Assembly (NCBI RefSeq): GCF_000016185.1
Contig: NC_011420.2
Coordinates: 1 to 64,000 of the forward strand
Reading direction: 5' to 3'
From: Rhodospirillum centenum SW
GTDB lineage: Bacteria > Pseudomonadota > Alphaproteobacteria > Azospirillales > Azospirillaceae
Length of the DNA stretch: 64,000 nucleotides
The position numbers and the translations under genes were made by a program. Positions 1 to 64,000 of this stretch are shown here, piece after piece. A model generated the notes under the pieces. The model was not told where the DNA came from. It saw only the letters and a list, made by a program, of their open reading frames with translations, and did no database searches. Every line of letters starts with the position of its first letter. The stretch's first letter is position 1.

Positions 1-1
1 G

Positions 2-3000
2 GCCCCCGGCATGATCGGGGCCGTCACCGGCTCGGCCGGCAGCAACGACACGCTGGTGCTGGCCGGCAGCGGCTACGTCACCCTGACCGCCCAGGGGCTG
101 GTGCTGAGCGGGATCGAGACGGTCAGCTTCGACAACGACGCGCTGAGCCGCACCGTCGTCATCGATCAGGCGCTGAACCTCGCCTTCGGGCTGAGCGGGA
201 CCAACAGCGTGTCCACGGCCGTGGCGGCCCTCGACCTGTCGGGCAAGAGCCTGACCGGGGTCGATGCGCTCGTCTCCACCAGCGACACGGGCACCGCCTT
301 CCGGCTGGCCGAGAGCCAGATCGGCAGCGGCAAGGTGACGTCGGTCAGCGGCGGCAGCGGGGCCAGTGACAGCCTGCGCGTGGACGGCGACGCCGTCGAT
401 TTCAGCAGCCTGACCCTGTCGGGCATCGAGACCCTGTCCAACCAGCAGGCGGGCGGCGGCATCGGCGTCACCGACACCGTCCTGGCCGGCCTCACCGCCA
501 TCAGCGGCGAGGACGGCTGGATCAGCAGCAACGCCAGCTATGATGTCAGCAAGATCAGCCTGAGCGGCATCTTCGAGCTGCGTTCCAGCGCCAGCGACGG
601 GACCGTGACGATCACCGTCGGGGGCGATCAGATCGGCAGCGGCAAGGTGGAGAGGATCACCGCCCAGGCCGGCGCGGATGTCACCCTGGTGACCTCCAGC
701 GCGAGCTTCGATGCCAGCGAACTGACCGTGACCAACATCGATACGATCACCACGACCCGGGCCGGTGGCACGGCCATCACCGACAGCGGTGAATCCACCC
801 GGATCATCGGCGGCAGCGGTGCGGACACCCTTGCGGGCAGTTTCGGTGACGATACGCTGGACGGTGGCGCCGGCGACGACATCTTCCTCTACGGGGGCGG
901 CAACACCGACAACGGCCGCGACCTGATCCAGAACCTGGCCACCGGCGACATCATCCGCGTCAGCAATGCCGATTTCAGCGCCACCACCATCACGGCAGGC
1001 AACGGCACCAGCGTCGGTCTGAACGAAATTCAGATCGCCACCGCCAACGGCAGGACCACGCTTCATATCGGGACTGACGCCCAGGCCGACGCCGCCGATC
1101 TGGTGATCGACCTCGACGGCCTCTACACGGCCGACAATTTCAAGCTCAGCGGCAGCGACATCACGGTGAACCTGAACGCATCCCCCGTGATCACAGCGCC
1201 CGGGACGGCGGCGGTTGCGGAGAACGCGACAGGGGTGACGCTGGGCACGATCAGCCTCGCCGACGGCGACAACGACGCCCAGACGGTGACGCTGTCGGTG
1301 GGCAGCGGCAGCTTCGGCCTGGATACGGCGGGCCTGAGCGTGGTGAGCGACGACACGACGGCGGGGCGGACCCTGGTGGTCTCGGGCAGTGTCGGGGCGC
1401 TGAACACGGCCCTGGCGGGGCTCACCTACACGCCGGTCGCCAACACGTCCGGCAGTGTCGATCTCGTGGTCTCCACCAAGGACGGCAAGGGCGGAACGGA
1501 CAGCGGGACCGTCAAGATCACGGTCAGCGATGTCAATCCCGTGCTGGCGCCGCAGAGCTTCACCGTGGCGGAGAACAGCGCGGCGGGGACCGTCGTCGGC
1601 ACCGCGGTCGCCAGCGGCGACACCAACGGGCTGATCTGGTCGATCAGCGGCGGCACGGGGGCGGGCCTGTTCACGATCGACGCGGCCAGCGGCCAGATCA
1701 AGGTGGCCCAGGGAGCGGTCCTGGATTTCGAGACCACGGCGAGCTACACGCTGACGGTGGCGGTCGATGACGAGGACGCGGACACCACCGCCGATGCCAC
1801 GACCACGGTGACCGTCACCCTCAGCGACGTGGACGAGACCCCGGTCACGCCGCCGCCTGTGGTGGTGATCCCGCCGTCGCCGCCGGCACCGCCGCTGCCG
1901 CCGGCGCCGCCGGGACCACCGGCCGCCCCGCCGCCGCCGCCGGTGGTTCCGACGACGGTGACGGCGACGGAGGACGGGGTGTCGGTGGGCCGCGGCAGCG
2001 GCAGCGACAGCCTGACCGGGCGGCCGGTGGAGCAGGTCGTGGTGGCGCCGGTTCCGAGCAGCCGCCAGGATGCCGGCGGCACGCCGACGGCGAACGCGGA
2101 CATCCGGCTGGGCGGCAGCAGCAGTGTGCCTGTCCTGGTGGCGACGCTGCCGGTGGGGGTCGGGCTGCAGGCCTCGGGGGCGACGACGCTGACCCTGGCG
2201 GAACTCTCCGCGGCGGCGGGGGTGGAGGCCGGGCGCATCCAGGCGGCCGGCACGGTATCGACCGGTACGGTCGATCTGGCGGGCCTGTCGACGCTGCTGC
2301 CCGGGAGCACGCCGGTGACGCTGCGGACGGTGACGCCGACGCTGACGGCGGGCAGCACGACACCGCCCGGTCAGCCGATCCTCCTCTCGGTGCCGACCTC
2401 GACCGACACGTCGGGGATGGTCACGGCGGTGGTGATCGACGGCCGCTCGCTGCCGTCGGGGACGAACATCGAACTGCGCGACGTTGACTATGCGGTTGTG
2501 ACGGGCAGCGTGTTCGTGACCGGGGGCACCGGGTCGAACGTGGTGATCGGGGACGATGCGCGGCAGTACATCCGGCTCGGCCCGGACGACGACACGCTGC
2601 GCGGCGGCGGCGGCGACGACACGGTGGGGTCGGGGGAGGGCCGCGACCTGCTCTACGGCGACGAGGGCAATGACAGCGTGTTCGGCGGGGAGGGGTATGA
2701 CCGTCTCTCCGGCGGGGCGGGGGACGACACGATCGACGGCGGCTCGGGGGTCGATGTCGTCCGCATCGAGGCGGCGCGCTCGGCGGTGACGCTGGAGGCG
2801 GCGGGTCCCTGGGGCGTGCGGCTGAGCGGGGCGGCGACGGGCACGGACGTGGCCAGCGGGGTCGAACTGATCCGGTTCGACGACCAGGTGGTCTATGTCA
2901 CCCTGCCGGTGCGCTTCGAGGCGGTGCAGCCGGACGGTGGCGGGGCGTTCGACGAGGCCTTCTACCTCGCCCGGTGGGCGGACGTGCGGGCCGCGGTCAA

Positions 3001-3343
3001 TGCCGGGCAGGTCATGAGCGGCCTGGAGCACTATCTGGCGTTCGGTCAGGCCGAGGGGCGCGACCCGACCCCGCTGTTCGACGAAGAGGCGTACCTGGCC
3101 CGCTGGGCCGACGTGCGCGTCGCGGTGGAGGCCGGGCAGTTCCACTCGGGCTACGAGCACTATCTGGCGTTCGGCTGGCGCGAGGACCGCGATCCCTCCG
3201 CCTGGTTCGACCTGTCGGCCTATCTGCAGCGCAACCCCGATGTCGCCGACGCCGGCATCGATCCCCTGCGCCACTGGCTCGTCTGGGGCATCGGCGAAAA
3301 CCGCATCGCCACCGCCGCAGACACCGGCCTCTGGTTTGCCTGA
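2..3343 (+). CDS. Large RTX/cadherin-like secreted protein (5' end outside window)
   Basis: The reading frame is already open at the window edge, so the gene probably begins upstream; the first ATG in view is at 11. About 1,110 residues are visible. In order: a Ser/Gly/Thr-rich repetitive beta region (about 1-260), RTX-type GGxGxD calcium-binding nonapeptides (about 268-295), two cadherin-like blocks with AEN and DFE/D-rich motifs (about 395-610), a proline-rich linker (about 615-650), a second RTX block (about 840-915), and three C-terminal repeats of the form YLARWADVR...GLEHYLAFG spaced about 43 residues apart. Such proteins are normally exported by type I secretion and act as adhesins or surface-layer-like proteins. 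No secretion genes lie in the window. The family is clear; the exact role is inference. Confidence 0.85.
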   Translation, partial: APGMIGAVTGSAGSNDTLVLAGSGYVTLTAQGLVLSGIETVSFDNDALSRTVVIDQALNLAFGLSGTNSVSTAVAALDLSGKSLTGVDALVSTSDTGTAFRLAESQIGSGKVTSVSGGSGASDSLRVDGDAVDFSSLTLSGIETLSNQQAGGGIGVTDTVLAGLTAISGEDGWISSNASYDVSKISLSGIFELRSSASDGTVTITVGGDQIGSGKVERITAQAGADVTLVTSSASFDASELTVTNIDTITTTRAGGTAITDSGESTRIIGGSGADTLAGSFGDDTLDGGAGDDIFLYGGGNTDNGRDLIQNLATGDIIRVSNADFSATTITAGNGTSVGLNEIQIATANGRTTLHIGTDAQADAADLVIDLDGLYTADNFKLSGSDITVNLNASPVITAPGTAAVAENATGVTLGTISLADGDNDAQTVTLSVGSGSFGLDTAGLSVVSDDTTAGRTLVVSGSVGALNTALAGLTYTPVANTSGSVDLVVSTKDGKGGTDSGTVKITVSDVNPVLAPQSFTVAENSAAGTVVGTAVASGDTNGLIWSISGGTGAGLFTIDAASGQIKVAQGAVLDFETTASYTLTVAVDDEDADTTADATTTVTVTLSDVDETPVTPPPVVVIPPSPPAPPLPPAPPGPPAAPPPPPVVPTTVTATEDGVSVGRGSGSDSLTGRPVEQVVVAPVPSSRQDAGGTPTANADIRLGGSSSVPVLVATLPVGVGLQASGATTLTLAELSAAAGVEAGRIQAAGTVSTGTVDLAGLSTLLPGSTPVTLRTVTPTLTAGSTTPPGQPILLSVPTSTDTSGMVTAVVIDGRSLPSGTNIELRDVDYAVVTGSVFVTGGTGSNVVIGDDARQYIRLGPDDDTLRGGGGDDTVGSGEGRDLLYGDEGNDSVFGGEGYDRLSGGAGDDTIDGGSGVDVVRIEAARSAVTLEAAGPWGVRLSGAATGTDVASGVELIRFDDQVVYVTLPVRFEAVQPDGGGAFDEAFYLARWADVRAAVNAGQVMSGLEHYLAFGQAEGRDPTPLFDEEAYLARWADVRVAVEAGQFHSGYEHYLAFGWREDRDPSAWFDLSAYLQRNPDVADAGIDPLRHWLVWGIGENRIATAADTGLWFA

Positions 3344-3367
3344 GGGGCTCGCCCGACCCGAGGCCAA

Positions 3368-3393
3368 GGGGCGCCCCACCGCCGGGGCGCCCC
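3368..3393. terminator. Hairpin terminator after RTX gene
   Basis: Two copies of the 10-bp palindromic GGGGCGCCCC, at 3368-3377 and 3384-3393, can pair across a 6-nt loop, followed by a C/T-rich tract. It sits between the stop of the RTX gene and the convergent PaaX-like gene, so it may serve both directions. Confidence 0.6.
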
Positions 3394-3442
3394 CCCTTTC
3401 AGAACTATGCCGATGCGGGTCCGCTGTCGCCGGAACGGCCCC

Positions 3443-4363
3443 TCAGGTTCCGAGATAACGCCGCCAGATGTCCTTGCCGAGCCGGTCGTAGGCGTCCATC
3501 GCAGCGATCAGGTCGGTCAGGGCATCGGGCGGGCAGAGGGCCTCCGGCAGCAGCGGGTCGCGCAGGATGGCCCGGATGGCCTGACGCCCGGTCAGCAGGC
3601 ATTCCGCCGCGGCCTCGACGAGCGGAAGGTCCGGCAGGCGGGCGGCACTCTCCGCCAGCCGCCGCACCAGCCCGGCATGGGAGGCCGCCAGTCCGGCCAC
3701 CGGCCACAACGTCCTGAACCGCGCCTCCCGCTCATCATCCAGGGCCGTGGCCCGGACGAGCAGCAGGCTGGGGGCGGCGTCGAGCGCCAGGAGCCGCCGG
3801 CGCATGGCCGTCGCCCCGCCCTCCAGCCCGCCCTCCAGCCCGCCCTCCAGCCCGCCTTCCAGCCCGCCTTCCAGCCCGCCTTCCAGATTGTCCGGCCGGA
3901 CCCAGACATTGGTCTCCGCCTCCGCGAAGCCTTCGAGGTCGAGCGCGCGCACCGTATGCCGCCAGAGGGTGCGGTTGGCCCGTTCCTGCGGGCCGGCGAC
4001 GGCCAGCAGCCAGCCACCGTCCCAGGGCCGCTGCCGGCCCTGGACCTCCCGCCAGCCCAGGATCCGGTGTTGCAGGGGCTCCGCCTTCGCCCCGATCGCG
4101 TGGCGTCCGCGGTCCAGCGTCCGCACGCGCCCCTCCTGCCGCAGGCGGGTGAGGGCGGTGCGGATGCCGGTCGCCTCCAGCCCGAAGGCGGCACCGGCCA
4201 GCACCAGGTCGCGGGTCGAGAAATCCGGCGGCGAGCCCGTGTCCATCAGGTCGAGGATCAGGGTCCGTGCGCTGATGGCGCCGGCCTCGTCGGAGAGATG
4301 GTCGTTGCGATCAATGTCCATTTCAGACAGAATACGTAACAACAAGGGAGTCGGGAAGGACAT
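3443..4363 (-). CDS. PaaX-family-like transcriptional regulator with LEGG tandem repeat
   Basis: About 306 residues. The N-terminal segment (SARTLILDLMD ... GIRTALTRLRQEGRVRTLDRGRHAIG) matches the winged-helix layout of PaaX regulators, and the C-terminal DPLLPEALCPPDALTDL is typical of the PaaX C-terminal domain. PaaX proteins repress aromatic (phenylacetyl-CoA) or acyl-CoA catabolism. This gene is divergent from an AidB-like acyl-CoA dehydrogenase, a plausible target. I chose ATG 4363 (MSFPTP) over the longer frame from 4417, which would run further into the shared promoter region. An in-frame repeat of six LEGG units replaces part of the middle of the protein. Confidence 0.75.
   Translation of the reverse strand: MSFPTPLLLRILSEMDIDRNDHLSDEAGAISARTLILDLMDTGSPPDFSTRDLVLAGAAFGLEATGIRTALTRLRQEGRVRTLDRGRHAIGAKAEPLQHRILGWREVQGRQRPWDGGWLLAVAGPQERANRTLWRHTVRALDLEGFAEAETNVWVRPDNLEGGLEGGLEGGLEGGLEGGLEGGATAMRRRLLALDAAPSLLLVRATALDDEREARFRTLWPVAGLAASHAGLVRRLAESAARLPDLPLVEAAAECLLTGRQAIRAILRDPLLPEALCPPDALTDLIAAMDAYDRLGKDIWRRYLGT
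3815..3886. repeat. 12-bp coding minisatellite, six units
   Basis: Six near-identical 12-bp units lie inside the PaaX-like gene and encode LEGG on the minus strand. Units differ only by a C/T change. Because the unit is a multiple of three, copy-number change would alter linker length without shifting frame. Confidence 0.9.
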
Positions 4364-4449
4364 GATGCCTGTGACGCGCGCCGGGATCGCGCGTTTTCCG
4401 GGCAGGGGCGGGTCCACCTTGCCGACGCCGACCGAGGGAGGAACGCACC

Positions 4450-6072
4450 ATGTCCAGCATCCGGCCGCTGACCCAGCTAGAGACCCATGAGGTCTTCAAC
4501 CAGCCGCCGCCCCTGGAAGGGCTGAACCTGTTCAGCGGCGATACGGCGCTGGTGGAGGCCGTCCGCAAGGCCGGCGGCGGGGTCCATGAGGCGCGGCTCG
4601 CCGCCCTGGGGGCGCGCGCCGGCACGGCGGAGGTGATCGACTGGGGCGTGGAGGCCAACCGCCGGATCCCCGAACTCGACAGCTTCGACCGTTACGGCAG
4701 GCGCATCGACGAGGTGCGCTTCCACCCCGCCTATCACGAGCTGATGCGTTTCGGGCTCGACAGCGGCTTCGCCGCCATCGCCTGGGACGGCTCGCCCGCC
4801 GGCCATGTCGGCCATGCCGCGATCCTCTACCTGTCGGGGCAGGCCGATTCCGGCACGATCTGTCCCATGACCATGACCTATGCGGCCGTGCCGGCACTCC
4901 GGGTCGAACCGGCGGTCGCGGCGGAGTGGGTGCCGCGCATCCTGGCCGGCCGCTACGACCCGGCCGTCCGCCCGGCCGGGGAGAAGGCGGGCGTCACCAT
5001 CGGCATGGCGATGACGGAGAAGCAGGGCGGCTCCGACGTCCGTGCGAACACCACGCGCGCCGTCCCGACCGGGCAGGAGGGCTGGTACAGCCTGACCGGC
5101 CACAAATGGTTCTGTTCGGCGCCCATGTGCGACGCCTTCCTGACGCTGGCCTATGCCGAGGGCGGCCTGACCTGCTTCCTGGTGCCCCGCTGGCTGCCCG
5201 ACGGGGAGCGCAATCCGGGCTTCCGCGTGATGCGCCTGAAGGACAAGCTGGGCGACCGTTCCAACGCCTCGTCGGAGATCGAATACCACGGCGCACTGGC
5301 CCGGCGCGTCGGGCCGGAGGGGCGGGGGGTCGCCACCATCATCCAGATGGTCCAGCACACCCGCCTGGACTGCGTCGTGGGCTCGGCGCAGATCATGCGC
5401 GGCGCGGTGGCACAGGCCCTGTGGCACACGGCGAACCGCTCCGCCTTCCAGCGGCGCCTTGTCGACCAGCCGGCCATGGCGGCCGTGCTGGCGGACCTTG
5501 CCGTGGAGACGGAAGCCGCGACGGCGCTGGGTTTCCGGCTGGCCCGCGCCTTCGACGCGGAGGACCCGGTCGCCCGCCTGCTCACGCCGGTCGCCAAGTA
5601 CTGGGTCTGCAAGCGCACCCCCGGAGTCGTCTACGAGGCGATGGAGTGCCTGGGCGGCGCCGGCTACATCGAGACCGGCCCGATGGGCCGGCTGTTCCGC
5701 CAGTCGCCGCTGAACGCGATCTGGGAGGGCTCGGGCAACGTGATCGCGCTGGACGTGCTGCGCGCCATGGCGCGGGAGCCGGAGAGCGCCGCCGCCCTGA
5801 AGGACTATCTGACCGCCCAGGCCGGCCGGAACCCGGACTATGACGACTGGATCGCGGGCATCGACCTGCGCCGCGTGACGGAAGCAACGGCCCGGATGCT
5901 GGTGGAGCGTCTGGCGCTGGCGGCCCAGGCGGCGGTGCTGCTGGAGTGGGACAACCCCCTGGCCGACACCTTCTGCAGCCTGCGGCTGCGGGCGCGGGGG
6001 GCGATGTACGGCGCCTTCGACGCCACGATCGACACCCGCGCCATCATCGACCGGGCGATGCCGGCGATGTGA
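4450..6072 (+). CDS. aidB: AidB-like acyl-CoA dehydrogenase
   Basis: 540 residues, the expected AidB length. It carries the AidB-type signatures CPMTMTYAA (about 138), GMAMTEKQGGSDVRANTTRA (about 180-200), GHKWFCSAPMCDA (about 217) and LGGAGYIE...NAIWEGSGNVIALDVLRA (about 400-435). AidB proteins are FAD-binding relatives of isovaleryl-CoA dehydrogenase, induced in the adaptive response to alkylation and able to bind DNA. Whether this one acts on DNA damage or on acyl-CoA cannot be told from sequence. The start follows GGAGG at about 4436-4440. It is divergent from the PaaX-like regulator. Confidence 0.88.
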   Translation: MSSIRPLTQLETHEVFNQPPPLEGLNLFSGDTALVEAVRKAGGGVHEARLAALGARAGTAEVIDWGVEANRRIPELDSFDRYGRRIDEVRFHPAYHELMRFGLDSGFAAIAWDGSPAGHVGHAAILYLSGQADSGTICPMTMTYAAVPALRVEPAVAAEWVPRILAGRYDPAVRPAGEKAGVTIGMAMTEKQGGSDVRANTTRAVPTGQEGWYSLTGHKWFCSAPMCDAFLTLAYAEGGLTCFLVPRWLPDGERNPGFRVMRLKDKLGDRSNASSEIEYHGALARRVGPEGRGVATIIQMVQHTRLDCVVGSAQIMRGAVAQALWHTANRSAFQRRLVDQPAMAAVLADLAVETEAATALGFRLARAFDAEDPVARLLTPVAKYWVCKRTPGVVYEAMECLGGAGYIETGPMGRLFRQSPLNAIWEGSGNVIALDVLRAMAREPESAAALKDYLTAQAGRNPDYDDWIAGIDLRRVTEATARMLVERLALAAQAAVLLEWDNPLADTFCSLRLRARGAMYGAFDATIDTRAIIDRAMPAM

Positions 6073-6128
6073 GGCCCCGTCGGGGCGGGGATTCAGGGCT
6101 CCACCTGGGCGGCGAAGGCGAGGGCGGC
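6070..6128. repeat. 59-bp direct repeat, copy 1 (end of LysR gene)
   Basis: This segment spans the aidB stop, the intergenic gap and the last codons of the LysR gene. It recurs at 8605-8663 in the same orientation with one visible mismatch. The two copies bracket the LysR and TDT transporter genes. Confidence 0.85.
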
Positions 6129-6971
6129 CCGGCTGCGGGGACGGCCGGGATGGTGCAGCAGGTGGAACCGGCGGTCGGGCAGATCGACCCCGGCCTGTCG
6201 CAGCAGTCCCGCCTCCAGCCCGGCAGCGGCGACGGAGGCGGACAGGCAGGTCGCGCCCAGCCCCGCCTCCACCACGCCCCGCACCGCTTCGTTGGAGGGC
6301 AGTTCCAGCGCGATCCGCAGCGCCGACGGGGCGACGCCGGCCCGGATCAGCGCATCCTCGAACATGGCGCGGGTTCCCGACCCCGGTTCCCGCAGAACCC
6401 AGTCGCTCCCGGCCAGATCGGCAGGGGCGAGGCGGCGGCCGTCGGCCCAGGGATGGCCGGGACCGACGACGACCAGCAGCCGGTCGCGGGCCACCGGCCG
6501 GCGGGCCAGGCCACCCGTCTCCCCGTCTCCCTCGACGAAGCCCAGTTCGGCCGTCCCCGCCTGCACGGCGGCCACGACGGCGGCGCTGTTGCCGATCTCC
6601 AGCCGGATGCGGACCTGCGGGTGGGCGGCGTGGAAGGCGGCCAGATGGCGGGGCAGCCAGTAGGAGGCGATGGTCTGGCTGGCATGGAGCGACAGGGTCC
6701 CGCGCTTCAGCGCGCTGAAATCGCTGAGCGCCAGCTCGATCATTCCCACCTGGGCCAGCAGAGTCCGCGCCTCGGTCAGCAGCACGATGCCCGCCTCCGT
6801 CAGCACGATGCCGCGGCCCCGGCGCTCGAACAGCCGGACCTGGTGCTGCGCCTCCAGCGCCGCGATGGCATGGCTGACCGCCGACTGTGCGAGGTTCAGC
6901 GCCTGCGCCGCGCGGGTGACGTGCTCCCGCTCGGCGACAGCCACGAAGATACGGAGCTGGTCCAGCGTCAC
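6093..6971 (-). CDS. LysR-family transcriptional regulator
   Basis: About 292 residues from GTG 6971, which follows an AAGGGGG Shine-Dalgarno-like sequence and gives the standard LysR N-terminus (VTLDQLRIFVAVAERE). A longer ATG start (7025) exists but would overlap the divergent promoter. The N-terminal winged HTH (about 1-60, with LNLAQSAVSHAIAALE) is followed by a substrate-binding domain (about 90-290). It resembles CysL/CbbR-like regulators. It is divergent from a TDT-family transporter, so I infer it controls that gene in response to a small ligand, possibly a sulfur oxyanion. Confidence 0.88.
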   Translation of the reverse strand: MTLDQLRIFVAVAEREHVTRAAQALNLAQSAVSHAIAALEAQHQVRLFERRGRGIVLTEAGIVLLTEARTLLAQVGMIELALSDFSALKRGTLSLHASQTIASYWLPRHLAAFHAAHPQVRIRLEIGNSAAVVAAVQAGTAELGFVEGDGETGGLARRPVARDRLLVVVGPGHPWADGRRLAPADLAGSDWVLREPGSGTRAMFEDALIRAGVAPSALRIALELPSNEAVRGVVEAGLGATCLSASVAAAGLEAGLLRQAGVDLPDRRFHLLHHPGRPRSRAALAFAAQVEP

Positions 6972-7104
6972 GGGTCGGCCCCCTTCTTGAACAATCTGAA
7001 TAGCAGATCGGTTCATGAAAGGCATCTGTTGGACCGATCACTCCTGGGCCGCCATACCGAACGCCGCTGGGGCCGGCCCGCCGGCCCGCCCGGAGCCCGA
7101 TCCC

Positions 7105-8280
7105 ATGACCAGCACCGATTCCGTCCCGGCAGCGCGCCTGCCCGCCGTGCTCGCCCCGTCCGTCCTGCCGCGCGCCATCCGGCACTTCACGCCCAACTGG
7201 TTCACCGCCAGCATGGGGACCGGCATCCTGGCCCTGGCGCTGAACCAGTTCCCGCTGCCGGTGCCCGGGCTGCACGGGCTGGCGCGGGCGCTGTGGCTGC
7301 TGAACATCGGGCTGTTCGGCCTCTTCTGCCTGCTCTACGGGGCCCGCTGGCTGTGCTGTTTCGACGAGGCGCGGCGGATCTTCCGTCATCCGGTGATGTC
7401 GATGTTCCTCGGCGCCATCCCGATGGCGCTGGCGACGATCCTGAACGGCTGCCTCGTCTTCGGCCCGGAGCTGATCGGCGCCGCGGCTGTCCCGCTGGCG
7501 CATGTGCTCTGGGAGGTGGATGCCGTGCTGGCCGTCGCCTGCGGCATCCTGGTGCCCTACTGCATGGTCACCCGCCAGGACCACGCCCTGGAGAGGATGA
7601 CGGCCGTCTGGCTGCTGCCGGTCGTGGCCTGCGAGGTGGCGGCGGCCAGCGGCGGGCTGCTGGTCGCACATCTGCCGGCCGCGCACGGGTATCCGGTTCT
7701 GCTGCTGTCCTATGTGCTGTGGGCGCTGTCGGTGCCGGCCGCCCTGGGCATCCTGGTGATCCTGCTGCTGCGGCTGGTGCTGCACAAGTTGCCGGGGCGG
7801 GACATGGCGGCGTCGGGCTGGCTGGCGCTGGGGCCGATCGGCACCGGGGCGCTGGCCCTGCTGCTGCTGGGTCAGGAGGCGCAGCGTCTCGGGGGAAGCG
7901 CCGGTCCGGCCGGCCTGGGCGATGCCGCCTTCGGCATCGGCATCGTCGGCGGGCTGATCCTCTGGGGCTACGGTCTGTGGTGGCTGGCGCTCGCCGTGCT
8001 GAAGACGGCGCACTATCTGCGCCGCGGCATGCCGTTCAATCTCGGCTGGTGGGGCTTCACCTTTCCTCTGGGCGTCTACTCCCTGGCGACCCTGGCGCTG
8101 GGCAGGCTGACCGGGTTCGTTCCGTTCAGCGGGATCGGGGCGGGGCTGGTGGTCTGCCTTGCCCTGTTCTGGACGGTGGTCGCCGCGCGGACCCTGCGCG
8201 GCGCCCTTTCCGGCCGCCTGTTCCACGCCCCCTGTCTTGCCGCTCCGGCGCCGGTCGGGCTCGCCGGCGACGGTATCTGA
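7105..8280 (+). CDS. TDT-family transporter (TehA/SLAC1/Ssu1-like)
   Basis: About 391 residues from ATG 7105 (MTSTDSV); the longer frame from 7015 would cover the LysR promoter. About ten hydrophobic segments are visible. The N-terminal IRHFTPNWFTASMGTGILALAL is characteristic of the tellurite-resistance/dicarboxylate transporter family, which includes the fungal sulfite exporter Ssu1 and plant SLAC1 anion channels. Inner-membrane location. Substrate is not determined by sequence; sulfite, dicarboxylate or another small anion are the usual options. The divergent LysR gene is the likely regulator. Confidence 0.85.
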   Translation: MTSTDSVPAARLPAVLAPSVLPRAIRHFTPNWFTASMGTGILALALNQFPLPVPGLHGLARALWLLNIGLFGLFCLLYGARWLCCFDEARRIFRHPVMSMFLGAIPMALATILNGCLVFGPELIGAAAVPLAHVLWEVDAVLAVACGILVPYCMVTRQDHALERMTAVWLLPVVACEVAAASGGLLVAHLPAAHGYPVLLLSYVLWALSVPAALGILVILLLRLVLHKLPGRDMAASGWLALGPIGTGALALLLLGQEAQRLGGSAGPAGLGDAAFGIGIVGGLILWGYGLWWLALAVLKTAHYLRRGMPFNLGWWGFTFPLGVYSLATLALGRLTGFVPFSGIGAGLVVCLALFWTVVAARTLRGALSGRLFHAPCLAAPAPVGLAGDGI

Positions 8281-8373
8281 TACCGCCTCGCTTAAGCACT
8301 GACACATGAGAGCCAGGGATAGCTGGTGAGGGAGCGTAGGCGTTCGGGCGTTGCCGTGAGGGCGTTCCAGGCG

Positions 8374-8511
8374 TCACGGCAGGCTCACCCCGTCCAAGGC
8401 ATGGGCGATGGCGGACATCCGCGCCGCCACACGCCCCTTGCTCTCCCGCCGCGCCAGGGTGCGCAACTCGCTGGCGCTCAGGTCTTCCCGGATCGGCAAC
8501 GCCGCTGGCAC
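8374..8511 (-). pseudogene. IS630-family transposase remnant (5' end only)
   Basis: The minus strand reads VPAALPIREDLSASELRTLARRESKGRVAARMSAIAHALDG and then stops. This matches the N-terminus of IS630-family transposases (LPIRxDLSAxELRRLARxExDGRVxxRLLALANALDGMS). The remaining HTH and DDE catalytic domain are absent, so it is a dead fragment. It lies in the gene-poor stretch 8281-8756 next to a LysR-like 3' remnant. Confidence 0.6.
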
Positions 8512-8604
8512 GCGATTCCCCCTCCGCCACGGACGCGGAATCGAATCACGGATCGCAAACCTTGGGACTCCCCCGCCGTGAGTCAGCCTTACCGCTCGCC
8601 GGCA

Positions 8605-8740
8605 TGAGGCCCCGTCGGGGCGGGGATTCAGGGCCCCACCTGGGCGGCGAAGGCGAGGGCGGCGCGGTTCGACGCGGTCCGGCGCATGCAGCGGGTGGCG
8701 CGCGGGATCCGCTCGACCGACCGGCACCTGGACGTCCCGA
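8605..8740 (-). pseudogene. LysR 3'-end remnant with 59-bp repeat, copy 2
   Basis: 8605-8663 repeats 6070-6128 with one mismatch and on the minus strand reads AALAFAAQVGP-stop, the same C-terminus as the intact LysR gene. Upstream of it (to about 8740) weaker similarity to a LysR C-terminal segment persists, with frame breaks. No gene is intact here. It is best read as the decayed end of a second LysR gene. Confidence 0.55.
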
Positions 8741-8756
8741 CACCCCGGCGTGACGC

Positions 8757-10019
8757 TCACGCCCCGCTGTCGCAGGACGCGGCGCGGGCCAGCAGGAAGG
8801 CGCGCTCGCGCCCGTTGCGGCTCAGCGCCGCGGCCCGCTCGAACTGGACCCTGGCCTCCGCCCGTCGCCCGGCGCGCAGCAGGAAATCGCCGCGGGCGGC
8901 GGACAGGGGCGCATAGCCGTCCAGCGCGTCGCCGATCCCGTCCAGGAGCGCAAGGCCGGCCTCCGGGCCGAAGGCCATGCTGTGCGCCACGGCGCGGTTC
9001 AGCTCGACCACCGGCGACGGCATCACCGTGCGCAGGGCATCGTACAGGCCGGCGATCCGGGGCCAGTCCGTCTCCGCCGCGCTGCGCGCCCGCGCGTGAC
9101 ACGCGGCCAGCGCCGCCTGTAGCGTGTAGGGCCGGTTGCCGCCGCCCAGGGCCACCGCCCGCTCCAGGGCGGCAAGGCCGCGCCGGATCAGCAGCCGGTC
9201 CCAGCGGCTGCGGTCCTGGTCCGGCAGCGGCACCAGCGACCCGTCGGCGGCCGCGCGCGCCGGCAGGCGGGAGGACTGGATCTCCATCAGTGCCAGCAGG
9301 CCGGACACCTCCGGCTCGTCCGGGGCCAGGGCGGCCAGGATGCGGCCCAGCCGCCGGGCCTCCGCACACAGGGCGGGACGGATCAGGTCATCGCCGGCGG
9401 TGGCCGCATAGCCTTCGTTGAATATCAGGTACACGACCTCCAGGACGGAGCCGAGGCGCGCCTCCCGCTCCCGGCCGCGCGGCACCTCGAACCCCAGGCC
9501 CGCGCGGCCCAGCGTCCGCTTGGCCCGGACGATGCGCTGGGCGACGGCGGCCTCGCTCACCAGGAAGGCGCGGGCGATCTCCTGCGTGCTCAGCCCGGCG
9601 ATCAGACGCAGGGTCAGGGCGATCCGCGCCTCCGGCGACAGGACCGGATGACAGGCGGCGAAGATCAGGCCCAGCAGCTCGTCGCCGACATCATCGTCCA
9701 TGGCCGCCTCAACCTCCTCGACGCCGCGGTCGCGCTTCTCTTCCAGCTCGCGGGCCAGTTCGGCATGCCTGCGGTCGAGCATACGGCTGCGGCGCAGGCC
9801 GTCGATGGCCCGGCGCTTCGCCGCGGCCATCAGCCAGGCCCCGGGATTCTCCGGCACGCCCCCCGCCTCCCACGCGGCGAGCGCCGTGGCGAAGGCGTCC
9901 TGGGCCAGTTCCTCGGCCAAGCCCACGTCGCGCACCAGCCGGGCCAGGCCGGCGACCAGCCTGGCCCGCTCGATGCGGAAGACCGCCTCGATGGCGCGAT
10001 GGGTTTCGCCCGTCGTCAC
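8757..10019 (-). CDS. ECF sigma factor with C-terminal extension (ECF42/SigJ-like)
   Basis: About 420 residues from GTG 10019; an ATG at 10082 would overlap the upstream gene. Sigma region 2 (AEELAQDAFATALAAWE ... NPGAWLMAAAKRRAIDGLRR, about 30-80) and region 4 (IALTLRLIAGLSTQEIARAFLVSEAAVAQRIVRAKRTL, about 115-150) are followed by a long TPR-like C-terminal domain (about 190-415). This architecture and an adjacent YCII/DGPF gene are typical of ECF42, which has no classical anti-sigma factor; the C-terminal domain is thought to regulate activity. Target genes are unknown. Confidence 0.88.
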   Translation of the reverse strand: MTTGETHRAIEAVFRIERARLVAGLARLVRDVGLAEELAQDAFATALAAWEAGGVPENPGAWLMAAAKRRAIDGLRRSRMLDRRHAELARELEEKRDRGVEEVEAAMDDDVGDELLGLIFAACHPVLSPEARIALTLRLIAGLSTQEIARAFLVSEAAVAQRIVRAKRTLGRAGLGFEVPRGREREARLGSVLEVVYLIFNEGYAATAGDDLIRPALCAEARRLGRILAALAPDEPEVSGLLALMEIQSSRLPARAAADGSLVPLPDQDRSRWDRLLIRRGLAALERAVALGGGNRPYTLQAALAACHARARSAAETDWPRIAGLYDALRTVMPSPVVELNRAVAHSMAFGPEAGLALLDGIGDALDGYAPLSAARGDFLLRAGRRAEARVQFERAAALSRNGRERAFLLARAASCDSGA

Positions 10020-10047
10020 GGGTCCCGGTCCGGGGGCCGGGGAAGGC

Positions 10048-10470
10048 TCAGCGTGCCGCCGTCTTCGCCCCCACCCGTTCATGCAGCGCGGCGATCTCCG
10101 GCGTCAGGACATCGCCGAAGTCGGACATCTCGTAGATGGGCCGGATCTCGATCTCGCTGGGGCCCGGCATCGGGTTCGGGCACCGCTTCGCCCATTCGAT
10201 CGCCTCGGCCATGTCCTTCACCTCCCACAGCCAGTAGCCGGCGACCAGCTCCCGTGTCTCGGCGAAGGGGCCGTCGATCACCCGCCGGTCGGCGCCGTCG
10301 AAGGCGACGCGCTTACCCTTGGACGAGGGCTGCAACCCTTCGCCCGTCAGCATGATGCCGGCATTCGCCAGCGCTTCGTTGTACCTGCCCATCGCCTCCA
10401 GCAACTCGCTGGTGGGCATGATGCCGGCTTCGCTGTCCACTGTCGCCTTGACCAGGACCATGACGCGCAT
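10048..10470 (-). CDS. YCII/DGPF-domain protein
   Basis: 140 residues. The fold signature is MRVMVLVKA ... GEGLQPSSKGKRV ... VIDGPFAETRELVAGYWLWEVKDMAEAIEWAKRCP ... EIEIRPIYE, the classic DGPF (YCII-related) domain. Members are small alpha/beta dimers of uncertain enzymatic role that accompany ECF42 sigma factors. Here it lies just upstream of the sigma gene (about 28 nt gap with the preferred start), so the two are probably co-transcribed. Confidence 0.88.
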   Translation of the reverse strand: MRVMVLVKATVDSEAGIMPTSELLEAMGRYNEALANAGIMLTGEGLQPSSKGKRVAFDGADRRVIDGPFAETRELVAGYWLWEVKDMAEAIEWAKRCPNPMPGPSEIEIRPIYEMSDFGDVLTPEIAALHERVGAKTAAR

Positions 10471-10576
10471 CGTCTCTCTCCTCCGGTTCGAGGGGGCCGC
10501 AGCGGCCCCATGCCCTCACGACGAACGGGGCCCGGTCGGATCGACAGCCGGCCGGTTTTTTCTCGACGATTGTCAG

Positions 10577-11014
10577 ATGGCGCCGCAGCGCGGCCGGGAA
10601 AGGGACCCGGACGACACCGACCCCGCCCTGGCGCCGCGCCTGCCCGCCGCCCTGCGCGACGCCTTCGTCCTGGGGGCCGAAAGGACCCAGGCGGAGGACA
10701 TCGGGTTCGGCATCCGGCAACTGGTGGAGATGTGCCTGCGCGCTCTCTCGCCGGGGATCAACGACGTGTTCACCGCCGTCGCCGTGACCGACAGCCTGTC
10801 CGCAGCACTCGGGCACATCTACGCCCGAGAGACCGAGCCCGTCCTGCTGTACGACGGGAGCGTCCGCATCATCCGCTCGGTCAGCGACCATACGGGAATG
10901 ACCGCGGCGGCGTTCGATCAGATCCGGCAGGCGGGTCAGGGCAAACCGGCCGTCCTTATCCGGCTCCTGGAAGCCCTGCGGCGGGCGTCGGCAGCCGCGG
11001 GCCGCCCGGGATAA
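10577..11014 (+). pseudogene. DUF2254 membrane protein, C-terminal fragment
   Basis: About 145 residues from ATG 10577. LGAERTQAEDIGFGIRQLVEMCLRALSPGINDVFTA and the ending FDQIRQAGQGKPAVLIRLLEALRR match the C-terminal part of DUF2254 proteins. The usual N-terminal membrane domain is missing and no good ribosome-binding site is seen. It is most likely a truncated remnant. Confidence 0.6.
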
Positions 11015-11026
11015 CCCGGCACGGGA

Positions 11027-11113
11027 TCAGAAGATGAGATCCAGGACCCCGAACACGACCAGCAGCCCGATCAGGAAAATGATCCCGATGACCCAACCCA
11101 GTATCCGCAACAT
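11027..11113 (-). CDS. 28-residue hydrophobic membrane peptide
   Basis: A very short ORF encoding one transmembrane helix (start MLRILGWVIGIIF, end VVFGVLDLIF). It is preceded by an excellent Shine-Dalgarno (GAGAAGGAGG, 7 nt from the ATG), the main reason to believe it is translated. The DUF421 gene ends about 80 nt upstream on the same strand, so it may be read from the same transcript. Function unknown; single-helix peptides of this size often modulate membrane proteins or stress responses. Confidence 0.55.
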   Translation of the reverse strand: MLRILGWVIGIIFLIGLLVVFGVLDLIF

Positions 11114-11191
11114 GGCGTGACCTCCTTCTCGTTGCAGTGCCGATCCATCTTTTCCCGGGACGGCCAGCCGGCTGTTCAACCGGGCTTTCGC

Positions 11192-11731
11192 TCAGCCGGC
11201 CAGCCGTCCCGCTCCGTCCGGCACCGCCACGCCGGGCAAGGTGCCGCCTTCGCCCGCCGTCTCCGGCCGTGAGCGGATGACGCTGACGGAGCCGTCCGTC
11301 TCCAGCACCACGGCATAGGCCTGTTCGGGCATCGCCACGCCGCTTCCCCGCATCGCCGCCAGCACCTCCTCCCGGGTCAGCCGTTGGGCCCGCAGTGCCC
11401 CCTCCAGGAAGCGACCGCGGTGCAGCACCAGGGTCGGCTCGGCCTTGATCAGAGCCTGGACCCCGGACGACCGCACCTGTGCCCAGGTGATGGCGAACTG
11501 GAGGAAGATCAGCAGCGCCAGCGCGAGGATGCCCTCGGCCAGGGCGACGGACTTGCTCAGCAGCACCGTTGCCAGGGTGGAGCCGAGCGCGACCGTCACC
11601 ACCAGGTCGAAGGCGTTCATCTTCGTCAGGGTGCGCTTGCCCGAGACCCGCAGCAGCAGGACCAGGGCCAGATAGGCCAGGGTGCCCACCAGCAGCACGC
11701 GCCCCAGCCCTGACCAACTGTCGAACAGCAT
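11192..11731 (-). CDS. DUF421 (YetF-like) membrane protein
   Basis: 179 residues: three N-terminal hydrophobic helices (about 8-28, 40-60, 65-85) and a soluble C-terminal DUF421 domain with the hallmark LRVSGKRTLTKMNAFDLVVTVALGSTLA and VLHRGRFLEGALRAQRLTREEVLAAMR. The YetF/YcaP family is widespread and of unknown function. The gene is monocistronic or shares a transcript with the 28-residue ORF downstream. Confidence 0.85.
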   Translation of the reverse strand: MLFDSWSGLGRVLLVGTLAYLALVLLLRVSGKRTLTKMNAFDLVVTVALGSTLATVLLSKSVALAEGILALALLIFLQFAITWAQVRSSGVQALIKAEPTLVLHRGRFLEGALRAQRLTREEVLAAMRGSGVAMPEQAYAVVLETDGSVSVIRSRPETAGEGGTLPGVAVPDGAGRLAG

Positions 11732-11955
11732 CCCCGTTCCCTTCCCTCCTGTGCGGGGGCGGTTGCCGGCGTGCCCGCCCTGAAAGGCAACGTTGTCCCT
11801 GCGGGCACGGTCCGGCCGGACTCCGATCGGGCGCCGGTGCCGCCGACGGGGGTAGCCAGGTGCGCCGCCGGTCCGGACCGGATTGGCGTCTGGTCACAGT
11901 GCTGTCGATGACGTTTTCATGACGGAATGATGTCGCAGGCGTGGAAGACGATCTG

Positions 11956-12627
11956 ATGGATGGCAGGACGGACTGGCTCATCGCCGGGGCCGCGACAGGG
12001 CTGTGGCTTCTCTGCCTGGGATCGGATGCGATGGCCGCGTGGCTGCTGGTGGAGGACGGGCCGGTGGAGACGCTGTCGGCTGTGCTCTATCTCGCGGCGG
12101 CCGTCGTCGCCCTGGCGGGGACGGGCGGGCGGCCCTGGCTGCGCCGGGGCGTCGCCGGGCTGGCCCTGCTCTGTTTTCTCAGCGAGATCAGCTTCGGCGC
12201 CCGTCTGTTCGGCTATGCCATGCCGGCCATGCAGGGCGGCGGGGAACTGGACGGCGGACAGGATCTGGCGATGCTGCTCTGGCGTCAGGCGCGGCCCTGG
12301 CTGTCGGCGCACAAGGCGGCTGTCCTGACCGCGACTGCGCTGGGCGCCGGGCTGCTGCTCTGGCGGCTCTGGCCGCTGCTGCTGGCCGTCGCCCGTCCTC
12401 TTGCCGACCGGCCGGCGGAGCGACGGGCCGTGATCGCCGTGGTGCTGCTTGCCCTGGCGGTGCTGATCGACCTCGACATCCGCCCTTATCTCGTGCTGCG
12501 CCGGCTTGAGGAGGTGGTGGAACTGGCTGCGGCGGGGTTCCTGCTCGCTGCCGCTCTGGCGCATGGCTGTCAGCCGGCGTTCCGTTTCCGCCGGCCCGCC
12601 GTCGCGCGGGGGCTGCGCCGCCCCTGA
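11956..12627 (+). CDS. Unrecognised polytopic membrane protein
   Basis: About 223 residues from ATG 11956 (a GTG 15 nt upstream is an alternative). Five to six hydrophobic segments are visible: about 8-25, 36-52, 62-82, 117-140, 155-172 and 190-205. The segment DGPVETLSAVLYLAAA resembles a loosely defined group of small membrane proteins with no assigned function. It stands alone; the 210-nt gap upstream should hold its promoter. I do not recognise a specific family. Confidence 0.6.
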   Translation: MDGRTDWLIAGAATGLWLLCLGSDAMAAWLLVEDGPVETLSAVLYLAAAVVALAGTGGRPWLRRGVAGLALLCFLSEISFGARLFGYAMPAMQGGGELDGGQDLAMLLWRQARPWLSAHKAAVLTATALGAGLLLWRLWPLLLAVARPLADRPAERRAVIAVVLLALAVLIDLDIRPYLVLRRLEEVVELAAAGFLLAAALAHGCQPAFRFRRPAVARGLRRP

Positions 12628-12637
12628 GTCCGCTTAC

Positions 12638-12790
12638 CCCCAGCCGGCCCGGGGCACCTCCCCGGCCACGGAGAGGCTCGGCCAGCAGTCGCGCCAGGGC
12701 CGGGCCTCCTCCACGAAGGCGAGACCCAGCAGTACTTCCCCCGGCAGGTCGGGCTCCATGAAACCGATCGGCGGCGGCGGGGCGCACCGA
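12638..12790 (-). pseudogene. Unidentified C-terminal gene fragment
   Basis: The minus strand reads an open segment (APPPPIGFMEPDLPGEVLLG ... VAGEVPRAGWG-stop) that looks like real protein but has no proper start and ends at the junction with the chemoreceptor fragment at about 12790. It is probably the 3' remnant of a gene. I do not recognise the family. Confidence 0.3.
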
Positions 12791-12794
12791 GCGG

Positions 12795-12896
12795 ATGGCG
12801 ACGGAGACCCAGGGGGCGGCGGATGTCCTGTCAGGTCAGGCTGACCGGCTGCGCAACGAGGTGCAGCGCTTCATCGCCACCATCCGCGACGCCTGA
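12795..12896 (+). pseudogene. Methyl-accepting chemotaxis protein, C-terminal fragment
   Basis: 33 codons ending AADVLSGQADRLRNEVQRFIATIRDA-stop, the usual C-terminal end of a methyl-accepting chemotaxis protein. Nothing of the signalling domain precedes it. A strong hairpin follows directly, as expected for the original gene's terminator. It is a relic. Confidence 0.55.
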
Positions 12897-12910
12897 TGTC
12901 AGGGAGAACG

Positions 12911-12942
12911 GCAGAGGGGGGTCGGATGCGGCCCCCCTCTGC
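12911..12942. terminator. Hairpin after chemoreceptor fragment
   Basis: GCAGAGGGGGG at 12911-12921 pairs with CCCCCCTCTGC at 12932-12942 (11-bp stem, 10-nt loop). No U-tract follows, so efficiency is uncertain. Confidence 0.5.
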
Positions 12943-13073
12943 CCCGGAGGGCATTGCGTGGAAAGCCCTGATCGGTCCTGTCCCCGCGTGAAGCCCGGCT
13001 CTGGCGAAGTCGGGGGGCCAGCCGGCGGCGCCTGAGCCAGATCGGCGTCGGTTGGCTGCGCGGGAATTTCCGG

Positions 13074-13115
13074 GTTGACGGCTCAGGTTTTATCCGTCAT
13101 ATCTTCCGATATCGG
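13074..13115 (+). promoter_or_regulatory. Possible sigma-70 promoter for ABC exporter
   Basis: A TTGACG hexamer at about 13075 lies upstream of an A/T-rich CATATC/TATCTT element with about 17-19 nt spacing. It favours the internal start at 13194 for the ABC gene, since ATG 13116 would leave almost no leader. Confidence 0.35.
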
Positions 13116-13193
13116 ATGGATGTGCGGAAGGCGGTCCCGGTCACCGGGGCCGCCTTCGCCGTCGGTACGGGTCGTCGCCCGGGGGTTCCTTCC

Positions 13194-15074
13194 ATGTTCG
13201 CCACCTTTCTGCGCGCCTCCCTCGACCGGGGCATGCGCGCCGTCCGCATCGACAGCCTGGAGGACCAGGACCGCGCCTTCTCCTGGGAGGATGCGGAGAG
13301 CGTGCGTCCGCTGGAGCGGCGGCCGTTCCGCTTCATCTGGTCGCTCATGCGGGAGAAGTTCGCCGGCCGCTTTGCGCTCATGGTGGCGGCCGTGGTGGCC
13401 GGACAGGCGATCGAGGCGTTCGAGCCCTATGCCCTGAAGGGCCTGATCGACGGGCTGACCGCGGCCAGCGCGGGCCAGCCGGTGGAGGGCATCGGCATCG
13501 TCGGCTGGTTCGTGCTGCTGCTCGGCATCTGGTTCTTCGGCATCGGCATGTACCGCGTCTACCAGGTCGTGGACATCTACACCTCGCCCTCGATCCGGGC
13601 GCTGGCGCAGAAGCGCATGTTCGGCTGGCTGATGGGGCACAGCCACACCTACTTCCAGGACAACTTCGCCGGGAAGCTGGGCCAGAAGATCAAGCAGGGC
13701 GCCAACGCCATCCTGGGCATCATCGAGATCATGATGTTCGACATGATCCGGACGGCGGTGCTGCTGGCCGTGGCGGTCGTGCTGCTGTGGACCGCGGCCC
13801 CGGCGTTCTCGGCCTTCCTGATGGCGTGGGCGGTGCTCTACATCGCCGTCAGCGGCTGGCTGGCGCGGCACTGCTTCCGCCTGTCGGAGCAGATGAGCGA
13901 GGCGGTCTCCACCAGTTCCGGCCGGATCATCGACGCGATCACCAACGCCGACCTGATCCGCGGCTTCGCCCGCATCGCCTTCGAGCGCAGCTTCCTGGGC
14001 CACTGGATCAACGCCGAGCGGTTCCGCTCGCGGCGGCTGCGCTGGTATCTCGTGGTGATGCGGCTGTTCCAGATGGCCAGCATCATCGTGCTGCTGGGCG
14101 TGCTGGTCTGGGTGGCGCTGGACCGGACCCTGGCCGGGACGATGACGGTGGGCGAGTTCACGCTCGTCTTCACCCTGGGCTTCCAGATCTCCAACACGGT
14201 CTGGCACCTGTCCGACCGGCTGCTGAGCTTCTTCGAGGAGCTGGGCACGCTCTCGGAGGCGCTGGATCTGGTGTCGGCCCCGCATGGCATCGTGGACGCG
14301 CCGGGGGCTACGCCGCTGGTCGTGACGGAGGGGCGGATCGAGGTCCGCGATCTGCGCTTCAGCTTCCCCGACGGGACGAAGGTCTTCGACGGGCTGTCGC
14401 TGACCATCCGGCCGGGGGAGAAGATCGGGCTGGTCGGCCGCTCGGGTGCCGGCAAGTCCACGCTCGTCAAGCTGATCCGACGGCAGTACGAGCCGCAGGG
14501 CGGGGCGGTGCTGATCGACGGGCAGGACATCGCCACCGTCACGCAGGAAAGCCTGAACGCCGCCATCGCGGAGGTGCCGCAGCAGCCCGGCGTCTTCCAC
14601 CGCACCATCGGCGAGAACATCGCCTACGGCCGCCTGGGCGCGACCCAGGCGGAGGTGGAAGAGGCCGCCCGGCAGGCGCACGCCCACGAGTTCATCGCCC
14701 GGCGGCCCACCGGCTACGACACCGTCGTCGGCGAGCAGGGCGTGAAGCTCTCCGGCGGCGAGCGGCAGCGTGTGGCGATCGCCCGCGCCCTGCTGAAGGA
14801 CGCGCGCATCCTGGTGCTGGACGAGGCGACCTCGGCGCTCGACAGCGAGTCCGAGCACCTGATCCAGGGGGCGCTGTGGACGCTGATGCAGGGGCGGACC
14901 GTCATCGCCATCGCGCACCGGCTCTCGACGATCACGGGGATGGACCGCATCCTCTATGTCGAAGGCGGCCGCATCGTGGAGCAGGGAAGCCATGCCGATC
15001 TGCTGGCGCTGGGGGGCCGCTATGCGGCCCTCTGGCAACGGCAGAGCGGCGGGTTCCTGGAGGCTGCGGAGTAA
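13194..15074 (+). CDS. ABC exporter, fused permease and ATPase
   Basis: About 626 residues from ATG 13194 (MFATFLRASL); an upstream ATG at 13116 is possible. An N-terminal six-helix transmembrane domain (about 50-330) precedes a nucleotide-binding domain with Walker A GRSGAGKST (about 414), signature LSGGERQRVAIARALL (about 518), Walker B/D-loop LVLDEATSALD (about 535-545) and H-loop IAHRLST (about 571). This is the half-transporter layout of MsbA/ATM1-type exporters acting as homodimers in the inner membrane. Substrate is not evident. The next gene starts about 95 nt downstream. Confidence 0.9.
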   Translation: MFATFLRASLDRGMRAVRIDSLEDQDRAFSWEDAESVRPLERRPFRFIWSLMREKFAGRFALMVAAVVAGQAIEAFEPYALKGLIDGLTAASAGQPVEGIGIVGWFVLLLGIWFFGIGMYRVYQVVDIYTSPSIRALAQKRMFGWLMGHSHTYFQDNFAGKLGQKIKQGANAILGIIEIMMFDMIRTAVLLAVAVVLLWTAAPAFSAFLMAWAVLYIAVSGWLARHCFRLSEQMSEAVSTSSGRIIDAITNADLIRGFARIAFERSFLGHWINAERFRSRRLRWYLVVMRLFQMASIIVLLGVLVWVALDRTLAGTMTVGEFTLVFTLGFQISNTVWHLSDRLLSFFEELGTLSEALDLVSAPHGIVDAPGATPLVVTEGRIEVRDLRFSFPDGTKVFDGLSLTIRPGEKIGLVGRSGAGKSTLVKLIRRQYEPQGGAVLIDGQDIATVTQESLNAAIAEVPQQPGVFHRTIGENIAYGRLGATQAEVEEAARQAHAHEFIARRPTGYDTVVGEQGVKLSGGERQRVAIARALLKDARILVLDEATSALDSESEHLIQGALWTLMQGRTVIAIAHRLSTITGMDRILYVEGGRIVEQGSHADLLALGGRYAALWQRQSGGFLEAAE

Positions 15075-15168
15075 CAGGGACGGTCTGCCGGGCGGGCGCT
15101 GGCCGTTCCATCGACCCATCGGACCGGGCATCGCCGTGCCCGGTCCGTCAACCTTGCGGAGGCGGTGC

Positions 15169-15636
15169 ATGCACTACCGCTGGAGTACCTTCGACGACCT
15201 TTCCGCCGCCCGGCTCTACGAGCTTCTGGGCTTCCGTCAGTCCGTCTTCATCGTCGAGCAGGCCTCGGCCTTCCAGGATCTGGACGGCCGTGACCCGTTC
15301 TGCTGGCATCTTGCCGTGCGCGACCGTCCGGGCGGCGAGCTTCTCGGCTATGCCCGCTGCTGCGGTCCGCGGGACGGCGCGCCGGCCTTCATCGGCCGCT
15401 TCGTCGTGGCGCCGGCGGCCCGCGGCCTAGGGCTCGGGCGCCGGCTGGTGGCCGAGAGCCTGCGCCAGGTCACGCTTCACCATCCGCATGTGGACGTGAT
15501 GCTGTCCGCCCAGGTGCATCTCCAGCCCTTCTACGCCGGCTTCGGCTTCCGGACGGAGGGGGAGAGCTACGATGACGGCGGCATCGAGCATGTGACCATG
15601 CGGCTGCGGACCGTCCCGGCGGAAGCCGCGGCCTGA
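15169..15636 (+). CDS. ElaA-like GNAT acetyltransferase
   Basis: 155 residues from ATG 15169, preceded by GCGGAGG. MHYRWSTFDDLSAARLYELLGFRQSVFIVEQ ... QDLDGRDPFCWHL ... IGRFVVAPAARGLGLGRRLV ... FYAGFGFRTEGESYDDGGIEHVTM is the ElaA layout, with the acetyl-CoA-binding RGLGLGRRL loop at about residue 85. Substrate of this family is not firmly established. The last codons (PAEAAA) lie within the first unit of a 27-bp tandem repeat, so the C-terminus may have been shaped by repeat expansion. Confidence 0.88.
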   Translation: MHYRWSTFDDLSAARLYELLGFRQSVFIVEQASAFQDLDGRDPFCWHLAVRDRPGGELLGYARCCGPRDGAPAFIGRFVVAPAARGLGLGRRLVAESLRQVTLHHPHVDVMLSAQVHLQPFYAGFGFRTEGESYDDGGIEHVTMRLRTVPAEAAA

Positions 15637-15722
15637 CCGGCCCCGGCGGCGGAGGCCGCCTGACCGGCCCCGGCGGCGGAGGCCGCCTGATCGGTCCCGG
15701 CGGCTGAGGCCGCCTGATCGGC
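15615..15722. repeat. 27-bp tandem repeat, four units
   Basis: Four 27-bp units start at 15615, 15642, 15669 and 15696. The first overlaps the end of the ElaA-like gene and carries its stop codon; the others fill the gap before the convergent PhoD gene. No spacers, so not a CRISPR. Confidence 0.85.
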
Positions 15723-15739
15723 GGCCCCCGTCAGGGGCT

Positions 15740-16894
15740 TCACGGCACGGCCAGATCCGCGACGCGCAGGCGTTGTTCCAGCCGGACCGCGCCCACGATG
15801 TCGCGGATCTGCACGGTGACGATCGTGTTCCCGTCCCGCCAGTCGATCTCGATCAGGCCGAAGTTCTCGGCGCGGTATGCCTCGCCCCGGCGCCGGGCAT
15901 TGGGCGGCAGCACCGGCCAGACCTCCGTCAGGCCGGAGGAGGTGAAGTCCCACAGCGGATAGGGGACGTTCACGTCCAGACGGGAGATCTCGGCGTAATG
16001 GGTGTCGCCGGAGATGCAGAACAGCCCGTCGGCCCGCTTCTCGCGGATCGCCTGGATCAGCCGCTGATGATCGCGGGCATAGTTGATCCAGGCCTCCCAG
16101 CCGGGGAAGTCGGCCACGACCTGGAGGCTGGACGCCAGGATGCGCACGTCTGCCGGCCGGGCGAGCTGCTGTTCCAGCCACTGCCATTGCCGCTCCCCCA
16201 GCATGGTGGCCGGATCCTCGGGATTGCGCGCATAGGGGCCGGGCACCGGCCGGCCGGCCCTGGCCTGTTCGTCCGCCCAGGTGTCGTAGGGCGTGCCGCC
16301 GAGGTCCAGGGTGCGGATCGGGGTGCGGTTCCAGCGCAGGTCGGGCAGCAGAACCTGCAACCGCCGGCCCGGCGGGCCGAAGGTGACGCTGGTGTAGATG
16401 CCGTCCCGGGTGCGCCGGGGTGAATCGGCCGGCACGCCGAAGAAATCGCAGAACTGCCGCCGCGATTCTTCCTTCATCGGATAGTCGGCGCCGGCGTCGT
16501 TCTCGCCGTAGTCGTGGTCGTCCCAGATGGCGATGACCGGGGTGCGGGCCCGCAGTTTCTGGAAACCGGGCTTGGCCGCCAGGGCCGCGTACTTGCGGCG
16601 CATCACCTCGGGATCGCGGGTGTCCAGATAGACATTGTCGCCCAGGAAGATGAACAGGTCCGGTTCCGCCGCCACGATGGCGTCCCAGATCGGCTGCTCC
16701 TTCTCCGACTTGGCGCAGGAGCCGAAGGCGATGCGGCGGATGGTGCGGCCCTCGTCGGCGGCAGGATAGGGGGCGGGTCCGGCGGCGGCCCCCTCGGCCT
16801 GGGTTCCGTCGGCCCGCAGGCCGGTGGCAAGGGCGAGGGGGGCGGCCGCCATGCCGGTCAGCAACCGGCGGCGGTCCGGATCGGTGTCCGACAT
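15740..16894 (-). CDS. PhoD-like alkaline phosphatase/phosphodiesterase
   Basis: About 384 residues from ATG 16894 (MSDTDPDRRR). A twin-arginine motif (DRRRLLTGMAAAPLALA) predicts Tat export to the periplasm, as is usual for PhoD. Metallophosphoesterase motifs follow: IAFGSCAK (about 55), FIFLGDNVYLD (about 82), IAIWDDHDYGENDAG (about 120) and ISGDTHYAEISRL near the C-terminus. PhoD enzymes use Fe/Ca to hydrolyse phosphodiesters. It lies about 60 nt downstream of a TonB receptor on the same strand, so the pair may take up and process a phosphorylated compound. Confidence 0.88.
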   Translation of the reverse strand: MSDTDPDRRRLLTGMAAAPLALATGLRADGTQAEGAAAGPAPYPAADEGRTIRRIAFGSCAKSEKEQPIWDAIVAAEPDLFIFLGDNVYLDTRDPEVMRRKYAALAAKPGFQKLRARTPVIAIWDDHDYGENDAGADYPMKEESRRQFCDFFGVPADSPRRTRDGIYTSVTFGPPGRRLQVLLPDLRWNRTPIRTLDLGGTPYDTWADEQARAGRPVPGPYARNPEDPATMLGERQWQWLEQQLARPADVRILASSLQVVADFPGWEAWINYARDHQRLIQAIREKRADGLFCISGDTHYAEISRLDVNVPYPLWDFTSSGLTEVWPVLPPNARRRGEAYRAENFGLIEIDWRDGNTIVTVQIRDIVGAVRLEQRLRVADLAVP

Positions 16895-16956
16895 GGCGGG
16901 CTCCCGGGTATGGCTCAAGGACGGGGCGCCGCGGGCCGCGGCGCCCCGGGTGGGGG

Positions 16957-19248
16957 TCAGAAGGACTTGCGCAGCGTCACGAAGAACTGCTGCGGCGCCC
17001 CGGCCAGCAGGGTCTGGAAGGTGCCGTCCGGGTCCGCGTTGGTGAAGCCGTTCGACCCGATGGTGGAGACGTATTCCTTGTCGAACAGGTTCGTCACGTT
17101 GGCCTGCACCTCCAGCCCGTCCAGCCAGCCGGAGCCGGAGAAGCGGTAGCCGAGACTCAGGTCCACCAGCGTGTAGGACGGGACCGACCCGTTGTTCAGG
17201 TAGGTGTAGTAGCGCTTGCCGGTGTGCGAGACGCCGACCGTGCCGAACAGGTCCCCGTCGTCATAGGCCAGCTCGCCCTTGGCCATGAACTCCGGCGTGT
17301 CGGTCGCCTTCTTGTCCTTGGTCGCGGCCGTGATCACGCCGTTGGCGTCCAGCACGTTGTCGTCATACGTGCTGTCATTGTAGGTCAGCGAGCCGAACAC
17401 CGACCAGTTCTCGACGAACTCCCAGGTGGCGGCGGCTTCCACGCCCTTCGTCGTCACGCTGCCGACATTCTGAAGCGCCGTCGGGTTGCCGACGATGCCG
17501 GCCCCGAGCGAGAGGGTCAGCAGGCGGTCGTCGAACTTCACGTAATAGCCGGTCACGCTGCCTTGCAGGGTATCGATACGGAAGCGCCAGCCCAGCTCGA
17601 CGGTCTGCGACGTCTCCGGCTCCAGGCTGTCGCGGATGGCGGCGAAGCCTTCCGGCGTCGTGGAGAAGGGGCCGCTGGTGGCGGCAGAGACGAAGGCGCG
17701 GATGTTCTCCGTGTAGGAGGCGAACAGCTCCTGATCCTCGGTGAGCGCGAGCCTGGCGCTGACCTGCGGCAGGAAGCTGTCCTTCGCCTCGATCGTGCCG
17801 CTGCGCTGCGGGCCGGTGACGGTGTCGGCCTCGTTCTCGACCTTCACGGCCTTGAACCCGCCGTTCAGGGTCAGCATGTCGGTGACCGCCCAGGTATCGG
17901 CGATGTAGAGCTGTCGTGTCGTGGTGGTGAAGTCGTAGTCCCACTGCGTATAGAAGGGCGAACTCTGGAACTGGGTCGAGCTGCGCTGCGGGGCCGCCCG
18001 GTCCAGCCCGTAGAAGCGCCGGGCCTGGGAGAAGTCGTTGTCCTCGTACCAGCCGCCGGCCTCGATCCGGTGATCCCCCAGATCGGCCGTGAGGCGACCG
18101 ATCACGCCGTAGCGCTCGATGTCGTACTCGGTGGTGCGGATGGAGATGGGGCCGCCGCCCGGCGTCGGCACATAGGGCGTGAACCACACACCCTGGCCCT
18201 CGTTCCTGTGGCCGTACCCGGTGGCCGAGACGGACAGGATGCTGCCCAGCGGATAGTCCAGCGTGACGGCGCCCAGCGTGTCCTTGCGCAGGCCGGCGGC
18301 GTCGTAATAGGCGTCGTCCAGGGTCCGGACCGGCGCGGGATAGACGGTGCCGGCGGCCGGATTGCTGACCGGGGCGCCGCTGTCGCCGCGGTTGTTGCCG
18401 ATGTCGGCCACCTGCAGGGCCAGGTTCCAGTTCTTGGCGAAATTGTCCCAGTCGTAGCCCAGACGGCCGATCATCGAGCGCGACAGGTCCTGGTAGTCGT
18501 TCTCGCGCCGGTCGGACCAGTTGATCCAGCCGGTGATCGTCCCCTCGCCGACCGGCTGCACGATCTTGGCATTCATCTGCTGCTGCTTCTGGATGCCGTC
18601 GCCCTTCCACTTGTCGGACCACTGGCCGGCATAGCTGGCATAGGCCCGTGTGCCGGTCGCCAGCGCCCCTGTCTCCAGCCGGACATAGGCGCGGCGGGTG
18701 GAATCCCCGCCCGCCGTCAGGGCGGTGGAGATCCCGGCCTCCTCCGACGGATCGCGCGAGACGAACTGCAACGTGCCGCCCAGATTGCTGGTGGAGGCGG
18801 TGCCAATGGCGCCCGCCCCCTGTGCGACGACCACCCGGTCCAGATTCTCCGAGATCACGGCGCGGCTGACATGCAGGCCGTTATGGGCGCCGTAGCTCAT
18901 GTCCCCCAGCGGCACCTCGTCCAGCGTGAAGCCGAGCTGGTTCTGGTTGAAGCCACGGATGCTGATGCGCGCCGACCATTCGTAGGCGCCGAACGGATCG
19001 GCCGACTGGAAGCTGACGCCGGGCAGCTTCTCGATGGCCTTCAGCGGGCTGGTGCCGGGGGCGGTGAGCTGCAGCGTGGCCGCGGTGACAGACTGCACCT
19101 GGCGGGTCTCGCCACGGCCGTAGATCACGATCTCTTCCAGCGCCGGCGTTTCCGCCACCTGGGTCTGGGCCTGGGCCGGCAGGCCGATGCCCAGGCTGGA
19201 CAGGGCCGTGCCGGCCAGGACGCGCCCCAGGAAACGATGACGATGCAT
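16957..19248 (-). CDS. TonB-dependent outer-membrane receptor
   Basis: About 763 residues from ATG 19248, preceded by GGGAGGT and giving a clean signal peptide (MHRHRFLGRVLAGTALSSLGIGLPAQAQ). An N-terminal plug domain (EEIVIYGRGETR ... IEKLPGVSF ... ISIRGFNQNQLGFTLDEVPL ... GTLQFVSRDPS, about 35-170) precedes a large beta-barrel ending in aromatic ...QQFFVTLRKSF. It imports a ligand across the outer membrane using TonB energy. The downstream PhoD gene suggests a phosphate ester or other phosphorylated substrate; this is inference. I saw no convincing Pho box upstream. Confidence 0.92.
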   Translation of the reverse strand: MHRHRFLGRVLAGTALSSLGIGLPAQAQTQVAETPALEEIVIYGRGETRQVQSVTAATLQLTAPGTSPLKAIEKLPGVSFQSADPFGAYEWSARISIRGFNQNQLGFTLDEVPLGDMSYGAHNGLHVSRAVISENLDRVVVAQGAGAIGTASTSNLGGTLQFVSRDPSEEAGISTALTAGGDSTRRAYVRLETGALATGTRAYASYAGQWSDKWKGDGIQKQQQMNAKIVQPVGEGTITGWINWSDRRENDYQDLSRSMIGRLGYDWDNFAKNWNLALQVADIGNNRGDSGAPVSNPAAGTVYPAPVRTLDDAYYDAAGLRKDTLGAVTLDYPLGSILSVSATGYGHRNEGQGVWFTPYVPTPGGGPISIRTTEYDIERYGVIGRLTADLGDHRIEAGGWYEDNDFSQARRFYGLDRAAPQRSSTQFQSSPFYTQWDYDFTTTTRQLYIADTWAVTDMLTLNGGFKAVKVENEADTVTGPQRSGTIEAKDSFLPQVSARLALTEDQELFASYTENIRAFVSAATSGPFSTTPEGFAAIRDSLEPETSQTVELGWRFRIDTLQGSVTGYYVKFDDRLLTLSLGAGIVGNPTALQNVGSVTTKGVEAAATWEFVENWSVFGSLTYNDSTYDDNVLDANGVITAATKDKKATDTPEFMAKGELAYDDGDLFGTVGVSHTGKRYYTYLNNGSVPSYTLVDLSLGYRFSGSGWLDGLEVQANVTNLFDKEYVSTIGSNGFTNADPDGTFQTLLAGAPQQFFVTLRKSF

Positions 19249-19495
19249 ATGACCTCCCCCTCTCGATCCGTGCCCTTCCGGGCAACCGTGGTGATCCGCG
19301 AGGGGCGGTAGCACAGGGATTTTTCAGACCGCATACGGTTCCGTTGCGGAAATATTATGCCGAGAGAAGAGTACTATTGTGTTGCAGACGGGCGACGCCG
19401 GGGCGTGAACACCTCCCGCGGACATCCGAGACCAGCTTGCCGTGGCGCCGTTCGCCCCCATTTCTGCCGCACACAGAAGATCAGGGGAGGACGGG

Positions 19496-20725
19496 ATGCG
19501 TCATCGGGCAGCGGGACTGATGCGGGCAGGAGAGATGTGGGCCGGACGGGGACGTGCCGGACTTGTCCGGGCGTGTCTCGTGGCCGTGGGGCTGGCCGCG
19601 GTCGGCCCGGTCCTCGGCGTTCCGGTATCCGCCGGCGCCCTGGCGGCCCCGCGGGAGTTCAACGCCTGGCCGGCCCCCGCCGCGCGGCAGGCGGTCAAGG
19701 TCACCACCGTCGTGGACGGGCTGGACCACCCCTGGAGCGTCGCCTTCCTGCCCGACGGACGCCTGCTGGTCACCGAGCGTACCGGCCGGCTGCGCACCGT
19801 GCAGGAGGGGCGCCTGCTGCCTGAGCCGGTGGCCGGCCTGCCGCCCATCGAGGAGGTGGGGCAGGGCGGTCTGCTGGAGGTGGCGCTGCACCCCGACCAT
19901 GCGCGCAACCGCCTTGTCTACATCTCCTATGCCGAGCCCGATCCGTCGGGGCGCGGCCACCGCACCGCCATCGCCCGCTTCCGTGACGGCAACGGCACGG
20001 CGGAAGGCTTCGAGGTGCTGTACCGCGGCACCAGCGACCGCACGCGCCACCATTTCGGCAGCCGGATCGTCTTCGGCACGGACGGCAAGCTCTATTTCAG
20101 CATCGGCGACCGCGGCACGGACAAGCGGGCGCAGGACCCGGCCGACAGCTCCGGCAGCATCCTGCGCCTGAACGATGACGGCAGCATCCCCGGGGACAAT
20201 CCCTTCGTCGGCAGGCCCGGTCATCTGCCCGAGCTGTACAGCATGGGCAACCGCAATCCGCAGGGGCTGGCGGTGCAGCCGGGCACCGGCCTGATCTGGG
20301 AATCGGAGCACGGCCCCCAGGGCGGGGACGAGATCAACATCATCCGCGCCGGCGCGAACTACGGCTGGCCCGTCATCACCTACGGCCGGACCTACGGCCT
20401 CGGCCTGCCGATCGGGGAGGGCACGGAGAAGCCGGGGATGGTGCAGCCGGAACTCTACTTCGTGCCGTCGCTGGCGCTCGCGGGCATGACCTTCTACACG
20501 GGCGACGCGCTGCCGGCCTGGAAGGGCGACCTGATCGTCGCCCTGCTGGGCGGCGGTCTCGTCCGCCTGGACGTGGAAGACGACCGCGTGGTCGCCGCCG
20601 AGCGCCTGCTGGAGGAGGAGCTGGGACGCACCCGCCATGTGGCGCAGGGGCCGGACGGTGCGCTCTACGCCCTGGTGGACGAGCCGGCGCCCGGCGGCAG
20701 GCTGGTCCGCATCGATCCGCAGTGA
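19496..20725 (+). CDS. PQQ-dependent aldose sugar dehydrogenase-like (YliI/Asd)
   Basis: About 409 residues from ATG 19496, preceded by AGGGGAGG. An N-terminal signal sequence (about 1-50) leads into a six-bladed beta-propeller: LDHPWSVAFLPDGRLLVTERTGRL, GGLLEVALHPDH, FGTDGKLYFSIGDRG, YSMGNRNPQGLAVQPGTGLIWESEHGPQGGDEINI and GANYGWPVITYG. These are hallmark blocks of the soluble aldose sugar dehydrogenase family, which oxidises sugars in the periplasm with PQQ. No PQQ biosynthesis genes are in the window. It is divergent from the TonB receptor and followed after about 145 nt by gatB. Confidence 0.88.
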   Translation: MRHRAAGLMRAGEMWAGRGRAGLVRACLVAVGLAAVGPVLGVPVSAGALAAPREFNAWPAPAARQAVKVTTVVDGLDHPWSVAFLPDGRLLVTERTGRLRTVQEGRLLPEPVAGLPPIEEVGQGGLLEVALHPDHARNRLVYISYAEPDPSGRGHRTAIARFRDGNGTAEGFEVLYRGTSDRTRHHFGSRIVFGTDGKLYFSIGDRGTDKRAQDPADSSGSILRLNDDGSIPGDNPFVGRPGHLPELYSMGNRNPQGLAVQPGTGLIWESEHGPQGGDEINIIRAGANYGWPVITYGRTYGLGLPIGEGTEKPGMVQPELYFVPSLALAGMTFYTGDALPAWKGDLIVALLGGGLVRLDVEDDRVVAAERLLEEELGRTRHVAQGPDGALYALVDEPAPGGRLVRIDPQ

Positions 20726-20870
20726 GATGCGGTGCGCGCTCACCGGACGGGCGGCCGCATGGCTCCGGCAGCGGGGGGCGCCGGGCTGACGCCGCGGTTC
20801 CGCTTGCCCTCGCAGCCGATTCCGGCCAAAACCGGCAGAGTGGTTTTCGGCAGCGAAGAGTGTCGGCAAG

Positions 20871-22325
20871 ATGGCTTACCTGATTCAGGGCGAGACGGGC
20901 GAGTGGGAGATCGTGATCGGGCTGGAGGTCCATGCCCAGGTCATCTCCAACGCAAAGCTGTTCAGCGGGGCCGCGACGGCCTTCGGTGCCGCGCCCAACA
21001 GCCAGGTCAGCTTCGTCGATGCGGCCTTTCCGGGCATGCTCCCGGTCATCAACGAGGTCTGCGTCGAGCAGGCGGTGAAGACGGGGCTGGGGCTGAAGGC
21101 GCAGATCAACCTGCGCTCGGTCTTCGACCGCAAGAACTACTTCTATGCCGACCTGCCAGCCGGCTACCAGATCAGCCAGTTCCAGCAGCCGGTCGTCGGC
21201 AACGGCACCATCGTGCTGGATCTGGCCGACGGTTCGACCCGCGAGGTCGGCATCGAGCGTCTGCATCTGGAGATCGACGCGGGCAAGTCCCTGCACGACC
21301 AGCATCCGTCCAAGACCTATGTCGATCTGAACCGGGCCGGTGTGGCGCTGATGGAGATCGTCTCCAAGCCCGACATGCGCAGCCCGGAGGAGGCGGCCGC
21401 CTATCTGCGCAAGCTGCGCACGATCCTGCGCTACCTGGGCACCTGCGACGGCAACATGGAAGAGGGCTCCATGCGCTGCGACGTCAACGTCTCGGTGCGC
21501 AAGGTGGGCCAGCCCTACGGCACCCGGACGGAGACGAAGAACGTCAACTCCATCCGCTACGTGCAGCAGGCCATCGAGTACGAGGCGCAGCGTCAGGTCG
21601 AACTGATCGAGGGCGGCGGGACGGTGGTGCAGGAGACGCGGCTGTGGGACCCGAACAAGGGTGAAACCCGCTCCATGCGCTCCAAGGAGGAGGCGCACGA
21701 CTACCGCTACTTCCCCGATCCCGACCTGCTGCCGCTGGAGATCGAGCAGTCCTGGGTGGACCGGATCAAGGAGACCCTGCCGGAACTGCCGGACGACAAG
21801 AAGGCCCGCTTCATGGCGGATTACGGCCTGTCCGCCTATGATGCCGGCATCCTGGTCGCCGAGCGCGCCCGTGCCGACTTCTACGAGACGGTGGCGAAGG
21901 GACGCGATCCCAAGCTGGCCGCCAACTACGTGATCGGCGACCTGCTCGGCGCGCTCAACAAGACCGGCCGGGACATCACCGAATCGCCGATCGCGGCGGA
22001 CGATCTGGGCGGGCTGATCGATCTGGTGACCGACGGCACCATCTCCGGCCGCATCGCCAAGGACGTTTTCGCGGAGATGCTGGAGACGGGTGAGAAGCCG
22101 TCCCTCATCGTCGAGAAGAAGGGGCTGCGGCAGGTCACCGACACCGGCGCCATCGACAAGGCCATCGACGAGGTGATGGCCGCGAACGCCGACAAGGTGG
22201 CGGAGTTCCGCTCGGGCAAGGAGAAGCTGTTCGGCTTCTTCGTCGGTCAGGTGATGCGCGCCACCCAGGGCAAGGCGAACCCCGCCCTGGTGAACGAGAT
22301 CCTGGCCACCAAGCTCAAGGGCTGA
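20871..22325 (+). CDS. gatB: Asp/Glu-tRNA(Asn/Gln) amidotransferase subunit B
   Basis: 484 residues, normal GatB length. Diagnostic blocks: [12 protein letters not shown] near the N-terminus, [59 protein letters not shown], and the C-terminal YqeY-like tail (about 330-484, ending in ATKLKG). GatB recognises misacylated Glu-tRNA(Gln)/Asp-tRNA(Asn) within GatCAB and transfers ammonia to form the correct aminoacyl-tRNA. gatC and gatA are not adjacent on the visible side. A hairpin terminator follows the stop. Confidence 0.97.
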
Positions 22326-22371
22326 CGGGGCGCGGGCGGCTCCGCCCGCCCGAGCAGGCCCGACCATGAGA

Positions 22372-22401
22372 AACCCCGCCCGGCCTGTGCCGGGCGGGGT
22401 T
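22372..22401. terminator. Strong GC-rich hairpin between gatB and DUF3313 gene
   Basis: AACCCCGCCCGGC pairs with GCCGGGCGGGGTT across a 4-nt loop, a 13-bp perfect stem flanked by AAA/TTC. It lies between convergent genes and is likely a bidirectional terminator. Confidence 0.75.
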
Positions 22402-22430
22402 CGTCGTTCCGGGGAACCCTTTCCGGCGGA

Positions 22431-23210
22431 TCAGCCCTGGCCGCTGCCGCCCGTGACGGCGGAGGCGATCTGTGCCGCCCAGCGCCGGATGAAGCGGTCG
22501 GCATCGCCGTACTGCGTCGTCGCATGGAGATTCTGACCGAGCGGCTGGCCCGTGTCCGAGTCGGCGAAGACGGCGACCACCTCGCCCGTCATGGCATCCG
22601 TCAGCACCGCCTGGAAAGCCGCCTCGCCCACGCCGTAGGTGCGGTGGATGATGCCGCCGCGCCCGTCCTGCCGTTCCGGGAAGACGGGGCTGTTCGGTAC
22701 GAATTCCGTGATCAGGAGGCTCAGCCGGAGCACGCCCGGCCCCGGCTGCGCGGCAAGCGCCCTGGCGCCGAACTCCTGCTCCAGCTTCTCCCGGAAGTAG
22801 CTGCGGGCATGCTCGGCATCGCGTTCCGTCAGGGCCAGATCCTCATGCCGGCGGGTGACGGACAGCCCGATGGGGTCGATCAGGACCCGGTCATAGCGCG
22901 ACAGGTCCGTGCCGGGGCGCACAGAGAAGATGTCCATGCCGCTCAGCGGGCGCTGTTCCAGGCCCTGGAGGGGCAGCTCGGGTACCGGCGGGGCGCCGCG
23001 GACATCCTGGCTGGCCACCTTGGCGACGGCCGGCGCCGCCACCGCGAGCGCGACCAGGACAACGGCCGCGAAGCGGACGGCCGCAGGCCGGAAGAACGCG
23101 GGAGCCTGGACCGCGGTGTCCTGCACGGCGGCTGACCGGCCTGACAGGAACCGGCCTGACAGGGACCGGCGTGACGGAGACCGGCGGGAAGGGAAAAGAT
23201 CTGGGTGCAT
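22431..23210 (-). CDS. DUF3313-family exported protein
   Basis: 259 residues from ATG 23210, preceded by GAGGAGGTCC. An unusually long Arg/Ser-rich N-terminus contains 15-bp repeats, followed by a hydrophobic segment (AAVVLVALAVAAPAVA, about 47-63) acting as signal peptide or anchor. The mature part (YDRVLIDPIGLSVTRRHEDLALTERDAEHARSYFREKLEQEFG ... FADSDTG ... FIRRWAAQIASAV) matches DUF3313, usually periplasmic lipoproteins; no clear lipobox cysteine is seen here. Function unknown. Confidence 0.75.
   Translation of the reverse strand: MHPDLFPSRRSPSRRSLSGRFLSGRSAAVQDTAVQAPAFFRPAAVRFAAVVLVALAVAAPAVAKVASQDVRGAPPVPELPLQGLEQRPLSGMDIFSVRPGTDLSRYDRVLIDPIGLSVTRRHEDLALTERDAEHARSYFREKLEQEFGARALAAQPGPGVLRLSLLITEFVPNSPVFPERQDGRGGIIHRTYGVGEAAFQAVLTDAMTGEVVAVFADSDTGQPLGQNLHATTQYGDADRFIRRWAAQIASAVTGGSGQG
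23135..23188. repeat. 15-bp tandem repeat in DUF3313 N-terminus
   Basis: Three and a half 15-bp units (23135, 23150, 23165, partial at 23180) encode the SxR-rich segment ahead of the signal peptide. Confidence 0.7.
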
Positions 23211-23441
23211 GGCGGACCTCCTCGGGACCTGTGAAACCGCCCCATTCCGCGGCCCCGCCCTTCACCGCAGCCGGTGATGCCGGGACCGCTCCTGAGCAGC
23301 CGGCCACCCCGTCCGGCGGGTCCGGAATCGAATTCCGGACCTTTCTCTAGGATGGGGCGCGCCAGCAGCGTTGACAAGGTCGTCGGCGCCGCTTAGAAAC
23401 CGGGTCTCGCCACGCCCGGAGGCTTCTCCGGCGCGCCGGCA

Positions 23442-23533
23442 GGAGGGGTGGCCGAGCGGCTGAAGGCAACGGTTTGCTAAACCGTCATACGGGGAAACTC
23501 GTATCGTGGGTTCGAATCCCATCCCCTCCGCCA
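23442..23533 (+). tRNA. tRNA-Ser (anticodon GCT)
   Basis: A full class II tRNA: acceptor GGAGGGG (23442-23448) pairs with CCCCTCC (23523-23529), discriminator G, encoded CCA (23531-23533). The anticodon loop carries GCT at 23476-23478, reading AGC/AGU. The long variable arm (ACGGGGAAACTCGT) is typical of serine tRNAs. A T-loop GTTCGAATCCC is present. It stands at the boundary between host genes and mobile DNA, a common integration site, but no second copy of its 3' end was seen in the window. Confidence 0.97.
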
Positions 23534-23558
23534 CTACCCCGGTACCGACCAGACCATG

Positions 23559-23584
23559 GGCCGCTCAAGCGGCCTTTTTTCTTT
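23559..23584 (+). terminator. Intrinsic terminator after tRNA-Ser
   Basis: GGCCGCT / AGCGGCC with a 2-nt loop (23559-23574) is followed by a run of six T and more T-rich sequence. A textbook Rho-independent terminator. Confidence 0.88.
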
Positions 23585-23903
23585 TTGGGTCAAAGGGGTT
23601 TAGCGCCTGCGGTTTTACCGTGGAGTAGCGGTGGCAGTGCCCCGTGAGCCGGATTCGGCGTCTCCGTCTCCAACCGCATTTACCGGCCGGCAAAAGGTAT
23701 TGGCTCAGGAACACGAGATAATTTGCCGTTTCACAGAGAAACGACGGCTTCACTTCATGCAGTTGGAAGCCCCAATCGCAATACTACTAAAATAGATGTA
23801 AATTATGATCCGCCTGCGCATTTGTTATTAACTCCATGCTTTCTCGGATATTTGTGCGAACGGTCGCGAAATAATCGGTTATCGCGAGTGTGGGTGGCCG
23901 TCC
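23585..23903. other. A/T-rich junction segment without a supported gene
   Basis: Clearly lower GC than either side. Short reading frames exist on both strands but none shows family similarity or a ribosome-binding site. It separates the tRNA terminator from the first mobile-element remnant and is probably foreign DNA from an integration. Confidence 0.4.
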
Positions 23904-24291
23904 TTATTCTTCGAACACCATGCCCGGCTGCTCGACCCAGGGCGCCAGCGCCTTCGCCGCCAGCCGCTCCAGAGACAGGGCGCACGGGCGCCGGTGGATC
24001 AGCAGGTGCTCCAGCACTTCCGGCGACAGGTAGGCCAGCCGCAGGAACCGGCTAACGAAGGGCACCGTGACGGCCTCGGCGTCGGCGATGTCCCTTAGCG
24101 TCGCCACCTTGCCGCGGCCCAGGCGGCGGCGCCAGTTCCAGGCGTGGGGATGGCTCGCAGCAGGCGCGAACAGGTACCTGTCGTTCAGAAAGCGCCTCGA
24201 TGTCGGCCGGCGAGATGATGCGGGGCCGGCCGTTGCGGCGCCTGACCGTGAGCGGGATGACGACGCGGATGGTCTCGGGTGCGGAACTCAT
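23904..24291 (-). pseudogene. Frameshifted copy of the recombinase-linked HTH gene
   Basis: The minus strand starts MSSAPETIRVVIPLTVRRRNGRPRI and ends TVPFVSRFLRLAYLSPEVLEHLLIH ... APWVEQPGMVFEE, closely matching the intact gene at 26400-26789. The two halves are in different frames, so a frameshift lies near 24110-24160. Divergence from the intact copy shows this is an older, decayed relative rather than a recent duplication. Confidence 0.8.
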
Positions 24292-24430
24292 GCGACGGGC
24301 TCCGGGGTGCGCAGGGTGAGAATCTCGCGCACCACTGCGCCGAGGCCGGCGGTGCGCTGGTCACCTCGTGCTCGAGCTGGGCGAGAAGCTCAACAGGGTG
24401 TTGAGCAGAGATTGATAGGTCATGGTGAGT
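24288..24430 (-). pseudogene. Serine recombinase remnant with large internal deletion
   Basis: Immediately upstream of the HTH remnant, the minus strand holds the recombinase C-terminal end (similar to the DNA at 26786-26865) joined directly to a short piece resembling the catalytic-domain stretch LNILLSFAQFEREV, with frame breaks. Everything between has been lost. With the intact recombinase at 26786-28126 it brackets the two cargo genes. Confidence 0.55.
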
Positions 24431-24540
24431 CGGGCCGAGGAAGGAGGCGAGCACCCTGAGCGGCATCCAATGATTGATAATACGGCATGATGAGTGTTTA
24501 ATCAGGCGGCGCATCGCCACGATCTGCAGGATGAAAGCGG

Positions 24541-25305
24541 ATGCCCATCGGCGACAACGAATTCGAGACAGTGGCCAAAGGCGACCTTCCCGCCCTCCTC
24601 GCGTCTTCCTCGGACGACGACCTGGATTTCCTTGTCTCGTACATCCTCAACGCGAGCACCGAGTCGCTTTCGTCCAAGGACGAGTACAAGAGGCACCGCC
24701 CCAAGCATTCGCGCTACACCGACCTGATCGCGGCGGAGATCCGGGAGTTTGGAGGCAACACGTTCGCCAACTTGTTCCGCGGCGAGGGCCCCTTCTACGC
24801 CGAGGTGGTTGTCGACGTCTGCGAGCAGCTCAAGGTCAAACCAGGCGGGGACGTCGTCGAGAACGAGAAGAAGATCCTCATGAAGATCGTTGAGGACTCC
24901 TGGGAAAAGCTGTCCCCGGAGAAGCGGGAGGAGTTCCTGGACGAGATCAGGAAGGCGGGCCACAAGGGCGCGTCCCTGTCGGCCGCCATGCCCCTTTCGG
25001 TGATCATGGCCCAGTTGAGCGTCCGCCTCGCAGGGTTCATGGCCTACCGGATGGCGATGGTCGCCGCCAACGCGGTCGCCAGGCAGGTGCTCGGACGCGG
25101 GCTGGCTCTCGCGGTCAACGCCGGCCTTGCCAGGGCGATCGGCGCGTTCGCAGGTCCCATAGGATGGATCGTCACCGGACTGTGGACCGCGATCGACCTC
25201 GCCGGTCCCGCCTACCGGGTCACCATTCCCTGCGTGATCCACGTCGCCTACCTGAGGCAGAAACTTCTGTTCGAGGCCCTCGCCGCCTCGGCCGACTTCG
25301 AGTGA
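24541..25305 (+). CDS. YaaW/DUF3944-like protein
   Basis: 254 residues. DLDFLVSYILN ... FGGNTFANLFRGEGPFYAEVVVDVCEQLKVK ... LMKIVEDSWEKLSPEKREEFLDEI ... AGFMAYRMAMVAANAVARQVLGRGLALAVNAGLARAIGAFAGPIGWIVTGLWTAIDLAGPAYRVTIPCVIHVAYLRQ closely resembles the E. coli YaaW (UPF0174) family. The C-terminal half is a hydrophobic Gly/Ala-rich region (about 150-240) suggestive of membrane insertion. Function of the family is not established. It is 9 nt upstream of the next gene and almost certainly co-expressed with it. It lies between two recombinase modules. Confidence 0.75.
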   Translation: MPIGDNEFETVAKGDLPALLASSSDDDLDFLVSYILNASTESLSSKDEYKRHRPKHSRYTDLIAAEIREFGGNTFANLFRGEGPFYAEVVVDVCEQLKVKPGGDVVENEKKILMKIVEDSWEKLSPEKREEFLDEIRKAGHKGASLSAAMPLSVIMAQLSVRLAGFMAYRMAMVAANAVARQVLGRGLALAVNAGLARAIGAFAGPIGWIVTGLWTAIDLAGPAYRVTIPCVIHVAYLRQKLLFEALAASADFE

Positions 25306-25314
25306 GGCGCTGCA

Positions 25315-26238
25315 ATGGCGATGCTGGAAATCCTCTTCGACCTCCCCGAGGAAATCATTAGGGGGCTCGCTGACGGGACCCTCAAGCGGAAGGGCGGCGT
25401 CATCTACAACTCGGACGGCGGTGTGGTGATGTGGCTGAAGGAGACGGGGACGGCGATGCAGAGCCAAGCCGCCAGCACCCCGCTCCCTCCCGAGCTGGCC
25501 TCTCAGCTCCAGTCCCTCCAGGGTCTAATGGGACTGCAGATCGGCTTGCAGGCGCTCACCCTAGGCGTGACGGTCGCAGGCTTCGTCATACTGGCGAAAA
25601 AGATGGATGCGATCGGCCGCAAACTCGACCAGATCGCAGCCGCCATCGACGACTTGACGGACGAGGTGCAGTGGCAACGCACGGTCCGCGACGTCGAACG
25701 CTCCGCCGATCTGCTCGGCGCCCTTGAACATGCCCAGTGGGCTGAGCTGAACGGCGAGCTTGGAGAGTTGAAGGGACTCAGAAAGGAGTTCTCCCAGAGC
25801 CATGTAAAGTACGCAATGCTGATGCGAAGCATGGACGCCGAGCGGCGGGCGCACCTTCACCCGGACGTGTACCTGTCGTTCTACAGGCACAGCGCCATGG
25901 CAGGGATGGCGAAGATCCGGTGCGACTGGCTGCTGACCGGAGCGGAAACTGCGCTCGCCTCTCACCACGAGCTCGCATCCATGCTTTCGTCCGCGAAGGA
26001 AGAGTTCCTGGCCCCCATGCGGACATTCGACGCATCCCGCCTCATCAACATCTCCCCCGCGGCCATGGCGCCTTTGAAGGAAATGGCTCGGTCCCTCGCT
26101 GAAGAGGGGCACCGGGTCGTCTCCCATCGGAGCGAGATTGAATGGTGCCGCGACAAGGGCCTTCCGCTCGCCGAGTGGGAGTTGCTCGGCAGGGACGTAC
26201 AGGACCGGGCGGTCGTGTTCATCAGGCCGACGGCCTAG
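25315..26238 (+). CDS. Unrecognised membrane/coiled-coil protein, partner of YaaW-like gene
   Basis: 307 residues. A short N-terminal domain (about 1-50) is followed by a Leu/Gln-rich helix, one transmembrane helix (LTLGVTVAGFVILAKKM, about 80-98), then an amphipathic coiled coil (DAIGRKLDQIAAAIDDLTDEVQ, about 99-120) and a helical C-terminal domain. This shape recalls helical membrane-acting effectors, but I do not recognise a family. It is the second gene of a two-gene cargo unit; its stop is followed by a long perfect hairpin. Confidence 0.65.
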   Translation: MAMLEILFDLPEEIIRGLADGTLKRKGGVIYNSDGGVVMWLKETGTAMQSQAASTPLPPELASQLQSLQGLMGLQIGLQALTLGVTVAGFVILAKKMDAIGRKLDQIAAAIDDLTDEVQWQRTVRDVERSADLLGALEHAQWAELNGELGELKGLRKEFSQSHVKYAMLMRSMDAERRAHLHPDVYLSFYRHSAMAGMAKIRCDWLLTGAETALASHHELASMLSSAKEEFLAPMRTFDASRLINISPAAMAPLKEMARSLAEEGHRVVSHRSEIEWCRDKGLPLAEWELLGRDVQDRAVVFIRPTA

Positions 26239-26324
26239 CGGGCGCAGTGAAGGCCGCCGCTTTCGGCGTTCACAGGTCTTAACCCCCAGCGCAATCGCAC
26301 CGCATCCAGGTTTACCCCGGAGAC

Positions 26325-26362
26325 CTCTATAGCGCAGCCGCGAATGCGGCTGCGCTATAGAG
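26325..26362. repeat. Perfect 17-bp inverted repeat (hairpin)
   Basis: Arms 26325-26341 and 26346-26362 are exact reverse complements with a GAAT loop. It sits between the stop of the cargo gene and the stop of the convergent HTH gene. No T-run follows, so it may be a terminator for both operons or a recombination-related site. Confidence 0.8.
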
Positions 26363-26399
26363 CGAAAAGCGTCAGCTTTGCTGTGCCGGCTGAACCAAT

Positions 26400-26789
26400 T
26401 CACTCATCGAACACGGTATCCCGCTGCTCGACCCAGGGCGCCAGGGCCGCCGCCGCCAGACGGTCCAGAGATAAGACGCAGGGGCACCGGTGGATCAGCA
26501 GGTGCTCCAGCACTTCCGGCGACAGGTAGGCCAGCCGCAGGAACCGGCTGATGAAGGGCACCGTGACGCCCTCAGCCACAGCGACGTCCTTCAGGGTCGC
26601 CGCCTCGCCGCGGTCCAGGCGGCGGCGCCAGTCCCAGGCGCGGGCGATGGCGCGCAGCAGTCGGGGATCGGGTGTGGCCCCCTCCGACGCCGCTTCGATG
26701 TTGGCAGGCGGCAGTATGCGGGGACGGCCGTTGCGGCGCTTGACCGCGAGCGGAATGACGACGCGGATGGTCTCGGGTGCGGAACTCAT
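26400..26789 (-). CDS. HTH protein linked to serine recombinase
   Basis: 129 residues. The central segment (LKDVAVAEGVTVPFISRFLRLAYLSPEVLEHLL, about 68-100) looks like a ParB/KorB-type helix-turn-helix. It overlaps the recombinase gene by 4 nt, so it is translationally coupled to it. Proteins of this type sit directly after DUF2924-associated serine recombinases in alphaproteobacterial mobile DNA and may act as an accessory or directionality factor; that role is inference. Confidence 0.75.
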   Translation of the reverse strand: MSSAPETIRVVIPLAVKRRNGRPRILPPANIEAASEGATPDPRLLRAIARAWDWRRRLDRGEAATLKDVAVAEGVTVPFISRFLRLAYLSPEVLEHLLIHRCPCVLSLDRLAAAALAPWVEQRDTVFDE

Positions 26790-28126
26790 GCGACGGCCTC
26801 CGGGGTGCGCGGGGTTAGCATCTCGCGCACCACCGAGCCGAGTCCGGCGGTGCGCAGGTCGACGGCGATGCCGTCGGCGGTGACGGTGACCCGGTCGACC
26901 AGCAACCGCACCAGACGGGCCTGTTCGGCCGGGAACAAGGCGGACCAGACCTCGTCGAACCGGTCGAGGGCGGTGACCACGTCATGCTCCGTCACGCCGG
27001 CGTCGTCCCGGCGGGCTGCGGCCACGGTCTGCGCCACGATCTCGGGCGTCCGGACGAGGCGGCGCACTTCCCGCACCACAGCGTTCTCGACCATCTCCGC
27101 CGGCAGCCGCTGGGGTGCCGTGGACTCCGTGCCGGACATCCGCCCGCGGATGACATCCATCGAGGCGTAGTAGCGATAGAGCCGGCTGCCCTTCTTCGTG
27201 GCGGTCGGCGTCATGGCCGTGCCCGTCGGGCCGAAGATCAGGCCCTTCAGCAGGGCGGGCGTCTGCGTCCGCGTGGCGGCGGCGCGCGAGCGCGGACTTT
27301 CCTGCAGGATGCCGTGGACCCTATTCCACAGATCCTGATCGATGATCGCCGCATGCTCACCGGGGTAGGACGTGCCCTTGTGGACCGCCTCGCCGAGATA
27401 GACCCGGTTATTCAGCAGTTTGTAGAGAAAGCCCTTGTCGACCGGCTTGCCGCGCTTGGTGACGACGCCCTCGGCGGCCAGTTGCGCCACCAGGGTGGTG
27501 GCCGATCCAAGCTGGACGAAGCGCTCGAAGATCATGCGGATGGTGGCGGATTCGGCCTCGTTCACCACCAGCTTGCGGTCTTTCACGTCATAGCCGGTGG
27601 GCACGTAGCCGCCCATCCACATGCCGCGCGCCCGCGAGGCGGCGAACTTGTCGCGGATGCGCTCGCCGATCACCTCGCGCTCGAACTGGGCGAAGCTGAG
27701 CAGGATGTTGAGCGTCAGCCGGCCCATCGAGGTGGTGGTGTTGAAGCTCTGGGTCACCGAGACGAAGGTGACGCCGTGGCGGTCGAACACCTCGACCAGC
27801 CGAGCGAAATCCATCAGGGCGCGGGACAGCCGGTCGATCTTATAGACCACCACCACGTCCACCAGCCCGGCCTCGATATCGGCGAGCAGGCGTTGCAGGG
27901 CCGGGCGCTCCAGCGTGCCGCCGGAGAAGCCGCCGTCGTCGAAGCGGTCGCGCAGCGCCACCCAGCCCTCAGCCTTCTGGCTGGCGATGAAGGACTCGCA
28001 GGCCTCGCGCTGGGCGTCGAGGCTGTTGAACTCCATGTCCAGACCTTCCTCGCTCGACTTGCGGGTGTAGATGGCGCAGCGCAGCCGACGCTGGACCGGG
28101 GTCGCCGGCGTGCTCGTCCGCCTCAT
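26786..28126 (-). CDS. Large serine recombinase (site-specific integrase)
   Basis: 446 residues. The N-terminal resolvase domain (about 15-165) has the nucleophile motif YTRKSSEEG, FNSLDAQREACESFI, FDDGGFSGGTLERPALQRLL, VVVYKIDRLSRALMDF and LNILLSFAQFEREVIGERIRDK. The recombinase domain (about 180-300) follows with GYVPTGYD ... LLNNRVYLGE. It probably integrates and excises this mobile region. It is third in an operon of four genes, each overlapping the next by 4 nt. Confidence 0.94.
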   Translation of the reverse strand: MRRTSTPATPVQRRLRCAIYTRKSSEEGLDMEFNSLDAQREACESFIASQKAEGWVALRDRFDDGGFSGGTLERPALQRLLADIEAGLVDVVVVYKIDRLSRALMDFARLVEVFDRHGVTFVSVTQSFNTTTSMGRLTLNILLSFAQFEREVIGERIRDKFAASRARGMWMGGYVPTGYDVKDRKLVVNEAESATIRMIFERFVQLGSATTLVAQLAAEGVVTKRGKPVDKGFLYKLLNNRVYLGEAVHKGTSYPGEHAAIIDQDLWNRVHGILQESPRSRAAATRTQTPALLKGLIFGPTGTAMTPTATKKGSRLYRYYASMDVIRGRMSGTESTAPQRLPAEMVENAVVREVRRLVRTPEIVAQTVAAARRDDAGVTEHDVVTALDRFDEVWSALFPAEQARLVRLLVDRVTVTADGIAVDLRTAGLGSVVREMLTPRTPEAVA

Positions 28127-28635
28127 GGCTTGTCCCTCCCGATCTCGCGCAGGCCGAAGAACCGCCAGCCGTTCCAGCGCGTGCCGGTAATGGCGCGGGC
28201 GATGGCCGACAGTGACTTGTATTTCCGCCCCTCGAACTCGAAGCCGTCACGCAGGACGGTGACGGTGTGCTCGACGCCGTCCCATTCGCGCACCAGCCGC
28301 GTGCCGGCGACCGGCTTCCGGGGATCGGCGATCAGCGCCTTGCGGCCCGGCTTGCCGTGCAGTTCGTCGGCCAGCGCGTCCAGCAGCCGGACAGTCTCCC
28401 GCGACGGCCCGCCATAGCTGAGTTCCTGGATGCGCCAGGCCAGCCGCATCTCCAGGAAGGGCCGGCTGTTGTTGGGCGCGTCGGCGCCGAACAGGCGGCG
28501 CCATTCCGCCTTCATCTCATTGACGGTCATTTCTTTCAGCGCCGCCAGCCGCGCCAGGACCGTGGCGTCCCGATCCTTGTCGGCGCCGGGGCGCGGTGGT
28601 CCGCCCGCCTGTTTTAGTGCTTCCGCCCGCATCAT
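28123..28635 (-). CDS. DUF2924 protein
   Basis: 170 residues: LARLAALKEMTVNEMKAEWRRLFG, RPFLEMRLAWRIQEL, GTRLVREWDGVEHTVTVLRDGFEFEGRKYKSLSAIARAITGTRWNGWRFFGL. This is the DUF2924 signature, a family almost always found next to large serine recombinases; proposed to assist DNA binding or recombination. Overlaps the genes before and after it by 4 nt. Confidence 0.9.
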   Translation of the reverse strand: MMRAEALKQAGGPPRPGADKDRDATVLARLAALKEMTVNEMKAEWRRLFGADAPNNSRPFLEMRLAWRIQELSYGGPSRETVRLLDALADELHGKPGRKALIADPRKPVAGTRLVREWDGVEHTVTVLRDGFEFEGRKYKSLSAIARAITGTRWNGWRFFGLREIGRDKP

Positions 28636-28823
28636 CGTCCTCCAGCCTGGGAGCGTGGTTCGCGACCACCACCGCGCTGTGTGGGCGGGAAGTCCAGGCG
28701 AATGTCTCCGCCGCGGATGCGCAGAAGGCCGGCGGCGAGCAGCCGGCCGACCTCGGCCAACCGCTCCTCCGCCGTCATGCGGTCGGGGGCGAGGGCGTTG
28801 GGGCCGCTGAGGGGTTTGTCCAT
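28632..28823 (-). CDS. Small first gene of the recombinase operon
   Basis: 63 residues from ATG 28823: MDKPLSGPNALAPDRMTAEERLAEVGRLLAAGLLRIRGGDIRLDF. The frame extends upstream to 28997 but the ATG at 28823 gives a compact conserved-looking protein starting just downstream of an inverted repeat. It probably contains a short DNA- or protein-binding helix. Function unknown. Overlaps the DUF2924 gene by 4 nt. Confidence 0.65.
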   Translation of the reverse strand: MDKPLSGPNALAPDRMTAEERLAEVGRLLAAGLLRIRGGDIRLDFPPTQRGGGREPRSQAGGR

Positions 28824-28830
28824 GGAGATT

Positions 28831-28858
28831 GTCCGCAATCGATGTCGATTGCGCGGAC
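28831..28858. promoter_or_regulatory. Inverted repeat at start of recombinase operon
   Basis: GTCCGCAATCGA and TCGATTGCGCGGAC form an imperfect palindrome (2-nt offset in one arm) lying 8 nt upstream of the first start codon of the operon. It could be a repressor operator or fold over the ribosome-binding region. Confidence 0.5.
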
Positions 28859-29058
28859 GGTACGGATGGGTGTTGAAAAATAGAAGTAAAGTCAGATGCT
28901 TATCGTGGTGGGGCGTAGAAGAAGGAAACGGTGCGGGACGGCACCGCCCGGCCGTGACCGACGGACTGCCTCCTGAACGGTACTCCCGCCAAGGCATGGG
29001 GCTTCACCGCTCGTGTTGGTCTCGGCGGGTCCGGTGCGACTGTCGCACCACCCCGTCC

Positions 29059-29088
29059 TTGACCTTGCTGAGTCAACCCTATACGTCA
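29059..29088 (+). promoter_or_regulatory. Possible promoter for XRE-ImmA genes
   Basis: TTGACC at 29059-29064 with TATACG at 29080-29085 (15-nt spacing). The same hexamer pair is better spaced upstream of 30308. Confidence 0.3.
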
Positions 29089-29139
29089 ATCAGCGAAACG
29101 ACGTGCAGTGAGGCCGGGACGCCACTCGATGAGATCGCT

Positions 29140-29463
29140 ATGACCCAGACCCCGACGACCTTCGGACAGGCAATTGCTCAGGCTCGGAAGGCCAAAGGCC
29201 TCAGCCAGAAGGAACTGGCGGCGCGCATCGTCAAGGACGAAGGCGGAAATATCTCGCCGCAATACCTGAACGACATCGAACATGATCGTCGGAGCCCGTC
29301 CTCCGATCATCTGATACGGCAGTTCGCGGCGGAACTCGGCATGGACGACAACATCCTGTTCATCCTGGCCGGGAAAATTCCTGACGAGACCCGGCGCAAC
29401 GTGAAGGATTTGATGAAGGCCGCCGATGCCTTCATGAACTTCCGGCGCGACGCATCCAACTGA
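29140..29463 (+). CDS. XRE-family HTH regulator
   Basis: 107 residues from ATG 29140. The N-terminal HTH_XRE fold is clear: FGQAIAQARKAKGLSQKELAARI...GGNISPQYLNDIEHDRRSPSSDHLIRQFAAELGM (about 8-70). It is followed 11 nt later by an ImmA/IrrE peptidase. In such pairs the XRE protein is a repressor cleaved by the peptidase after damage or infection signals. Here the pair probably controls the mobile element or the two genes behind it. Confidence 0.85.
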   Translation: MTQTPTTFGQAIAQARKAKGLSQKELAARIVKDEGGNISPQYLNDIEHDRRSPSSDHLIRQFAAELGMDDNILFILAGKIPDETRRNVKDLMKAADAFMNFRRDASN

Positions 29464-29474
29464 CGGCGGGCCGC

Positions 29475-30194
29475 ATGGTGAGGATGGTTCGCGACACGAC
29501 GGGACGATTTGCCGAGCGGCCCCACTACGCGCCCGACGAACTCGACCGGGAGTGCGAGCGGATCGTGACCCGGCTGCTGCGGGGCCGCCGCAGCGAATCC
29601 CTTTATCCGATCACCACGGATGAGCTCACGATCCTGATCGAGCAGAACAATGCTGGACTGGATGCGTACGCCGACCTGTCCGACTTTGGTGCCGACGTGG
29701 AGGGCGTCACCATCTTCCATCCGGATCGGGACCCCGAAATCCTGATCTCCGACCGCCTCGCCAACGACGAGCGCCGGGAGAACCGGCTGCGCACGACGCT
29801 GGCGCATGAATTCGGCCATCTTCACTTCCATCGGCATCTGTGGGCGGACAAGCTCGCCGCACGCCGCCTGTTCGATCGGCTGAGCCGCGACAACAAGGCC
29901 ATCTGCAAGCGTGACACCATCCTGAATGCTCGCGATGTCGATTGGATGGAGTGGCAGGCCGGCTATGTCAGTGGGGCGATCCTGATGCCGCTGACGGCGG
30001 TCCGCCGTCTGGTGTCGGACTATTGCGGACCTCGGAACCTCCATGCGGCCGTATCCGTCGCCTCGGAGCACGGACGGCAGATCGTGGCCCACGTCATGGA
30101 GACGTTCCAGGTGTCCGAGGATGCCGCCCGGGTGCGGCTGCTCAAACTGGGCCAACTGACCGCCTCGGACCGGCAGCCGTCGCTGTTCGGGTAA
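29475..30194 (+). CDS. ImmA/IrrE-type metallopeptidase
   Basis: 239 residues. The zinc-binding HExxH motif appears as TLAHEFGHLHFHRH (about 115-125), preceded by ISDRLANDERRENRLRTTLAHE and followed by the downstream helix DWMEWQAGYVSGAILMPLTAVRRLV typical of IrrE-like M78 peptidases. It likely cleaves the XRE repressor encoded directly upstream. Start near GTG/ATG at 29475; spacing to the XRE stop is 11 nt. Confidence 0.9.
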   Translation: MVRMVRDTTGRFAERPHYAPDELDRECERIVTRLLRGRRSESLYPITTDELTILIEQNNAGLDAYADLSDFGADVEGVTIFHPDRDPEILISDRLANDERRENRLRTTLAHEFGHLHFHRHLWADKLAARRLFDRLSRDNKAICKRDTILNARDVDWMEWQAGYVSGAILMPLTAVRRLVSDYCGPRNLHAAVSVASEHGRQIVAHVMETFQVSEDAARVRLLKLGQLTASDRQPSLFG

Positions 30195-30230
30195 ACACCC
30201 GCTAATCCGCGGAACTGCGTATTTTTTCGA

Positions 30231-30258
30231 TTGACTCCGATCGATAGGCCTATATACG
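30231..30258 (+). promoter_or_regulatory. Sigma-70 promoter upstream of unknown gene pair
   Basis: TTGACT (30231-30236) and TATACG (30253-30258) with 16-nt spacing in a locally A/T-rich stretch, about 50 nt ahead of the 30308 start codon. Confidence 0.55.
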
Positions 30259-30307
30259 CTCTTTAGCAGATTGACGTGCTGCGCGCGTCGCTGCCAAGGA
30301 GCTACTC

Positions 30308-31474
30308 ATGCCGTCCGTTACCACCATCGTCCGCAAGACCCCCGCCAGCAATCTCCGTCAGTACTTCGACGCACGGGGGATCGTTCTCCCCCCGGCCGTC
30401 AACTGGGACGGTCCCGAAGGTGAGATCGTCCGCCCGCTGCTGCGCGCGGTCGATGAACTGGATCCGGAGACCCGCGCGCGCATCGCCAACGATGTCGAGC
30501 GGGTCGGCGAGATGGCCGACGAGGCCGGCGATGCCGCCCTCTACAGCGTCGCCCCTGACACAGGGTACCTGGACGCGCTCCCCAACGCCCATGCGCGCGC
30601 CCTCTGGATGTTCGTCAACGAGGCGGAGCTGTTCCGCCGCGCCGAGGAGGTCCGCTACACCGACGATCGCCGCCGTGGCCGGATGTGGGACGGGTTCGTC
30701 GGCGCCCCGAACCTGGAGGTCCGCCGGGATGCCGCGGCACTCGAGGTGTTCAAAGACGCCGTGCGCCAGCGCTTCGAATCGCCGAACGTTCAGGTCGACG
30801 TGTTCGACCGGCACCGCCCGACTTTCGATGGCGACGACCGCAACGTGGTCCAGGGGACGGTGTACCGGGAAGGCCGTCCGGACGATTTCCTGGAGTTCGT
30901 GGACGGCGCGCTGGACCGGCGTCCCCGCCGGCCGGTGTTCGAGGCGGCGCTGACCTACGAGCCGGAAACCGGGGTGATCGAGGTGGTCGCGAGGGACCGC
31001 GAGAGCCGGCCCGATCTCGTCCGCCTCTTCGCCCGCGACCTGCTGGCGACCGAGTTCCACGAGGAGAGGCTGCCGCTGCGCCGGTTCGACCTGTCGGTTC
31101 TGACCTGCCCCTGCACGTTCGATAGCGATCCCGAGGACGAGATCGCGGCGGTGCGCGTGAACCACCTGCGGCTGATGCCGTTCGACACCAACGGCGAGCG
31201 GATCACGCTGGAGTGCATGCGGGGCGCCGACACCAACATCTGGGAGATGGCGGCCCGGCGGCTGGGGGACGCCGATCCCCTGCAGGGTGGCTGGACCGTG
31301 ACGCAGGCGAAACTGACCATCCGGTTCCATCCCGAACCCGGCTCGAACCGCGGCAAGACCCTGCCGCTGACCATCACCATGCCGCACGGGTGCGACCTGA
31401 AGGACCGAACCGAGCGCGAGCGCCTGATCGGCGAGAAGTATCTCCGGCGCTGGGGCATCGTCCGCGATGTCTGA
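30308..31474 (+). CDS. Unrecognised 388-residue protein (gene A of pair)
   Basis: 388 residues with no signal peptide or membrane helix. The N-terminus (VRKTPASNLRQYFDARGIVLPPAVNWDG, about 8-35) is conserved-looking, followed by acidic and Arg-rich segments and a C-terminal beta-rich part with LTCPCTFDSDPEDEIAAVRVNHLRLMPFDTNGERITLECMR. I do not recognise a family. It has its own promoter and overlaps the next gene by 8 nt, indicating coupled synthesis. It sits directly after an XRE-ImmA pair, a setting often associated with defence or lysogeny control. Confidence 0.7.
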   Translation: MPSVTTIVRKTPASNLRQYFDARGIVLPPAVNWDGPEGEIVRPLLRAVDELDPETRARIANDVERVGEMADEAGDAALYSVAPDTGYLDALPNAHARALWMFVNEAELFRRAEEVRYTDDRRRGRMWDGFVGAPNLEVRRDAAALEVFKDAVRQRFESPNVQVDVFDRHRPTFDGDDRNVVQGTVYREGRPDDFLEFVDGALDRRPRRPVFEAALTYEPETGVIEVVARDRESRPDLVRLFARDLLATEFHEERLPLRRFDLSVLTCPCTFDSDPEDEIAAVRVNHLRLMPFDTNGERITLECMRGADTNIWEMAARRLGDADPLQGGWTVTQAKLTIRFHPEPGSNRGKTLPLTITMPHGCDLKDRTERERLIGEKYLRRWGIVRDV

Positions 31475-32414
31475 CCGGCCGCCACAGGTCGACCGCCGTG
31501 CGGTCGACCTGCTCCTCCAGATCCTGGAGACCCCCGGTGCTTCCGTGACGGCGGCGGCCATTGAGACCCTCGGTCCCGACTTGGCCGCGCCACTCATCGG
31601 AGCGGGTTTGCTGAAGCCGGCGGGGCATGAGGCGACAGCGGTCTCAATGAGCGACCACGATGATGTTCCGGTGAACCTTACCCGATCGGCGGAAAACCGA
31701 GGATACGGCTACTTCAGCCCGACGGCGGGGTGGATCACCGTACCCACCGAACTGAGGACTCGGCATCGGGTAGACATTCCGATGTTCATGGCGCAGTTGC
31801 TGGCCTCCCTCGACCGGAGGTCGGCCGGTACGGTGCCGCTCATTCCTGAACTCTTGTGGGAGGTCGGAGACGTTCGCCTCGGTCGCAGACCTCAGCGGGT
31901 GCCCTTGTGGTTCGCGCGCCGACTCCATGATCAGGCCGTATGGCGGCAGGTCAAGGGCGTGGCCCAGGCCCGACCCGCGCCCGGTCTTCGCGTGTTGCTC
32001 ACCAGCACCGCATTCCGCCGCGTTCCGGACGAGGGGGTGGCGGGACACGAGATCATCTCCGTACCGGATGTGATCGATCACAACGCCGGAGTCGCCCTTC
32101 ACCCGGAGATCCTGGCGGCCCGTGTCGGTGGCAGGGACCATCGGAGCGATGGTCCTCTGGCCCACACCGCGGACTTCACGGTCGTCACCGTTCATGGCAA
32201 GGACTACCCCTTCCGCGGCGCCAAGCAGCGGGATCTTGTCCGTCAGCTTGTGGACGCGTTTCAGCGTGGCGCCCCGCGGTGCCTGACAGCAAAAGTCCTG
32301 GAAGAGGCCAATTACAACAGCTCGGTCAATACGATCGCCAAGGCCTTCTCGGGAAGGGATGACTGGCGGGAGTTCATCGCCGAGGACGGCGGATCCTGTT
32401 GGATATTCACCTGA
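31467..32414 (+). CDS. Unrecognised 315-residue protein (gene B of pair)
   Basis: 315 residues starting inside the end of gene A. The first 60 residues look like a winged-helix (AVDLLLQILETPGASVTAAAIETLGPDLAAPLIGAGLL). The middle contains LWFARRLHDQAVWRQV and a segment ending VTVHGKDYPFRGAKQRDLVRQLVDAFQRGAPRCLTAKVLEEA that resembles DNA-binding helices in phage-associated proteins. No enzymatic motif is evident. Function unknown; the tight coupling implies it works with gene A. Confidence 0.7.
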   Translation: MSDRPPQVDRRAVDLLLQILETPGASVTAAAIETLGPDLAAPLIGAGLLKPAGHEATAVSMSDHDDVPVNLTRSAENRGYGYFSPTAGWITVPTELRTRHRVDIPMFMAQLLASLDRRSAGTVPLIPELLWEVGDVRLGRRPQRVPLWFARRLHDQAVWRQVKGVAQARPAPGLRVLLTSTAFRRVPDEGVAGHEIISVPDVIDHNAGVALHPEILAARVGGRDHRSDGPLAHTADFTVVTVHGKDYPFRGAKQRDLVRQLVDAFQRGAPRCLTAKVLEEANYNSSVNTIAKAFSGRDDWREFIAEDGGSCWIFT

Positions 32415-32553
32415 GCTTGCTCTCAGACGGCCGCCTCCGGGCGGCCTTATTTTTTGCCCTTTCTGCGACTCCTACCTTCAGCCCTTCCCGGCTCCTCCCT
32501 TCGCCTCTGCCATCGTCTCCGCAGGTTTTCACCGGAAACCGCAGGAGACCGTG

Positions 32554-32739
32554 ATGGCAGTCAGTCATTTGACACAGACCGACCTGGCCCGACGCTGGCG
32601 GATCAGCCCGCGCACCCTGGAGCGCTGGCGCTGGCTGGGACAGGGGCCGAAATACCTGAAGATCGGCGGCCGCGTCGTCTACCGCCTGGAAGACATCGAG
32701 GCCTTCGAAGCTGAGAAGCAGCGGGAGGCGGTCGCATGA
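32554..32739 (+). CDS. Excisionase/AlpA-like HTH protein
   Basis: 61 residues from ATG 32554, preceded by CAGGAGA. LTQTDLARRWRISPRTLERWRWLGQGPKYLKIGGRVVYRLEDIEAFEAEKQ is the helix-turn-helix_17 (MerR-like) fold of phage excisionases and AlpA activators. It opens the phage early operon; the next gene overlaps by 4 nt. Likely a recombination directionality factor or early regulator. Confidence 0.85.
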   Translation: MAVSHLTQTDLARRWRISPRTLERWRWLGQGPKYLKIGGRVVYRLEDIEAFEAEKQREAVA

Positions 32740-33176
32740 TCCAGGCCATGGCGAGAACAGCGTCCGCAGGACCACGCGCCAATCCCTTTGTTTTCTCGCC
32801 CGTTCGCGGGCGAAACCGGGCGAAAACACGCGAATTGGTCCAGGGAACCGCATCCTGTACTTCACTGGGGATGCAGACACCCGATCCCACCCGCACCCTG
32901 GTCGCCGACGAAACAGCGCTGCTGGACTGGCTCCGGACCGCGCAGCCGGGTGACCGCTTCCTCTACCACATCGGCCACCTCGCCGCCGACCGCGTGCGCG
33001 GCAGCGCCGGCCTCACCGACCCGCAGCGGGAGGCGCTGTGCCGGCTGGCCGACCGCGTCCTGGCGCTGGTCACCGAGGACGCGCTGACGGCCGCGCAGCG
33101 CCGCCGCGCCGACGGGCACATGGCCTATCTCGCGATCAAGACGTCCGGCCGCAAGGCCGGCAGGAGGTTTCCATGA
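32736..33176 (+). CDS. Phage early protein, unrecognised
   Basis: 146 residues if read from the overlapping ATG; an internal ATG at 32871 (MQTPDPTRTLV) would give about 101 residues. The conserved-looking part is LLDWLRTAQPGDRFLYHIGHLAADR ... LCRLADRVLALVTEDALTAAQRRR, a helical region. The first 45 residues are basic and less protein-like. Overlaps both neighbours by 4 nt. Function unknown. Confidence 0.6.
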   Translation: MIQAMARTASAGPRANPFVFSPVRGRNRAKTRELVQGTASCTSLGMQTPDPTRTLVADETALLDWLRTAQPGDRFLYHIGHLAADRVRGSAGLTDPQREALCRLADRVLALVTEDALTAAQRRRADGHMAYLAIKTSGRKAGRRFP

Positions 33177-33670
33177 CCGCCACCCCGACGCCGACCAACC
33201 GGGTCACCCTGGACGCCCTGACGGCGATGCCGGTCGGTGAGATCGCCAACCTCCCGGTCGACCAGCTGGCCCTGCTGCTCGACGATCTGGCCGAGGAGAA
33301 GGCCCGGCTGAAGCGGCTGGACGACCGGCTGAACGGGGCGCTGGCCCTGCGCTATGGCGAGCGCGCCCAGACCTTGCGCCGCGATCAGGGCAAGCTGGCT
33401 GGCATCGTCCGGATCGAGGAGGCCGACGGCTTCGTCGCCGTCTGCGACGTGCCGAAGAAGCCCGAGTACGACCAGGAGAAGCTCCGCGCGGCCATCGAGA
33501 CCATCCGGTCCTGGGGCTCCAACCCCGACGACTACGTGACCACCGAGATCAAGGTCAGCGAGACGAAGTACGGCGCCTGGCCCCCGGAAATCCGCAGGCT
33601 GTTCGAGCCGGCGCGCACCGTCCGGCTCGGCAAGCCGAGCTTCCGCATCGAGCGGCCGACGCCGCGCTGA
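33173..33670 (+). CDS. Phage early protein with coiled coil, unrecognised
   Basis: 165 residues from ATG 33173. The N-terminal half is a predicted coiled coil (LPVDQLALLLDDLAEEKARLKRLDDRLNGALALRYGERAQTLR, about 25-70). The C-terminal half (KKPEYDQEKLRAAIETIRSWGSNPDDYVTTEIKVSETKYGAWPPEIRRLFEPARTVRLGKPSF) is a recurrent block in alphaproteobacterial prophages beside Sak4-like ATPases. It may be a host-nuclease inhibitor or recombination accessory; that is only context. Confidence 0.65.
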   Translation: MTATPTPTNRVTLDALTAMPVGEIANLPVDQLALLLDDLAEEKARLKRLDDRLNGALALRYGERAQTLRRDQGKLAGIVRIEEADGFVAVCDVPKKPEYDQEKLRAAIETIRSWGSNPDDYVTTEIKVSETKYGAWPPEIRRLFEPARTVRLGKPSFRIERPTPR

Positions 33671-33786
33671 CCCTGCCCGGACGCGGCGGGGTGGCCCTCT
33701 CCGCAAGGACGGGCGGGCCTCCCTTCGGCGCCTGGTCAACACCCCGCCGCGACCCATTGGCCCTGAAGCTTCAAGGATTCCCCACC

Positions 33787-34638
33787 ATGGCCATCCGCAT
33801 CATCACGGCCGACGAGCGCCTGTCGGCCGCCAGCACAAAGATCAGCTTCGCCATCTTCGGACCACCCGGCGTCGGCAAGACCTCGCTGCTGAAGACCCTG
33901 CCGCCGGACCGCACCCTGTGCCTCGACCTGGAGGCGGGCCTGAAGTCGGTGCAGGACTGGCGGGGCGCCAGCATCCCGATCCGCAGCTACTTGGACTTCC
34001 GCGACCTCGTCGTCCTGATCAGCGGCCCCGACCCGGCCGTCCACCCAACCGCCACCTATGGCGAGGCCCATTACCAGCATGTCCGGGCCACGCACGCCGA
34101 CACCGGGCTGGAGGCGTTCCTGGCATCGAAGCCGATCCTCTTCGTCGACAGCATCACCGACCTCTCGCGGCAGGTGATGACCTTCGCCCGCCAGCAGCCC
34201 GAGGCCTTCTCGGACCGCACCGGCAAGCCTGACGTCCGGGGCGCCTATGGCCTCTTGGGGCGCGAGGTGATCCACGCCTTGAAGCTGCTGCAGCACGCGC
34301 CCGGCAAGACGGTGGTCTTCGTCGGCGTGCTGGAGCGGGTCACCGACGACTTCAACGCCGTCACTTGGCAGCCCCAGATGGAGGGCGCCAAGATCGGCCG
34401 CGAACTGCCGGGCATCGTCGACCAGGTCATGACGATGCATTTCTTCGACCGCGCTGCCGACGGAACTTTCGCCTTCAACGAGAAGGGCGAGCACCGGCGG
34501 CTGGTCTGCCGCGCCGGCAATCCCTGGGGCCTGCCGGCCAAGGATCGCAGCGGCCGCCTCGACCCGACCGAACCGCCCGACCTCTCCGCCCTCTTCGCCA
34601 AGATCAACGCGCCCGGCCCTGCCGCCACCGCTGCCTGA
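33787..34638 (+). CDS. Sak4-like RecA-fold ATPase (AAA_24)
   Basis: 283 residues from ATG 33787. Walker A GPPGVGKTSLLKTL (about 24-37), a Walker B-like strand ILFVDSITDLSR (about 118) and GLLGREVIHALKLLQHAPGKTVVFVGVLERV belong to the phage AAA_24/Sak4 group of RecA-like single-strand annealing/recombination proteins. An SSB-like gene follows 11 nt downstream, the usual partner. Role: phage recombination or replication restart. Confidence 0.85.
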   Translation: MAIRIITADERLSAASTKISFAIFGPPGVGKTSLLKTLPPDRTLCLDLEAGLKSVQDWRGASIPIRSYLDFRDLVVLISGPDPAVHPTATYGEAHYQHVRATHADTGLEAFLASKPILFVDSITDLSRQVMTFARQQPEAFSDRTGKPDVRGAYGLLGREVIHALKLLQHAPGKTVVFVGVLERVTDDFNAVTWQPQMEGAKIGRELPGIVDQVMTMHFFDRAADGTFAFNEKGEHRRLVCRAGNPWGLPAKDRSGRLDPTEPPDLSALFAKINAPGPAATAA

Positions 34639-34649
34639 AGGAGACCACC

Positions 34650-35405
34650 ATGTACGATCTGAACGATGCCCAGCCGCAGATGGCCCCGGCCGGCGACCTG
34701 ATCCCGGACGGTACTTTCGCCCGGGTGCGGATGACCATCCGACCCGGCGGCGTGAACGGCTCCAGCCCACTGGACGCCGGCCTGCTGACCGCCTCGAAAT
34801 CCTCCGATGCCAAGATGCTCGACTGCGAGTTCACCGTGGTCGAGGGGGCGTTCGCCCGGCGGAAGTTCTGGCAGAACTTCACCGTCGCCGGCGGCAAGCT
34901 GGACGACAAGGGCGTGTCCAAGGGCTGGAACATCGCCAAGGCCGCCTTCCGCGCCATGGTGGACAGCGCCCTCGGCCTTGATCCAAAGGACATGAGCGAC
35001 GCCGCCAAGGCGAAGCGCACTCTGCGCGGGCTGAAGGACCTGGACGGGATCACCTTCGTCGCCCGCATCATGGTCGAGCCGGCGAGCAGCCCTCAGTACA
35101 AGGACGCCAACAAGCTGGCCCATGTGGTGACGCCCGACGAGCCGCAGCATTCCGCTGTGTTGCGGGGTGAGGCTGTGCCTCCGGAGCCGGTGAACGCCAA
35201 GCCGCGCAAGGCGGCGGAACCCGCGGCGCAGGGCGGTCCCGCCTGGGCCACGACCCCGCCGGCCGCCAACCCCAATGCCGGGGCGGCCTGGAACACATCG
35301 CCTGCCGCCCCCGCGACGGCGCCCGCGTGGGCGGGGCAGACCACGGCCCCCGCGTCGCCGCCGCCCGCCGCTCCGCCCGCCGGGCCGGCGTGGCTCAACG
35401 GCTGA
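34650..35405 (+). CDS. SSB-like phage protein (DUF669-type)
   Basis: 251 residues from ATG 34650 after AAGGAGACC. LIPDGTFARVRMTIRPGG ... LDCEFTVVEGAFARRKFWQNFTVAGG ... GWNIAKAAFRAMVDSALGL ... ITFVARIMVEP is the OB-fold-like pattern of phage single-strand-binding proteins. The last 75 residues are Pro/Ala-rich and end in AWLNG, comparable to the disordered tails of SSBs that recruit partners. The N-terminus reads MYDLND, shared with three nearby proteins. Confidence 0.8.
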   Translation: MYDLNDAQPQMAPAGDLIPDGTFARVRMTIRPGGVNGSSPLDAGLLTASKSSDAKMLDCEFTVVEGAFARRKFWQNFTVAGGKLDDKGVSKGWNIAKAAFRAMVDSALGLDPKDMSDAAKAKRTLRGLKDLDGITFVARIMVEPASSPQYKDANKLAHVVTPDEPQHSAVLRGEAVPPEPVNAKPRKAAEPAAQGGPAWATTPPAANPNAGAAWNTSPAAPATAPAWAGQTTAPASPPPAAPPAGPAWLNG

Positions 35406-35455
35406 CCGGGGAGCGGGGCCGCGCCGATGACGATGCAGGGCCGGCCCCGACCACC

Positions 35456-35683
35456 ATGACCGACGATGACTGGCAGGCGCAGGTGACGCGCGAAGCGGCG
35501 AAGGCGATCGGACAATGGCTCGAAGGACGCGGCCGGCTGCACCAGCCCATCGCCGTGCTGACCCTGCCCGAACTGGAAGCGATGGCGGCCAACGCCATCG
35601 CCCGGTTCGTGGTCCTGGCCTCGGAACGGATCCGCGACCGGCCGGACGACAACCGGGACCTGACCCGGCTCTTGCTCGGGTGA
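35456..35683 (+). CDS. Small phage early protein
   Basis: 75 residues from ATG 35456: WQAQVTREAAKAIGQWLEGRGRLHQPIAVLTLPELEAMAANAIARFVVLASERI. All-helical, no recognised domain. The stop overlaps the GTG start of the next gene by 4 nt. Confidence 0.65.
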   Translation: MTDDDWQAQVTREAAKAIGQWLEGRGRLHQPIAVLTLPELEAMAANAIARFVVLASERIRDRPDDNRDLTRLLLG

Positions 35684-36045
35684 GGCTCTGCTCGGTCTGC
35701 GACCGGGAGGGCCGCGGCTTCCTCTACAGCCATCCCGGCCATCCCGACCGGCTCCACCGCTTCTGCTCCATGGGCTGCCTCGATGCCGGCGCCCGTCTGG
35801 CAAAGGAGAACAACGGCATGATCGACAAAACCGCGCGGGAGGTGCAGGCGCTGAAGGACGCCCGCCGCCCGTTCGCCGAGGCCCTGACCGAGCTCGGGCT
35901 GATGGACCCCTTCTTCCACCGTACCGCTGCCGAGATCGACCGCCTGATCGAGGCGGCCGTCACCGGCTACGTCGACAGCATGCAGCGGCGGGCCGGTGTG
36001 CGGGAGCGGACCGGCACCGCGCTGGACGACCCTTTGCCTTTTTGA
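35680..36045 (+). CDS. DUF6511-like phage protein with zinc-binding Cys motif
   Basis: 121 residues from GTG 35680 (overlap GTGA with the previous stop). The N-terminus MRLCSVCDREGRGFLYSH...HRFCSMGC has a CxxC ... CxxxC pattern suggesting a treble-clef zinc ribbon, followed by a helical C-terminal part. It matches what is called DUF6511 in phage annotations. Function unknown. Confidence 0.7.
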   Translation: MRLCSVCDREGRGFLYSHPGHPDRLHRFCSMGCLDAGARLAKENNGMIDKTAREVQALKDARRPFAEALTELGLMDPFFHRTAAEIDRLIEAAVTGYVDSMQRRAGVRERTGTALDDPLPF

Positions 36046-36275
36046 GAGGGCCGGCCGTCATGATGGATCTGAACGACGACGGACCGGCCGGGGAGTGGCT
36101 TCAACTGCTCGAGGCGGCCGATGCCAACGCTGAGACCGACTTCGAGATCGCGTTCTGCGAGAGCCTGCGGGAGAAGTTCGAGACCTACGGCAGCCGCGCC
36201 CGGCTGACCGACGCGCAGGACCGCAAGCTTCGCTGCATCGCGCAGGGCGGCGGCTTCTGGGAGCGCGGCGCATGA
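36042..36275 (+). CDS. Small phage early protein with MDLND start
   Basis: 77 residues from 36042, or 70 from the ATG at 36063 (MDLNDDGPAGEWLQLLEA). Acidic N-terminus, helical body, ending KLRCIAQGGGFWERGA. Overlaps both neighbours by 4 nt. Function unknown. Confidence 0.6.
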   Translation: MRGPAVMMDLNDDGPAGEWLQLLEAADANAETDFEIAFCESLREKFETYGSRARLTDAQDRKLRCIAQGGGFWERGA

Positions 36276-37069
36276 TCGACCTCAACCATGGGTCCGGCTG
36301 CCAGTACGAGGGGCCGGCCCGTCCGCCCGATCTGGCCGCCGCGGTCAACACCGCCATCGACGCCATCCTGGTCGCCCGCAACCGGGCGCAGCCCCCACGC
36401 CGCTACGTCAGCACCTCGGGCATCGGCCGCGAATGCCTGCGCCAGATCCAATACGACTATCTCGCCGTGCCAAAGGATGCAGGGGCTGATTTCACGGGCG
36501 CCACTCTGCGCATCTTCGATGCCGGCCATCGTGGCGAGGACGTCGTCGCCGACTGGCTGCGCGCCGCCGGCTTCGACCTGCGCACGCACCGCCGGGACGG
36601 GAGGCAGTTCGGCTTCGCGGCACTGGGCGGGCGGTTCAAGGGCCACATCGACGGCTGCCTCGTCGCCGGACCCGCCGCCATGGCCTATCCGGCCCTGTGG
36701 GAGAATAAATGCCTGGGGGCGGCCCCGTGGAAGGAGGTGGTCAAGCGGGGTGTCGTCCTTGCCCGGCCGGTCTACGCAGCACAGATCGCGCTTTATCAGG
36801 CCTATATGGACCTAGCCGAACCGGCCCTGTTCACGGCGCTGAACCGCGACAGTTGGGAACTGCACGCCGAACTGGTGCCCTTCGACGCGCCGCTGGCCCA
36901 GCGCATGAGCGACCGGGCGGTGGAGGTGGTACAGGCATCCGCGGTGCAGGAACTGTTGCCCCGTGCCGCCGCCCACCGCACCTCGGCGCTGTGCCGTGGC
37001 GGCTGGACCGGGGGCGAATGGCACGCGCCTTGCCCATGGCAGGACCGTTGCTGGGGGCCTGCGCCATGA
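36272..37069 (+). CDS. PD-(D/E)XK nuclease
   Basis: 265 residues, MIDLNH start. The nuclease core is visible as IFDAGHRGEDVVADWL (about 88), GHIDGCL (about 127) and the E-x-K strand WENKC (about 144), followed by AAQIALYQAYMDL. This is the RecB/Cas4-like exonuclease layout. C-terminal cysteines (ALCRGGW ... APCPWQDRCWG) could bind metal or an Fe-S cluster. Likely a phage recombination exonuclease acting with the Sak4-like ATPase and SSB. Confidence 0.83.
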   Translation: MIDLNHGSGCQYEGPARPPDLAAAVNTAIDAILVARNRAQPPRRYVSTSGIGRECLRQIQYDYLAVPKDAGADFTGATLRIFDAGHRGEDVVADWLRAAGFDLRTHRRDGRQFGFAALGGRFKGHIDGCLVAGPAAMAYPALWENKCLGAAPWKEVVKRGVVLARPVYAAQIALYQAYMDLAEPALFTALNRDSWELHAELVPFDAPLAQRMSDRAVEVVQASAVQELLPRAAAHRTSALCRGGWTGGEWHAPCPWQDRCWGPAP

Positions 37070-38388
37070 CCGGCATCATCCCCTCCGCCACCCAGGCCCG
37101 CGCCATCGCTGCCATCCACGACTGGTTCGAGAACCGCACCCATGAACAGCCGGTGTTCCGTCTCTTCGGCTATGCCGGCACCGGCAAGAGCACCGTATTG
37201 AAATTTGCGCTGGACGATTTGGGCATCGATCCGCACCGCTCCGGCAAAGATGGCGGCGCGATGGTGCCGGGCGTGGTCACCGCCACCTTCACCGGCAAGG
37301 CGGCGCTGGTGCTGCGGCGCAAAGGCACGCCCGCCCGCACCATCCACAGCCTGATCTACCGCGTGATCGAGGCGACCGAGGAGGAGATCGAGGCGGCGCG
37401 GCGGAAGATCGCCGACGCCGAGCAGAAGGCGCGCGCCCTGTCCGGCTTCGAGCGCGTCACCGCCGAGGCGGCGATCGAGGCCATGCGCCAGGGGCTGAAG
37501 GACATGCGCAAACCCCGCTTCGACCTCAACCCCGACAGCGACGCCGCCCACTGCCGGCTGATCGTGCTAGACGAGGTGTCGATGGTGGGCGCCGAGATGG
37601 CCCGCGACCTGCTGTCCTTCGGCAAGCCCATCCTGGTGCTGGGCGACCCCGGCCAGTTGCCGCCGATCAAGGGCGAAGGCGCCTTCACGCAACAGGCCCC
37701 CGACATCATGCTGACCGAGATCCACCGGCAGGCGGCGGAGAGCGCCGTCATCCGGCTGGCCACCTGGGCACGGGAGGGCCGGCCGATCCCCATGGGCCGG
37801 CATGATGATCACGTCTGGAAGCTGGCCAAGACGGCGGTGACGCCGGACCAGTGCCTGCGCGGCGGACAGGTGATCTGCGGCCTGAACGCCACCCGGCTGC
37901 AACTGAACAACGCCCTGCGCCGCGCCGCCGGCCTCAATGGCGGCTGGTTTCCGACCGGACCGGCCGAGAAAGTCGTCTGCCTGAAGAACCGCAACGACCT
38001 TGGCCTGATCAACGGCATGTTCCTGACGCTGGACGACATCGTGGACGAGGGCGGCCTGTACTTCTCCGCCGCGGTGACCGACGAGGACGGCAACGCCATC
38101 GGCGCCGTCGGCCCGGACGGCCGGCACAACCGGCTGCGCCTCTACAAGGGGCACTTCGAAGATCACCACGCGCTCGACAAGGACCGCAACGACCGGGACT
38201 GGAAGGAAAAGAAGTATCTGATTGAGGCGACCTACGGCTGGGCCATCACCGGGCACAAGGCCCAGGGCAGCCAGTGGGAGAACGTCATCGTCTGGGACGA
38301 CGGGCTGGGCCGCACGGCGGAGGACCGCGCCCGCTGGCTCTACACCGCCATCACCCGGGCCGAGAAGGGACTGGTGATCCTGGCATGA
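37066..38388 (+). CDS. Dda/RecD-like superfamily 1 helicase
   Basis: 440 residues from ATG 37066. Motif I FGYAGTGKST (about 34-43), motif II LIVLDEVSM (about 165), motif III LVLGDPGQLPPIKG (about 190), and the C-terminal UvrD-like block YGWAITGHKAQGSQWENVIVWDD ... WLYTAITRAEKGL (about 390-440) are all present. Homologous to T4 Dda and RecD2, 5'-3' DNA helicases used in phage replication. Overlaps nuclease and primase genes by 4 nt each. Confidence 0.92.
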   Translation: MTGIIPSATQARAIAAIHDWFENRTHEQPVFRLFGYAGTGKSTVLKFALDDLGIDPHRSGKDGGAMVPGVVTATFTGKAALVLRRKGTPARTIHSLIYRVIEATEEEIEAARRKIADAEQKARALSGFERVTAEAAIEAMRQGLKDMRKPRFDLNPDSDAAHCRLIVLDEVSMVGAEMARDLLSFGKPILVLGDPGQLPPIKGEGAFTQQAPDIMLTEIHRQAAESAVIRLATWAREGRPIPMGRHDDHVWKLAKTAVTPDQCLRGGQVICGLNATRLQLNNALRRAAGLNGGWFPTGPAEKVVCLKNRNDLGLINGMFLTLDDIVDEGGLYFSAAVTDEDGNAIGAVGPDGRHNRLRLYKGHFEDHHALDKDRNDRDWKEKKYLIEATYGWAITGHKAQGSQWENVIVWDDGLGRTAEDRARWLYTAITRAEKGLVILA

Positions 38389-40913
38389 TCGACCTCAACG
38401 ACGTCTGGCAGCCGCCACCCCGGTTCGACCTGCGACAGGTCCGCGACAGGCTGGCGGCGTCCGCGCCCGACTGGCTGCCGCCGCTGTTCCCCAGGGGCCG
38501 CCTCTCCGCCGACCGACGCACCCTGCGCTGTGCCGATCTCTCCGGCCGGCCGCCGCGCAACGAGGGCTCCTGCGTGCTGCACCTGGTGGGCAGCCATGCC
38601 GGCTGGGGTTTCGACTTCGCCACCGGCGAGAGCGCCGGACCCATTGACCTGATCCACTACGCCACCGGCCTGGAGGATGGGCCGCTGTTCGAGGAGGCGG
38701 TCCGGCTCGCCCGTATGGACCTGCCAGTGTCGGCGCCGCGGCCCGCTTCGGGCAGGCCGGACCACAGCCTGGAGGTCGCCCGCATCCTCGACGGCTGCCG
38801 CCCGCTCGCCGGCACCGTGGCCGAAACCTACCTGCGCAGCCGGGGACTGGCCGATCCGGGATCGCCGGACCTGCTCTATCACGACGATCTCGCCGACCGC
38901 GACACCGCGCGCGGCTGGCCCGGCCTCGTGGCGGTGGTGCGCGACGGCGCCGGCCAGCCCACCGGCGGCATCCACCGCACCTTCCTGCTCGACGACGGCT
39001 CGTGCAAGGCGCCGCCGGGCAAGAAGATGCTGGGGCCGATTGCGAATGGGCATGTCCGGCTGGCTCCCCTTGGCGCAGACGGTCATCTGGGCGTGGCCGA
39101 AGGTATCGAGACGGCGCTGGCCGCAACGGCGATCTTCGGCATTCCCACCTGGGCCGGTCTGTCCGCGGACGGCGTGCGCCGGTTTCAATGGCCGGAGGGC
39201 ACAAGCCAAATCACCATCTTCGCCGACGCCGGGGACGCTGGCCGCCAAGCCGCCGCTGCGCTGGCTGACCGGCTGAACCGGGCGGACATCCTCAACTCTA
39301 TCGTCGTCCCGCTGCACGGCGATGATTTCAACGATGATCTGCGGCAGGGGAAGAGTGCCGCTGACTATAGCCTGGAGCCTGCCGCGCAACCTGCCCGGAC
39401 GCTCAACACCCTGGCGGAGATGGAAGCCGCCGCCCTCGCGCTCACCTGTCCGCCCGACATGACGGACCTTGCCCGCCTTCTGGGTGCCATCGCCACCGCG
39501 CGGCTCGACCCCGTGCCCATCCGGCACCTGCTGACCACCATCAAGGCCACCACCCGCATCCCGGTCTCGGTGCTGGAGAAGCAGCTTCGCGACCTGCGCC
39601 GCCGGCTGAATGGCGGCGGCGGTGACGCGCCGGCGATCCGTTCGCCCTGGGCCGCCATGCTGCGCATCGGCGATGACGGCACGCCGGAGCGCAACGAGGC
39701 CAATGTCATCACCGCCCTGTCCAATGATCCGGCCTTCGCCGGGGCCCTGGTCTTCGACGAATTCCGGCAGGAGATTCTGGCGGCCCGCCCGCTGCCCTGG
39801 GAAAGCGCCCCGTTCCCGGCCGCGCGCCCCTGGAATGCCACCGACGACGTGCGCTGCGCCGAATGGCTCCAGCGCCGCGAGATCAACGTCACGCCCCTGG
39901 TGGTCAGCCGCAGCGTCGGCGCGGTGGCCAACGACATCCGCGTCCATCCGGTGCGTGACTATCTCGATCATCTGCGCTGGGACGGCACGGCGCGGCTGGA
40001 GACCTGGGCCATCCGCTATCTTGGCGCCAAGGACACGCCGCTCAGCCACGCCTTCGGCGCCCGCTGGCTGATCTCCGCCGTCGCCCGCATCCTGCGGCCG
40101 GGCGCCAAGGTCGACCACATGCTGATCCTGGAAGGGCCGCAGGGTACCGGCAAATCGACCGCGCTGAAGGTCCTGGCCGGCGAGGACTGGTTCACCGACG
40201 AACTGGCGGAGATCGGCAGCAGGGACTGCGCCCAGCAGATGCGCGGCGTCTGGATCATCGAGATCGCCGAACTGGACGCCATCGGCCGGGCCGAGGTCGA
40301 GCGCATCAAGGCCTTCCTGACCCGCACCACCGACCGCTACCGCCCGCCGTACGAGCGCTACGTCATCGACGTGCCCCGCCAGTGCGTCTTCGCCGGTTCC
40401 GTCAACCCGGACACCTACCTGCGCGACGAAACCGGCAACCGCCGCTTCTGGCCGCTGCGCTGCGGCCGCATCGACCTGGACGCCCTGCGGCAGGACCGCG
40501 ACCAGCTTTGGGCCGAGGCGGTGGCCCGTTTCCGCGACGGCGCCATCTGGTGGCTGGACGATCCCGATCTGATCGCCGCCGCTAGGATCGAGCAGGAAGC
40601 CCGCTACCAGGGCGACGCCTGGGACGCCCGCATCGACCGCTGGCTGACCCACGAGCGCCGCCGCATCAACCGCGGTTATGCCGGCTACGACGACTGGCGC
40701 GACGAGGAGGTCGAGCGCGACCGGCCGGTCTGCGACGTTTCCGTGGGTGAAATCCTGGAAGGGGCGCTGGGGATTGAAACGGGAAAGTGGTCACGGGGCG
40801 ACCAGATGCGCGTGGCGGCGTATCTGAAGGCCCGGCAGTGGGAGCGGTACAAGGCAGGAGCGGGTGGTCGGCGGGAATGGCGGTATCGGCGGCCGACTTG
40901 GCTGGCCGATTGA
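38385..40913 (+). CDS. Primase-helicase (TOPRIM plus VapE-type ATPase)
   Basis: 842 residues, MIDLND start. The N-terminal part carries a primase-like CHC2/DUF7146 region and a TOPRIM core: GVAEGIETALAA (about 236) and ITIFADAGDAGRQAA (about 275). The C-terminal virulence-associated-E helicase has Walker A EGPQGTGKSTALK (about 583) and ELDAIGRAEVERIKAFLTRTTDRYRPPYERYVIDVPRQCVFAGSVN. Such fusions prime and unwind DNA for phage replication. It is the last gene of the early operon and ends 1 nt before the convergent TOPRIM gene. Confidence 0.92.
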   Translation: MIDLNDVWQPPPRFDLRQVRDRLAASAPDWLPPLFPRGRLSADRRTLRCADLSGRPPRNEGSCVLHLVGSHAGWGFDFATGESAGPIDLIHYATGLEDGPLFEEAVRLARMDLPVSAPRPASGRPDHSLEVARILDGCRPLAGTVAETYLRSRGLADPGSPDLLYHDDLADRDTARGWPGLVAVVRDGAGQPTGGIHRTFLLDDGSCKAPPGKKMLGPIANGHVRLAPLGADGHLGVAEGIETALAATAIFGIPTWAGLSADGVRRFQWPEGTSQITIFADAGDAGRQAAAALADRLNRADILNSIVVPLHGDDFNDDLRQGKSAADYSLEPAAQPARTLNTLAEMEAAALALTCPPDMTDLARLLGAIATARLDPVPIRHLLTTIKATTRIPVSVLEKQLRDLRRRLNGGGGDAPAIRSPWAAMLRIGDDGTPERNEANVITALSNDPAFAGALVFDEFRQEILAARPLPWESAPFPAARPWNATDDVRCAEWLQRREINVTPLVVSRSVGAVANDIRVHPVRDYLDHLRWDGTARLETWAIRYLGAKDTPLSHAFGARWLISAVARILRPGAKVDHMLILEGPQGTGKSTALKVLAGEDWFTDELAEIGSRDCAQQMRGVWIIEIAELDAIGRAEVERIKAFLTRTTDRYRPPYERYVIDVPRQCVFAGSVNPDTYLRDETGNRRFWPLRCGRIDLDALRQDRDQLWAEAVARFRDGAIWWLDDPDLIAAARIEQEARYQGDAWDARIDRWLTHERRRINRGYAGYDDWRDEEVERDRPVCDVSVGEILEGALGIETGKWSRGDQMRVAAYLKARQWERYKAGAGGRREWRYRRPTWLAD

Positions 40914-40914
40914 A

Positions 40915-41643
40915 TCATCCGGAATCCCCCTGGGTAGGCAAAATATGGTTGTGCTGCAGGTGAAGATAATCTCTCAGGGAACAGATCAATCGAATCAAGT
41001 CGATCACATCATCCAAAGTTGCATACTTCTCTGCGAACTCTCTCAAGGCCGTTTTTCCATCTCGGCTTAGATCCCGGTGTGTCCGTCCCCCGATCGTTGT
41101 CTCATGAACCACAGCGTTAGGATAGTCGGCCACGAAAGCCCGCAGAAAATCTGGCGAGAACAGGTCTTCAACTTCCCAGTCCAGCCGCCTGAAGTCGTAG
41201 TTGAGCGTTTCGGCTCTTTTCTCGACGACCGATCCTGGAGAGCCGCCGGCTATGGGCATGACGGGATGCAGCAGAAAGACATCTTCATAACGCACTACGC
41301 GTGGATCGAAATTACAGGCGCGTTTTAGGGCCCGGCGACCGGCTTCGTCATTGTCGAAAAGGCCAATGAAGCGGTACCTTTTCGCTCCCGCGGGTGTCAG
41401 GTCGTATTCAGCGAGCTGTCGTGCCGCGCTCAGCCGGCGGTTGACACCATCGACTCCGCCGTCATCTCCATCACCTGCTGCCAACACCCCGAAATCGTTG
41501 AAAACGTCGATTCCTCGTTCTTCTCGGTACAGTTTTGCGGCAAGTTTCAAGAAGAGGACGTCGCTTCGCCCTTCCAAGATAACGTTCCGTTTCTGGACGC
41601 TCCACCCGATCTGCTGAGCCCAGTCTTCGACGAGTCCCGCCAT
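40915..41643 (-). CDS. TOPRIM-domain protein, partner of STAND-like NTPase
   Basis: 242 residues. The TOPRIM core is visible: VILEGRSDVLFLKLAAKLY (catalytic Glu about 24) and YRFIGLFDNDEAGRRALKRA (DxD at about 97-99), the arrangement of OLD-family/DUF4435-type nucleases. The remainder (WEVEDLFSPDFLRAFV ... TREFAEKYATLDDVIDLIRLICSLRDYL) is helical. It starts 3 nt after the stop of the large NTPase gene. By analogy with PARIS (AriB) and OLD systems it may be an effector nuclease released when the NTPase senses infection; that is inference. GC is lower than in flanking phage genes. Confidence 0.75.
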   Translation of the reverse strand: MAGLVEDWAQQIGWSVQKRNVILEGRSDVLFLKLAAKLYREERGIDVFNDFGVLAAGDGDDGGVDGVNRRLSAARQLAEYDLTPAGAKRYRFIGLFDNDEAGRRALKRACNFDPRVVRYEDVFLLHPVMPIAGGSPGSVVEKRAETLNYDFRRLDWEVEDLFSPDFLRAFVADYPNAVVHETTIGGRTHRDLSRDGKTALREFAEKYATLDDVIDLIRLICSLRDYLHLQHNHILPTQGDSG

Positions 41644-41646
41644 GGC

Positions 41647-44600
41647 TCAGTTCGCCGTCAGGGGCCGCAGGAACGGGCCGTTGTGGCCGAAGGAGATATA
41701 TCCATTAATAACCATTCCTGGTCGAAGTTTCTCCCGGCCGAATTCCTGGGGCCGGAAAGTGACCTCTACGCCCTGCATTTCGCTGACCCTGGCGCGGTGA
41801 CGGCCGTCGCCGGTCTGGCTGATGCGTGCGCGCACCTGCCGGCGATCATCCCTGTCGCGCACACGCAGCCACTTCAGCCGCTCCGGCACCTCGACGAAGT
41901 GTTCCTCCCGCTGCCAACGTTGGCGAAGCTCGTGGAACTTGCGGGCCGCTTCGTGATGCCGGTCGCGCTGGTGCAGAAGCACAGCAAGTTCAAGGTCCAT
42001 CTGCGGAGTGAAAGTGCTGGAACTCCCCTTAAGGGACTCCAAAAATTCAAGCTGCTGAGCAAAATCCTGAGGGCGATCCATGCAGCAGAGGAGGTATTGA
42101 AGGCGCACGGCCTGAGCGTTGCTTCGCAAGATTGGGTTTGCGAGATGTTCCGCCGCTCTGATGCGATTGGTGGCCGGATAATCGTTGAGTTCCATCCCTT
42201 CGAAACGACGTACGCCTTCCGCCAGTGATTTAAGTGCAACGATGATCGCGTCGCTTTCGGTCTGTGGGTTGCTCCTTTCGTCGAATTCGCCGGCTACTTC
42301 CAAGAGGACGTCGAGTGCGGCCTCAGCCAGCCGCCCGAGCGCGAAACGGCGTGCCTCGGCGGCGCCACGCTGCATCGCAGCATACACGAGCCCCAAAACT
42401 TCGATCGCATTGCCCGCGGTGGCCGTCGGGTCGCTGCGGGCGCCGGTCAGAAGGTCGCGCGCGTACGTTTCTACAACGAATGAATTGTCGGGGCTGAGCC
42501 GGTAGGCGCGTCGCGTCGCATCCCGTGCCTTCGTCTGCAGATCCTGGATACGCTCTTGCTTAGCGCGGCGCTGCACCTCGACCTCGGCCAAGTCATGATA
42601 GGCGTGGGCGAGAGAGTTCAGCAGATTCATGTCGGATTCGCCGTCGGCGTCACCGGTGATGCTGAGGGCCGTTTCAATGTCCGAGATGGCGCGCGAAAGC
42701 AACTCCGCCCGCTCGTCGTCCGAAATATCGAAAGCGGACTTATCCTTGGCAATGCGTCGACGCGAGATCGCGGCATGATGGAGAAATGCCCGGCTTGTTG
42801 TCCGAAAGGCACGGGGCATCTCGTCCAACGCCACCAGAGCCTCCCGCCAGTAGGGGGCAAACAGCGCATGCCCATGGCTGGGGTCAATTTTGAAAATGGA
42901 GGTGGCGAACGCTTCAGCTACCTCACGCAGGCCCCTGTGTGCAAGGCCGGGCAGGCGGGCAATCCGCTTCAATACGAGTAGCCGGAGATGCTCAGGGTTG
43001 GTGGCCTCCCCAAATCCCGCGGCTTCGAGTGCAGGGCGGTCATAGAAAAGCGCCGTCAACAGGAAACGGCCAAGCAGGTCATGAATGAGCGCCCAGTAGC
43101 GCTGAGTGCTATCGATGCCCCGCACGATGCCGAGGGCGCCGAGCCCGGACTGAATGTCGCACAGCTTGTCCGCGGTCGGCCAATCGTGCGAGGCGGGCAG
43201 CAGTACCTCTGGCAGCGGCCGGTGAACGGTGCTCATCGCAGCGATATCGATGATGGCGTGGCGAAGAACTGGATCGGTGACTTTCTCGTGAAACTGATAG
43301 TAGAGCCAGGACTGGATGGTTTCTTCCATGTCGAACAGGCGCCGGAGCCAGAACGACAGCGCGATCCAGAAGGCGGCATAGCCATTCCCCGGGCCAACGA
43401 TTGAGCGCTGAAGGAAGTTGTTCCACTCAGCTTCCGACCGGACCGTTCCATGTTTCAGCAAATATCGGTTGAGGTGCCGTCCCAATTCTACAGCGTCCGG
43501 CTTCGACACCTGATGGGTCAGGACCGCCAAGCGTTTAAACCGGCTTCCTTCATAAATCGCGATCGGCAGGACGCTGTCCGTGACGAACACGATGCACGCC
43601 CGGCGCCCGCTCTTTTCAAGCTCGCGCGAGAAATGGATCAGGTCATCCTCGTGGCCGTTCAAGGCGGTGCGGTCGAAGACGATCAGCCAAGGAGCCTGAT
43701 AGAGACGCGTGTCCGCCCCGATCCCCGTCTTTGTGGCCGTTTCCATACAACGCGACATATACGAGGTGACTTCGACACTGCTCGGTGTAAAAGGCGCCGC
43801 CGCAGCCAGGAGCGTCGGATACCCCTCGCTCGCGGTTTCCCAGGCCAAGTTGCGGATGAAGGTGGTCGCGCCGGCACCGGACTCCGCGCTGACGTAGAAC
43901 AGGGGATTTGATTCGCCCGCCTCTCGGTCGAGCTTTCGAAGCGCCCGCTTGAGGATGTTCAGCGCGTCGGGCTCGCGCGGCCACGGCATTCCTGCGGCAA
44001 AGGGCCGCCAAGAGGAACGCGGATCTTTGAAAAAACCCTCGACATCTTCGACGCGCAGGTCGTCCGGAAGAAGCGGAATGAGGTGTTCCTCCGTGAGGAG
44101 CTCGTAGCGTCCCAAGAGCGGGTGTTCGGGATCATCGAGACCGGTGACGTCGAGTCGGTGTAGGGTCTCGGTGGCGTCGCGCAGGCGAAGAATCTGCCGC
44201 TCGTCGCGGCCTTCCATGTAGCGACGCACCAGATCGTCGACGAAAGCCCCGGCGGCTGTCGTGACAAGGCTGATTGTCCGCGCGCCCGTCTCGGCTCTCC
44301 ACGCGGCCGCTTTGTCCGTGGCGTCGGAGGCATCGCTGACGACGGTTGTGAAGGAGCGGAAGCCCTCCGCCCACAACCCTGTTAGCTCCTGCGGCAGGGC
44401 GAAAGTCGGACCACCTAGGACTACGAGATGCTTGATCGACCGCCGCTGGAGTTCCTCCAGCATCGTCAGTCGCCGGGTAAGGGCGGCTAGCCCCGAATTC
44501 CGGGTGCCTCCGCGCCCGTTGAGCAGGAACACTGGAAGGCTACGAGGTGGTAGCGGGACATCAGACGGGTTGGTGTCGACGATGTGAATTATGCCGCGCC

Positions 44601-44832
44601 GTCTGACGAGGGGACTCTCCACCGACTCCGTCGCCTCAAGCGCGGTGATCAGCGCTTGGTCGGAAGATTCACTGAAGACGAAGGCCCACGGCAGGCCAAG
44701 AACCTTGGCCGCCTTCTCCGGTCCCGCAGCAGCAGCGAATGGCTCCTGGAGCCAGACCGCAACGTCGCGTGAGTCAAGTTCGGCGAATAGCGACGCCGGT
44801 GCTTCGGCTTGGTGGTGAACTCCGTCGCTCAT
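41647..44832 (-). CDS. STAND-like P-loop NTPase, candidate defence sensor
   Basis: 1,061 residues from ATG 44832; the frame stays open to 45231 but the extra N-terminus runs through the 9-bp repeats. Domains: an unrecognised alpha/beta N-terminal domain (about 20-230; VFLLNGRGGT, KHLVVLGGP), a P-loop ATPase (about 285-560) with YVSAESGAGATTFIRNLA (about 313-330, no Walker A lysine) and Walker B-like PWLIVFDRT (about 381-389), a long TPR-like helical array (about 640-985), and a C-terminal beta domain (RARISQTGDGRHRARVSEMQGVEVTF...ISFGHNGPFLRPL) resembling an OB fold. Directly followed by a TOPRIM gene. Fits a STAND-type sensor/effector; no known system recognised. Confidence 0.75.
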   Translation of the reverse strand: MSDGVHHQAEAPASLFAELDSRDVAVWLQEPFAAAAGPEKAAKVLGLPWAFVFSESSDQALITALEATESVESPLVRRRGIIHIVDTNPSDVPLPPRSLPVFLLNGRGGTRNSGLAALTRRLTMLEELQRRSIKHLVVLGGPTFALPQELTGLWAEGFRSFTTVVSDASDATDKAAAWRAETGARTISLVTTAAGAFVDDLVRRYMEGRDERQILRLRDATETLHRLDVTGLDDPEHPLLGRYELLTEEHLIPLLPDDLRVEDVEGFFKDPRSSWRPFAAGMPWPREPDALNILKRALRKLDREAGESNPLFYVSAESGAGATTFIRNLAWETASEGYPTLLAAAAPFTPSSVEVTSYMSRCMETATKTGIGADTRLYQAPWLIVFDRTALNGHEDDLIHFSRELEKSGRRACIVFVTDSVLPIAIYEGSRFKRLAVLTHQVSKPDAVELGRHLNRYLLKHGTVRSEAEWNNFLQRSIVGPGNGYAAFWIALSFWLRRLFDMEETIQSWLYYQFHEKVTDPVLRHAIIDIAAMSTVHRPLPEVLLPASHDWPTADKLCDIQSGLGALGIVRGIDSTQRYWALIHDLLGRFLLTALFYDRPALEAAGFGEATNPEHLRLLVLKRIARLPGLAHRGLREVAEAFATSIFKIDPSHGHALFAPYWREALVALDEMPRAFRTTSRAFLHHAAISRRRIAKDKSAFDISDDERAELLSRAISDIETALSITGDADGESDMNLLNSLAHAYHDLAEVEVQRRAKQERIQDLQTKARDATRRAYRLSPDNSFVVETYARDLLTGARSDPTATAGNAIEVLGLVYAAMQRGAAEARRFALGRLAEAALDVLLEVAGEFDERSNPQTESDAIIVALKSLAEGVRRFEGMELNDYPATNRIRAAEHLANPILRSNAQAVRLQYLLCCMDRPQDFAQQLEFLESLKGSSSTFTPQMDLELAVLLHQRDRHHEAARKFHELRQRWQREEHFVEVPERLKWLRVRDRDDRRQVRARISQTGDGRHRARVSEMQGVEVTFRPQEFGREKLRPGMVINGYISFGHNGPFLRPLTAN

Positions 44833-45130
44833 GAACGTATTCCGGAGGCTGTGCGAGCGGGCGTATGGTCCGACCGTTGCTCTGGGACAACGCGGTCCGA
44901 GAGGACTGCGAACGGGGCCGTGGCGGCATGCCACTTCCGAGGTGGGGATAGTCCGCTTTTTTCTGGCGCAGTTCAAGATCAGGAATAGGAGCTTGCAAGG
45001 CAGGGTGGTGAAAAAGGGGGGACAACGGGAAGGATAGTTTACTAGATCGAGCGACCGCCGGTCTGACGCTGCTTGCTCTGGGAACACCCCGGCCCTAACC
45101 ACGCCCATGCGGCTCCCGACATCGGCAGAG

Positions 45131-45495
45131 GTTGGGACCAAACCTGCCGTAGTCACCACGGATTTCCCTTCCCCTATGGTCCCAACCGGTCCCAACCTCT
45201 TGATGGGGGTTGGGACCGCTGAAACCAGCATGAATGCTGGCTTTGTCCCAACGGTCCCAACGGGGGGGGGGTGAAAGTGTTCAGGGGGCCGAGAAAAATG
45301 CTATGTTGAGTTGTCTTTTATGGTGTTTATGGCAGCAACAACGGGAAAATCTTTCTGGGCTATGAGGTGTCCAACCCCCCGTTGGGACCAGGGACCGTTG
45401 GGACCAAGCGCCCGCCCTCGCCGGAACTTTTTGCGAACATTTCCGCCGAAACCGGATTGCATCTGATGCCCCGCCGCAGTAAAAGGGTTGGGACC
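45131..45495. repeat. Cluster of GTTGGGACC repeats, possible replication origin
   Basis: The 9-mer GTTGGGACC or its complement GGTCCCAAC occurs at 45131, 45178, 45188, 45209, 45253, 45381, 45397 and 45487 (plus near matches at 45244 and 45366), in both orientations. An A/T-richer stretch lies at about 45290-45350. This resembles iterons with a melting region. It lies in the 695-nt gap between the NTPase start and the RuvC-like gene, which otherwise holds no supported gene. Confidence 0.7.
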
Positions 45496-45527
45496 AAAGC
45501 CGAAGGCCCACGACTCCGTGAGCCTTC

Positions 45528-46070
45528 ATGATGACTACTCTGTTTCCGGTTCCGGCTCTGCCGGGATCTGGGCCGGCTGCTCTGGCGGTCCTGCCCGCCA
45601 CGCTCGTGGTGCTCGCCCTCGATCTCGGATCGACGATGGGCTGGGCGCTACGCTCCGCTGACGGTGCCATCGTCTCCGGCACCGAGGCGTTCCGCCAGGA
45701 TCGCTGGTCGGGCGGTGGCATGCGCTACCTGCGCTTTCGCCGCTGGCTGGGTGAGGTCGCCACCATGACCGGCGGCCTTGGCCTCGTCGTCTATGAGGAG
45801 GTCCGCCGCCACGTTGGCACCGATGCCGCCCACGTCTACGGCGGCTTCCTCGCCACGCTGACCGCCTGGTGCGAGGACCGGGGTATTGCCTACGAAGGCG
45901 TGCCGGTCGGCACCATCAAGCGCTTCGCCACTGGCAAGGGCAACGCCGGCAAGGACGCGGTGATCGCCGCCGTCCGCGCCCGCGGCTTTCAGCCCGCCGA
46001 TGACAACGAGGCCGACGCCCTGGCGCTGCTGCTCTGGGCCATCCAGCGCCGGGCGGGAGGCGCGCCGTGA
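45528..46070 (+). CDS. RuvC-like Holliday-junction resolvase
   Basis: 180 residues. VVLALDLGSTMGWALRS (first Asp about 31), LVVYEEVRRHVGTDAAHVYGG (Glu about 87) and QPADDNEADALALLLWA (Asp pair about 160) give the RNase H-fold catalytic set of phage RuvC proteins. Start chosen at 45528. It opens the second early gene cluster and overlaps the next ORF by 4 nt. Likely resolves branched phage DNA before packaging. Confidence 0.88.
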   Translation: MMTTLFPVPALPGSGPAALAVLPATLVVLALDLGSTMGWALRSADGAIVSGTEAFRQDRWSGGGMRYLRFRRWLGEVATMTGGLGLVVYEEVRRHVGTDAAHVYGGFLATLTAWCEDRGIAYEGVPVGTIKRFATGKGNAGKDAVIAAVRARGFQPADDNEADALALLLWAIQRRAGGAP

Positions 46071-46378
46071 GCCGTATCCGCCGGCCTGACCGCCGGCCCG
46101 CGGAAACTGCCGAGATCGCCTTCGATGGCCAGCGCTTCACCGTCACCATCGGCTTCTACCCCGATGGTCGCCCCGGCGAGGTGTTCGCCGACGGCGCCCG
46201 CATCGGCTCCGACCTCGACGCCCTGCTCGATGACGCCTGCGTGGCGCTGTCGCTGCTCCTGCAGCACGGCGTCGATCCCCGTCGGCTGGCCGGCAGCATG
46301 GGCCGGCTCGGCGACCAACGGCCGGCCTCGCTGATCGGGGCGGTGGCCGATCTGCTCGCCGGGGAGGTCCGGCCATGA
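46067..46378 (+). CDS. TSCPD-like small protein (ribonucleotide-reductase-tail related)
   Basis: 103 residues. TVTIGFYPDGRPGEVFADGARIGSDLDALLDDACVALSLLLQHGVDPRRLAGSMGR resembles the TSCPD domain at the C-terminus of B12-dependent ribonucleotide reductases, found as stand-alone phage proteins. No catalytic cysteines are seen. It may modulate host reductase; that is speculation. Confidence 0.65.
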   Translation: MSRIRRPDRRPAETAEIAFDGQRFTVTIGFYPDGRPGEVFADGARIGSDLDALLDDACVALSLLLQHGVDPRRLAGSMGRLGDQRPASLIGAVADLLAGEVRP

Positions 46379-46572
46379 GGATGACGCCCAGAGGCTTCGG
46401 CGGCGACCGCACGCCACCGGAAGCCATCAAGCGCGACGGCTGGCAGGCCCAGGGCATCCTGGTGGTCAGCGAGAACGACCAGCGACTGACCTGGCCGGAT
46501 CGCGAACTGGTCCGCCAGCTCGGGCGGAAGCTCTACGGCGACCGGCCGGCGAAGGAGGCCCGCCATGGCTGA
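46375..46572 (+). CDS. Small phage protein
   Basis: 65 residues: GFGGDRTPPEAIKRDGWQAQGILVVSENDQRLTWPDRELVRQLGRKLYG. No recognised domain; conserved-looking in this position of related prophages. Overlaps the previous gene by 4 nt and the next by 8 nt. Confidence 0.6.
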   Translation: MRMTPRGFGGDRTPPEAIKRDGWQAQGILVVSENDQRLTWPDRELVRQLGRKLYGDRPAKEARHG

Positions 46573-47017
46573 TCCCCGCTGGACCCCGCTGATGGTCGAG
46601 GAGCGGCTGACCGAGGCGGCCGACGTGCTGAAGCGCCTGCCCGAGCGGCGCATCGGCGGCTACTTCAACACTTGGCCGCAGATCGTGCCGGAGTTCTGCG
46701 ATCTGGTCGGGCGCGAGCCGCCCCAGCTTCGCCCGCCGCTGCCCACCGCCGCCGCCATCACCCGCATGGAGGAAACCCTTGGCTGGACCATCGGGCTCGA
46801 TCCGGTGGATGCCCGGATCGTCTGGCTGCGGGCCGGCGGCGAACGCTGGAAGGAGGTATGCTGGAAGGTCGGTCTGGCGCGCGCCGCCGCCCATCAGCAT
46901 TGGCTCTACGCGCTCTGCGTCATCGCCTGGCGTCTCAACGGGCGGCGGGTGCCGGGCAAGCGGTCGCGCCAGCAGGTGATCGCGATGGTCCGTGCGGCGT
47001 GCGGCAGCGCAGGGTAG
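46565..47017 (+). CDS. DUF6362-like phage protein
   Basis: 150 residues: WTPLMVEERLTEAADVLKRLPERRIGGYFNTWPQIVPEFCDLVGREPP ... RMEETLGWTIGLDPVDARIVWLRAGGERWKEVCWKVGLARAAAHQHWLYALCVIAWRLNG. The C-terminal half looks like a sigma-4-like HTH (ERWKEVCWKVGLARAAAHQHWLYAL), so it may be a late-gene regulator. Family name is from memory of phage annotations. Confidence 0.65.
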   Translation: MADPRWTPLMVEERLTEAADVLKRLPERRIGGYFNTWPQIVPEFCDLVGREPPQLRPPLPTAAAITRMEETLGWTIGLDPVDARIVWLRAGGERWKEVCWKVGLARAAAHQHWLYALCVIAWRLNGRRVPGKRSRQQVIAMVRAACGSAG

Positions 47018-47406
47018 CGCAATCGACAAGGCAGACACTTTTCGCTGAGACGGAAACGGCGGTTCCGGGGTAGATTTCCATCATGCTCAGGCGAGGTGCG
47101 CGGGGGCGCCCTTCGCCACCGCCGCAGCCGGGATGGATCGTTTCATTGCCGATCCGGCCGCCCGTGGGCAATAAGGTTGCGGCCCCTGGTTCCTTCCTGG
47201 CCTACAACCTATGCTGGCGGCAGAGGTTCGGCATTCCGCCAGTGACGCGGAAAATTCAGGGCATTTCGTTTCGCCGGCCGGGCCGGACCTGCAAAGCCAA
47301 GGGCTTACGGCATCCGGCCCCCGCCGATCGGCGAAACGCCGGATGCCGGGGCGTTTCGTTTTCCGCTGGCGTCCGTGTGCCGCCCGTTTCGCTTTCAGGA
47401 GAGATC
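47018..47406. other. Non-coding gap with structured hairpin
   Basis: No supported gene. GGCATCCGGC (47309-47318) pairs with GCCGGATGCC (47338-47347), with a small palindrome in the loop, followed by a T-rich tract; this may terminate the upstream operon. Two short similar segments (GGGCATTTCGTTT near 47260 and GGGCGTTTCGTTT near 47348) flank it. The real start of the next gene is at 47407. Confidence 0.4.
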
Positions 47407-48792
47407 GTGGAGATCATCAACCTGCCCATCGAGCGGGTGATCCCCTATGCCCGCAACCCGCGGCACAATGCCGAGGCGGTGGCCAAGGTGGCGGCGTCCA
47501 TCGCCGAGTATGGCTGGCGCCAGCCCATCGTGGTGGACCGGGACATGGTGGTGGTCGCCGGCCACACGCGGCTGGAGGCAGCGCGACGGCTGGGGTTGGT
47601 CACGGTCCCCGTGCATGTGGCCACCGACCTGACGCCGGCTCAGGCGCGGGCCTACCGGCTGATGGACAACCGCAGCCACCAGGAAGCGCGCTGGAACGAC
47701 GAGTTGCTGGCGCTCGAACTGAAGGATTTGCGCCTCGACGCGGTGGACCTGGCGCTGACCGGCTTCGACGCCGACGAGATCGACCAGATCCTGGCCGCGC
47801 TGGACGACGCAGCGGACCAGGATGCGGAAGCCGCCGACGCCGCCGATCCTGACGCCGCCCCGGAGCCGCCGTCCGATCCGGTGACACGGGCCGGCGATCT
47901 GTGGCTGCTGGGGCAGCATCGGCTGCTCTGCGGCGACAGCACCGATCCGGCGGCGGTGGCACAGGTGTTGGGCGGGGACAGTGCCGCCCTGTGCTTCACC
48001 AGCCCGCCCTATGGCCAGCAGCGCGATTACACCACCGGCGGCATCGCCCGTTGGGACTCGCTGATGCAGCGCGTGTTCGCCCTTCTGCCGATGGCCCCTG
48101 AGGGGCAGGTGCTGGTCAATCTCGGGCTGATCCACCGCGACGGCGAATGGCTGCCCTACTGGTCGGACTGGCTGGACTGGATGCGGACCCAGGGCTGGCG
48201 CCGCTTCGGGCTGTATGTCTGGGACCAGGGACCGGGGTTGCCCGGCGATTGGGGCGGGCGGCTGGCGCCGAGCTTCGAGTTCGTCTTCCACTTCAACCGG
48301 CAGGGCCGCAAGCCCAACAAGATCGTGCCCTGCAAATATGCCGGTCTCGACACCCACCTGCGGGCCGACGGCCATTCCACCGCCATGCGCAAGGCGGACG
48401 GCACCGTGGGTGCCTGGACCCATGCCGGCCAGCCGACGCAGACCCACCGCATCCCCGACAGCGTGATCCGCATCGGCCGCCACAAGGCGCGCGGCATCGA
48501 GGTGGAGCACCCGGCGGTGTTCCCGGTGGCGCTGCCCGAACTGATCCTGAACGCCTATGCCGATGCGGGCGATGTCGTCTATGAGCCGTTCTCCGGCTCC
48601 GGCACCACCCTGATCGCCGGCGAACGCACCGGCCGGCGGGTTTGCGCCGTCGATTTGGCGCCGGCCTATGTCGACGTGGCGGTGCGCCGCTGGAACGAGC
48701 AGTTCCCCGCCAGCCCGGCCCGGTTGGAAGGCGGCGGCACCTTCGCCGAAACCGCCGCCGCGCGGGGCGTGACCCTGGCCTTCGCCGCCTGA
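47407..48792 (+). CDS. ParB-DNA methyltransferase fusion (first copy)
   Basis: 461 residues from GTG 47407 after TCAGGAGAGA. The N-terminal ParB/Srx domain (LPIERVIPYARNPRHNAEAVAKVAASIAEYGWRQPIVVDRDMVVVAGHTRLEAARRLG, about 1-65) is joined to an amino-methyltransferase (about 160-440) with FTSPPYGQQRDY (catalytic SPPY) and FSGSGTTLIAGERTGRRVCAVDL (AdoMet binding). Circularly permuted beta-class order. Likely modifies adenine or N4-cytosine to protect phage DNA from host restriction. Directly followed by a second such gene. Confidence 0.9.
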   Translation: MEIINLPIERVIPYARNPRHNAEAVAKVAASIAEYGWRQPIVVDRDMVVVAGHTRLEAARRLGLVTVPVHVATDLTPAQARAYRLMDNRSHQEARWNDELLALELKDLRLDAVDLALTGFDADEIDQILAALDDAADQDAEAADAADPDAAPEPPSDPVTRAGDLWLLGQHRLLCGDSTDPAAVAQVLGGDSAALCFTSPPYGQQRDYTTGGIARWDSLMQRVFALLPMAPEGQVLVNLGLIHRDGEWLPYWSDWLDWMRTQGWRRFGLYVWDQGPGLPGDWGGRLAPSFEFVFHFNRQGRKPNKIVPCKYAGLDTHLRADGHSTAMRKADGTVGAWTHAGQPTQTHRIPDSVIRIGRHKARGIEVEHPAVFPVALPELILNAYADAGDVVYEPFSGSGTTLIAGERTGRRVCAVDLAPAYVDVAVRRWNEQFPASPARLEGGGTFAETAAARGVTLAFAA

Positions 48793-48796
48793 TCCC

Positions 48797-50035
48797 ATGC
48801 TGAACGATATCCGGATCGAACGCTGGCCGCTGGACCGGCTGCTGCCCTATGCCGCCAACGCGCGCACCCATTCCGAGGCACAGGTGGCGGAGATCGCGGG
48901 CTCCATCCGCGAGTTCGGCTTCAACAACCCGGTGCTGGTTGATGATCGCGGCGTGCTGATCGCCGGGCACGGACGGCTGCTGGCGGCCCGGCGACTGGGG
49001 CTGGCTGAAGTGCCGGTGATCCGGCTCGGCCACCTGACCGAGACGCAGGCCCGCGCCTTCCGCCTGGCCGACAACCGCATCGCCCTGAACGGTGGCTGGG
49101 ATGATGCGCTGCTGTCGGCCGAACTGGCGCGGCTGGTGGAGGAAGGCACCGCGCTGGACGGGCTCGGCTTCGACGCCGGGGAACTGAACCGGCTGCTGAA
49201 CCTGGACGATCCGGCGCCAGGGCTGGTGGACGAGGACGCCACGCCGGAACCGCCCGCCGAGCCCGTGACCCGGCCGGGGGATCTCTGGATCCTTGGTTCC
49301 CATCGGCTGCTGTGCGGCGATGCCACGGGCGCCAGCGATGTCGAGCGGCTGCTGGCCGGTGCGCGGCCTCACCTGATGGTGACCGATCCGCCCTATGGCG
49401 TGGAGTACGATCCCTCCTGGCGCAACGCGGCGGGGGTGGCGAAGACGAAGCGCACCGGCAAGGTCGCCAACGACGACCGCGCCGACTGGCGCGATGCCTG
49501 GGCGCTGTTTCCCGGCGACGTCGCCTATGTCTGGCACGCTGCCATCCACGCCACCACGGTGGCCGAAAGCCTGATCGCCTGCGGCTTCGACATCCGGGCC
49601 CAGATCGTCTGGTCGAAGAGCCGCTTCGCGCTCGGACGCGGGGATTATCACTGGCAGCATGAGCCGTGCTGGTACGGCGTGCGCAAGGGCGCGAAGAGCC
49701 ACTGGCAGGGTGCCCGCGACCAGTCGACCCTGTGGTCGATCGCCCCGGCCGGCGGCGAGGACGCCGCCACGCCCCACGGCACCCAGAAGCCGGTGGAGGT
49801 GATGCGCCGCCCCATCGTCAACAACAGCGCGCGGGGCGATGTCCTCTATGAACCCTTCTGCGGTTCCGGCACCACCCTGATCGCCGCCGAGACGGTGGGG
49901 CGGGTCTGCTACGCCCTGGAACTGGATCCGACCTATTGCGACGTGATCGTGCGGCGGTGGGAGGGGTTCACGGGCCAAAGGGCAACCCGCGCGGACGGGA
50001 CGCCGTTTTCCGACGGAACGGATGCCGGTGCATGA
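48797..50035 (+). CDS. ParB-DNA methyltransferase fusion (second copy)
   Basis: 412 residues, 4 nt after the first copy. ParB-like part RIERWPLDRLLPYAANARTHSEAQVAEIAGSIREFGFNNPVLVDDRGVLIAGHGRLLAARRLG (about 5-70); methyltransferase part with TDPPYGVEYDPSW (DPPY motif) and FCGSGTTLIAAETVGRVCYALELDPTYCDV. The different catalytic tetrapeptide (DPPY versus SPPY) indicates a different specificity from its neighbour. Likely N6-adenine type. Confidence 0.92.
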   Translation: MLNDIRIERWPLDRLLPYAANARTHSEAQVAEIAGSIREFGFNNPVLVDDRGVLIAGHGRLLAARRLGLAEVPVIRLGHLTETQARAFRLADNRIALNGGWDDALLSAELARLVEEGTALDGLGFDAGELNRLLNLDDPAPGLVDEDATPEPPAEPVTRPGDLWILGSHRLLCGDATGASDVERLLAGARPHLMVTDPPYGVEYDPSWRNAAGVAKTKRTGKVANDDRADWRDAWALFPGDVAYVWHAAIHATTVAESLIACGFDIRAQIVWSKSRFALGRGDYHWQHEPCWYGVRKGAKSHWQGARDQSTLWSIAPAGGEDAATPHGTQKPVEVMRRPIVNNSARGDVLYEPFCGSGTTLIAAETVGRVCYALELDPTYCDVIVRRWEGFTGQRATRADGTPFSDGTDAGA

Positions 50036-51011
50036 CGTGGCTCTATCTGCCACTGGCGCTGCTGGCGGCGGCCCCCTGTTCGGGCTGTCGCTGTGCGCCG
50101 GGGCCGGCGGTCTCGACCTTGGCCTGCACATCGCCGAACCCGGATACCGTGCTGTGGGTTATGTCGAGCGGGACGCCTACGCCGCGGCCGTCCTCGTGGC
50201 GCGGATGGCGGACGCGGCCCTGGATCCGGCACCTGTCTGGGACGACCTTGCCAGCTTCGACGGTCGCCCATGGCGTGGCGCGGTGGACCTCGTGCTTGCG
50301 GGCTATCCGTGCCAGCCGTTCAGCGTCGCCGGACGTCGTCGCGGAACCGACGATCCCCGGCATCTTTGGCCCCATGTCGCGCGCATCATCGACGAGCGCC
50401 GACCGGGATCTGTTTTCCTGGAGAACGTCCCCAATCATCTCAACCTCGGCTATCGCGAGGTCCGGAAGAGCTGGAAGGAATGGGTTTCGTCGTTGCGGAG
50501 GGATTGTTCTCGGCGGCGGAAGTCGGTGCTCCCCATCGACGCGAACGGCTGTTCGTCCTCGCCCGCCGGTTGGCCGACGCCCCGGGCCTGTTCGGGCAAG
50601 CGCTCCAGCGGGGCGAACCGCACCGAATTGCTGCGCCTGTGGTCGACGGCGAAGGCCAGCGACGGCAACCGGCCGGGTGCCGGACGGCGCCGCGAGGCCG
50701 ACCTGACCGGGCGTGCCCGCTGCTGGGCGACCCCGTCGGCGCGCGACTGGCGCAGCGGGCTGGCCGGGCCGGAGACGATGGCGCGCAACAGCCGCCCCTT
50801 GAACGAGCAGGCGGTGAGCGGGCGTTCCCGCCCGGCCCCGGAGACGATAATGGGTGGCGGGAGTGGCTGCGGCGACACCCCGACACTGAACCCGCGGTTC
50901 GTCGAGGCGCTGATGGGCTGGCCTTCCGGGTGGACCGGCTTCGCCTCTGTGGCAACGGCGTGGCCCCCCTGGTTGCGGCTTATGCGTGGCGAACTCTCTC
51001 GGCTCGGCTAG
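50022..51011 (+). pseudogene. Cytosine-5 DNA methyltransferase with two compensating frameshifts
   Basis: The main frame shows motif I (GLSLCAGAGGLDLGLHIA), catalytic motif IV (GYPCQPFSVAGRRRG) and ENV motif (VFLENVPNHLNLG), then near the C-terminus WATPSARDWRSG ... RNSRPLNEQA and LNPRFVEALMGWPSGWTGF, as in phage C5 methylases. Between about 50468 and 50567 the conserved sequence (ELEGMGFVVAEGLFSAAEVGAPHRRERLFVLA, motif VIII) is in the -1 frame. The open frame thus makes a full-length protein with about 33 scrambled residues lacking the PHRRER motif. Probably inactive unless the indels are sequence errors. Confidence 0.75.
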
Positions 51012-51063
51012 GACCGCCGCCCCGGCAGGGCGGCGGCACAGAGGAATTGATGTCCAACTTGTG

Positions 51064-51594
51064 TCAGGGGGCGATCCTGTAGACCCGCCCGCGTTCCTCG
51101 ACCTTCTCCGACGTCACGGTGAGGCCGAGCTTCTTCTTCAGCGCCCCGGCAAAGAACCCGCGCACCGTGTGGGCCTGCCAGCCGGTGGCCGCCGCGATCT
51201 CCGCGATGGTGGTCCCTTCCGGCCGGCGGAGCAGGGCGATCATCTGCGCTTGTTTGCTGTCGGCGCGGCTGCGCTTGGTGCGCGGCGGTTCGGCGGCGAG
51301 CGTCTCCTCGATGGCGGTCACCGCCGCCTCGAGGTCGGCGCCGGGGCGGTCGTCCCCGCCGCTGGCGCCGGCCGGCTCGGGATCGCAGCCGCTGTCGTCG
51401 AAGGCCACGTCGGCCGCGATCCCGGCGGCGCGCAGGGCGTCGGCGATGGTCAGGCCGCGCTCGGCCAGCAGCGCCTCCAGCCGGCTGATCGCCCTGGCCT
51501 TGCTGTTGAAAGTCTTCGGTCCGGTCTCGGTGCCGGACAGGGCGCCATAGGCGGTGGCGAGCTGGGTCAGGGTCAGGTCGGACAAAGTCGTCAT
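51064..51594 (-). CDS. DUF3489 protein
   Basis: 176 residues from ATG 51594 preceded by AAGGAGATCG. The C-terminal KQAQMIALLRRPEGTTIAEIAAATGWQAHTVRGFFAGALKKKLGLTVTSEKVEERGRVYRI is the DUF3489 winged-helix signature. It is usually encoded near phage or recombinase modules. The N-terminal half (LTLTQLATAYGALSG) is variable. Possibly a DNA-binding regulator. Confidence 0.88.
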   Translation of the reverse strand: MTTLSDLTLTQLATAYGALSGTETGPKTFNSKARAISRLEALLAERGLTIADALRAAGIAADVAFDDSGCDPEPAGASGGDDRPGADLEAAVTAIEETLAAEPPRTKRSRADSKQAQMIALLRRPEGTTIAEIAAATGWQAHTVRGFFAGALKKKLGLTVTSEKVEERGRVYRIAP

Positions 51595-51694
51595 AGCGAT
51601 CTCCTTCGGGTGGTCCGGACGATCCGGGCGCGCTTCCACCAGCCCGAGCCCCGCCGGGCGGACCCGGTCGGGGCTGGCCTTGGGGGCATCGCCT

Positions 51695-51916
51695 TCAGTC
51701 GGCGTGTTCGCCCTCGCGGAAGGCGGCGTCGGTGATGCGCTTGAGAAGCTCGGCGTAGGTGGCCAGGGTGCCGACATGGCCCCAGTGGATGTCGTCGGGC
51801 GCGACGTTGAAGTGGTCCGCGCTGAGCGCCGCCAGCCGCGCCAGCATCGTGTCGATCTCGGCCTTGCGGGCCAGGAAGGCGTCCAGGGCCTGGGTGTTGT
51901 CGCGGGGCGTGGGCAT
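51695..51916 (-). CDS. Small acidic phage protein
   Basis: 73 residues from ATG 51916, supported by GGAGG 6-9 nt upstream: LDAFLARKAEIDTMLARLAALSADHFNVAPDDIHWGHVGTLATYAELLKRITDAAF. It precedes the DUF3489 gene by about 100 nt on the same strand. No recognised family. Confidence 0.65.
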   Translation of the reverse strand: MPTPRDNTQALDAFLARKAEIDTMLARLAALSADHFNVAPDDIHWGHVGTLATYAELLKRITDAAFREGEHAD

Positions 51917-52022
51917 CGCATCCTCCATCGTGGTGCGGACAGTCATCGCGCTGTCCGGCACCCGAGCCAAGCGATTACATCGCTGATTTGATTGCTGTTT
52001 CATCCAAGGAAGGACCAGGCCC

Positions 52023-52613
52023 ATGGCCGGCAACGGGCAGCCGCTGGCGGTGATCGCCAAGCTGCTCGACCTGTCGGAGCGCCGGGTCCAGCAGCTCAGC
52101 CGCGAGGGGGTGATCCCCAAGGCCGAGCGCGGCGCCTACGATCTGGTCGGCGCCGTGCGCGGCTATGTGCGCTACCTGCGCGATCTGGCGCAGCGGGCGC
52201 AGGGTGGCGTCGCCGACCTGCCCACCGAACGCACCCGGCTGGTCAAGGCCAAGGCCGACCTTGCCGAACTGGACGCGCAGCAACGGCGCGGCGATCTGGT
52301 GCCGGTGGCCGAGACGGCGCTGGCCTGGGCGGCAGTGACGGCCCGGCTGCGCGCCCGCCTGATCACCCTGCCGGACAAGCTGGCCCCCCTGGTTCATGAT
52401 GCCGCAAACCCCGCCGCCGTCCGCGTCCTTCTCCGGTCGGCGATTGTCGAGGCGCTCGCCGAACTTGCGGCGACGCCGGTCGCCGTCGCCCCTGCGCCTG
52501 ACCGGGCATCCGGGGCTGGCGAAGCTGGTGACGACGGCGTTGCAGATGCTGACGCCGCCGCCGGACCTGACGGTGAGCCAATGGGCGGACGCCAACCGCC
52601 GGCTGAGTTCTGA
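52023..52613 (+). CDS. Terminase small subunit (Nu1-like)
   Basis: 196 residues. The N-terminal HTH (PLAVIAKLLDLSERRVQQLSREGVIPKAERGAYDLVGAVRGYVRYLRD, about 7-58) is the winged-helix DNA recognition domain of lambda-type small terminases. A helical body follows (ERTRLVKAKADLAELDAQQRRGDLVP). The Ala/Gly-rich last 40 residues overlap the next gene in another frame. Recognises the packaging site. Confidence 0.85.
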   Translation: MAGNGQPLAVIAKLLDLSERRVQQLSREGVIPKAERGAYDLVGAVRGYVRYLRDLAQRAQGGVADLPTERTRLVKAKADLAELDAQQRRGDLVPVAETALAWAAVTARLRARLITLPDKLAPLVHDAANPAAVRVLLRSAIVEALAELAATPVAVAPAPDRASGAGEAGDDGVADADAAAGPDGEPMGGRQPPAEF

Positions 52614-54471
52614 GGCCAGCGCCGAGCCGGGCCGCTGGTCCACCGCCCGGGCCGAATACCAGCGCGGCATCATGGATGCCGTTTCCGACCCGGATATCGA
52701 AACCGTGGTGGTGATGTCGTCGGCCCAGGTGGGCAAGACGGAGGTGCTGAACAACACGGTCGGCTACCATATCGACCAGGATCCGTCGCCGATCATGGTG
52801 GTGATGCCCACCGAGCGCGACGCGGAGACCTGGTCGAAGGACCGTTTCGCGCCCATGGCACGGGACACGCCGTGCCTGATCGGGCGGATCGCCGACCCCA
52901 AGTCGCGTGACGGTTCCAACAAGATCCTGCACAAGCGGTTTGCCGGCGGCCACCTGACCATCGTCGGGGCCAACGCGCCGTCGGGGCTGGCCAGCCGGCC
53001 GATCCGCATCCTGCTCTGCGACGAGGTCGACCGCTACCCGGCTAGCGCCGGGGCTGAAGGCGACCCGGTCAAGCTGGCGCGCAAGCGCACCGTCACCTTC
53101 TGGAACCGCAAAATCCTGCTGGTCTCAACCCCGACCCTGAAGGGGGCCAGCCGGATCGAAACGGCGTTCGAGGAAAGCGACCGCCGCCGCTTCTGGGTGC
53201 CGTGCCCGGATTGCGGCCAGCATCAGGTGCTGAGCTGGGGGCAGGTGCGCTGGGACAGCGACCCGGAACCCCGGCCGGACAGCGCCCGCTATGTCTGCGT
53301 CCATTGCGATGCCGTCTGGGGTGATGCCCGGCGCTGGCAGGCGATATCTCGCGGGCAGTGGCGGGCGGAGGCGCCGTTCACCGGCATCGCCGGTTTCCAC
53401 CTCAACGAGATCTATTCCACCTGGGTTCGGCTGGCCGACATGGTGCGCACCTTTCTGTCGGCCAAGGCCGCCGGCGACGAGGCGATGAAGACCTTCGTCA
53501 ACACCTCGCTGGGCGAGACCTGGCAGGAGAGCGGCGAAGCGCCGGACTGGCAGCGTCTCTATGAACGACGCGGCGGCTACCGCTTCGGCGCGGTGCCCAC
53601 GGGCGGCCTGTTCCTCACCGCCGGGGCCGACGTGCAGAAGGACCGGATCGAGGTGTCGGTGTGGGCCTGGGGGCGCGGGCTGACCAGCTGGCTGGTGGAC
53701 CATGTCGTCATCGAGGGCGGGCCCGAACGGGCGGAGGCCTGGGCGGCGCTGACAGCATTGCTGGGCCGGACATGGCCACACACCCATGGCAGCCGGCTGG
53801 GGCTAGCGCGGCTGGCCATCGATACCGGCTATGAGGCACCCGCCGTCTATGCCTGGGCCAGGAGCGTGGGTTTCGCGCAGGTGGCCCCGGTCAAAGGGGT
53901 GGAGGGCTTCAACAGGGCGGCGCCCGTCGCCGGCCCCAGTTACGTGGATGCCACCGAGAATGGCCGCAAGGTGCGGCGCGGGGCGCGGCTGTGGACGGTG
54001 GCCGTGGCCACCTTCAAGAGCGAAACGTACCGTTTCCTGCGGTTGGCCCGGCCTACAGACGAGGACTTGGCCGCCGGCATCACCGTGCCCCCCGGCAGCC
54101 TGCACTTACCGCAGGGCGTGGAGGCCGAATGGGTCAAGCAGCTTGTGGCCGAGCAGCTGGTGACGGTGAAGACCAAGCGCGGCTTCACCAAACTGGACTG
54201 GCAGAAGCTGCGCGAGCGCAACGAGGCGCTGGACTGCCGCGTCTATGCCCGCGCCGCCGCCTGGATCGCCGGCATCGACCGCTGGACCGAGGCGAAGTGG
54301 CGCGATCTGGAGGATCAGGTCGGGCCGGCGCCCGACGCCGCTGGAACCCCAACCCCGGTGGTGCCGGCCGCTGAGGTTCCGACCGCCGGTCACCTTAAAC
54401 GCCCCACCGCACCGGGGGAGAAACGCCGGGGCGGCTGGTTGGGTGGACGCAATCAGGGTTGGTTGGGATGA
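52528..54471 (+). CDS. Terminase large subunit (GpA family)
   Basis: About 647 residues from GTG 52528; recognisable GpA sequence begins about LAKLVTTALQMLTPPPDLTVSQWADANRRLSSEASAEPGRW, so the longer frame from 52396 and the ATG at 52546 are alternatives. ATPase motif VVVMSSAQVGKTEVLNN (about 65), ILLCDEVDRYP (about 162), zinc-ribbon-like VPCPDCGQHQ and YVCVHCDAVW (about 220-260), and nuclease domain (about 360-560) are visible. This is the lambda gpA-type DNA-packaging motor. Confidence 0.92.
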   Translation: MTTALQMLTPPPDLTVSQWADANRRLSSEASAEPGRWSTARAEYQRGIMDAVSDPDIETVVVMSSAQVGKTEVLNNTVGYHIDQDPSPIMVVMPTERDAETWSKDRFAPMARDTPCLIGRIADPKSRDGSNKILHKRFAGGHLTIVGANAPSGLASRPIRILLCDEVDRYPASAGAEGDPVKLARKRTVTFWNRKILLVSTPTLKGASRIETAFEESDRRRFWVPCPDCGQHQVLSWGQVRWDSDPEPRPDSARYVCVHCDAVWGDARRWQAISRGQWRAEAPFTGIAGFHLNEIYSTWVRLADMVRTFLSAKAAGDEAMKTFVNTSLGETWQESGEAPDWQRLYERRGGYRFGAVPTGGLFLTAGADVQKDRIEVSVWAWGRGLTSWLVDHVVIEGGPERAEAWAALTALLGRTWPHTHGSRLGLARLAIDTGYEAPAVYAWARSVGFAQVAPVKGVEGFNRAAPVAGPSYVDATENGRKVRRGARLWTVAVATFKSETYRFLRLARPTDEDLAAGITVPPGSLHLPQGVEAEWVKQLVAEQLVTVKTKRGFTKLDWQKLRERNEALDCRVYARAAAWIAGIDRWTEAKWRDLEDQVGPAPDAAGTPTPVVPAAEVPTAGHLKRPTAPGEKRRGGWLGGRNQGWLG

Positions 54472-54677
54472 CCTGGACCCAGGGGGAACTGGACGCGCTG
54501 CGCCGCGCCTATGCTGCCGGCACGCTGCGCGTCAGCTATGACGGCCGCAGCGTCGAGTACGGCTCCGCCGCCGACCTGTTGTCGCGCATCCGCACCATCG
54601 AACGGGAAATGGCTGGCAACACATCGAGCAAACTGCCGATGGCGGGCTTTGCCGGCTTCCGCCGTGGGGAGCGCTGA
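54468..54677 (+). CDS. gpW-like head-tail connector
   Basis: 69 residues from ATG 54468 (overlaps terminase stop by 4 nt). WTQGELDALRRAYAAGTLRVSYDGRSVEYGSAADLLSRIRTIEREM matches the gpW fold of lambda: small helical protein with a central strand pair, located between terminase and portal. Confidence 0.85.
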   Translation: MTWTQGELDALRRAYAAGTLRVSYDGRSVEYGSAADLLSRIRTIEREMAGNTSSKLPMAGFAGFRRGER

Positions 54678-56164
54678 TGGCCGGGCTCTGGCTCGACCGC
54701 GCCCTGGGGCTGGTGGCACCACAGGCGGCCCTGCGACGGGTGCTGGCCCGCCAGAGCCTCGACCGGCTGACCCGCGGCTATGACGGGGCCGCCAAGGGCC
54801 GCCGCACCGATGGCTGGCGGGCACCGGGCAGTTCGGCCGATGCCGAGATCGCCGTTGCCGGGGCGCTGCTGCGCGACCGGATGCGCGATCTGGTGCGCAA
54901 CAACCCGCACGCCGCCAAGGCGGTGTCGGTGCTGGTCAACAACATCGTCGGTTCCGGCATCATGCCGCGCGCCGCGTCGGGTGACGACCGGCTGGACAAG
55001 GCAACCGACGCCCTGTGGCAGGATTGGTCGGCACGGTGCGATGCCGACGGCCAGTTGGATTTCTACGGGCTGCAAACCCTGGCCTGCCGCCAGATGGTCG
55101 AGGCGGGCGAGGTGCTGCTGCGCCGCCGGCCCCGGCGCGCGGGTGACGGGTTGCCGGTGCCGCTCCAGATCCAACTGGTCGAGGCCGACCTGCTGGATGC
55201 CGGGCGCAATGGCGACCTTGCCGATGGCGGCCGGATCGTCCAGGGCATCGAGTTCGACCCGCTGGGAAGGCGCCGGGCCTATTGGCTCAACGCCCAACAT
55301 CCGGGCGACGCGGTGGTCAGCCTGCGCCGCCGGCTGGACAGTGCCGCCGTGCCCGCCGCCGAGGTCGCGCACATCTATGAGAAGCAGCGCGCCCAGGTGC
55401 GCGGCGTGCCCTGGGGCACACCGGTGATGCGGGCGCTGCGCGACCTGGACGACTGGACCCAGGCCGAACTGGTGCGCAAGAAGACCGAAGCCTGTGTCGT
55501 TGGCATCGTGCTGGGGGCCGACGAGGGGGAACAGGGCATCGCGCCCTCGGTGGTCGATGCCGATGGCCATCGGGTGGAGCAGTTCGAGCCCGGCCTGATC
55601 GCCTATGCCCGCGGCGGCAAGGATATCCGCTTCAACCAGCCTGCCACCACGGCGGGGGTGGCGGAATGGCTGCGCGCCCAGTTGCACATCATCGCTGCCG
55701 GCTTTCGTATGCCCTACGAGTTGCTGACCGGCGACCTGTCCCAGGTGAACTATTCCAGCATCCGCGCCGGGCTGGTCGAGTTCCGCCGCCTGATCGAGGC
55801 GGCGCAGTGGCAATTGGTGATCCCCATGCTATGCCAGCCGGCCTGGGACTGGTTCACCACCCAGGCCTGGGCGGCAGGCCGGTTGCCGCGCCCGGACATT
55901 CCGGTTGAATGGTCGCCGCCGCGCTTTGAGGCGGTGGACCCGCTGAAGGACGCCATGGCCGACCTGCTGGCCATGCGCTCCGGCACCATGACGCTGGCCC
56001 AAGCAATCTCTCGCCAGGGCCACAATCCCGAGGCGGTGCTGACCGAGATTGCCGCCATGAATGCCCGCCTGGACGCGCTCGGCCTTGTGCTGGACAGCGA
56101 CCCGCGACGGGTGACCAAGACCGGCGTGATCCAGGCCGGTGAGACCGCCGCCAACCAGGACTGA
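54677..56164 (+). CDS. Phage portal protein (lambda family)
   Basis: 495 residues. RDRMRDLVRNNPHAAKAVSVLVNNIVGSGI, QMVEAGEVLLRRRPR, IVQGIEFDPLGRRRAYWLN, AEVAHIYEKQRAQVRGVPWGTPVMRALRDLDDWTQAELVRKKTEACVVGIV and LPYEL-like RMPYELLTGDLSQVNYSSIRAGLVEFRR are classic lambda-type portal blocks. It forms the dodecameric ring for DNA entry. Start codon overlaps the previous stop by 1 nt. Confidence 0.93.
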   Translation: MAGLWLDRALGLVAPQAALRRVLARQSLDRLTRGYDGAAKGRRTDGWRAPGSSADAEIAVAGALLRDRMRDLVRNNPHAAKAVSVLVNNIVGSGIMPRAASGDDRLDKATDALWQDWSARCDADGQLDFYGLQTLACRQMVEAGEVLLRRRPRRAGDGLPVPLQIQLVEADLLDAGRNGDLADGGRIVQGIEFDPLGRRRAYWLNAQHPGDAVVSLRRRLDSAAVPAAEVAHIYEKQRAQVRGVPWGTPVMRALRDLDDWTQAELVRKKTEACVVGIVLGADEGEQGIAPSVVDADGHRVEQFEPGLIAYARGGKDIRFNQPATTAGVAEWLRAQLHIIAAGFRMPYELLTGDLSQVNYSSIRAGLVEFRRLIEAAQWQLVIPMLCQPAWDWFTTQAWAAGRLPRPDIPVEWSPPRFEAVDPLKDAMADLLAMRSGTMTLAQAISRQGHNPEAVLTEIAAMNARLDALGLVLDSDPRRVTKTGVIQAGETAANQD

Positions 56165-56170
56165 CCCATC

Positions 56171-58138
56171 ATGCACGGCACCCTTGACCTGCCGGCGCTC
56201 CGCCGCGCGGCTGACCTTGTGCTGGCCAGCTTCGATGAGGCTGACCGCTCGGTGGAACTGGTCTGGTCCACCGGCGCGCGGGTGCGCCGCCAGCCGCTGT
56301 TCGGGGAGCCCTTCGACGAGGAACTGAGCCTTGACCCCGCCCATGTCCGGCTGGAACGCCTGAACGGCGGGGCACCGCTGCTGAAGGTCCATGACATGGG
56401 CACGCTGGATGCGGTGATCGGTTCGGTGGTGCCGGGCACGGCCCGCATCGAGAACGGCCGTGGCCTCGCCCGCGTGCGCTTCAGCGACCGGGCGGAGGTG
56501 GAGCCGATCCTGGCCGATATCCGCGCCGGTCATCTGCGCGCCGTCTCCATCGGCTATCAGGTCCATCGTTTCGAGATCTCGCGCCCGGCGTCCGGACCCG
56601 AACTGTGGCGCGCGGTGGACTGGACGCCGTTCGAGATTTCCGCCGTGCCGGTCGGGGCCGACCTCGCCGCCGGCTTCCGCAGCGCCGAGCCGCTCTCCCC
56701 CTGCGTCGTGGTCCGTCCCGGCGCACCGTCACCCGCCACGAGGACTTCCATGGACGAGACCCAGACCAAGCCCGCCACCCCGGACGTGGCGACGGCCCCG
56801 GCACCCGACGTCGCCCGCGCCACCGCCACTCCACCGACCCCCGACACCGACGCCCTGGTCGCCCGGGCACAGGCGGCCGAGCGCGAGCGGGTCGGCACCA
56901 TCCACGACCTCGCCGGCCGGCTGGGGCTGGAGCGCGGCTTCGCCGAGGATCTGGTCCGGCGCGGCACCGGCCTGGACGAGGCCCGCCGGCTGATCCTGGA
57001 CAAGGTTGCGGACGCGTCGGACCGCACCCGCATCTTCCCGCAGGTGACCGTGCCGCTCGGCGGCAGGGACGAACGGCTGCTGCGGCGTGAGGCGGTCAGC
57101 ACCGCCTTGCTGCACCGCTACAGCCCGACCCTGTTCCCGCTGACCGACCAGGCCCGCGAGTATCGCGGCCTCAGCCTGCTGGAACTGGCCCGCGAGTTCC
57201 TGACCCAGGCCGGGGTGGCGGTGCGCGGGCTGTCGCGCGACGAGATCGCCACCCGAGCGCTCCATTCCACCTCCGACTTCCCCGAGGTGCTGTCCGCTGT
57301 CACCGCCAAGACCCTGCGCCAGGCCTATGAGGTCTATCCGCGCACCTTCACGCCCTTCTGCCGGCAGGTGCTGGCCACCGATTTCAAGGCCATGCACCGG
57401 GTCCAGATCGGCGAGGCGCCGCAGCTGCTGAAGGTCAACGAGGGCGGGGAGTTCCAGCGCGGCACCATCGGCGAGAGCAAGGAAAGCTACCGTATCGAGA
57501 CCTATGGCCGCGTGGTGGCGATCACCCGGCAGGTGCTGATCAACGACGATCTCGACGCCTTCACCCGCATCCCGGCCATGTACGGCACCGCCATCGCCAC
57601 CCTGGAAAGCGACGTGGTCTGGGGCATCCTGACCGCCAACGCCGCCATGGCCGACGGCAAGGCGCTGTTCCATGCCGACCACAAGAACCTCGCCGGCACG
57701 GCGGCCCCCCCGACCGTCACCGCCATCGGCGACGCCCGCGCGGCGATGGCGAAGCAGACCGGGCTGGACCGGAAGACCGTGCTGAACATCCGGCCGTCCT
57801 TCCTGATCGTGCCGGCGGCGCTGGAACTGACGGCCGAGCAACTGGTGGCGCAGAACCTGACGCCGGCCAAGACCAGCGACATCGTTCCCGCCTCCATCCG
57901 TACCCTGACGCCCATCGCCGAGCCCCGGCTCGACGCCGCCAGCGCCACCGCCTGGTATCTGGCGGCCAACCCGGCCCAGATCGACACCCTGGAGTACGCC
58001 TATCTGGAGGGGCAGCAGGGCGCCTACATCGAAACCCGCAACGGCTTCGACGTGGACGGGGTGGAGATCAAGTGCCGGCTGGATTTCGGGGCCAAGGCCA
58101 TCGACTGGCGCGGCCTCTACAAGAACGCCGGGGCCTGA
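56171..58138 (+). CDS. Fused prohead protease and major capsid protein
   Basis: 655 residues. N-terminal HK97-type (U35) protease about 1-180: VRLERLNGGAPLLKVHDMGTLDAVIGSV, SDRAEVEPILADIRAGHLRAVSIGYQVH and WTPFEISAVPVGADLAAGF. An Ala/Pro-rich linker (about 185-235) leads to a scaffolding/capsid part (about 240-655: REYRGLSLLELAREFL ... DFPEVLSAVTAKTLRQAYEV ... GRVVAITRQVLINDDLDAFTRIPAMYG ... ALFHADHKNLAGTAAPPTVTAIGDARAAMAKQTGLD). Such fusions occur in several alphaproteobacterial prophages; the protease releases itself during maturation. Confidence 0.9.
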   Translation: MHGTLDLPALRRAADLVLASFDEADRSVELVWSTGARVRRQPLFGEPFDEELSLDPAHVRLERLNGGAPLLKVHDMGTLDAVIGSVVPGTARIENGRGLARVRFSDRAEVEPILADIRAGHLRAVSIGYQVHRFEISRPASGPELWRAVDWTPFEISAVPVGADLAAGFRSAEPLSPCVVVRPGAPSPATRTSMDETQTKPATPDVATAPAPDVARATATPPTPDTDALVARAQAAERERVGTIHDLAGRLGLERGFAEDLVRRGTGLDEARRLILDKVADASDRTRIFPQVTVPLGGRDERLLRREAVSTALLHRYSPTLFPLTDQAREYRGLSLLELAREFLTQAGVAVRGLSRDEIATRALHSTSDFPEVLSAVTAKTLRQAYEVYPRTFTPFCRQVLATDFKAMHRVQIGEAPQLLKVNEGGEFQRGTIGESKESYRIETYGRVVAITRQVLINDDLDAFTRIPAMYGTAIATLESDVVWGILTANAAMADGKALFHADHKNLAGTAAPPTVTAIGDARAAMAKQTGLDRKTVLNIRPSFLIVPAALELTAEQLVAQNLTPAKTSDIVPASIRTLTPIAEPRLDAASATAWYLAANPAQIDTLEYAYLEGQQGAYIETRNGFDVDGVEIKCRLDFGAKAIDWRGLYKNAGA

Positions 58139-58141
58139 GCC

Positions 58142-58636
58142 ATGACGGACCCGTTCCCGATCCTCAGCATGCCCGGCCAGAATGTGCCTTTCGCCGTGCC
58201 CAAGCGGCCGGTGCATGTGGTCTTCATCCATTGCAGCGCCAGCGACCAGGCCGCCCATGACGACGCGGCGGTGATCGACCAGTGGCACCGCCGGCGCGGC
58301 TGGCGTGGCATCGGCTATCACGTCTTCATCCGCGGCGACGGCACGATCCAGCGCGGCCGGCCGCTGGAAGACGTGCCGGCCGCGCAAGCCGGGCACAACA
58401 GCGGCTCCATCGCCCTGTGCCTGCATGGCTTTCACCAGTTCTCCCCGGTGCAGTTCGACAGTTTGCGGCGGCTGGCCGACGCGATGGATGCGGCCTATGC
58501 CGCCCAGGGCAAGCGCCTGCGCTGGCGCGGGCACCGCGAGGTCGCCGCCAAGCTCTGCCCGAACTTCGACTACCGCGTCGTCCTCGGCCTGGATGCCGGT
58601 GGCTTCCGCCGCCCGGCTGTGCCGGCCCTGTCCTGA
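58142..58636 (+). CDS. N-acetylmuramoyl-L-alanine amidase (endolysin)
   Basis: 164 residues. Amidase_2/T7-lysozyme fold: VVFIHCSASDQ (zinc His about 30), IDQWHRRRGWRGIGYHVFIRGDGTIQRGRPLEDVPAAQAGHNSGSIALCLHG and GHREVAAKLCPNFD (C-terminal zinc ligands). Cleaves peptidoglycan for lysis. No signal peptide, so release would need the holin-like protein next door. Confidence 0.88.
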   Translation: MTDPFPILSMPGQNVPFAVPKRPVHVVFIHCSASDQAAHDDAAVIDQWHRRRGWRGIGYHVFIRGDGTIQRGRPLEDVPAAQAGHNSGSIALCLHGFHQFSPVQFDSLRRLADAMDAAYAAQGKRLRWRGHREVAAKLCPNFDYRVVLGLDAGGFRRPAVPALS

Positions 58637-58648
58637 AGGAGGTCCCCC

Positions 58649-58822
58649 ATGCGCTACCTGATCGAACGGCTGCGCGAGCGCAGCACCTGGCTCGGCGCCA
58701 CCGCGCTGCTGTCCGCCTTCGGCGTCTCCCTCGACCCGGCCCTGGTGGACCAGATCGCCCTGGTGGGCGGGGCGGCGGCCGGCCTGATCCTGATGCTCAC
58801 CCCCGACCGGCCCGCCCGCTGA
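58649..58822 (+). CDS. Small holin-like membrane protein
   Basis: 57 residues from ATG 58649 after AAGGAGG. One or two hydrophobic stretches (TWLGATALLSAFGVSL and QIALVGGAAAGLILMLTPD) with a basic N-terminus (MRYLIERLRERS). It follows the endolysin gene by 12 nt, the classical holin position. Confidence 0.75.
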   Translation: MRYLIERLRERSTWLGATALLSAFGVSLDPALVDQIALVGGAAAGLILMLTPDRPAR

Positions 58823-58858
58823 GGACCCGGCCGAACCCGACCCCCAAGGAACCGCCCC

Positions 58859-59197
58859 ATGAAGAACCACATCCAGCCCGGCACCACCCTGACCCTGGCC
58901 GCCCCTTATGCCGTGGCCTCCGGCGAGGGCGTGCTCGTCGGCGCCCTGTTCGGCATCGCGGTCGCTTCGGCCGCCGGTGGCGAGCCGGTCGAGGTCTGCC
59001 TGGTCGGCGTCTTCGACCTGACGAAGACTGGCTCCCAGGCCTGGAGCGCCGGGGACAAGATCTATTGGGACAACACCGCCCGCGAGGCGACCAAGACCGC
59101 CACCGGCAACACCTTGATCGGTGCTGCGGTCACCGCCGTCGACAACAGCGCCGGCGAGACCGTCGGGCGGGTCCGGCTGAACGGGACGGTGACGTGA
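58859..59197 (+). CDS. DUF2190 capsid decoration protein
   Basis: 112 residues: TTLTLAAPYAVASGEGVLVGALFGIAVASAAGGEPVEVCLVGVFDLTKTGSQAWSAGDKIYWDNTAREATKTATGNTLIGAAVTAV. This is the DUF2190 beta-rich fold used as a phage capsid decoration or stabilising protein. Located just before the inserted reverse-strand cargo. Confidence 0.88.
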   Translation: MKNHIQPGTTLTLAAPYAVASGEGVLVGALFGIAVASAAGGEPVEVCLVGVFDLTKTGSQAWSAGDKIYWDNTAREATKTATGNTLIGAAVTAVDNSAGETVGRVRLNGTVT

Positions 59198-59247
59198 TGG
59201 TGGAAGGACTCCAGAGCGGACTGTGGGGGTCGCGCATGGCGAGGAAC

Positions 59248-60963
59248 TCAGCATTCTTTGCTGGCAGGTTCAGTGGGTAATAACCCTGCCTGTCCAGATA
59301 TCTTGATCTGCTGAGAACGCCGAACATGTGCGTGTGTCAACGCTGCCGCGCGCAGCACTGCGACGAAAAGTTTCTCCATCTCCAAATGGTCTCGTTCGGG
59401 AAATGCGTAATGAACCGCCCCACGGAGCTTACTCGCAGTGACAAGGTCAGCAGCGATGGCTTTCGCCACGCATGATGACCTCCATCCTTCGATCATGACC
59501 TTAAAACTACTGTATGCTTCCGCCTTCTCTTCAATGTTCATAGAAGGAGAGAAAATCGAACGCCTGACGTCGTTCTGGTTTCGCTTAAGAAGTTTTTCAA
59601 TTTCAGTTCCGGTCCAAAGGTTCCTAAACATTTCGTGAAGATGATCACCTGAACCACCCATTGCGCGAGCAACATGTTCCACGGCGACGGTCAAGCCCTG
59701 AAGGTCGCTGGACATTCCAGCCAGCCGCGCGTCCACATCGCCGAACGCATGCCGTTCGAACGATTCCAAACGCAAGAACACGGCATCCTGACGCTCTTGA
59801 TCGATGAAGTCAGCAAACGCGATGATCTCGTCGTCGGTCATGGCACCGGGACACTCGCGCTGCACAGCGGGTTGCAGCGTTCTGATTAGCCTGTCTTTTT
59901 GGTCACGCACCCAATCCGGCCAGACTGCGTCAAGCGTGAATTCACGATGACCGCTTTGACAACCCACAGACTCCTTTATGTCATCGAACGCCATGCCTGC
60001 GGCCATCCGGAGCATACGTATCGCTGCGGCCAAGTACACCTTGTATGCGTGGGCGATCAGGGTGCGGCCTTCGAATTCCCAGTCCGACCATCGTTCTGCC
60101 AGGAACTTGCACAACTCCAGAATCGCTGGCGACTGGACACCATAATGCTCCTGCGCTTTGCGTGCTGCCTCGATCTGCGCCTGATGATAAGCCTTCGCTT
60201 GATCCTCCGTCAGCCAGAACCGTCCACCACCATGATCGCGGAGGATGCGGCCCAACGCATGGTCTGCTTCCTCTTCCGACCAGACGACGGCATCCAGCGC
60301 GGCTTCGTGACTCTGAAATCCGTTCAACGCTCGTGTAGGCGCGGTGATTTCGCGCCACGTGTCAGCCGGCCTGCGACCATCGAAGACAGCATGACGTGCT
60401 CTCCTGGCCGCTTCCGCATCTGCCATGTTTAGTCGGAAATGGATGCCAATATCAGCGAACTCTGCTGCTACGAGTACCTGCCAGCCACTGTAAAAGTCTC
60501 GGACGTTGCAGTCTGCAAAAAGCTCAGGATATTTTTCATTCGCCACACTGACACGGCGATCCTGGTGAGACTGATAGACTTGTTGGGCCGGCCGCTGTAA
60601 GAACTCCACGAATGCCGGATCTGGCTCATCGAATGGATGTGGAATATCGCCGTAGACACCCGGGTGAGTTGTCCGAAACAGGCTGTTTTCCAACCTTACC
60701 GCTGCCCCCCAACGCGGGCCGTCTGGCTCTACCGCCTCCTGCATGGAGCCGACATCACTGTGGCCCTCCAGCCACATTCGGCGGGCCACCGGGTCGGGCC
60801 AGCGCAGCCGCAGCTTCGGCCGAAGTAGGCCGGCCATTTCCAATGACTCAAGAAGATTATTACCGTAGTACGCGCCACGAAACGCTCTAATCTCGCGTAG
60901 ATTAGACACGAAATCTTTTGATGGCAGATAGCGCCTTACGTTGAGTTTCGGTGATTTTTGCAT
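59248..60963 (-). CDS. Unrecognised 571-residue cargo protein
   Basis: 571 residues on the strand opposite to the surrounding structural genes, with much lower GC. Visible features: WLEGHSDVGSMQEAVEPDGPRWGAAVRLENSLF (about 65-100), YQSHQDRRVSVANEKYPELFADCNVRDFYSGWQVLVAAEFADIGIHFRLNM (about 125-180) and a long helical C-terminal half. No nuclease, NTPase or membrane signature is recognised. Lone reverse-strand genes in a prophage late module are typically morons affecting the host, often anti-phage. Confidence 0.65.
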   Translation of the reverse strand: MQKSPKLNVRRYLPSKDFVSNLREIRAFRGAYYGNNLLESLEMAGLLRPKLRLRWPDPVARRMWLEGHSDVGSMQEAVEPDGPRWGAAVRLENSLFRTTHPGVYGDIPHPFDEPDPAFVEFLQRPAQQVYQSHQDRRVSVANEKYPELFADCNVRDFYSGWQVLVAAEFADIGIHFRLNMADAEAARRARHAVFDGRRPADTWREITAPTRALNGFQSHEAALDAVVWSEEEADHALGRILRDHGGGRFWLTEDQAKAYHQAQIEAARKAQEHYGVQSPAILELCKFLAERWSDWEFEGRTLIAHAYKVYLAAAIRMLRMAAGMAFDDIKESVGCQSGHREFTLDAVWPDWVRDQKDRLIRTLQPAVQRECPGAMTDDEIIAFADFIDQERQDAVFLRLESFERHAFGDVDARLAGMSSDLQGLTVAVEHVARAMGGSGDHLHEMFRNLWTGTEIEKLLKRNQNDVRRSIFSPSMNIEEKAEAYSSFKVMIEGWRSSCVAKAIAADLVTASKLRGAVHYAFPERDHLEMEKLFVAVLRAAALTHAHVRRSQQIKISGQAGLLPTEPASKEC

Positions 60964-61027
60964 CGTGTGTCGTGCTTATTATCTCGTAGAAGCAACCAGA
61001 TATTGATTATTCTGTATCGGAGATGAG

Positions 61028-61651
61028 TCATTTGGACTTTTTCGGCCGGCCGCGCCCCTTGATCCCGCCACGGCGGGCTGCGGCGATGCGGTCAAGCTGG
61101 ATGTCTATGATGTACGTCTCGATGTCGTCGGGATCGTAGTCGTCACCGTACCAGTCCCGCATCGACGCGTGCTCCGGGTGGTTCGGATCGGCCATGGCAT
61201 CCAGGAACATCTCGAAGCCCGGAACGCCGCCGCAATCCTCCGGCGGGCAGCGGCGCTGCCCATCGACGAACCGGGGATACTCCATGCCGGGATCGGCGGG
61301 CAGCGTCCGCTCGATCGCGATCTCGTGCTCCCAGCTGTCGCCGAAATCGTAGGTGTAGTGGAACCGGCGGATGCCACGGGCCAGCACCGCCGACAGCTTC
61401 AGGGTGCTGTCCCGGTAGACGGGAAAGGCCGGATCGGCGAACTCCGGATCGGGCACGCCGTAGCGGCGGTCGCCAACCCGGAACTCATGCAGATGGCTGA
61501 AGGTCCAGCCCATCGACACCTGGATGCACTCATGCAGCCGGGCGAAGTTGAGTTCGGCCGGCACCAGAAGCCGCCGCCACACCGGCGGAACGGTGTCCAG
61601 AAGCGTGACCTTGATCTGCAGCACGTCCGCAGAGGGGGCTGAGGTCGGCAT
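61028..61651 (-). CDS. Plasmid pRiA4b ORF-3-like protein
   Basis: 207 residues: LQIKVTLLDTVPPVWRRLLVPAELNFARLHECIQVSMGWTFSHLHEFRV, FHYTYDFGDSWEHEIAIER, RCPPEDCGGVPGFEMFLDAMADPNHPEHASMRDWYGDDYDPDDIE. These are the conserved blocks of the pRiA4b ORF-3 (IS1096/TnpR-like) family, common on mobile elements, function unsettled. Same orientation as the 571-residue gene and separated from it by about 65 nt. Confidence 0.88.
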   Translation of the reverse strand: MPTSAPSADVLQIKVTLLDTVPPVWRRLLVPAELNFARLHECIQVSMGWTFSHLHEFRVGDRRYGVPDPEFADPAFPVYRDSTLKLSAVLARGIRRFHYTYDFGDSWEHEIAIERTLPADPGMEYPRFVDGQRRCPPEDCGGVPGFEMFLDAMADPNHPEHASMRDWYGDDYDPDDIETYIIDIQLDRIAAARRGGIKGRGRPKKSK

Positions 61652-61716
61652 CGGCGGTATCGGCTGGTGGTCCTTGGCGCAACACCCTAACCCGGCCGTA
61701 CCTTGGACGGAAACCC

Positions 61717-62003
61717 GTGACCAATCCCTTCCAGGCCGCCATCGATCCGGTGTTCGCCGTCTTCGGCACGCCCGCCACTTATCTCGGCATCGGCGGGGTG
61801 TCGGTCCCGGTGCGGGTTGTCGCCCGGCGCCAGGACGTCGTCACCGGCTTCGGCGGTGGAGAGGTGGTCTGCGATGGAGCCCTGTTCGAGGTGCGCGCCG
61901 CCGACCTGACCGCCGCCGGCATCCGCCCCTGGGCGGGGGACCGCCTGTTGGTCGGCGACGACCTGTTCGAGGTGCAGGGCGCCCCGGTCCGCCGCGATCG
62001 AAG
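61717..62003 (+). pseudogene. Phage head-tail joining protein, 3' end lost
   Basis: From GTG 61717: NPFQAAIDPVFAVFGTPATYLGIGGVSVPVRVVARRQDVVTGFGGGEVVCDGALFEVRAADLTAAGIRPWAGDRLLVGDDLFEVQGAPVRRD, about 95 residues matching short head-tail joining proteins. The normal ending and stop are missing: the frame runs on out of register through the next two genes to 63261. I place the lesion near 62000, where DUF6441 sequence begins without a proper start. Confidence 0.6.
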
Positions 62004-62017
62004 GCCGCCTCACCGAG

Positions 62018-62629
62018 ATGCTGGCGGCCGACCTCGCGGCGGCGGAGCGCGCCGTCACCGCGGGCCTGCGCGAGGCCAGCGACGGGCTGAAGGCCGAGCT
62101 GCGCGGCCAGATCGCCGGCGCCGGCCTCGGCACCCGGCTGGCCCGGACCTGGCGCAGCGAGATTTATCCCAAGGGCGGTCGCAGCCTCCGCGCCGCCGGG
62201 CTGGTCTGGAGCAAGGCGCCCGGCATCGTCGGCCTCCACGCGGACGGGGCCATCATCCGCTCCCGCCAAGGTCTGTTCCTGGCCATCCCGACCCCGGCGG
62301 CCGGCCGGTATGGGGACGGCGGCAAGAAGATCACGCCGGGCGGGTGGGAGCGGCGCACGGGACTGCCGCTGCGCTTCGTCTACCGCCGCCGCGGCCTGTC
62401 GCTGCTGGTCGCCGACAACGCCCGCCTCAGCAAGCGCGGGCTGGCCACGGCCAACCGGGGACGACGGGGCGAGGCCGGCTTCATCCGTCTGGCCGGGCGC
62501 ACCACGGTGCCGGTGTTCATCCTCGTGCCGCAGGTGCGCGTGAAGAAGCGCCTGGACGTGGCGGGGGCCGGCCGTGCCTGGCAGGGCCGGTTGCCCGGTC
62601 TGATCCTGCGCCACTGGAAGGAACCCTGA
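62018..62629 (+). CDS. DUF6441 phage protein (N-terminus possibly lost)
   Basis: 203 residues from ATG 62018: LAAAERAVTAGLREASDGLKAELRGQIAGAGLGTRLARTWRSEIYPKGGRSLRAAGLVWSKAPGIV, IPTPAAG, GWERRTGLPLRFVYRRRGLSLLVADNARL. This is the DUF6441 pattern. In-frame conserved-looking residues (AAIEGRLTE) precede the ATG without a start codon, so the true N-terminus was probably removed together with the end of the previous gene. Confidence 0.78.
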   Translation: MLAADLAAAERAVTAGLREASDGLKAELRGQIAGAGLGTRLARTWRSEIYPKGGRSLRAAGLVWSKAPGIVGLHADGAIIRSRQGLFLAIPTPAAGRYGDGGKKITPGGWERRTGLPLRFVYRRRGLSLLVADNARLSKRGLATANRGRRGEAGFIRLAGRTTVPVFILVPQVRVKKRLDVAGAGRAWQGRLPGLILRHWKEP

Positions 62630-62632
62630 CCC

Positions 62633-63082
62633 ATGCCGAGCATCCGGGAGGCGGCCCTGTCCGCGCTGCTGGCGCGGCTCGCCGCCGTGCCGGACGCCAT
62701 GGACGGACGGGAGGTCGCGGTGCCCGAGCGCATTCCGCCCGGCGGTCTGCTGATCCTGCGCGACGGCGAGCCGGGCGTGCCCGAGGTGACGCTGTCGCCG
62801 CTGCTCCACCACTACGACCATGTCGCCGAGATCGAGGTGCTCGTCCAGGCCGCCGACCCGCCGCTGGGCCGCACCGGTCCCGGCCGGGCGAGAGCCCTGG
62901 ACGAGCTGCTGCGGGCATTGGCCGCGTCCCTGGCCGCCGACCGCACCCTGGGCGGCACGGTCGACTGGATGGCCTGGGGCGCGCCGGAAACCGAGGACAT
63001 CGCCGTCGCCGGCGGGGCCGCCATCAAGGCCGCCCGCGTGCCGGTGACGCTGACCTACAGCACGCCCGATCTCCTGACCTGA
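62633..63082 (+). CDS. Phage tail terminator/completion-like protein
   Basis: 149 residues: REAALSALLARLAAVPDAMDGREVAVPERIPPGGLLILRDGEPGVPEVTLSPLLHHYDHVAEIEVLVQA ... LDELLRALAASLAADRTLGGTVDWMAWGAPETEDIAVAGGAAIKAARVPVTLTYST. Size, position between DUF6441 and tail tube, and layout fit a minor tail/terminator (gpU-like) protein; the family is often mislabelled acyl-CoA transferase. Confidence 0.72.
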   Translation: MPSIREAALSALLARLAAVPDAMDGREVAVPERIPPGGLLILRDGEPGVPEVTLSPLLHHYDHVAEIEVLVQAADPPLGRTGPGRARALDELLRALAASLAADRTLGGTVDWMAWGAPETEDIAVAGGAAIKAARVPVTLTYSTPDLLT

Positions 63083-63099
63083 CCCCGGAGACCCCGACC

Positions 63100-64000
63100 A
63101 TGGCCCGCGCCACCGGCGCCCACCGCGCAGTTGCTGGGTGCCTTCGAGACCGCCTACGGCACCGCCCCCGGCGGCAATTTCCACACGCTGCCCTTTGTCA
63201 GTTGCGACCTCGGCAGCCAGCAGCCGCTGGAAGCCTCCGATGTCCTCGGCCTGGGGCGTGACCCGGCCCCGCCATCCCGTGACGTCATCACTGCCGAGGG
63301 GCAGATCACCGTCCCGGTGGACCTGCGCAGCATCGGTTTCTGGCTGAAGGGGCTGTTCGGGCCGCCGGTCACCACCGGCACCGGCCCTTACAGCCATGTC
63401 TACACATCCAGGGCCGACACGCTGCCCAGCCTGGCGCTGGAAGTCGGTCACCCGCAGGTGCCACGTTATTTCCTGAACCTCGGCTGTCTGGTCAACAGCC
63501 TGAACCTGGGGTGGGCGCCGTCGGGCAAGGCCAATGCCACCCTGGCCGTGATCGCCCAGGTGGAGACGGATGCCGCCACCTCGTCCGGCGGCACCCCCAC
63601 CACACAGGGTTTGCAGCGGTTCCACCAGTTCCAGGGACGCATAGCCAAGGATGGGGCGGCACTGGCCAACATCACCGCCGCGGAATTGACCTACGCCAAC
63701 AACCTCGACCCCGTCCGCGTCATCCGCGACGACGGCAAGATCGAAGGCGCCGACCTGGGCGTGGCCGCCTGCACCGGCAATCTGGCGGCGCGCTTCGCCG
63801 ACATGGTGCTGCTGGATGCCGCCACCGACGGCACCGCCATGGCGCTTGAATTCGCCTGGGTGATCGACGCCGACCGCTCGCTGACCGTAGCATTGCCGTC
63901 GGTCTTCCTGCCCAAGCCGCGCATCCCGATTTCCGGCCCGGCCGGCATCGAGGCCCGCTTCGACTGGCAGGCCGCCAAGCCGGACAGTGGGGCTTTCGCC
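63100..64000 (+). CDS. Phage tail tube protein, frameshifted start, 3' end outside window
   Basis: ATG 63100 reads MARATG and then leaves the conserved frame. From 63116 another frame is open to the window edge: APTAQLLGAFETAYGTAPGG, LEASDVLGLGRDPAPPSRDV, GQITVPVDLRSIGFWLKGLFGPPVTT, YSHVYTSRADTLPSLALEVGHPQVPRYF. This is the tail tube protein pattern of siphophages. A single extra nucleotide near 63115 explains the break; otherwise translation would need the TTG at 63131. About 295 residues visible. Confidence 0.75.

Follow-up and report, generated by a model that had tools for sequence, protein, structure and literature searches.

The alpha protein of phage P4 reportedly combines primase, helicase and origin binder in a single polypeptide, and its winged-helix domain is said to bind short iterons. 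This winged-helix origin-binding domain is cited in PMC10516667. In SaPI and PICI elements, the origin lies 3′ of the rep gene and consists of two iteron sets around an AT-rich core, a layout stated to be known from no other bacterial replicon (PMC6092414). SaPI Rep reads its origin via its C-terminal domain, apparently as two hexamers, and SCCmec Cch2 is a self-loading helicase that binds repeats just 3′ of its own gene (PMC7581432). The defence hotspots of P2 and P4 are fixed places in the phage genome that hold many different defence systems (PMC9122126).

Here we describe a short-repeat array that is very probably a prophage replication origin bound by the winged helix of a VapE primase-helicase; binding, melting, loading and firing are all inferred, as there are no replication or binding data. 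The array resembles the SaPI/PICI pri-rep-ori module (SaPI Rep/PriRep1, 7pds) in that the putative origin follows a primase-helicase gene on its 3′ side, its AT-rich core has a set of short iterons on either side, and the helicase is likewise an SF3/D5 family member that recognises DNA through a C-terminal domain. Here, however, the array is carried by a full-size prophage that encodes terminase, portal, capsid and integrase, up to 6 kb of defence cargo can separate initiator from origin, and the iteron sequence has diversified and would be readable from two or three residues. As in P4 alpha, a single polypeptide unites the primase, the helicase and the inferred origin binder and includes a winged-helix domain, a likeness drawn without sequence comparison. 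Cch2 is a helicase of related type with repeats just 3′ of its gene, but it has only three short direct repeats, and PMC7581432 describes no diversification series. The interval described here is, like the P2/P4 hotspots, a fixed phage-genome place with many different defence systems; theirs lie by cos (P2, P4) or elsewhere, whereas this one lies between an initiator gene and its origin in prophages of Alphaproteobacteria. Our literature search, limited to open-licence papers, found no description of such diversified prophage origins.

An iteron array in a complete prophage

The window, that is, the whole stretch of 64,000 nucleotides analysed, carries a prophage with its own integrase, terminase, portal and capsid/head genes, which rules out a PICI satellite in the sense of a small, helper-dependent element. 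Other prophage genes encode Sak4-like and Cas4-like proteins, a Dda-like helicase and methylases. The features relevant here are as follows.

26786-28126, minus strand: integrase with a serine-recombinase-like match
38385-40913, plus strand: VapE/D5-type primase-helicase (DUF7146, Toprim_3 and VapE domains), the proposed initiator; solved relative PriRep1 (7pds)
40915-41643, minus strand: cargo gene 1, 242 aa, no family found
41647-44832, minus strand: cargo gene 2, iSirtuin plus nSTAND_NTPase7, between initiator gene and proposed origin, as judged from relatives without cargo
45131-45495, no strand: iteron array, proposed prophage replication origin (8 copies against 0.6 expected; place and mirror layout as in relatives)
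45131-45139, plus strand: iteron 1, outer left, exact 9-mer
45178-45186, minus strand: iteron 2, exact 9-mer
45188-45196, minus strand: iteron 3, exact 9-mer, inverted repeat with iteron 4 (GGTCCCAACC-10 nt-GGTTGGGACC)
45209-45217, plus strand: iteron 4, exact 9-mer
45244-45252, minus strand: iteron 5 (GTTGGGACA), one mismatch
45253-45261, minus strand: iteron 6, inner left, exact 9-mer
45262-45380, no strand: central core between the half-arrays, proposed melting segment, with its AT-rich part at 45292-45321
45381-45389, plus strand: iteron 7, inner right, exact 9-mer
45397-45405, plus strand: iteron 8, exact 9-mer
45487-45495, plus strand: iteron 9, outer right, exact 9-mer
45497-45527, plus strand: hairpin AAGCCGAAGGCCCAC-loop-GTGAGCCTTCAT between array and RuvC-like gene, same sequence in relatives
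45528-46070, plus strand: RuvC-like Holliday junction resolvase, conserved right neighbour of the array

The VapE protein matched the VapE-like helicase domain PF05272 (E = 5e-82) and 7pds (E = 2.6e-42 by sequence, 5e-16 by fold), which places it in the VapE/D5 primase-helicase family.

A sequence-only reading of this DNA had reported eight copies of a 9-mer in both orientations within 365 bp, in a gap without genes. All eight copies of GTTGGGACC are exact and lie where it placed them, five on the plus strand (starts 45131, 45209, 45381, 45397 and 45487) and three on the minus strand (45178, 45188 and 45253); the one-mismatch iteron 5 was not among its eight. The count expected by chance in the whole window is 0.62 (dinucleotide shuffle; maximum 4 in 100 shuffles). 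Nor is the 9-mer dense elsewhere, which would have spoken against an origin: the host genome (4,355,543 bp, one contig) holds 19 copies, 8 in the array and 11 outside it. The only pair outside the array, at 3,718,892 and 3,719,108 (L350, 3718892-3719116), lies 216 bp apart on the same strand, in surroundings that resemble coding DNA (by eye only).

No convincing gene was found in the gap at 44833-45527. A 1194-aa open reading frame from 45231 on the minus strand was rejected as a gene of its own, being the upstream run of the NTPase frame; the Pfam domain of the NTPase begins 11 residues past the ATG at 44832. The array is noncoding and outside the VapE gene and so is not a lambda-type origin, in which iterons lie inside the initiator gene. 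The A/T-rich stretch that had been noticed beside the repeats (73% AT at 45292-45321) in fact lies within the array, between its halves. In the window the right half-array is degenerate relative to its counterparts in other phages of the group, and fourfold-site GC skew shows no clear flip at the array. Scans of the array region found no sigma-70-type promoter and no terminator-like site, and an Rfam scan gave no match. That the untranslated leader of the NTPase genes runs through the repeats, as had been suggested, could not be shown, with the start codon 299 bp from the first repeat and no such promoter in sight. Control of cargo expression by a repeat-binding protein remains possible, without data.

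Place and layout of the array are conserved

VapE relatives were taken from viral contigs and from Rhodospirillales, Acetobacterales and Rhodobacterales genomes. In about 165 alphaproteobacterial relatives, an array lies between the VapE/D5-type primase-helicase gene and the RuvC-like gene. A pattern scan of viral contigs gave about 35 loci with 3-10 copies inside 600 bp, many with the same spacing and nearly all beside relatives of the window's RuvC and VapE genes. Absence of the array from phages sharing the primase would have counted against the origin interpretation; such phages have it, and those without the exact 9-mer carry a different short-repeat array at the same place. Searching sequenced phages with the array DNA by similarity gave nothing useful, because the letters diverge too fast, and isolated phages in the collection have no close VapE (best about 40%). 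Nine perfect tandem GGTCCCAAC repeats at L002:13736-13816, at the end of a 30% GC contig, are unrelated and possibly an assembly artefact.

We assigned repeat types from DNA alone, ahead of any protein analysis: A, GTTGGGAC (56 loci); B, GTGGGAC (37); C, GTTGGTGAC (22); D, GTGGTGAC (14); E, GTTGGAC (7); F, GTGGGAAC (3); G, GTGGTGCA (1 locus); and H, GTGGGGCC (5). Thirty loci stayed untyped because no class reached four exact copies in them or their sequence ended too soon. All types share a mirror-symmetric layout ('<<><<', central gap, '>><>>'), with ten or so sites across about 275 bp and iteron steps of 8-11 and 17-21 bp; the median length of the central gap is 82 bp (about 80-120 bp overall; 113-119 bp in the window's clade). 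Averaged over 129 arrays with this layout, AT content is 0.41-0.57 in the central 100 bp versus 0.35-0.38 at 125-225 bp left of centre. To the right, an imperfect hairpin, AAGCCGAAGGCCCAC-loop-GTGAGCCTTCAT (GAAGGCCCAC...GTGAGCCTTC), is kept across repeat types and lacks a T run.

As in PICI/SaPI-type origins, the array can lie directly 3′ of the primase-helicase gene, less than 150 bp away in 77/134 typed relatives; in 44 more than 1 kb of cargo intervenes, and the window's distance of 4.2 kb is likewise due to cargo. In 130/134 relatives the distance from the array to the RuvC-like gene downstream of it is also within 300 bp, and replication initiators often control nearby promoters. VapE might, on these grounds, bind the array mainly as an operator for switching the RuvC operon on its right side, and perhaps also the cargo on its left, without starting replication. 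We consider this improbable: some ten sites over about 275 bp, arranged as mirror half-arrays around an AT-richer core, look like an origin and are large for an operator, the region has no sigma-70-type promoter, and the inferred binder is a replicative helicase whose solved relative comes from a replicon in which the origin follows the helicase gene on the 3′ side.

Neighbouring iterons in inverted orientation could pair into perfect hairpins of 9-10 bp, so one may also imagine them acting as RNA, in a leader attenuator or a small RNA. This is scarcely credible given the lack of an Rfam match and of a terminator-like site; moreover, all copies switch letters together by lineage and track a protein, in place of the independent drift of paired stems. 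A replication origin remains our preferred interpretation of the array.

The VapE tail tracks the repeat type

VapE residues are numbered with the isoleucine encoded at 38388 as residue 1. The following parts of the gene, all on the plus strand, bear on repeat type.

40737-40892, plus strand: C-terminal winged-helix part, residues 784-835, predicts repeat type
40794-40796, plus strand: codon R803, R with GTTGG and K with GTGG (134/134 typed loci; 23/23 independent pairs)
40815-40817, plus strand: codon A810, S/A/T mostly with GTTGG and G with GTGG (MI/H 0.76)
40851-40853, plus strand: codon K822 in the wing strand, K/R with GGGAC-type and Q with GGTGAC-type 3′ half (134/134 typed loci; 11/11 independent pairs; 31/31 new loci)

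In leave-one-out nearest-neighbour prediction of repeat type, the last 50 residues of VapE scored 0.96, the rest of VapE 0.61 and RuvC 0.60. VapE columns 860-900 reached 0.97; windows starting before column 840 gave 0.43-0.79 and those from there on 0.88-0.97. Other protein families with more than eight rows scored 0.45-0.70, the methylase 0.45. Since the 3′ end of VapE often adjoins the array, a control for linkage was needed. At the 37 loci where over 1.5 kb of cargo separates VapE from the array, the VapE tail still scored 0.98, versus 0.69 for the array-adjacent first 50 residues of RuvC, and physical linkage as the sole cause was rejected.

Single residues follow each half-site. Position 803 is R with GTTGG in 74 and K with GTGG in 60 of the typed proteins, without exception, and its MI/H values for the 5′ and 3′ halves are 1.00 and 0.00. 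Position 822, equally without exception, is K/R with GGGAC-type repeats in 100 and Q with GGTGAC-type in 34, the MI/H values being reversed (0.00 and 1.00). Position 810 (S/A/T versus G) follows the 5′ half, and columns outside the winged helix reach at most 0.48 and 0.66 for the 5′ and 3′ half. Some of the 134 typed loci are the same phage from two collections and thus not independent. We therefore tested the switches on a VapE tree from which the winged helix was left out, counting independent pairs on well-supported branches. On this tree the 5′ half switches 27 times and the 3′ half 12 times; concordant pairs number 23/23 for the 5′ half and 803 (p = 2.4e-7) and 11/11 for the 3′ half and 822 (p = 0.001). 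The repeat letters and a few VapE amino acids change together in related viruses. The specificity of the origin is, on covariation only, set by the C-terminal domain of the initiator.

Because VapE residues track the letters of the array, we infer that VapE binds it, although binding data are lacking; the unspecified phage early protein first suggested as binder is thereby replaced by the primase-helicase. The array could still be an operator or centromere for another early protein (a repressor, RuvC or a ParB-like methylase), the VapE correlation reflecting linkage only, as VapE tail and array are often adjacent and apparently exchanged together. We regard this as highly improbable: RuvC, across the array and closer to it in cargo-bearing loci, and the methylase both predict far worse, and each half-site is tracked by single residues of the winged helix but not by its other residues.

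We applied AlphaFold2 to 44 natural VapE C-terminal halves. The model was only fair (mean pLDDT 68; 74-91 across most of the tail), with the best PDB fold match to PriRep1 with dsDNA (7pds). The tail was predicted to form helices and then two strands at the C-terminus, an arrangement from which we take the label winged helix. Position 803 falls at the start of the last long helix and 810 inside the same helix, and the first strand of the wing contains 822. In this model, 803 and 810 would thus belong to the recognition helix, and 822 to the wing; contacts with DNA are inferred.

New loci, exceptions and distant relatives

Two further scans yielded 42 VapE loci after removal of duplicates, and a clear array was present in 31. 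All 31 obeyed the 3′ rule, and 28/31 the 5′ rule. One clear exception to the 803 rule, L290, has K803 with S810 and GTTGGTGAC repeats, and two of the 31 belong to a GTAGG class not covered by the two-state rule. GTAGG repeats were seen at L283, L336, L113, L114, L199, L224 and L155, with both R803 and K803 proteins. Among 22 loci with loose arrays, the 3′ rule broadly holds and the 5′ half is blurred in some; L094 and L102 have R803 with mixed GTGG/CTGG/ATGG. Because of L290, the GTAGG class and the blurred arrays, 803 does not determine the 5′ half on its own, and 803 and 810 jointly fit it better than 803 alone.

Distant relatives were left out of rule-making. L055 (45% identity) fits the rules, with R, A and R and ten GTTGGGACC, as do the Pseudomonas phages vB_Pae_U5 and Haddon (about 40%), with K, G and R and GTGGGACA. 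APSE-1, Marinobacter PS3 and Corynebacterium StAB have an array 3′ of VapE whose letters are partly outside the rules; 3′ of the VapE gene of the distant phages Acidovorax Aval and Variovorax VarioGold, no array was seen.

Proposed exchange of origin types and defence cargo

In pairs with similar VapE N-termini (86-98%), winged-helix identity is 96% when both members share a repeat type and 70% when their types differ. Comparing L066/L067 (type A) with L068 (type D), the VapE DNA is 89-100% identical per 150 nt until the last 150 nt, where identity is about 70%; the hairpin and RuvC to the right are alike again. From these few pairs, the segment from winged helix to origin looks as if it were exchanged as a unit, cargo included.

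We found 69 distinct cargo stretches between the VapE gene and the array. Examples are 40915-44832 in the window and those at L010, L017, L021, L032, L049, L066, L075, L093, L185, L196, L225 and L288. About 30 cargo proteins were scanned for defence models, with matches to IetAS, RmrA, CBASS phospholipase and E1-E2, OLD/Gabija-like, PD-T7-1, PtuA/PDC-M01, Lamassu and AbiEii. About half of them, the window's two included, matched no PADLOC model, and the 242-aa protein matched nothing in Pfam or PHROGs either. An insertion of the NTPase genes right beside the array had been surmised from this DNA alone; judged by gene order in relatives, the pair is hotspot cargo lodged between initiator and origin.

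Discussion

What the comparison of sequences provides is the array with its conserved place and layout, together with the close match between its letters and VapE residues 803, 810 and 822. With the array conserved and its type following the DNA-binding domain of the primase, the origin first proposed for this locus is strongly supported, its firing being inferred. We propose that the C-terminal winged helix of the upstream-encoded VapE would bind the short repeats. As the half-arrays face opposite ways around the AT-richer core, two helicase rings could load in opposite orientation; the loaded rings would then melt this core, and replication would start at the array in both directions. By analogy the system works like SaPI/PICI origins, its function as an origin being inferred; it differs by the complete prophages, the diversified repeats and the cargo in between.

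Whether alphaproteobacterial prophages carry many mutually incompatible origin types in a small code (803/810 for the 5′ half, 822 for the 3′ half), swapped as cassettes of winged helix, cargo and origin, is in our view evenly balanced; under that proposal, since defence cargo is part of the cassette, the hotspot would travel with origin identity. Phage origin and initiator could be paired from sequence alone, and the rules seem to extend to some Pseudomonas phages at 40% identity. The approximately 130 natural initiator-origin pairs, with their repeated independent switches, constitute a data set for following the joint change of a protein and its many DNA sites, and the interval that separates initiator from origin supplies defence systems, both known (IetAS, CBASS, Lamassu, AbiEii, OLD/Gabija-like and PD-T7-1) and unrecognised.
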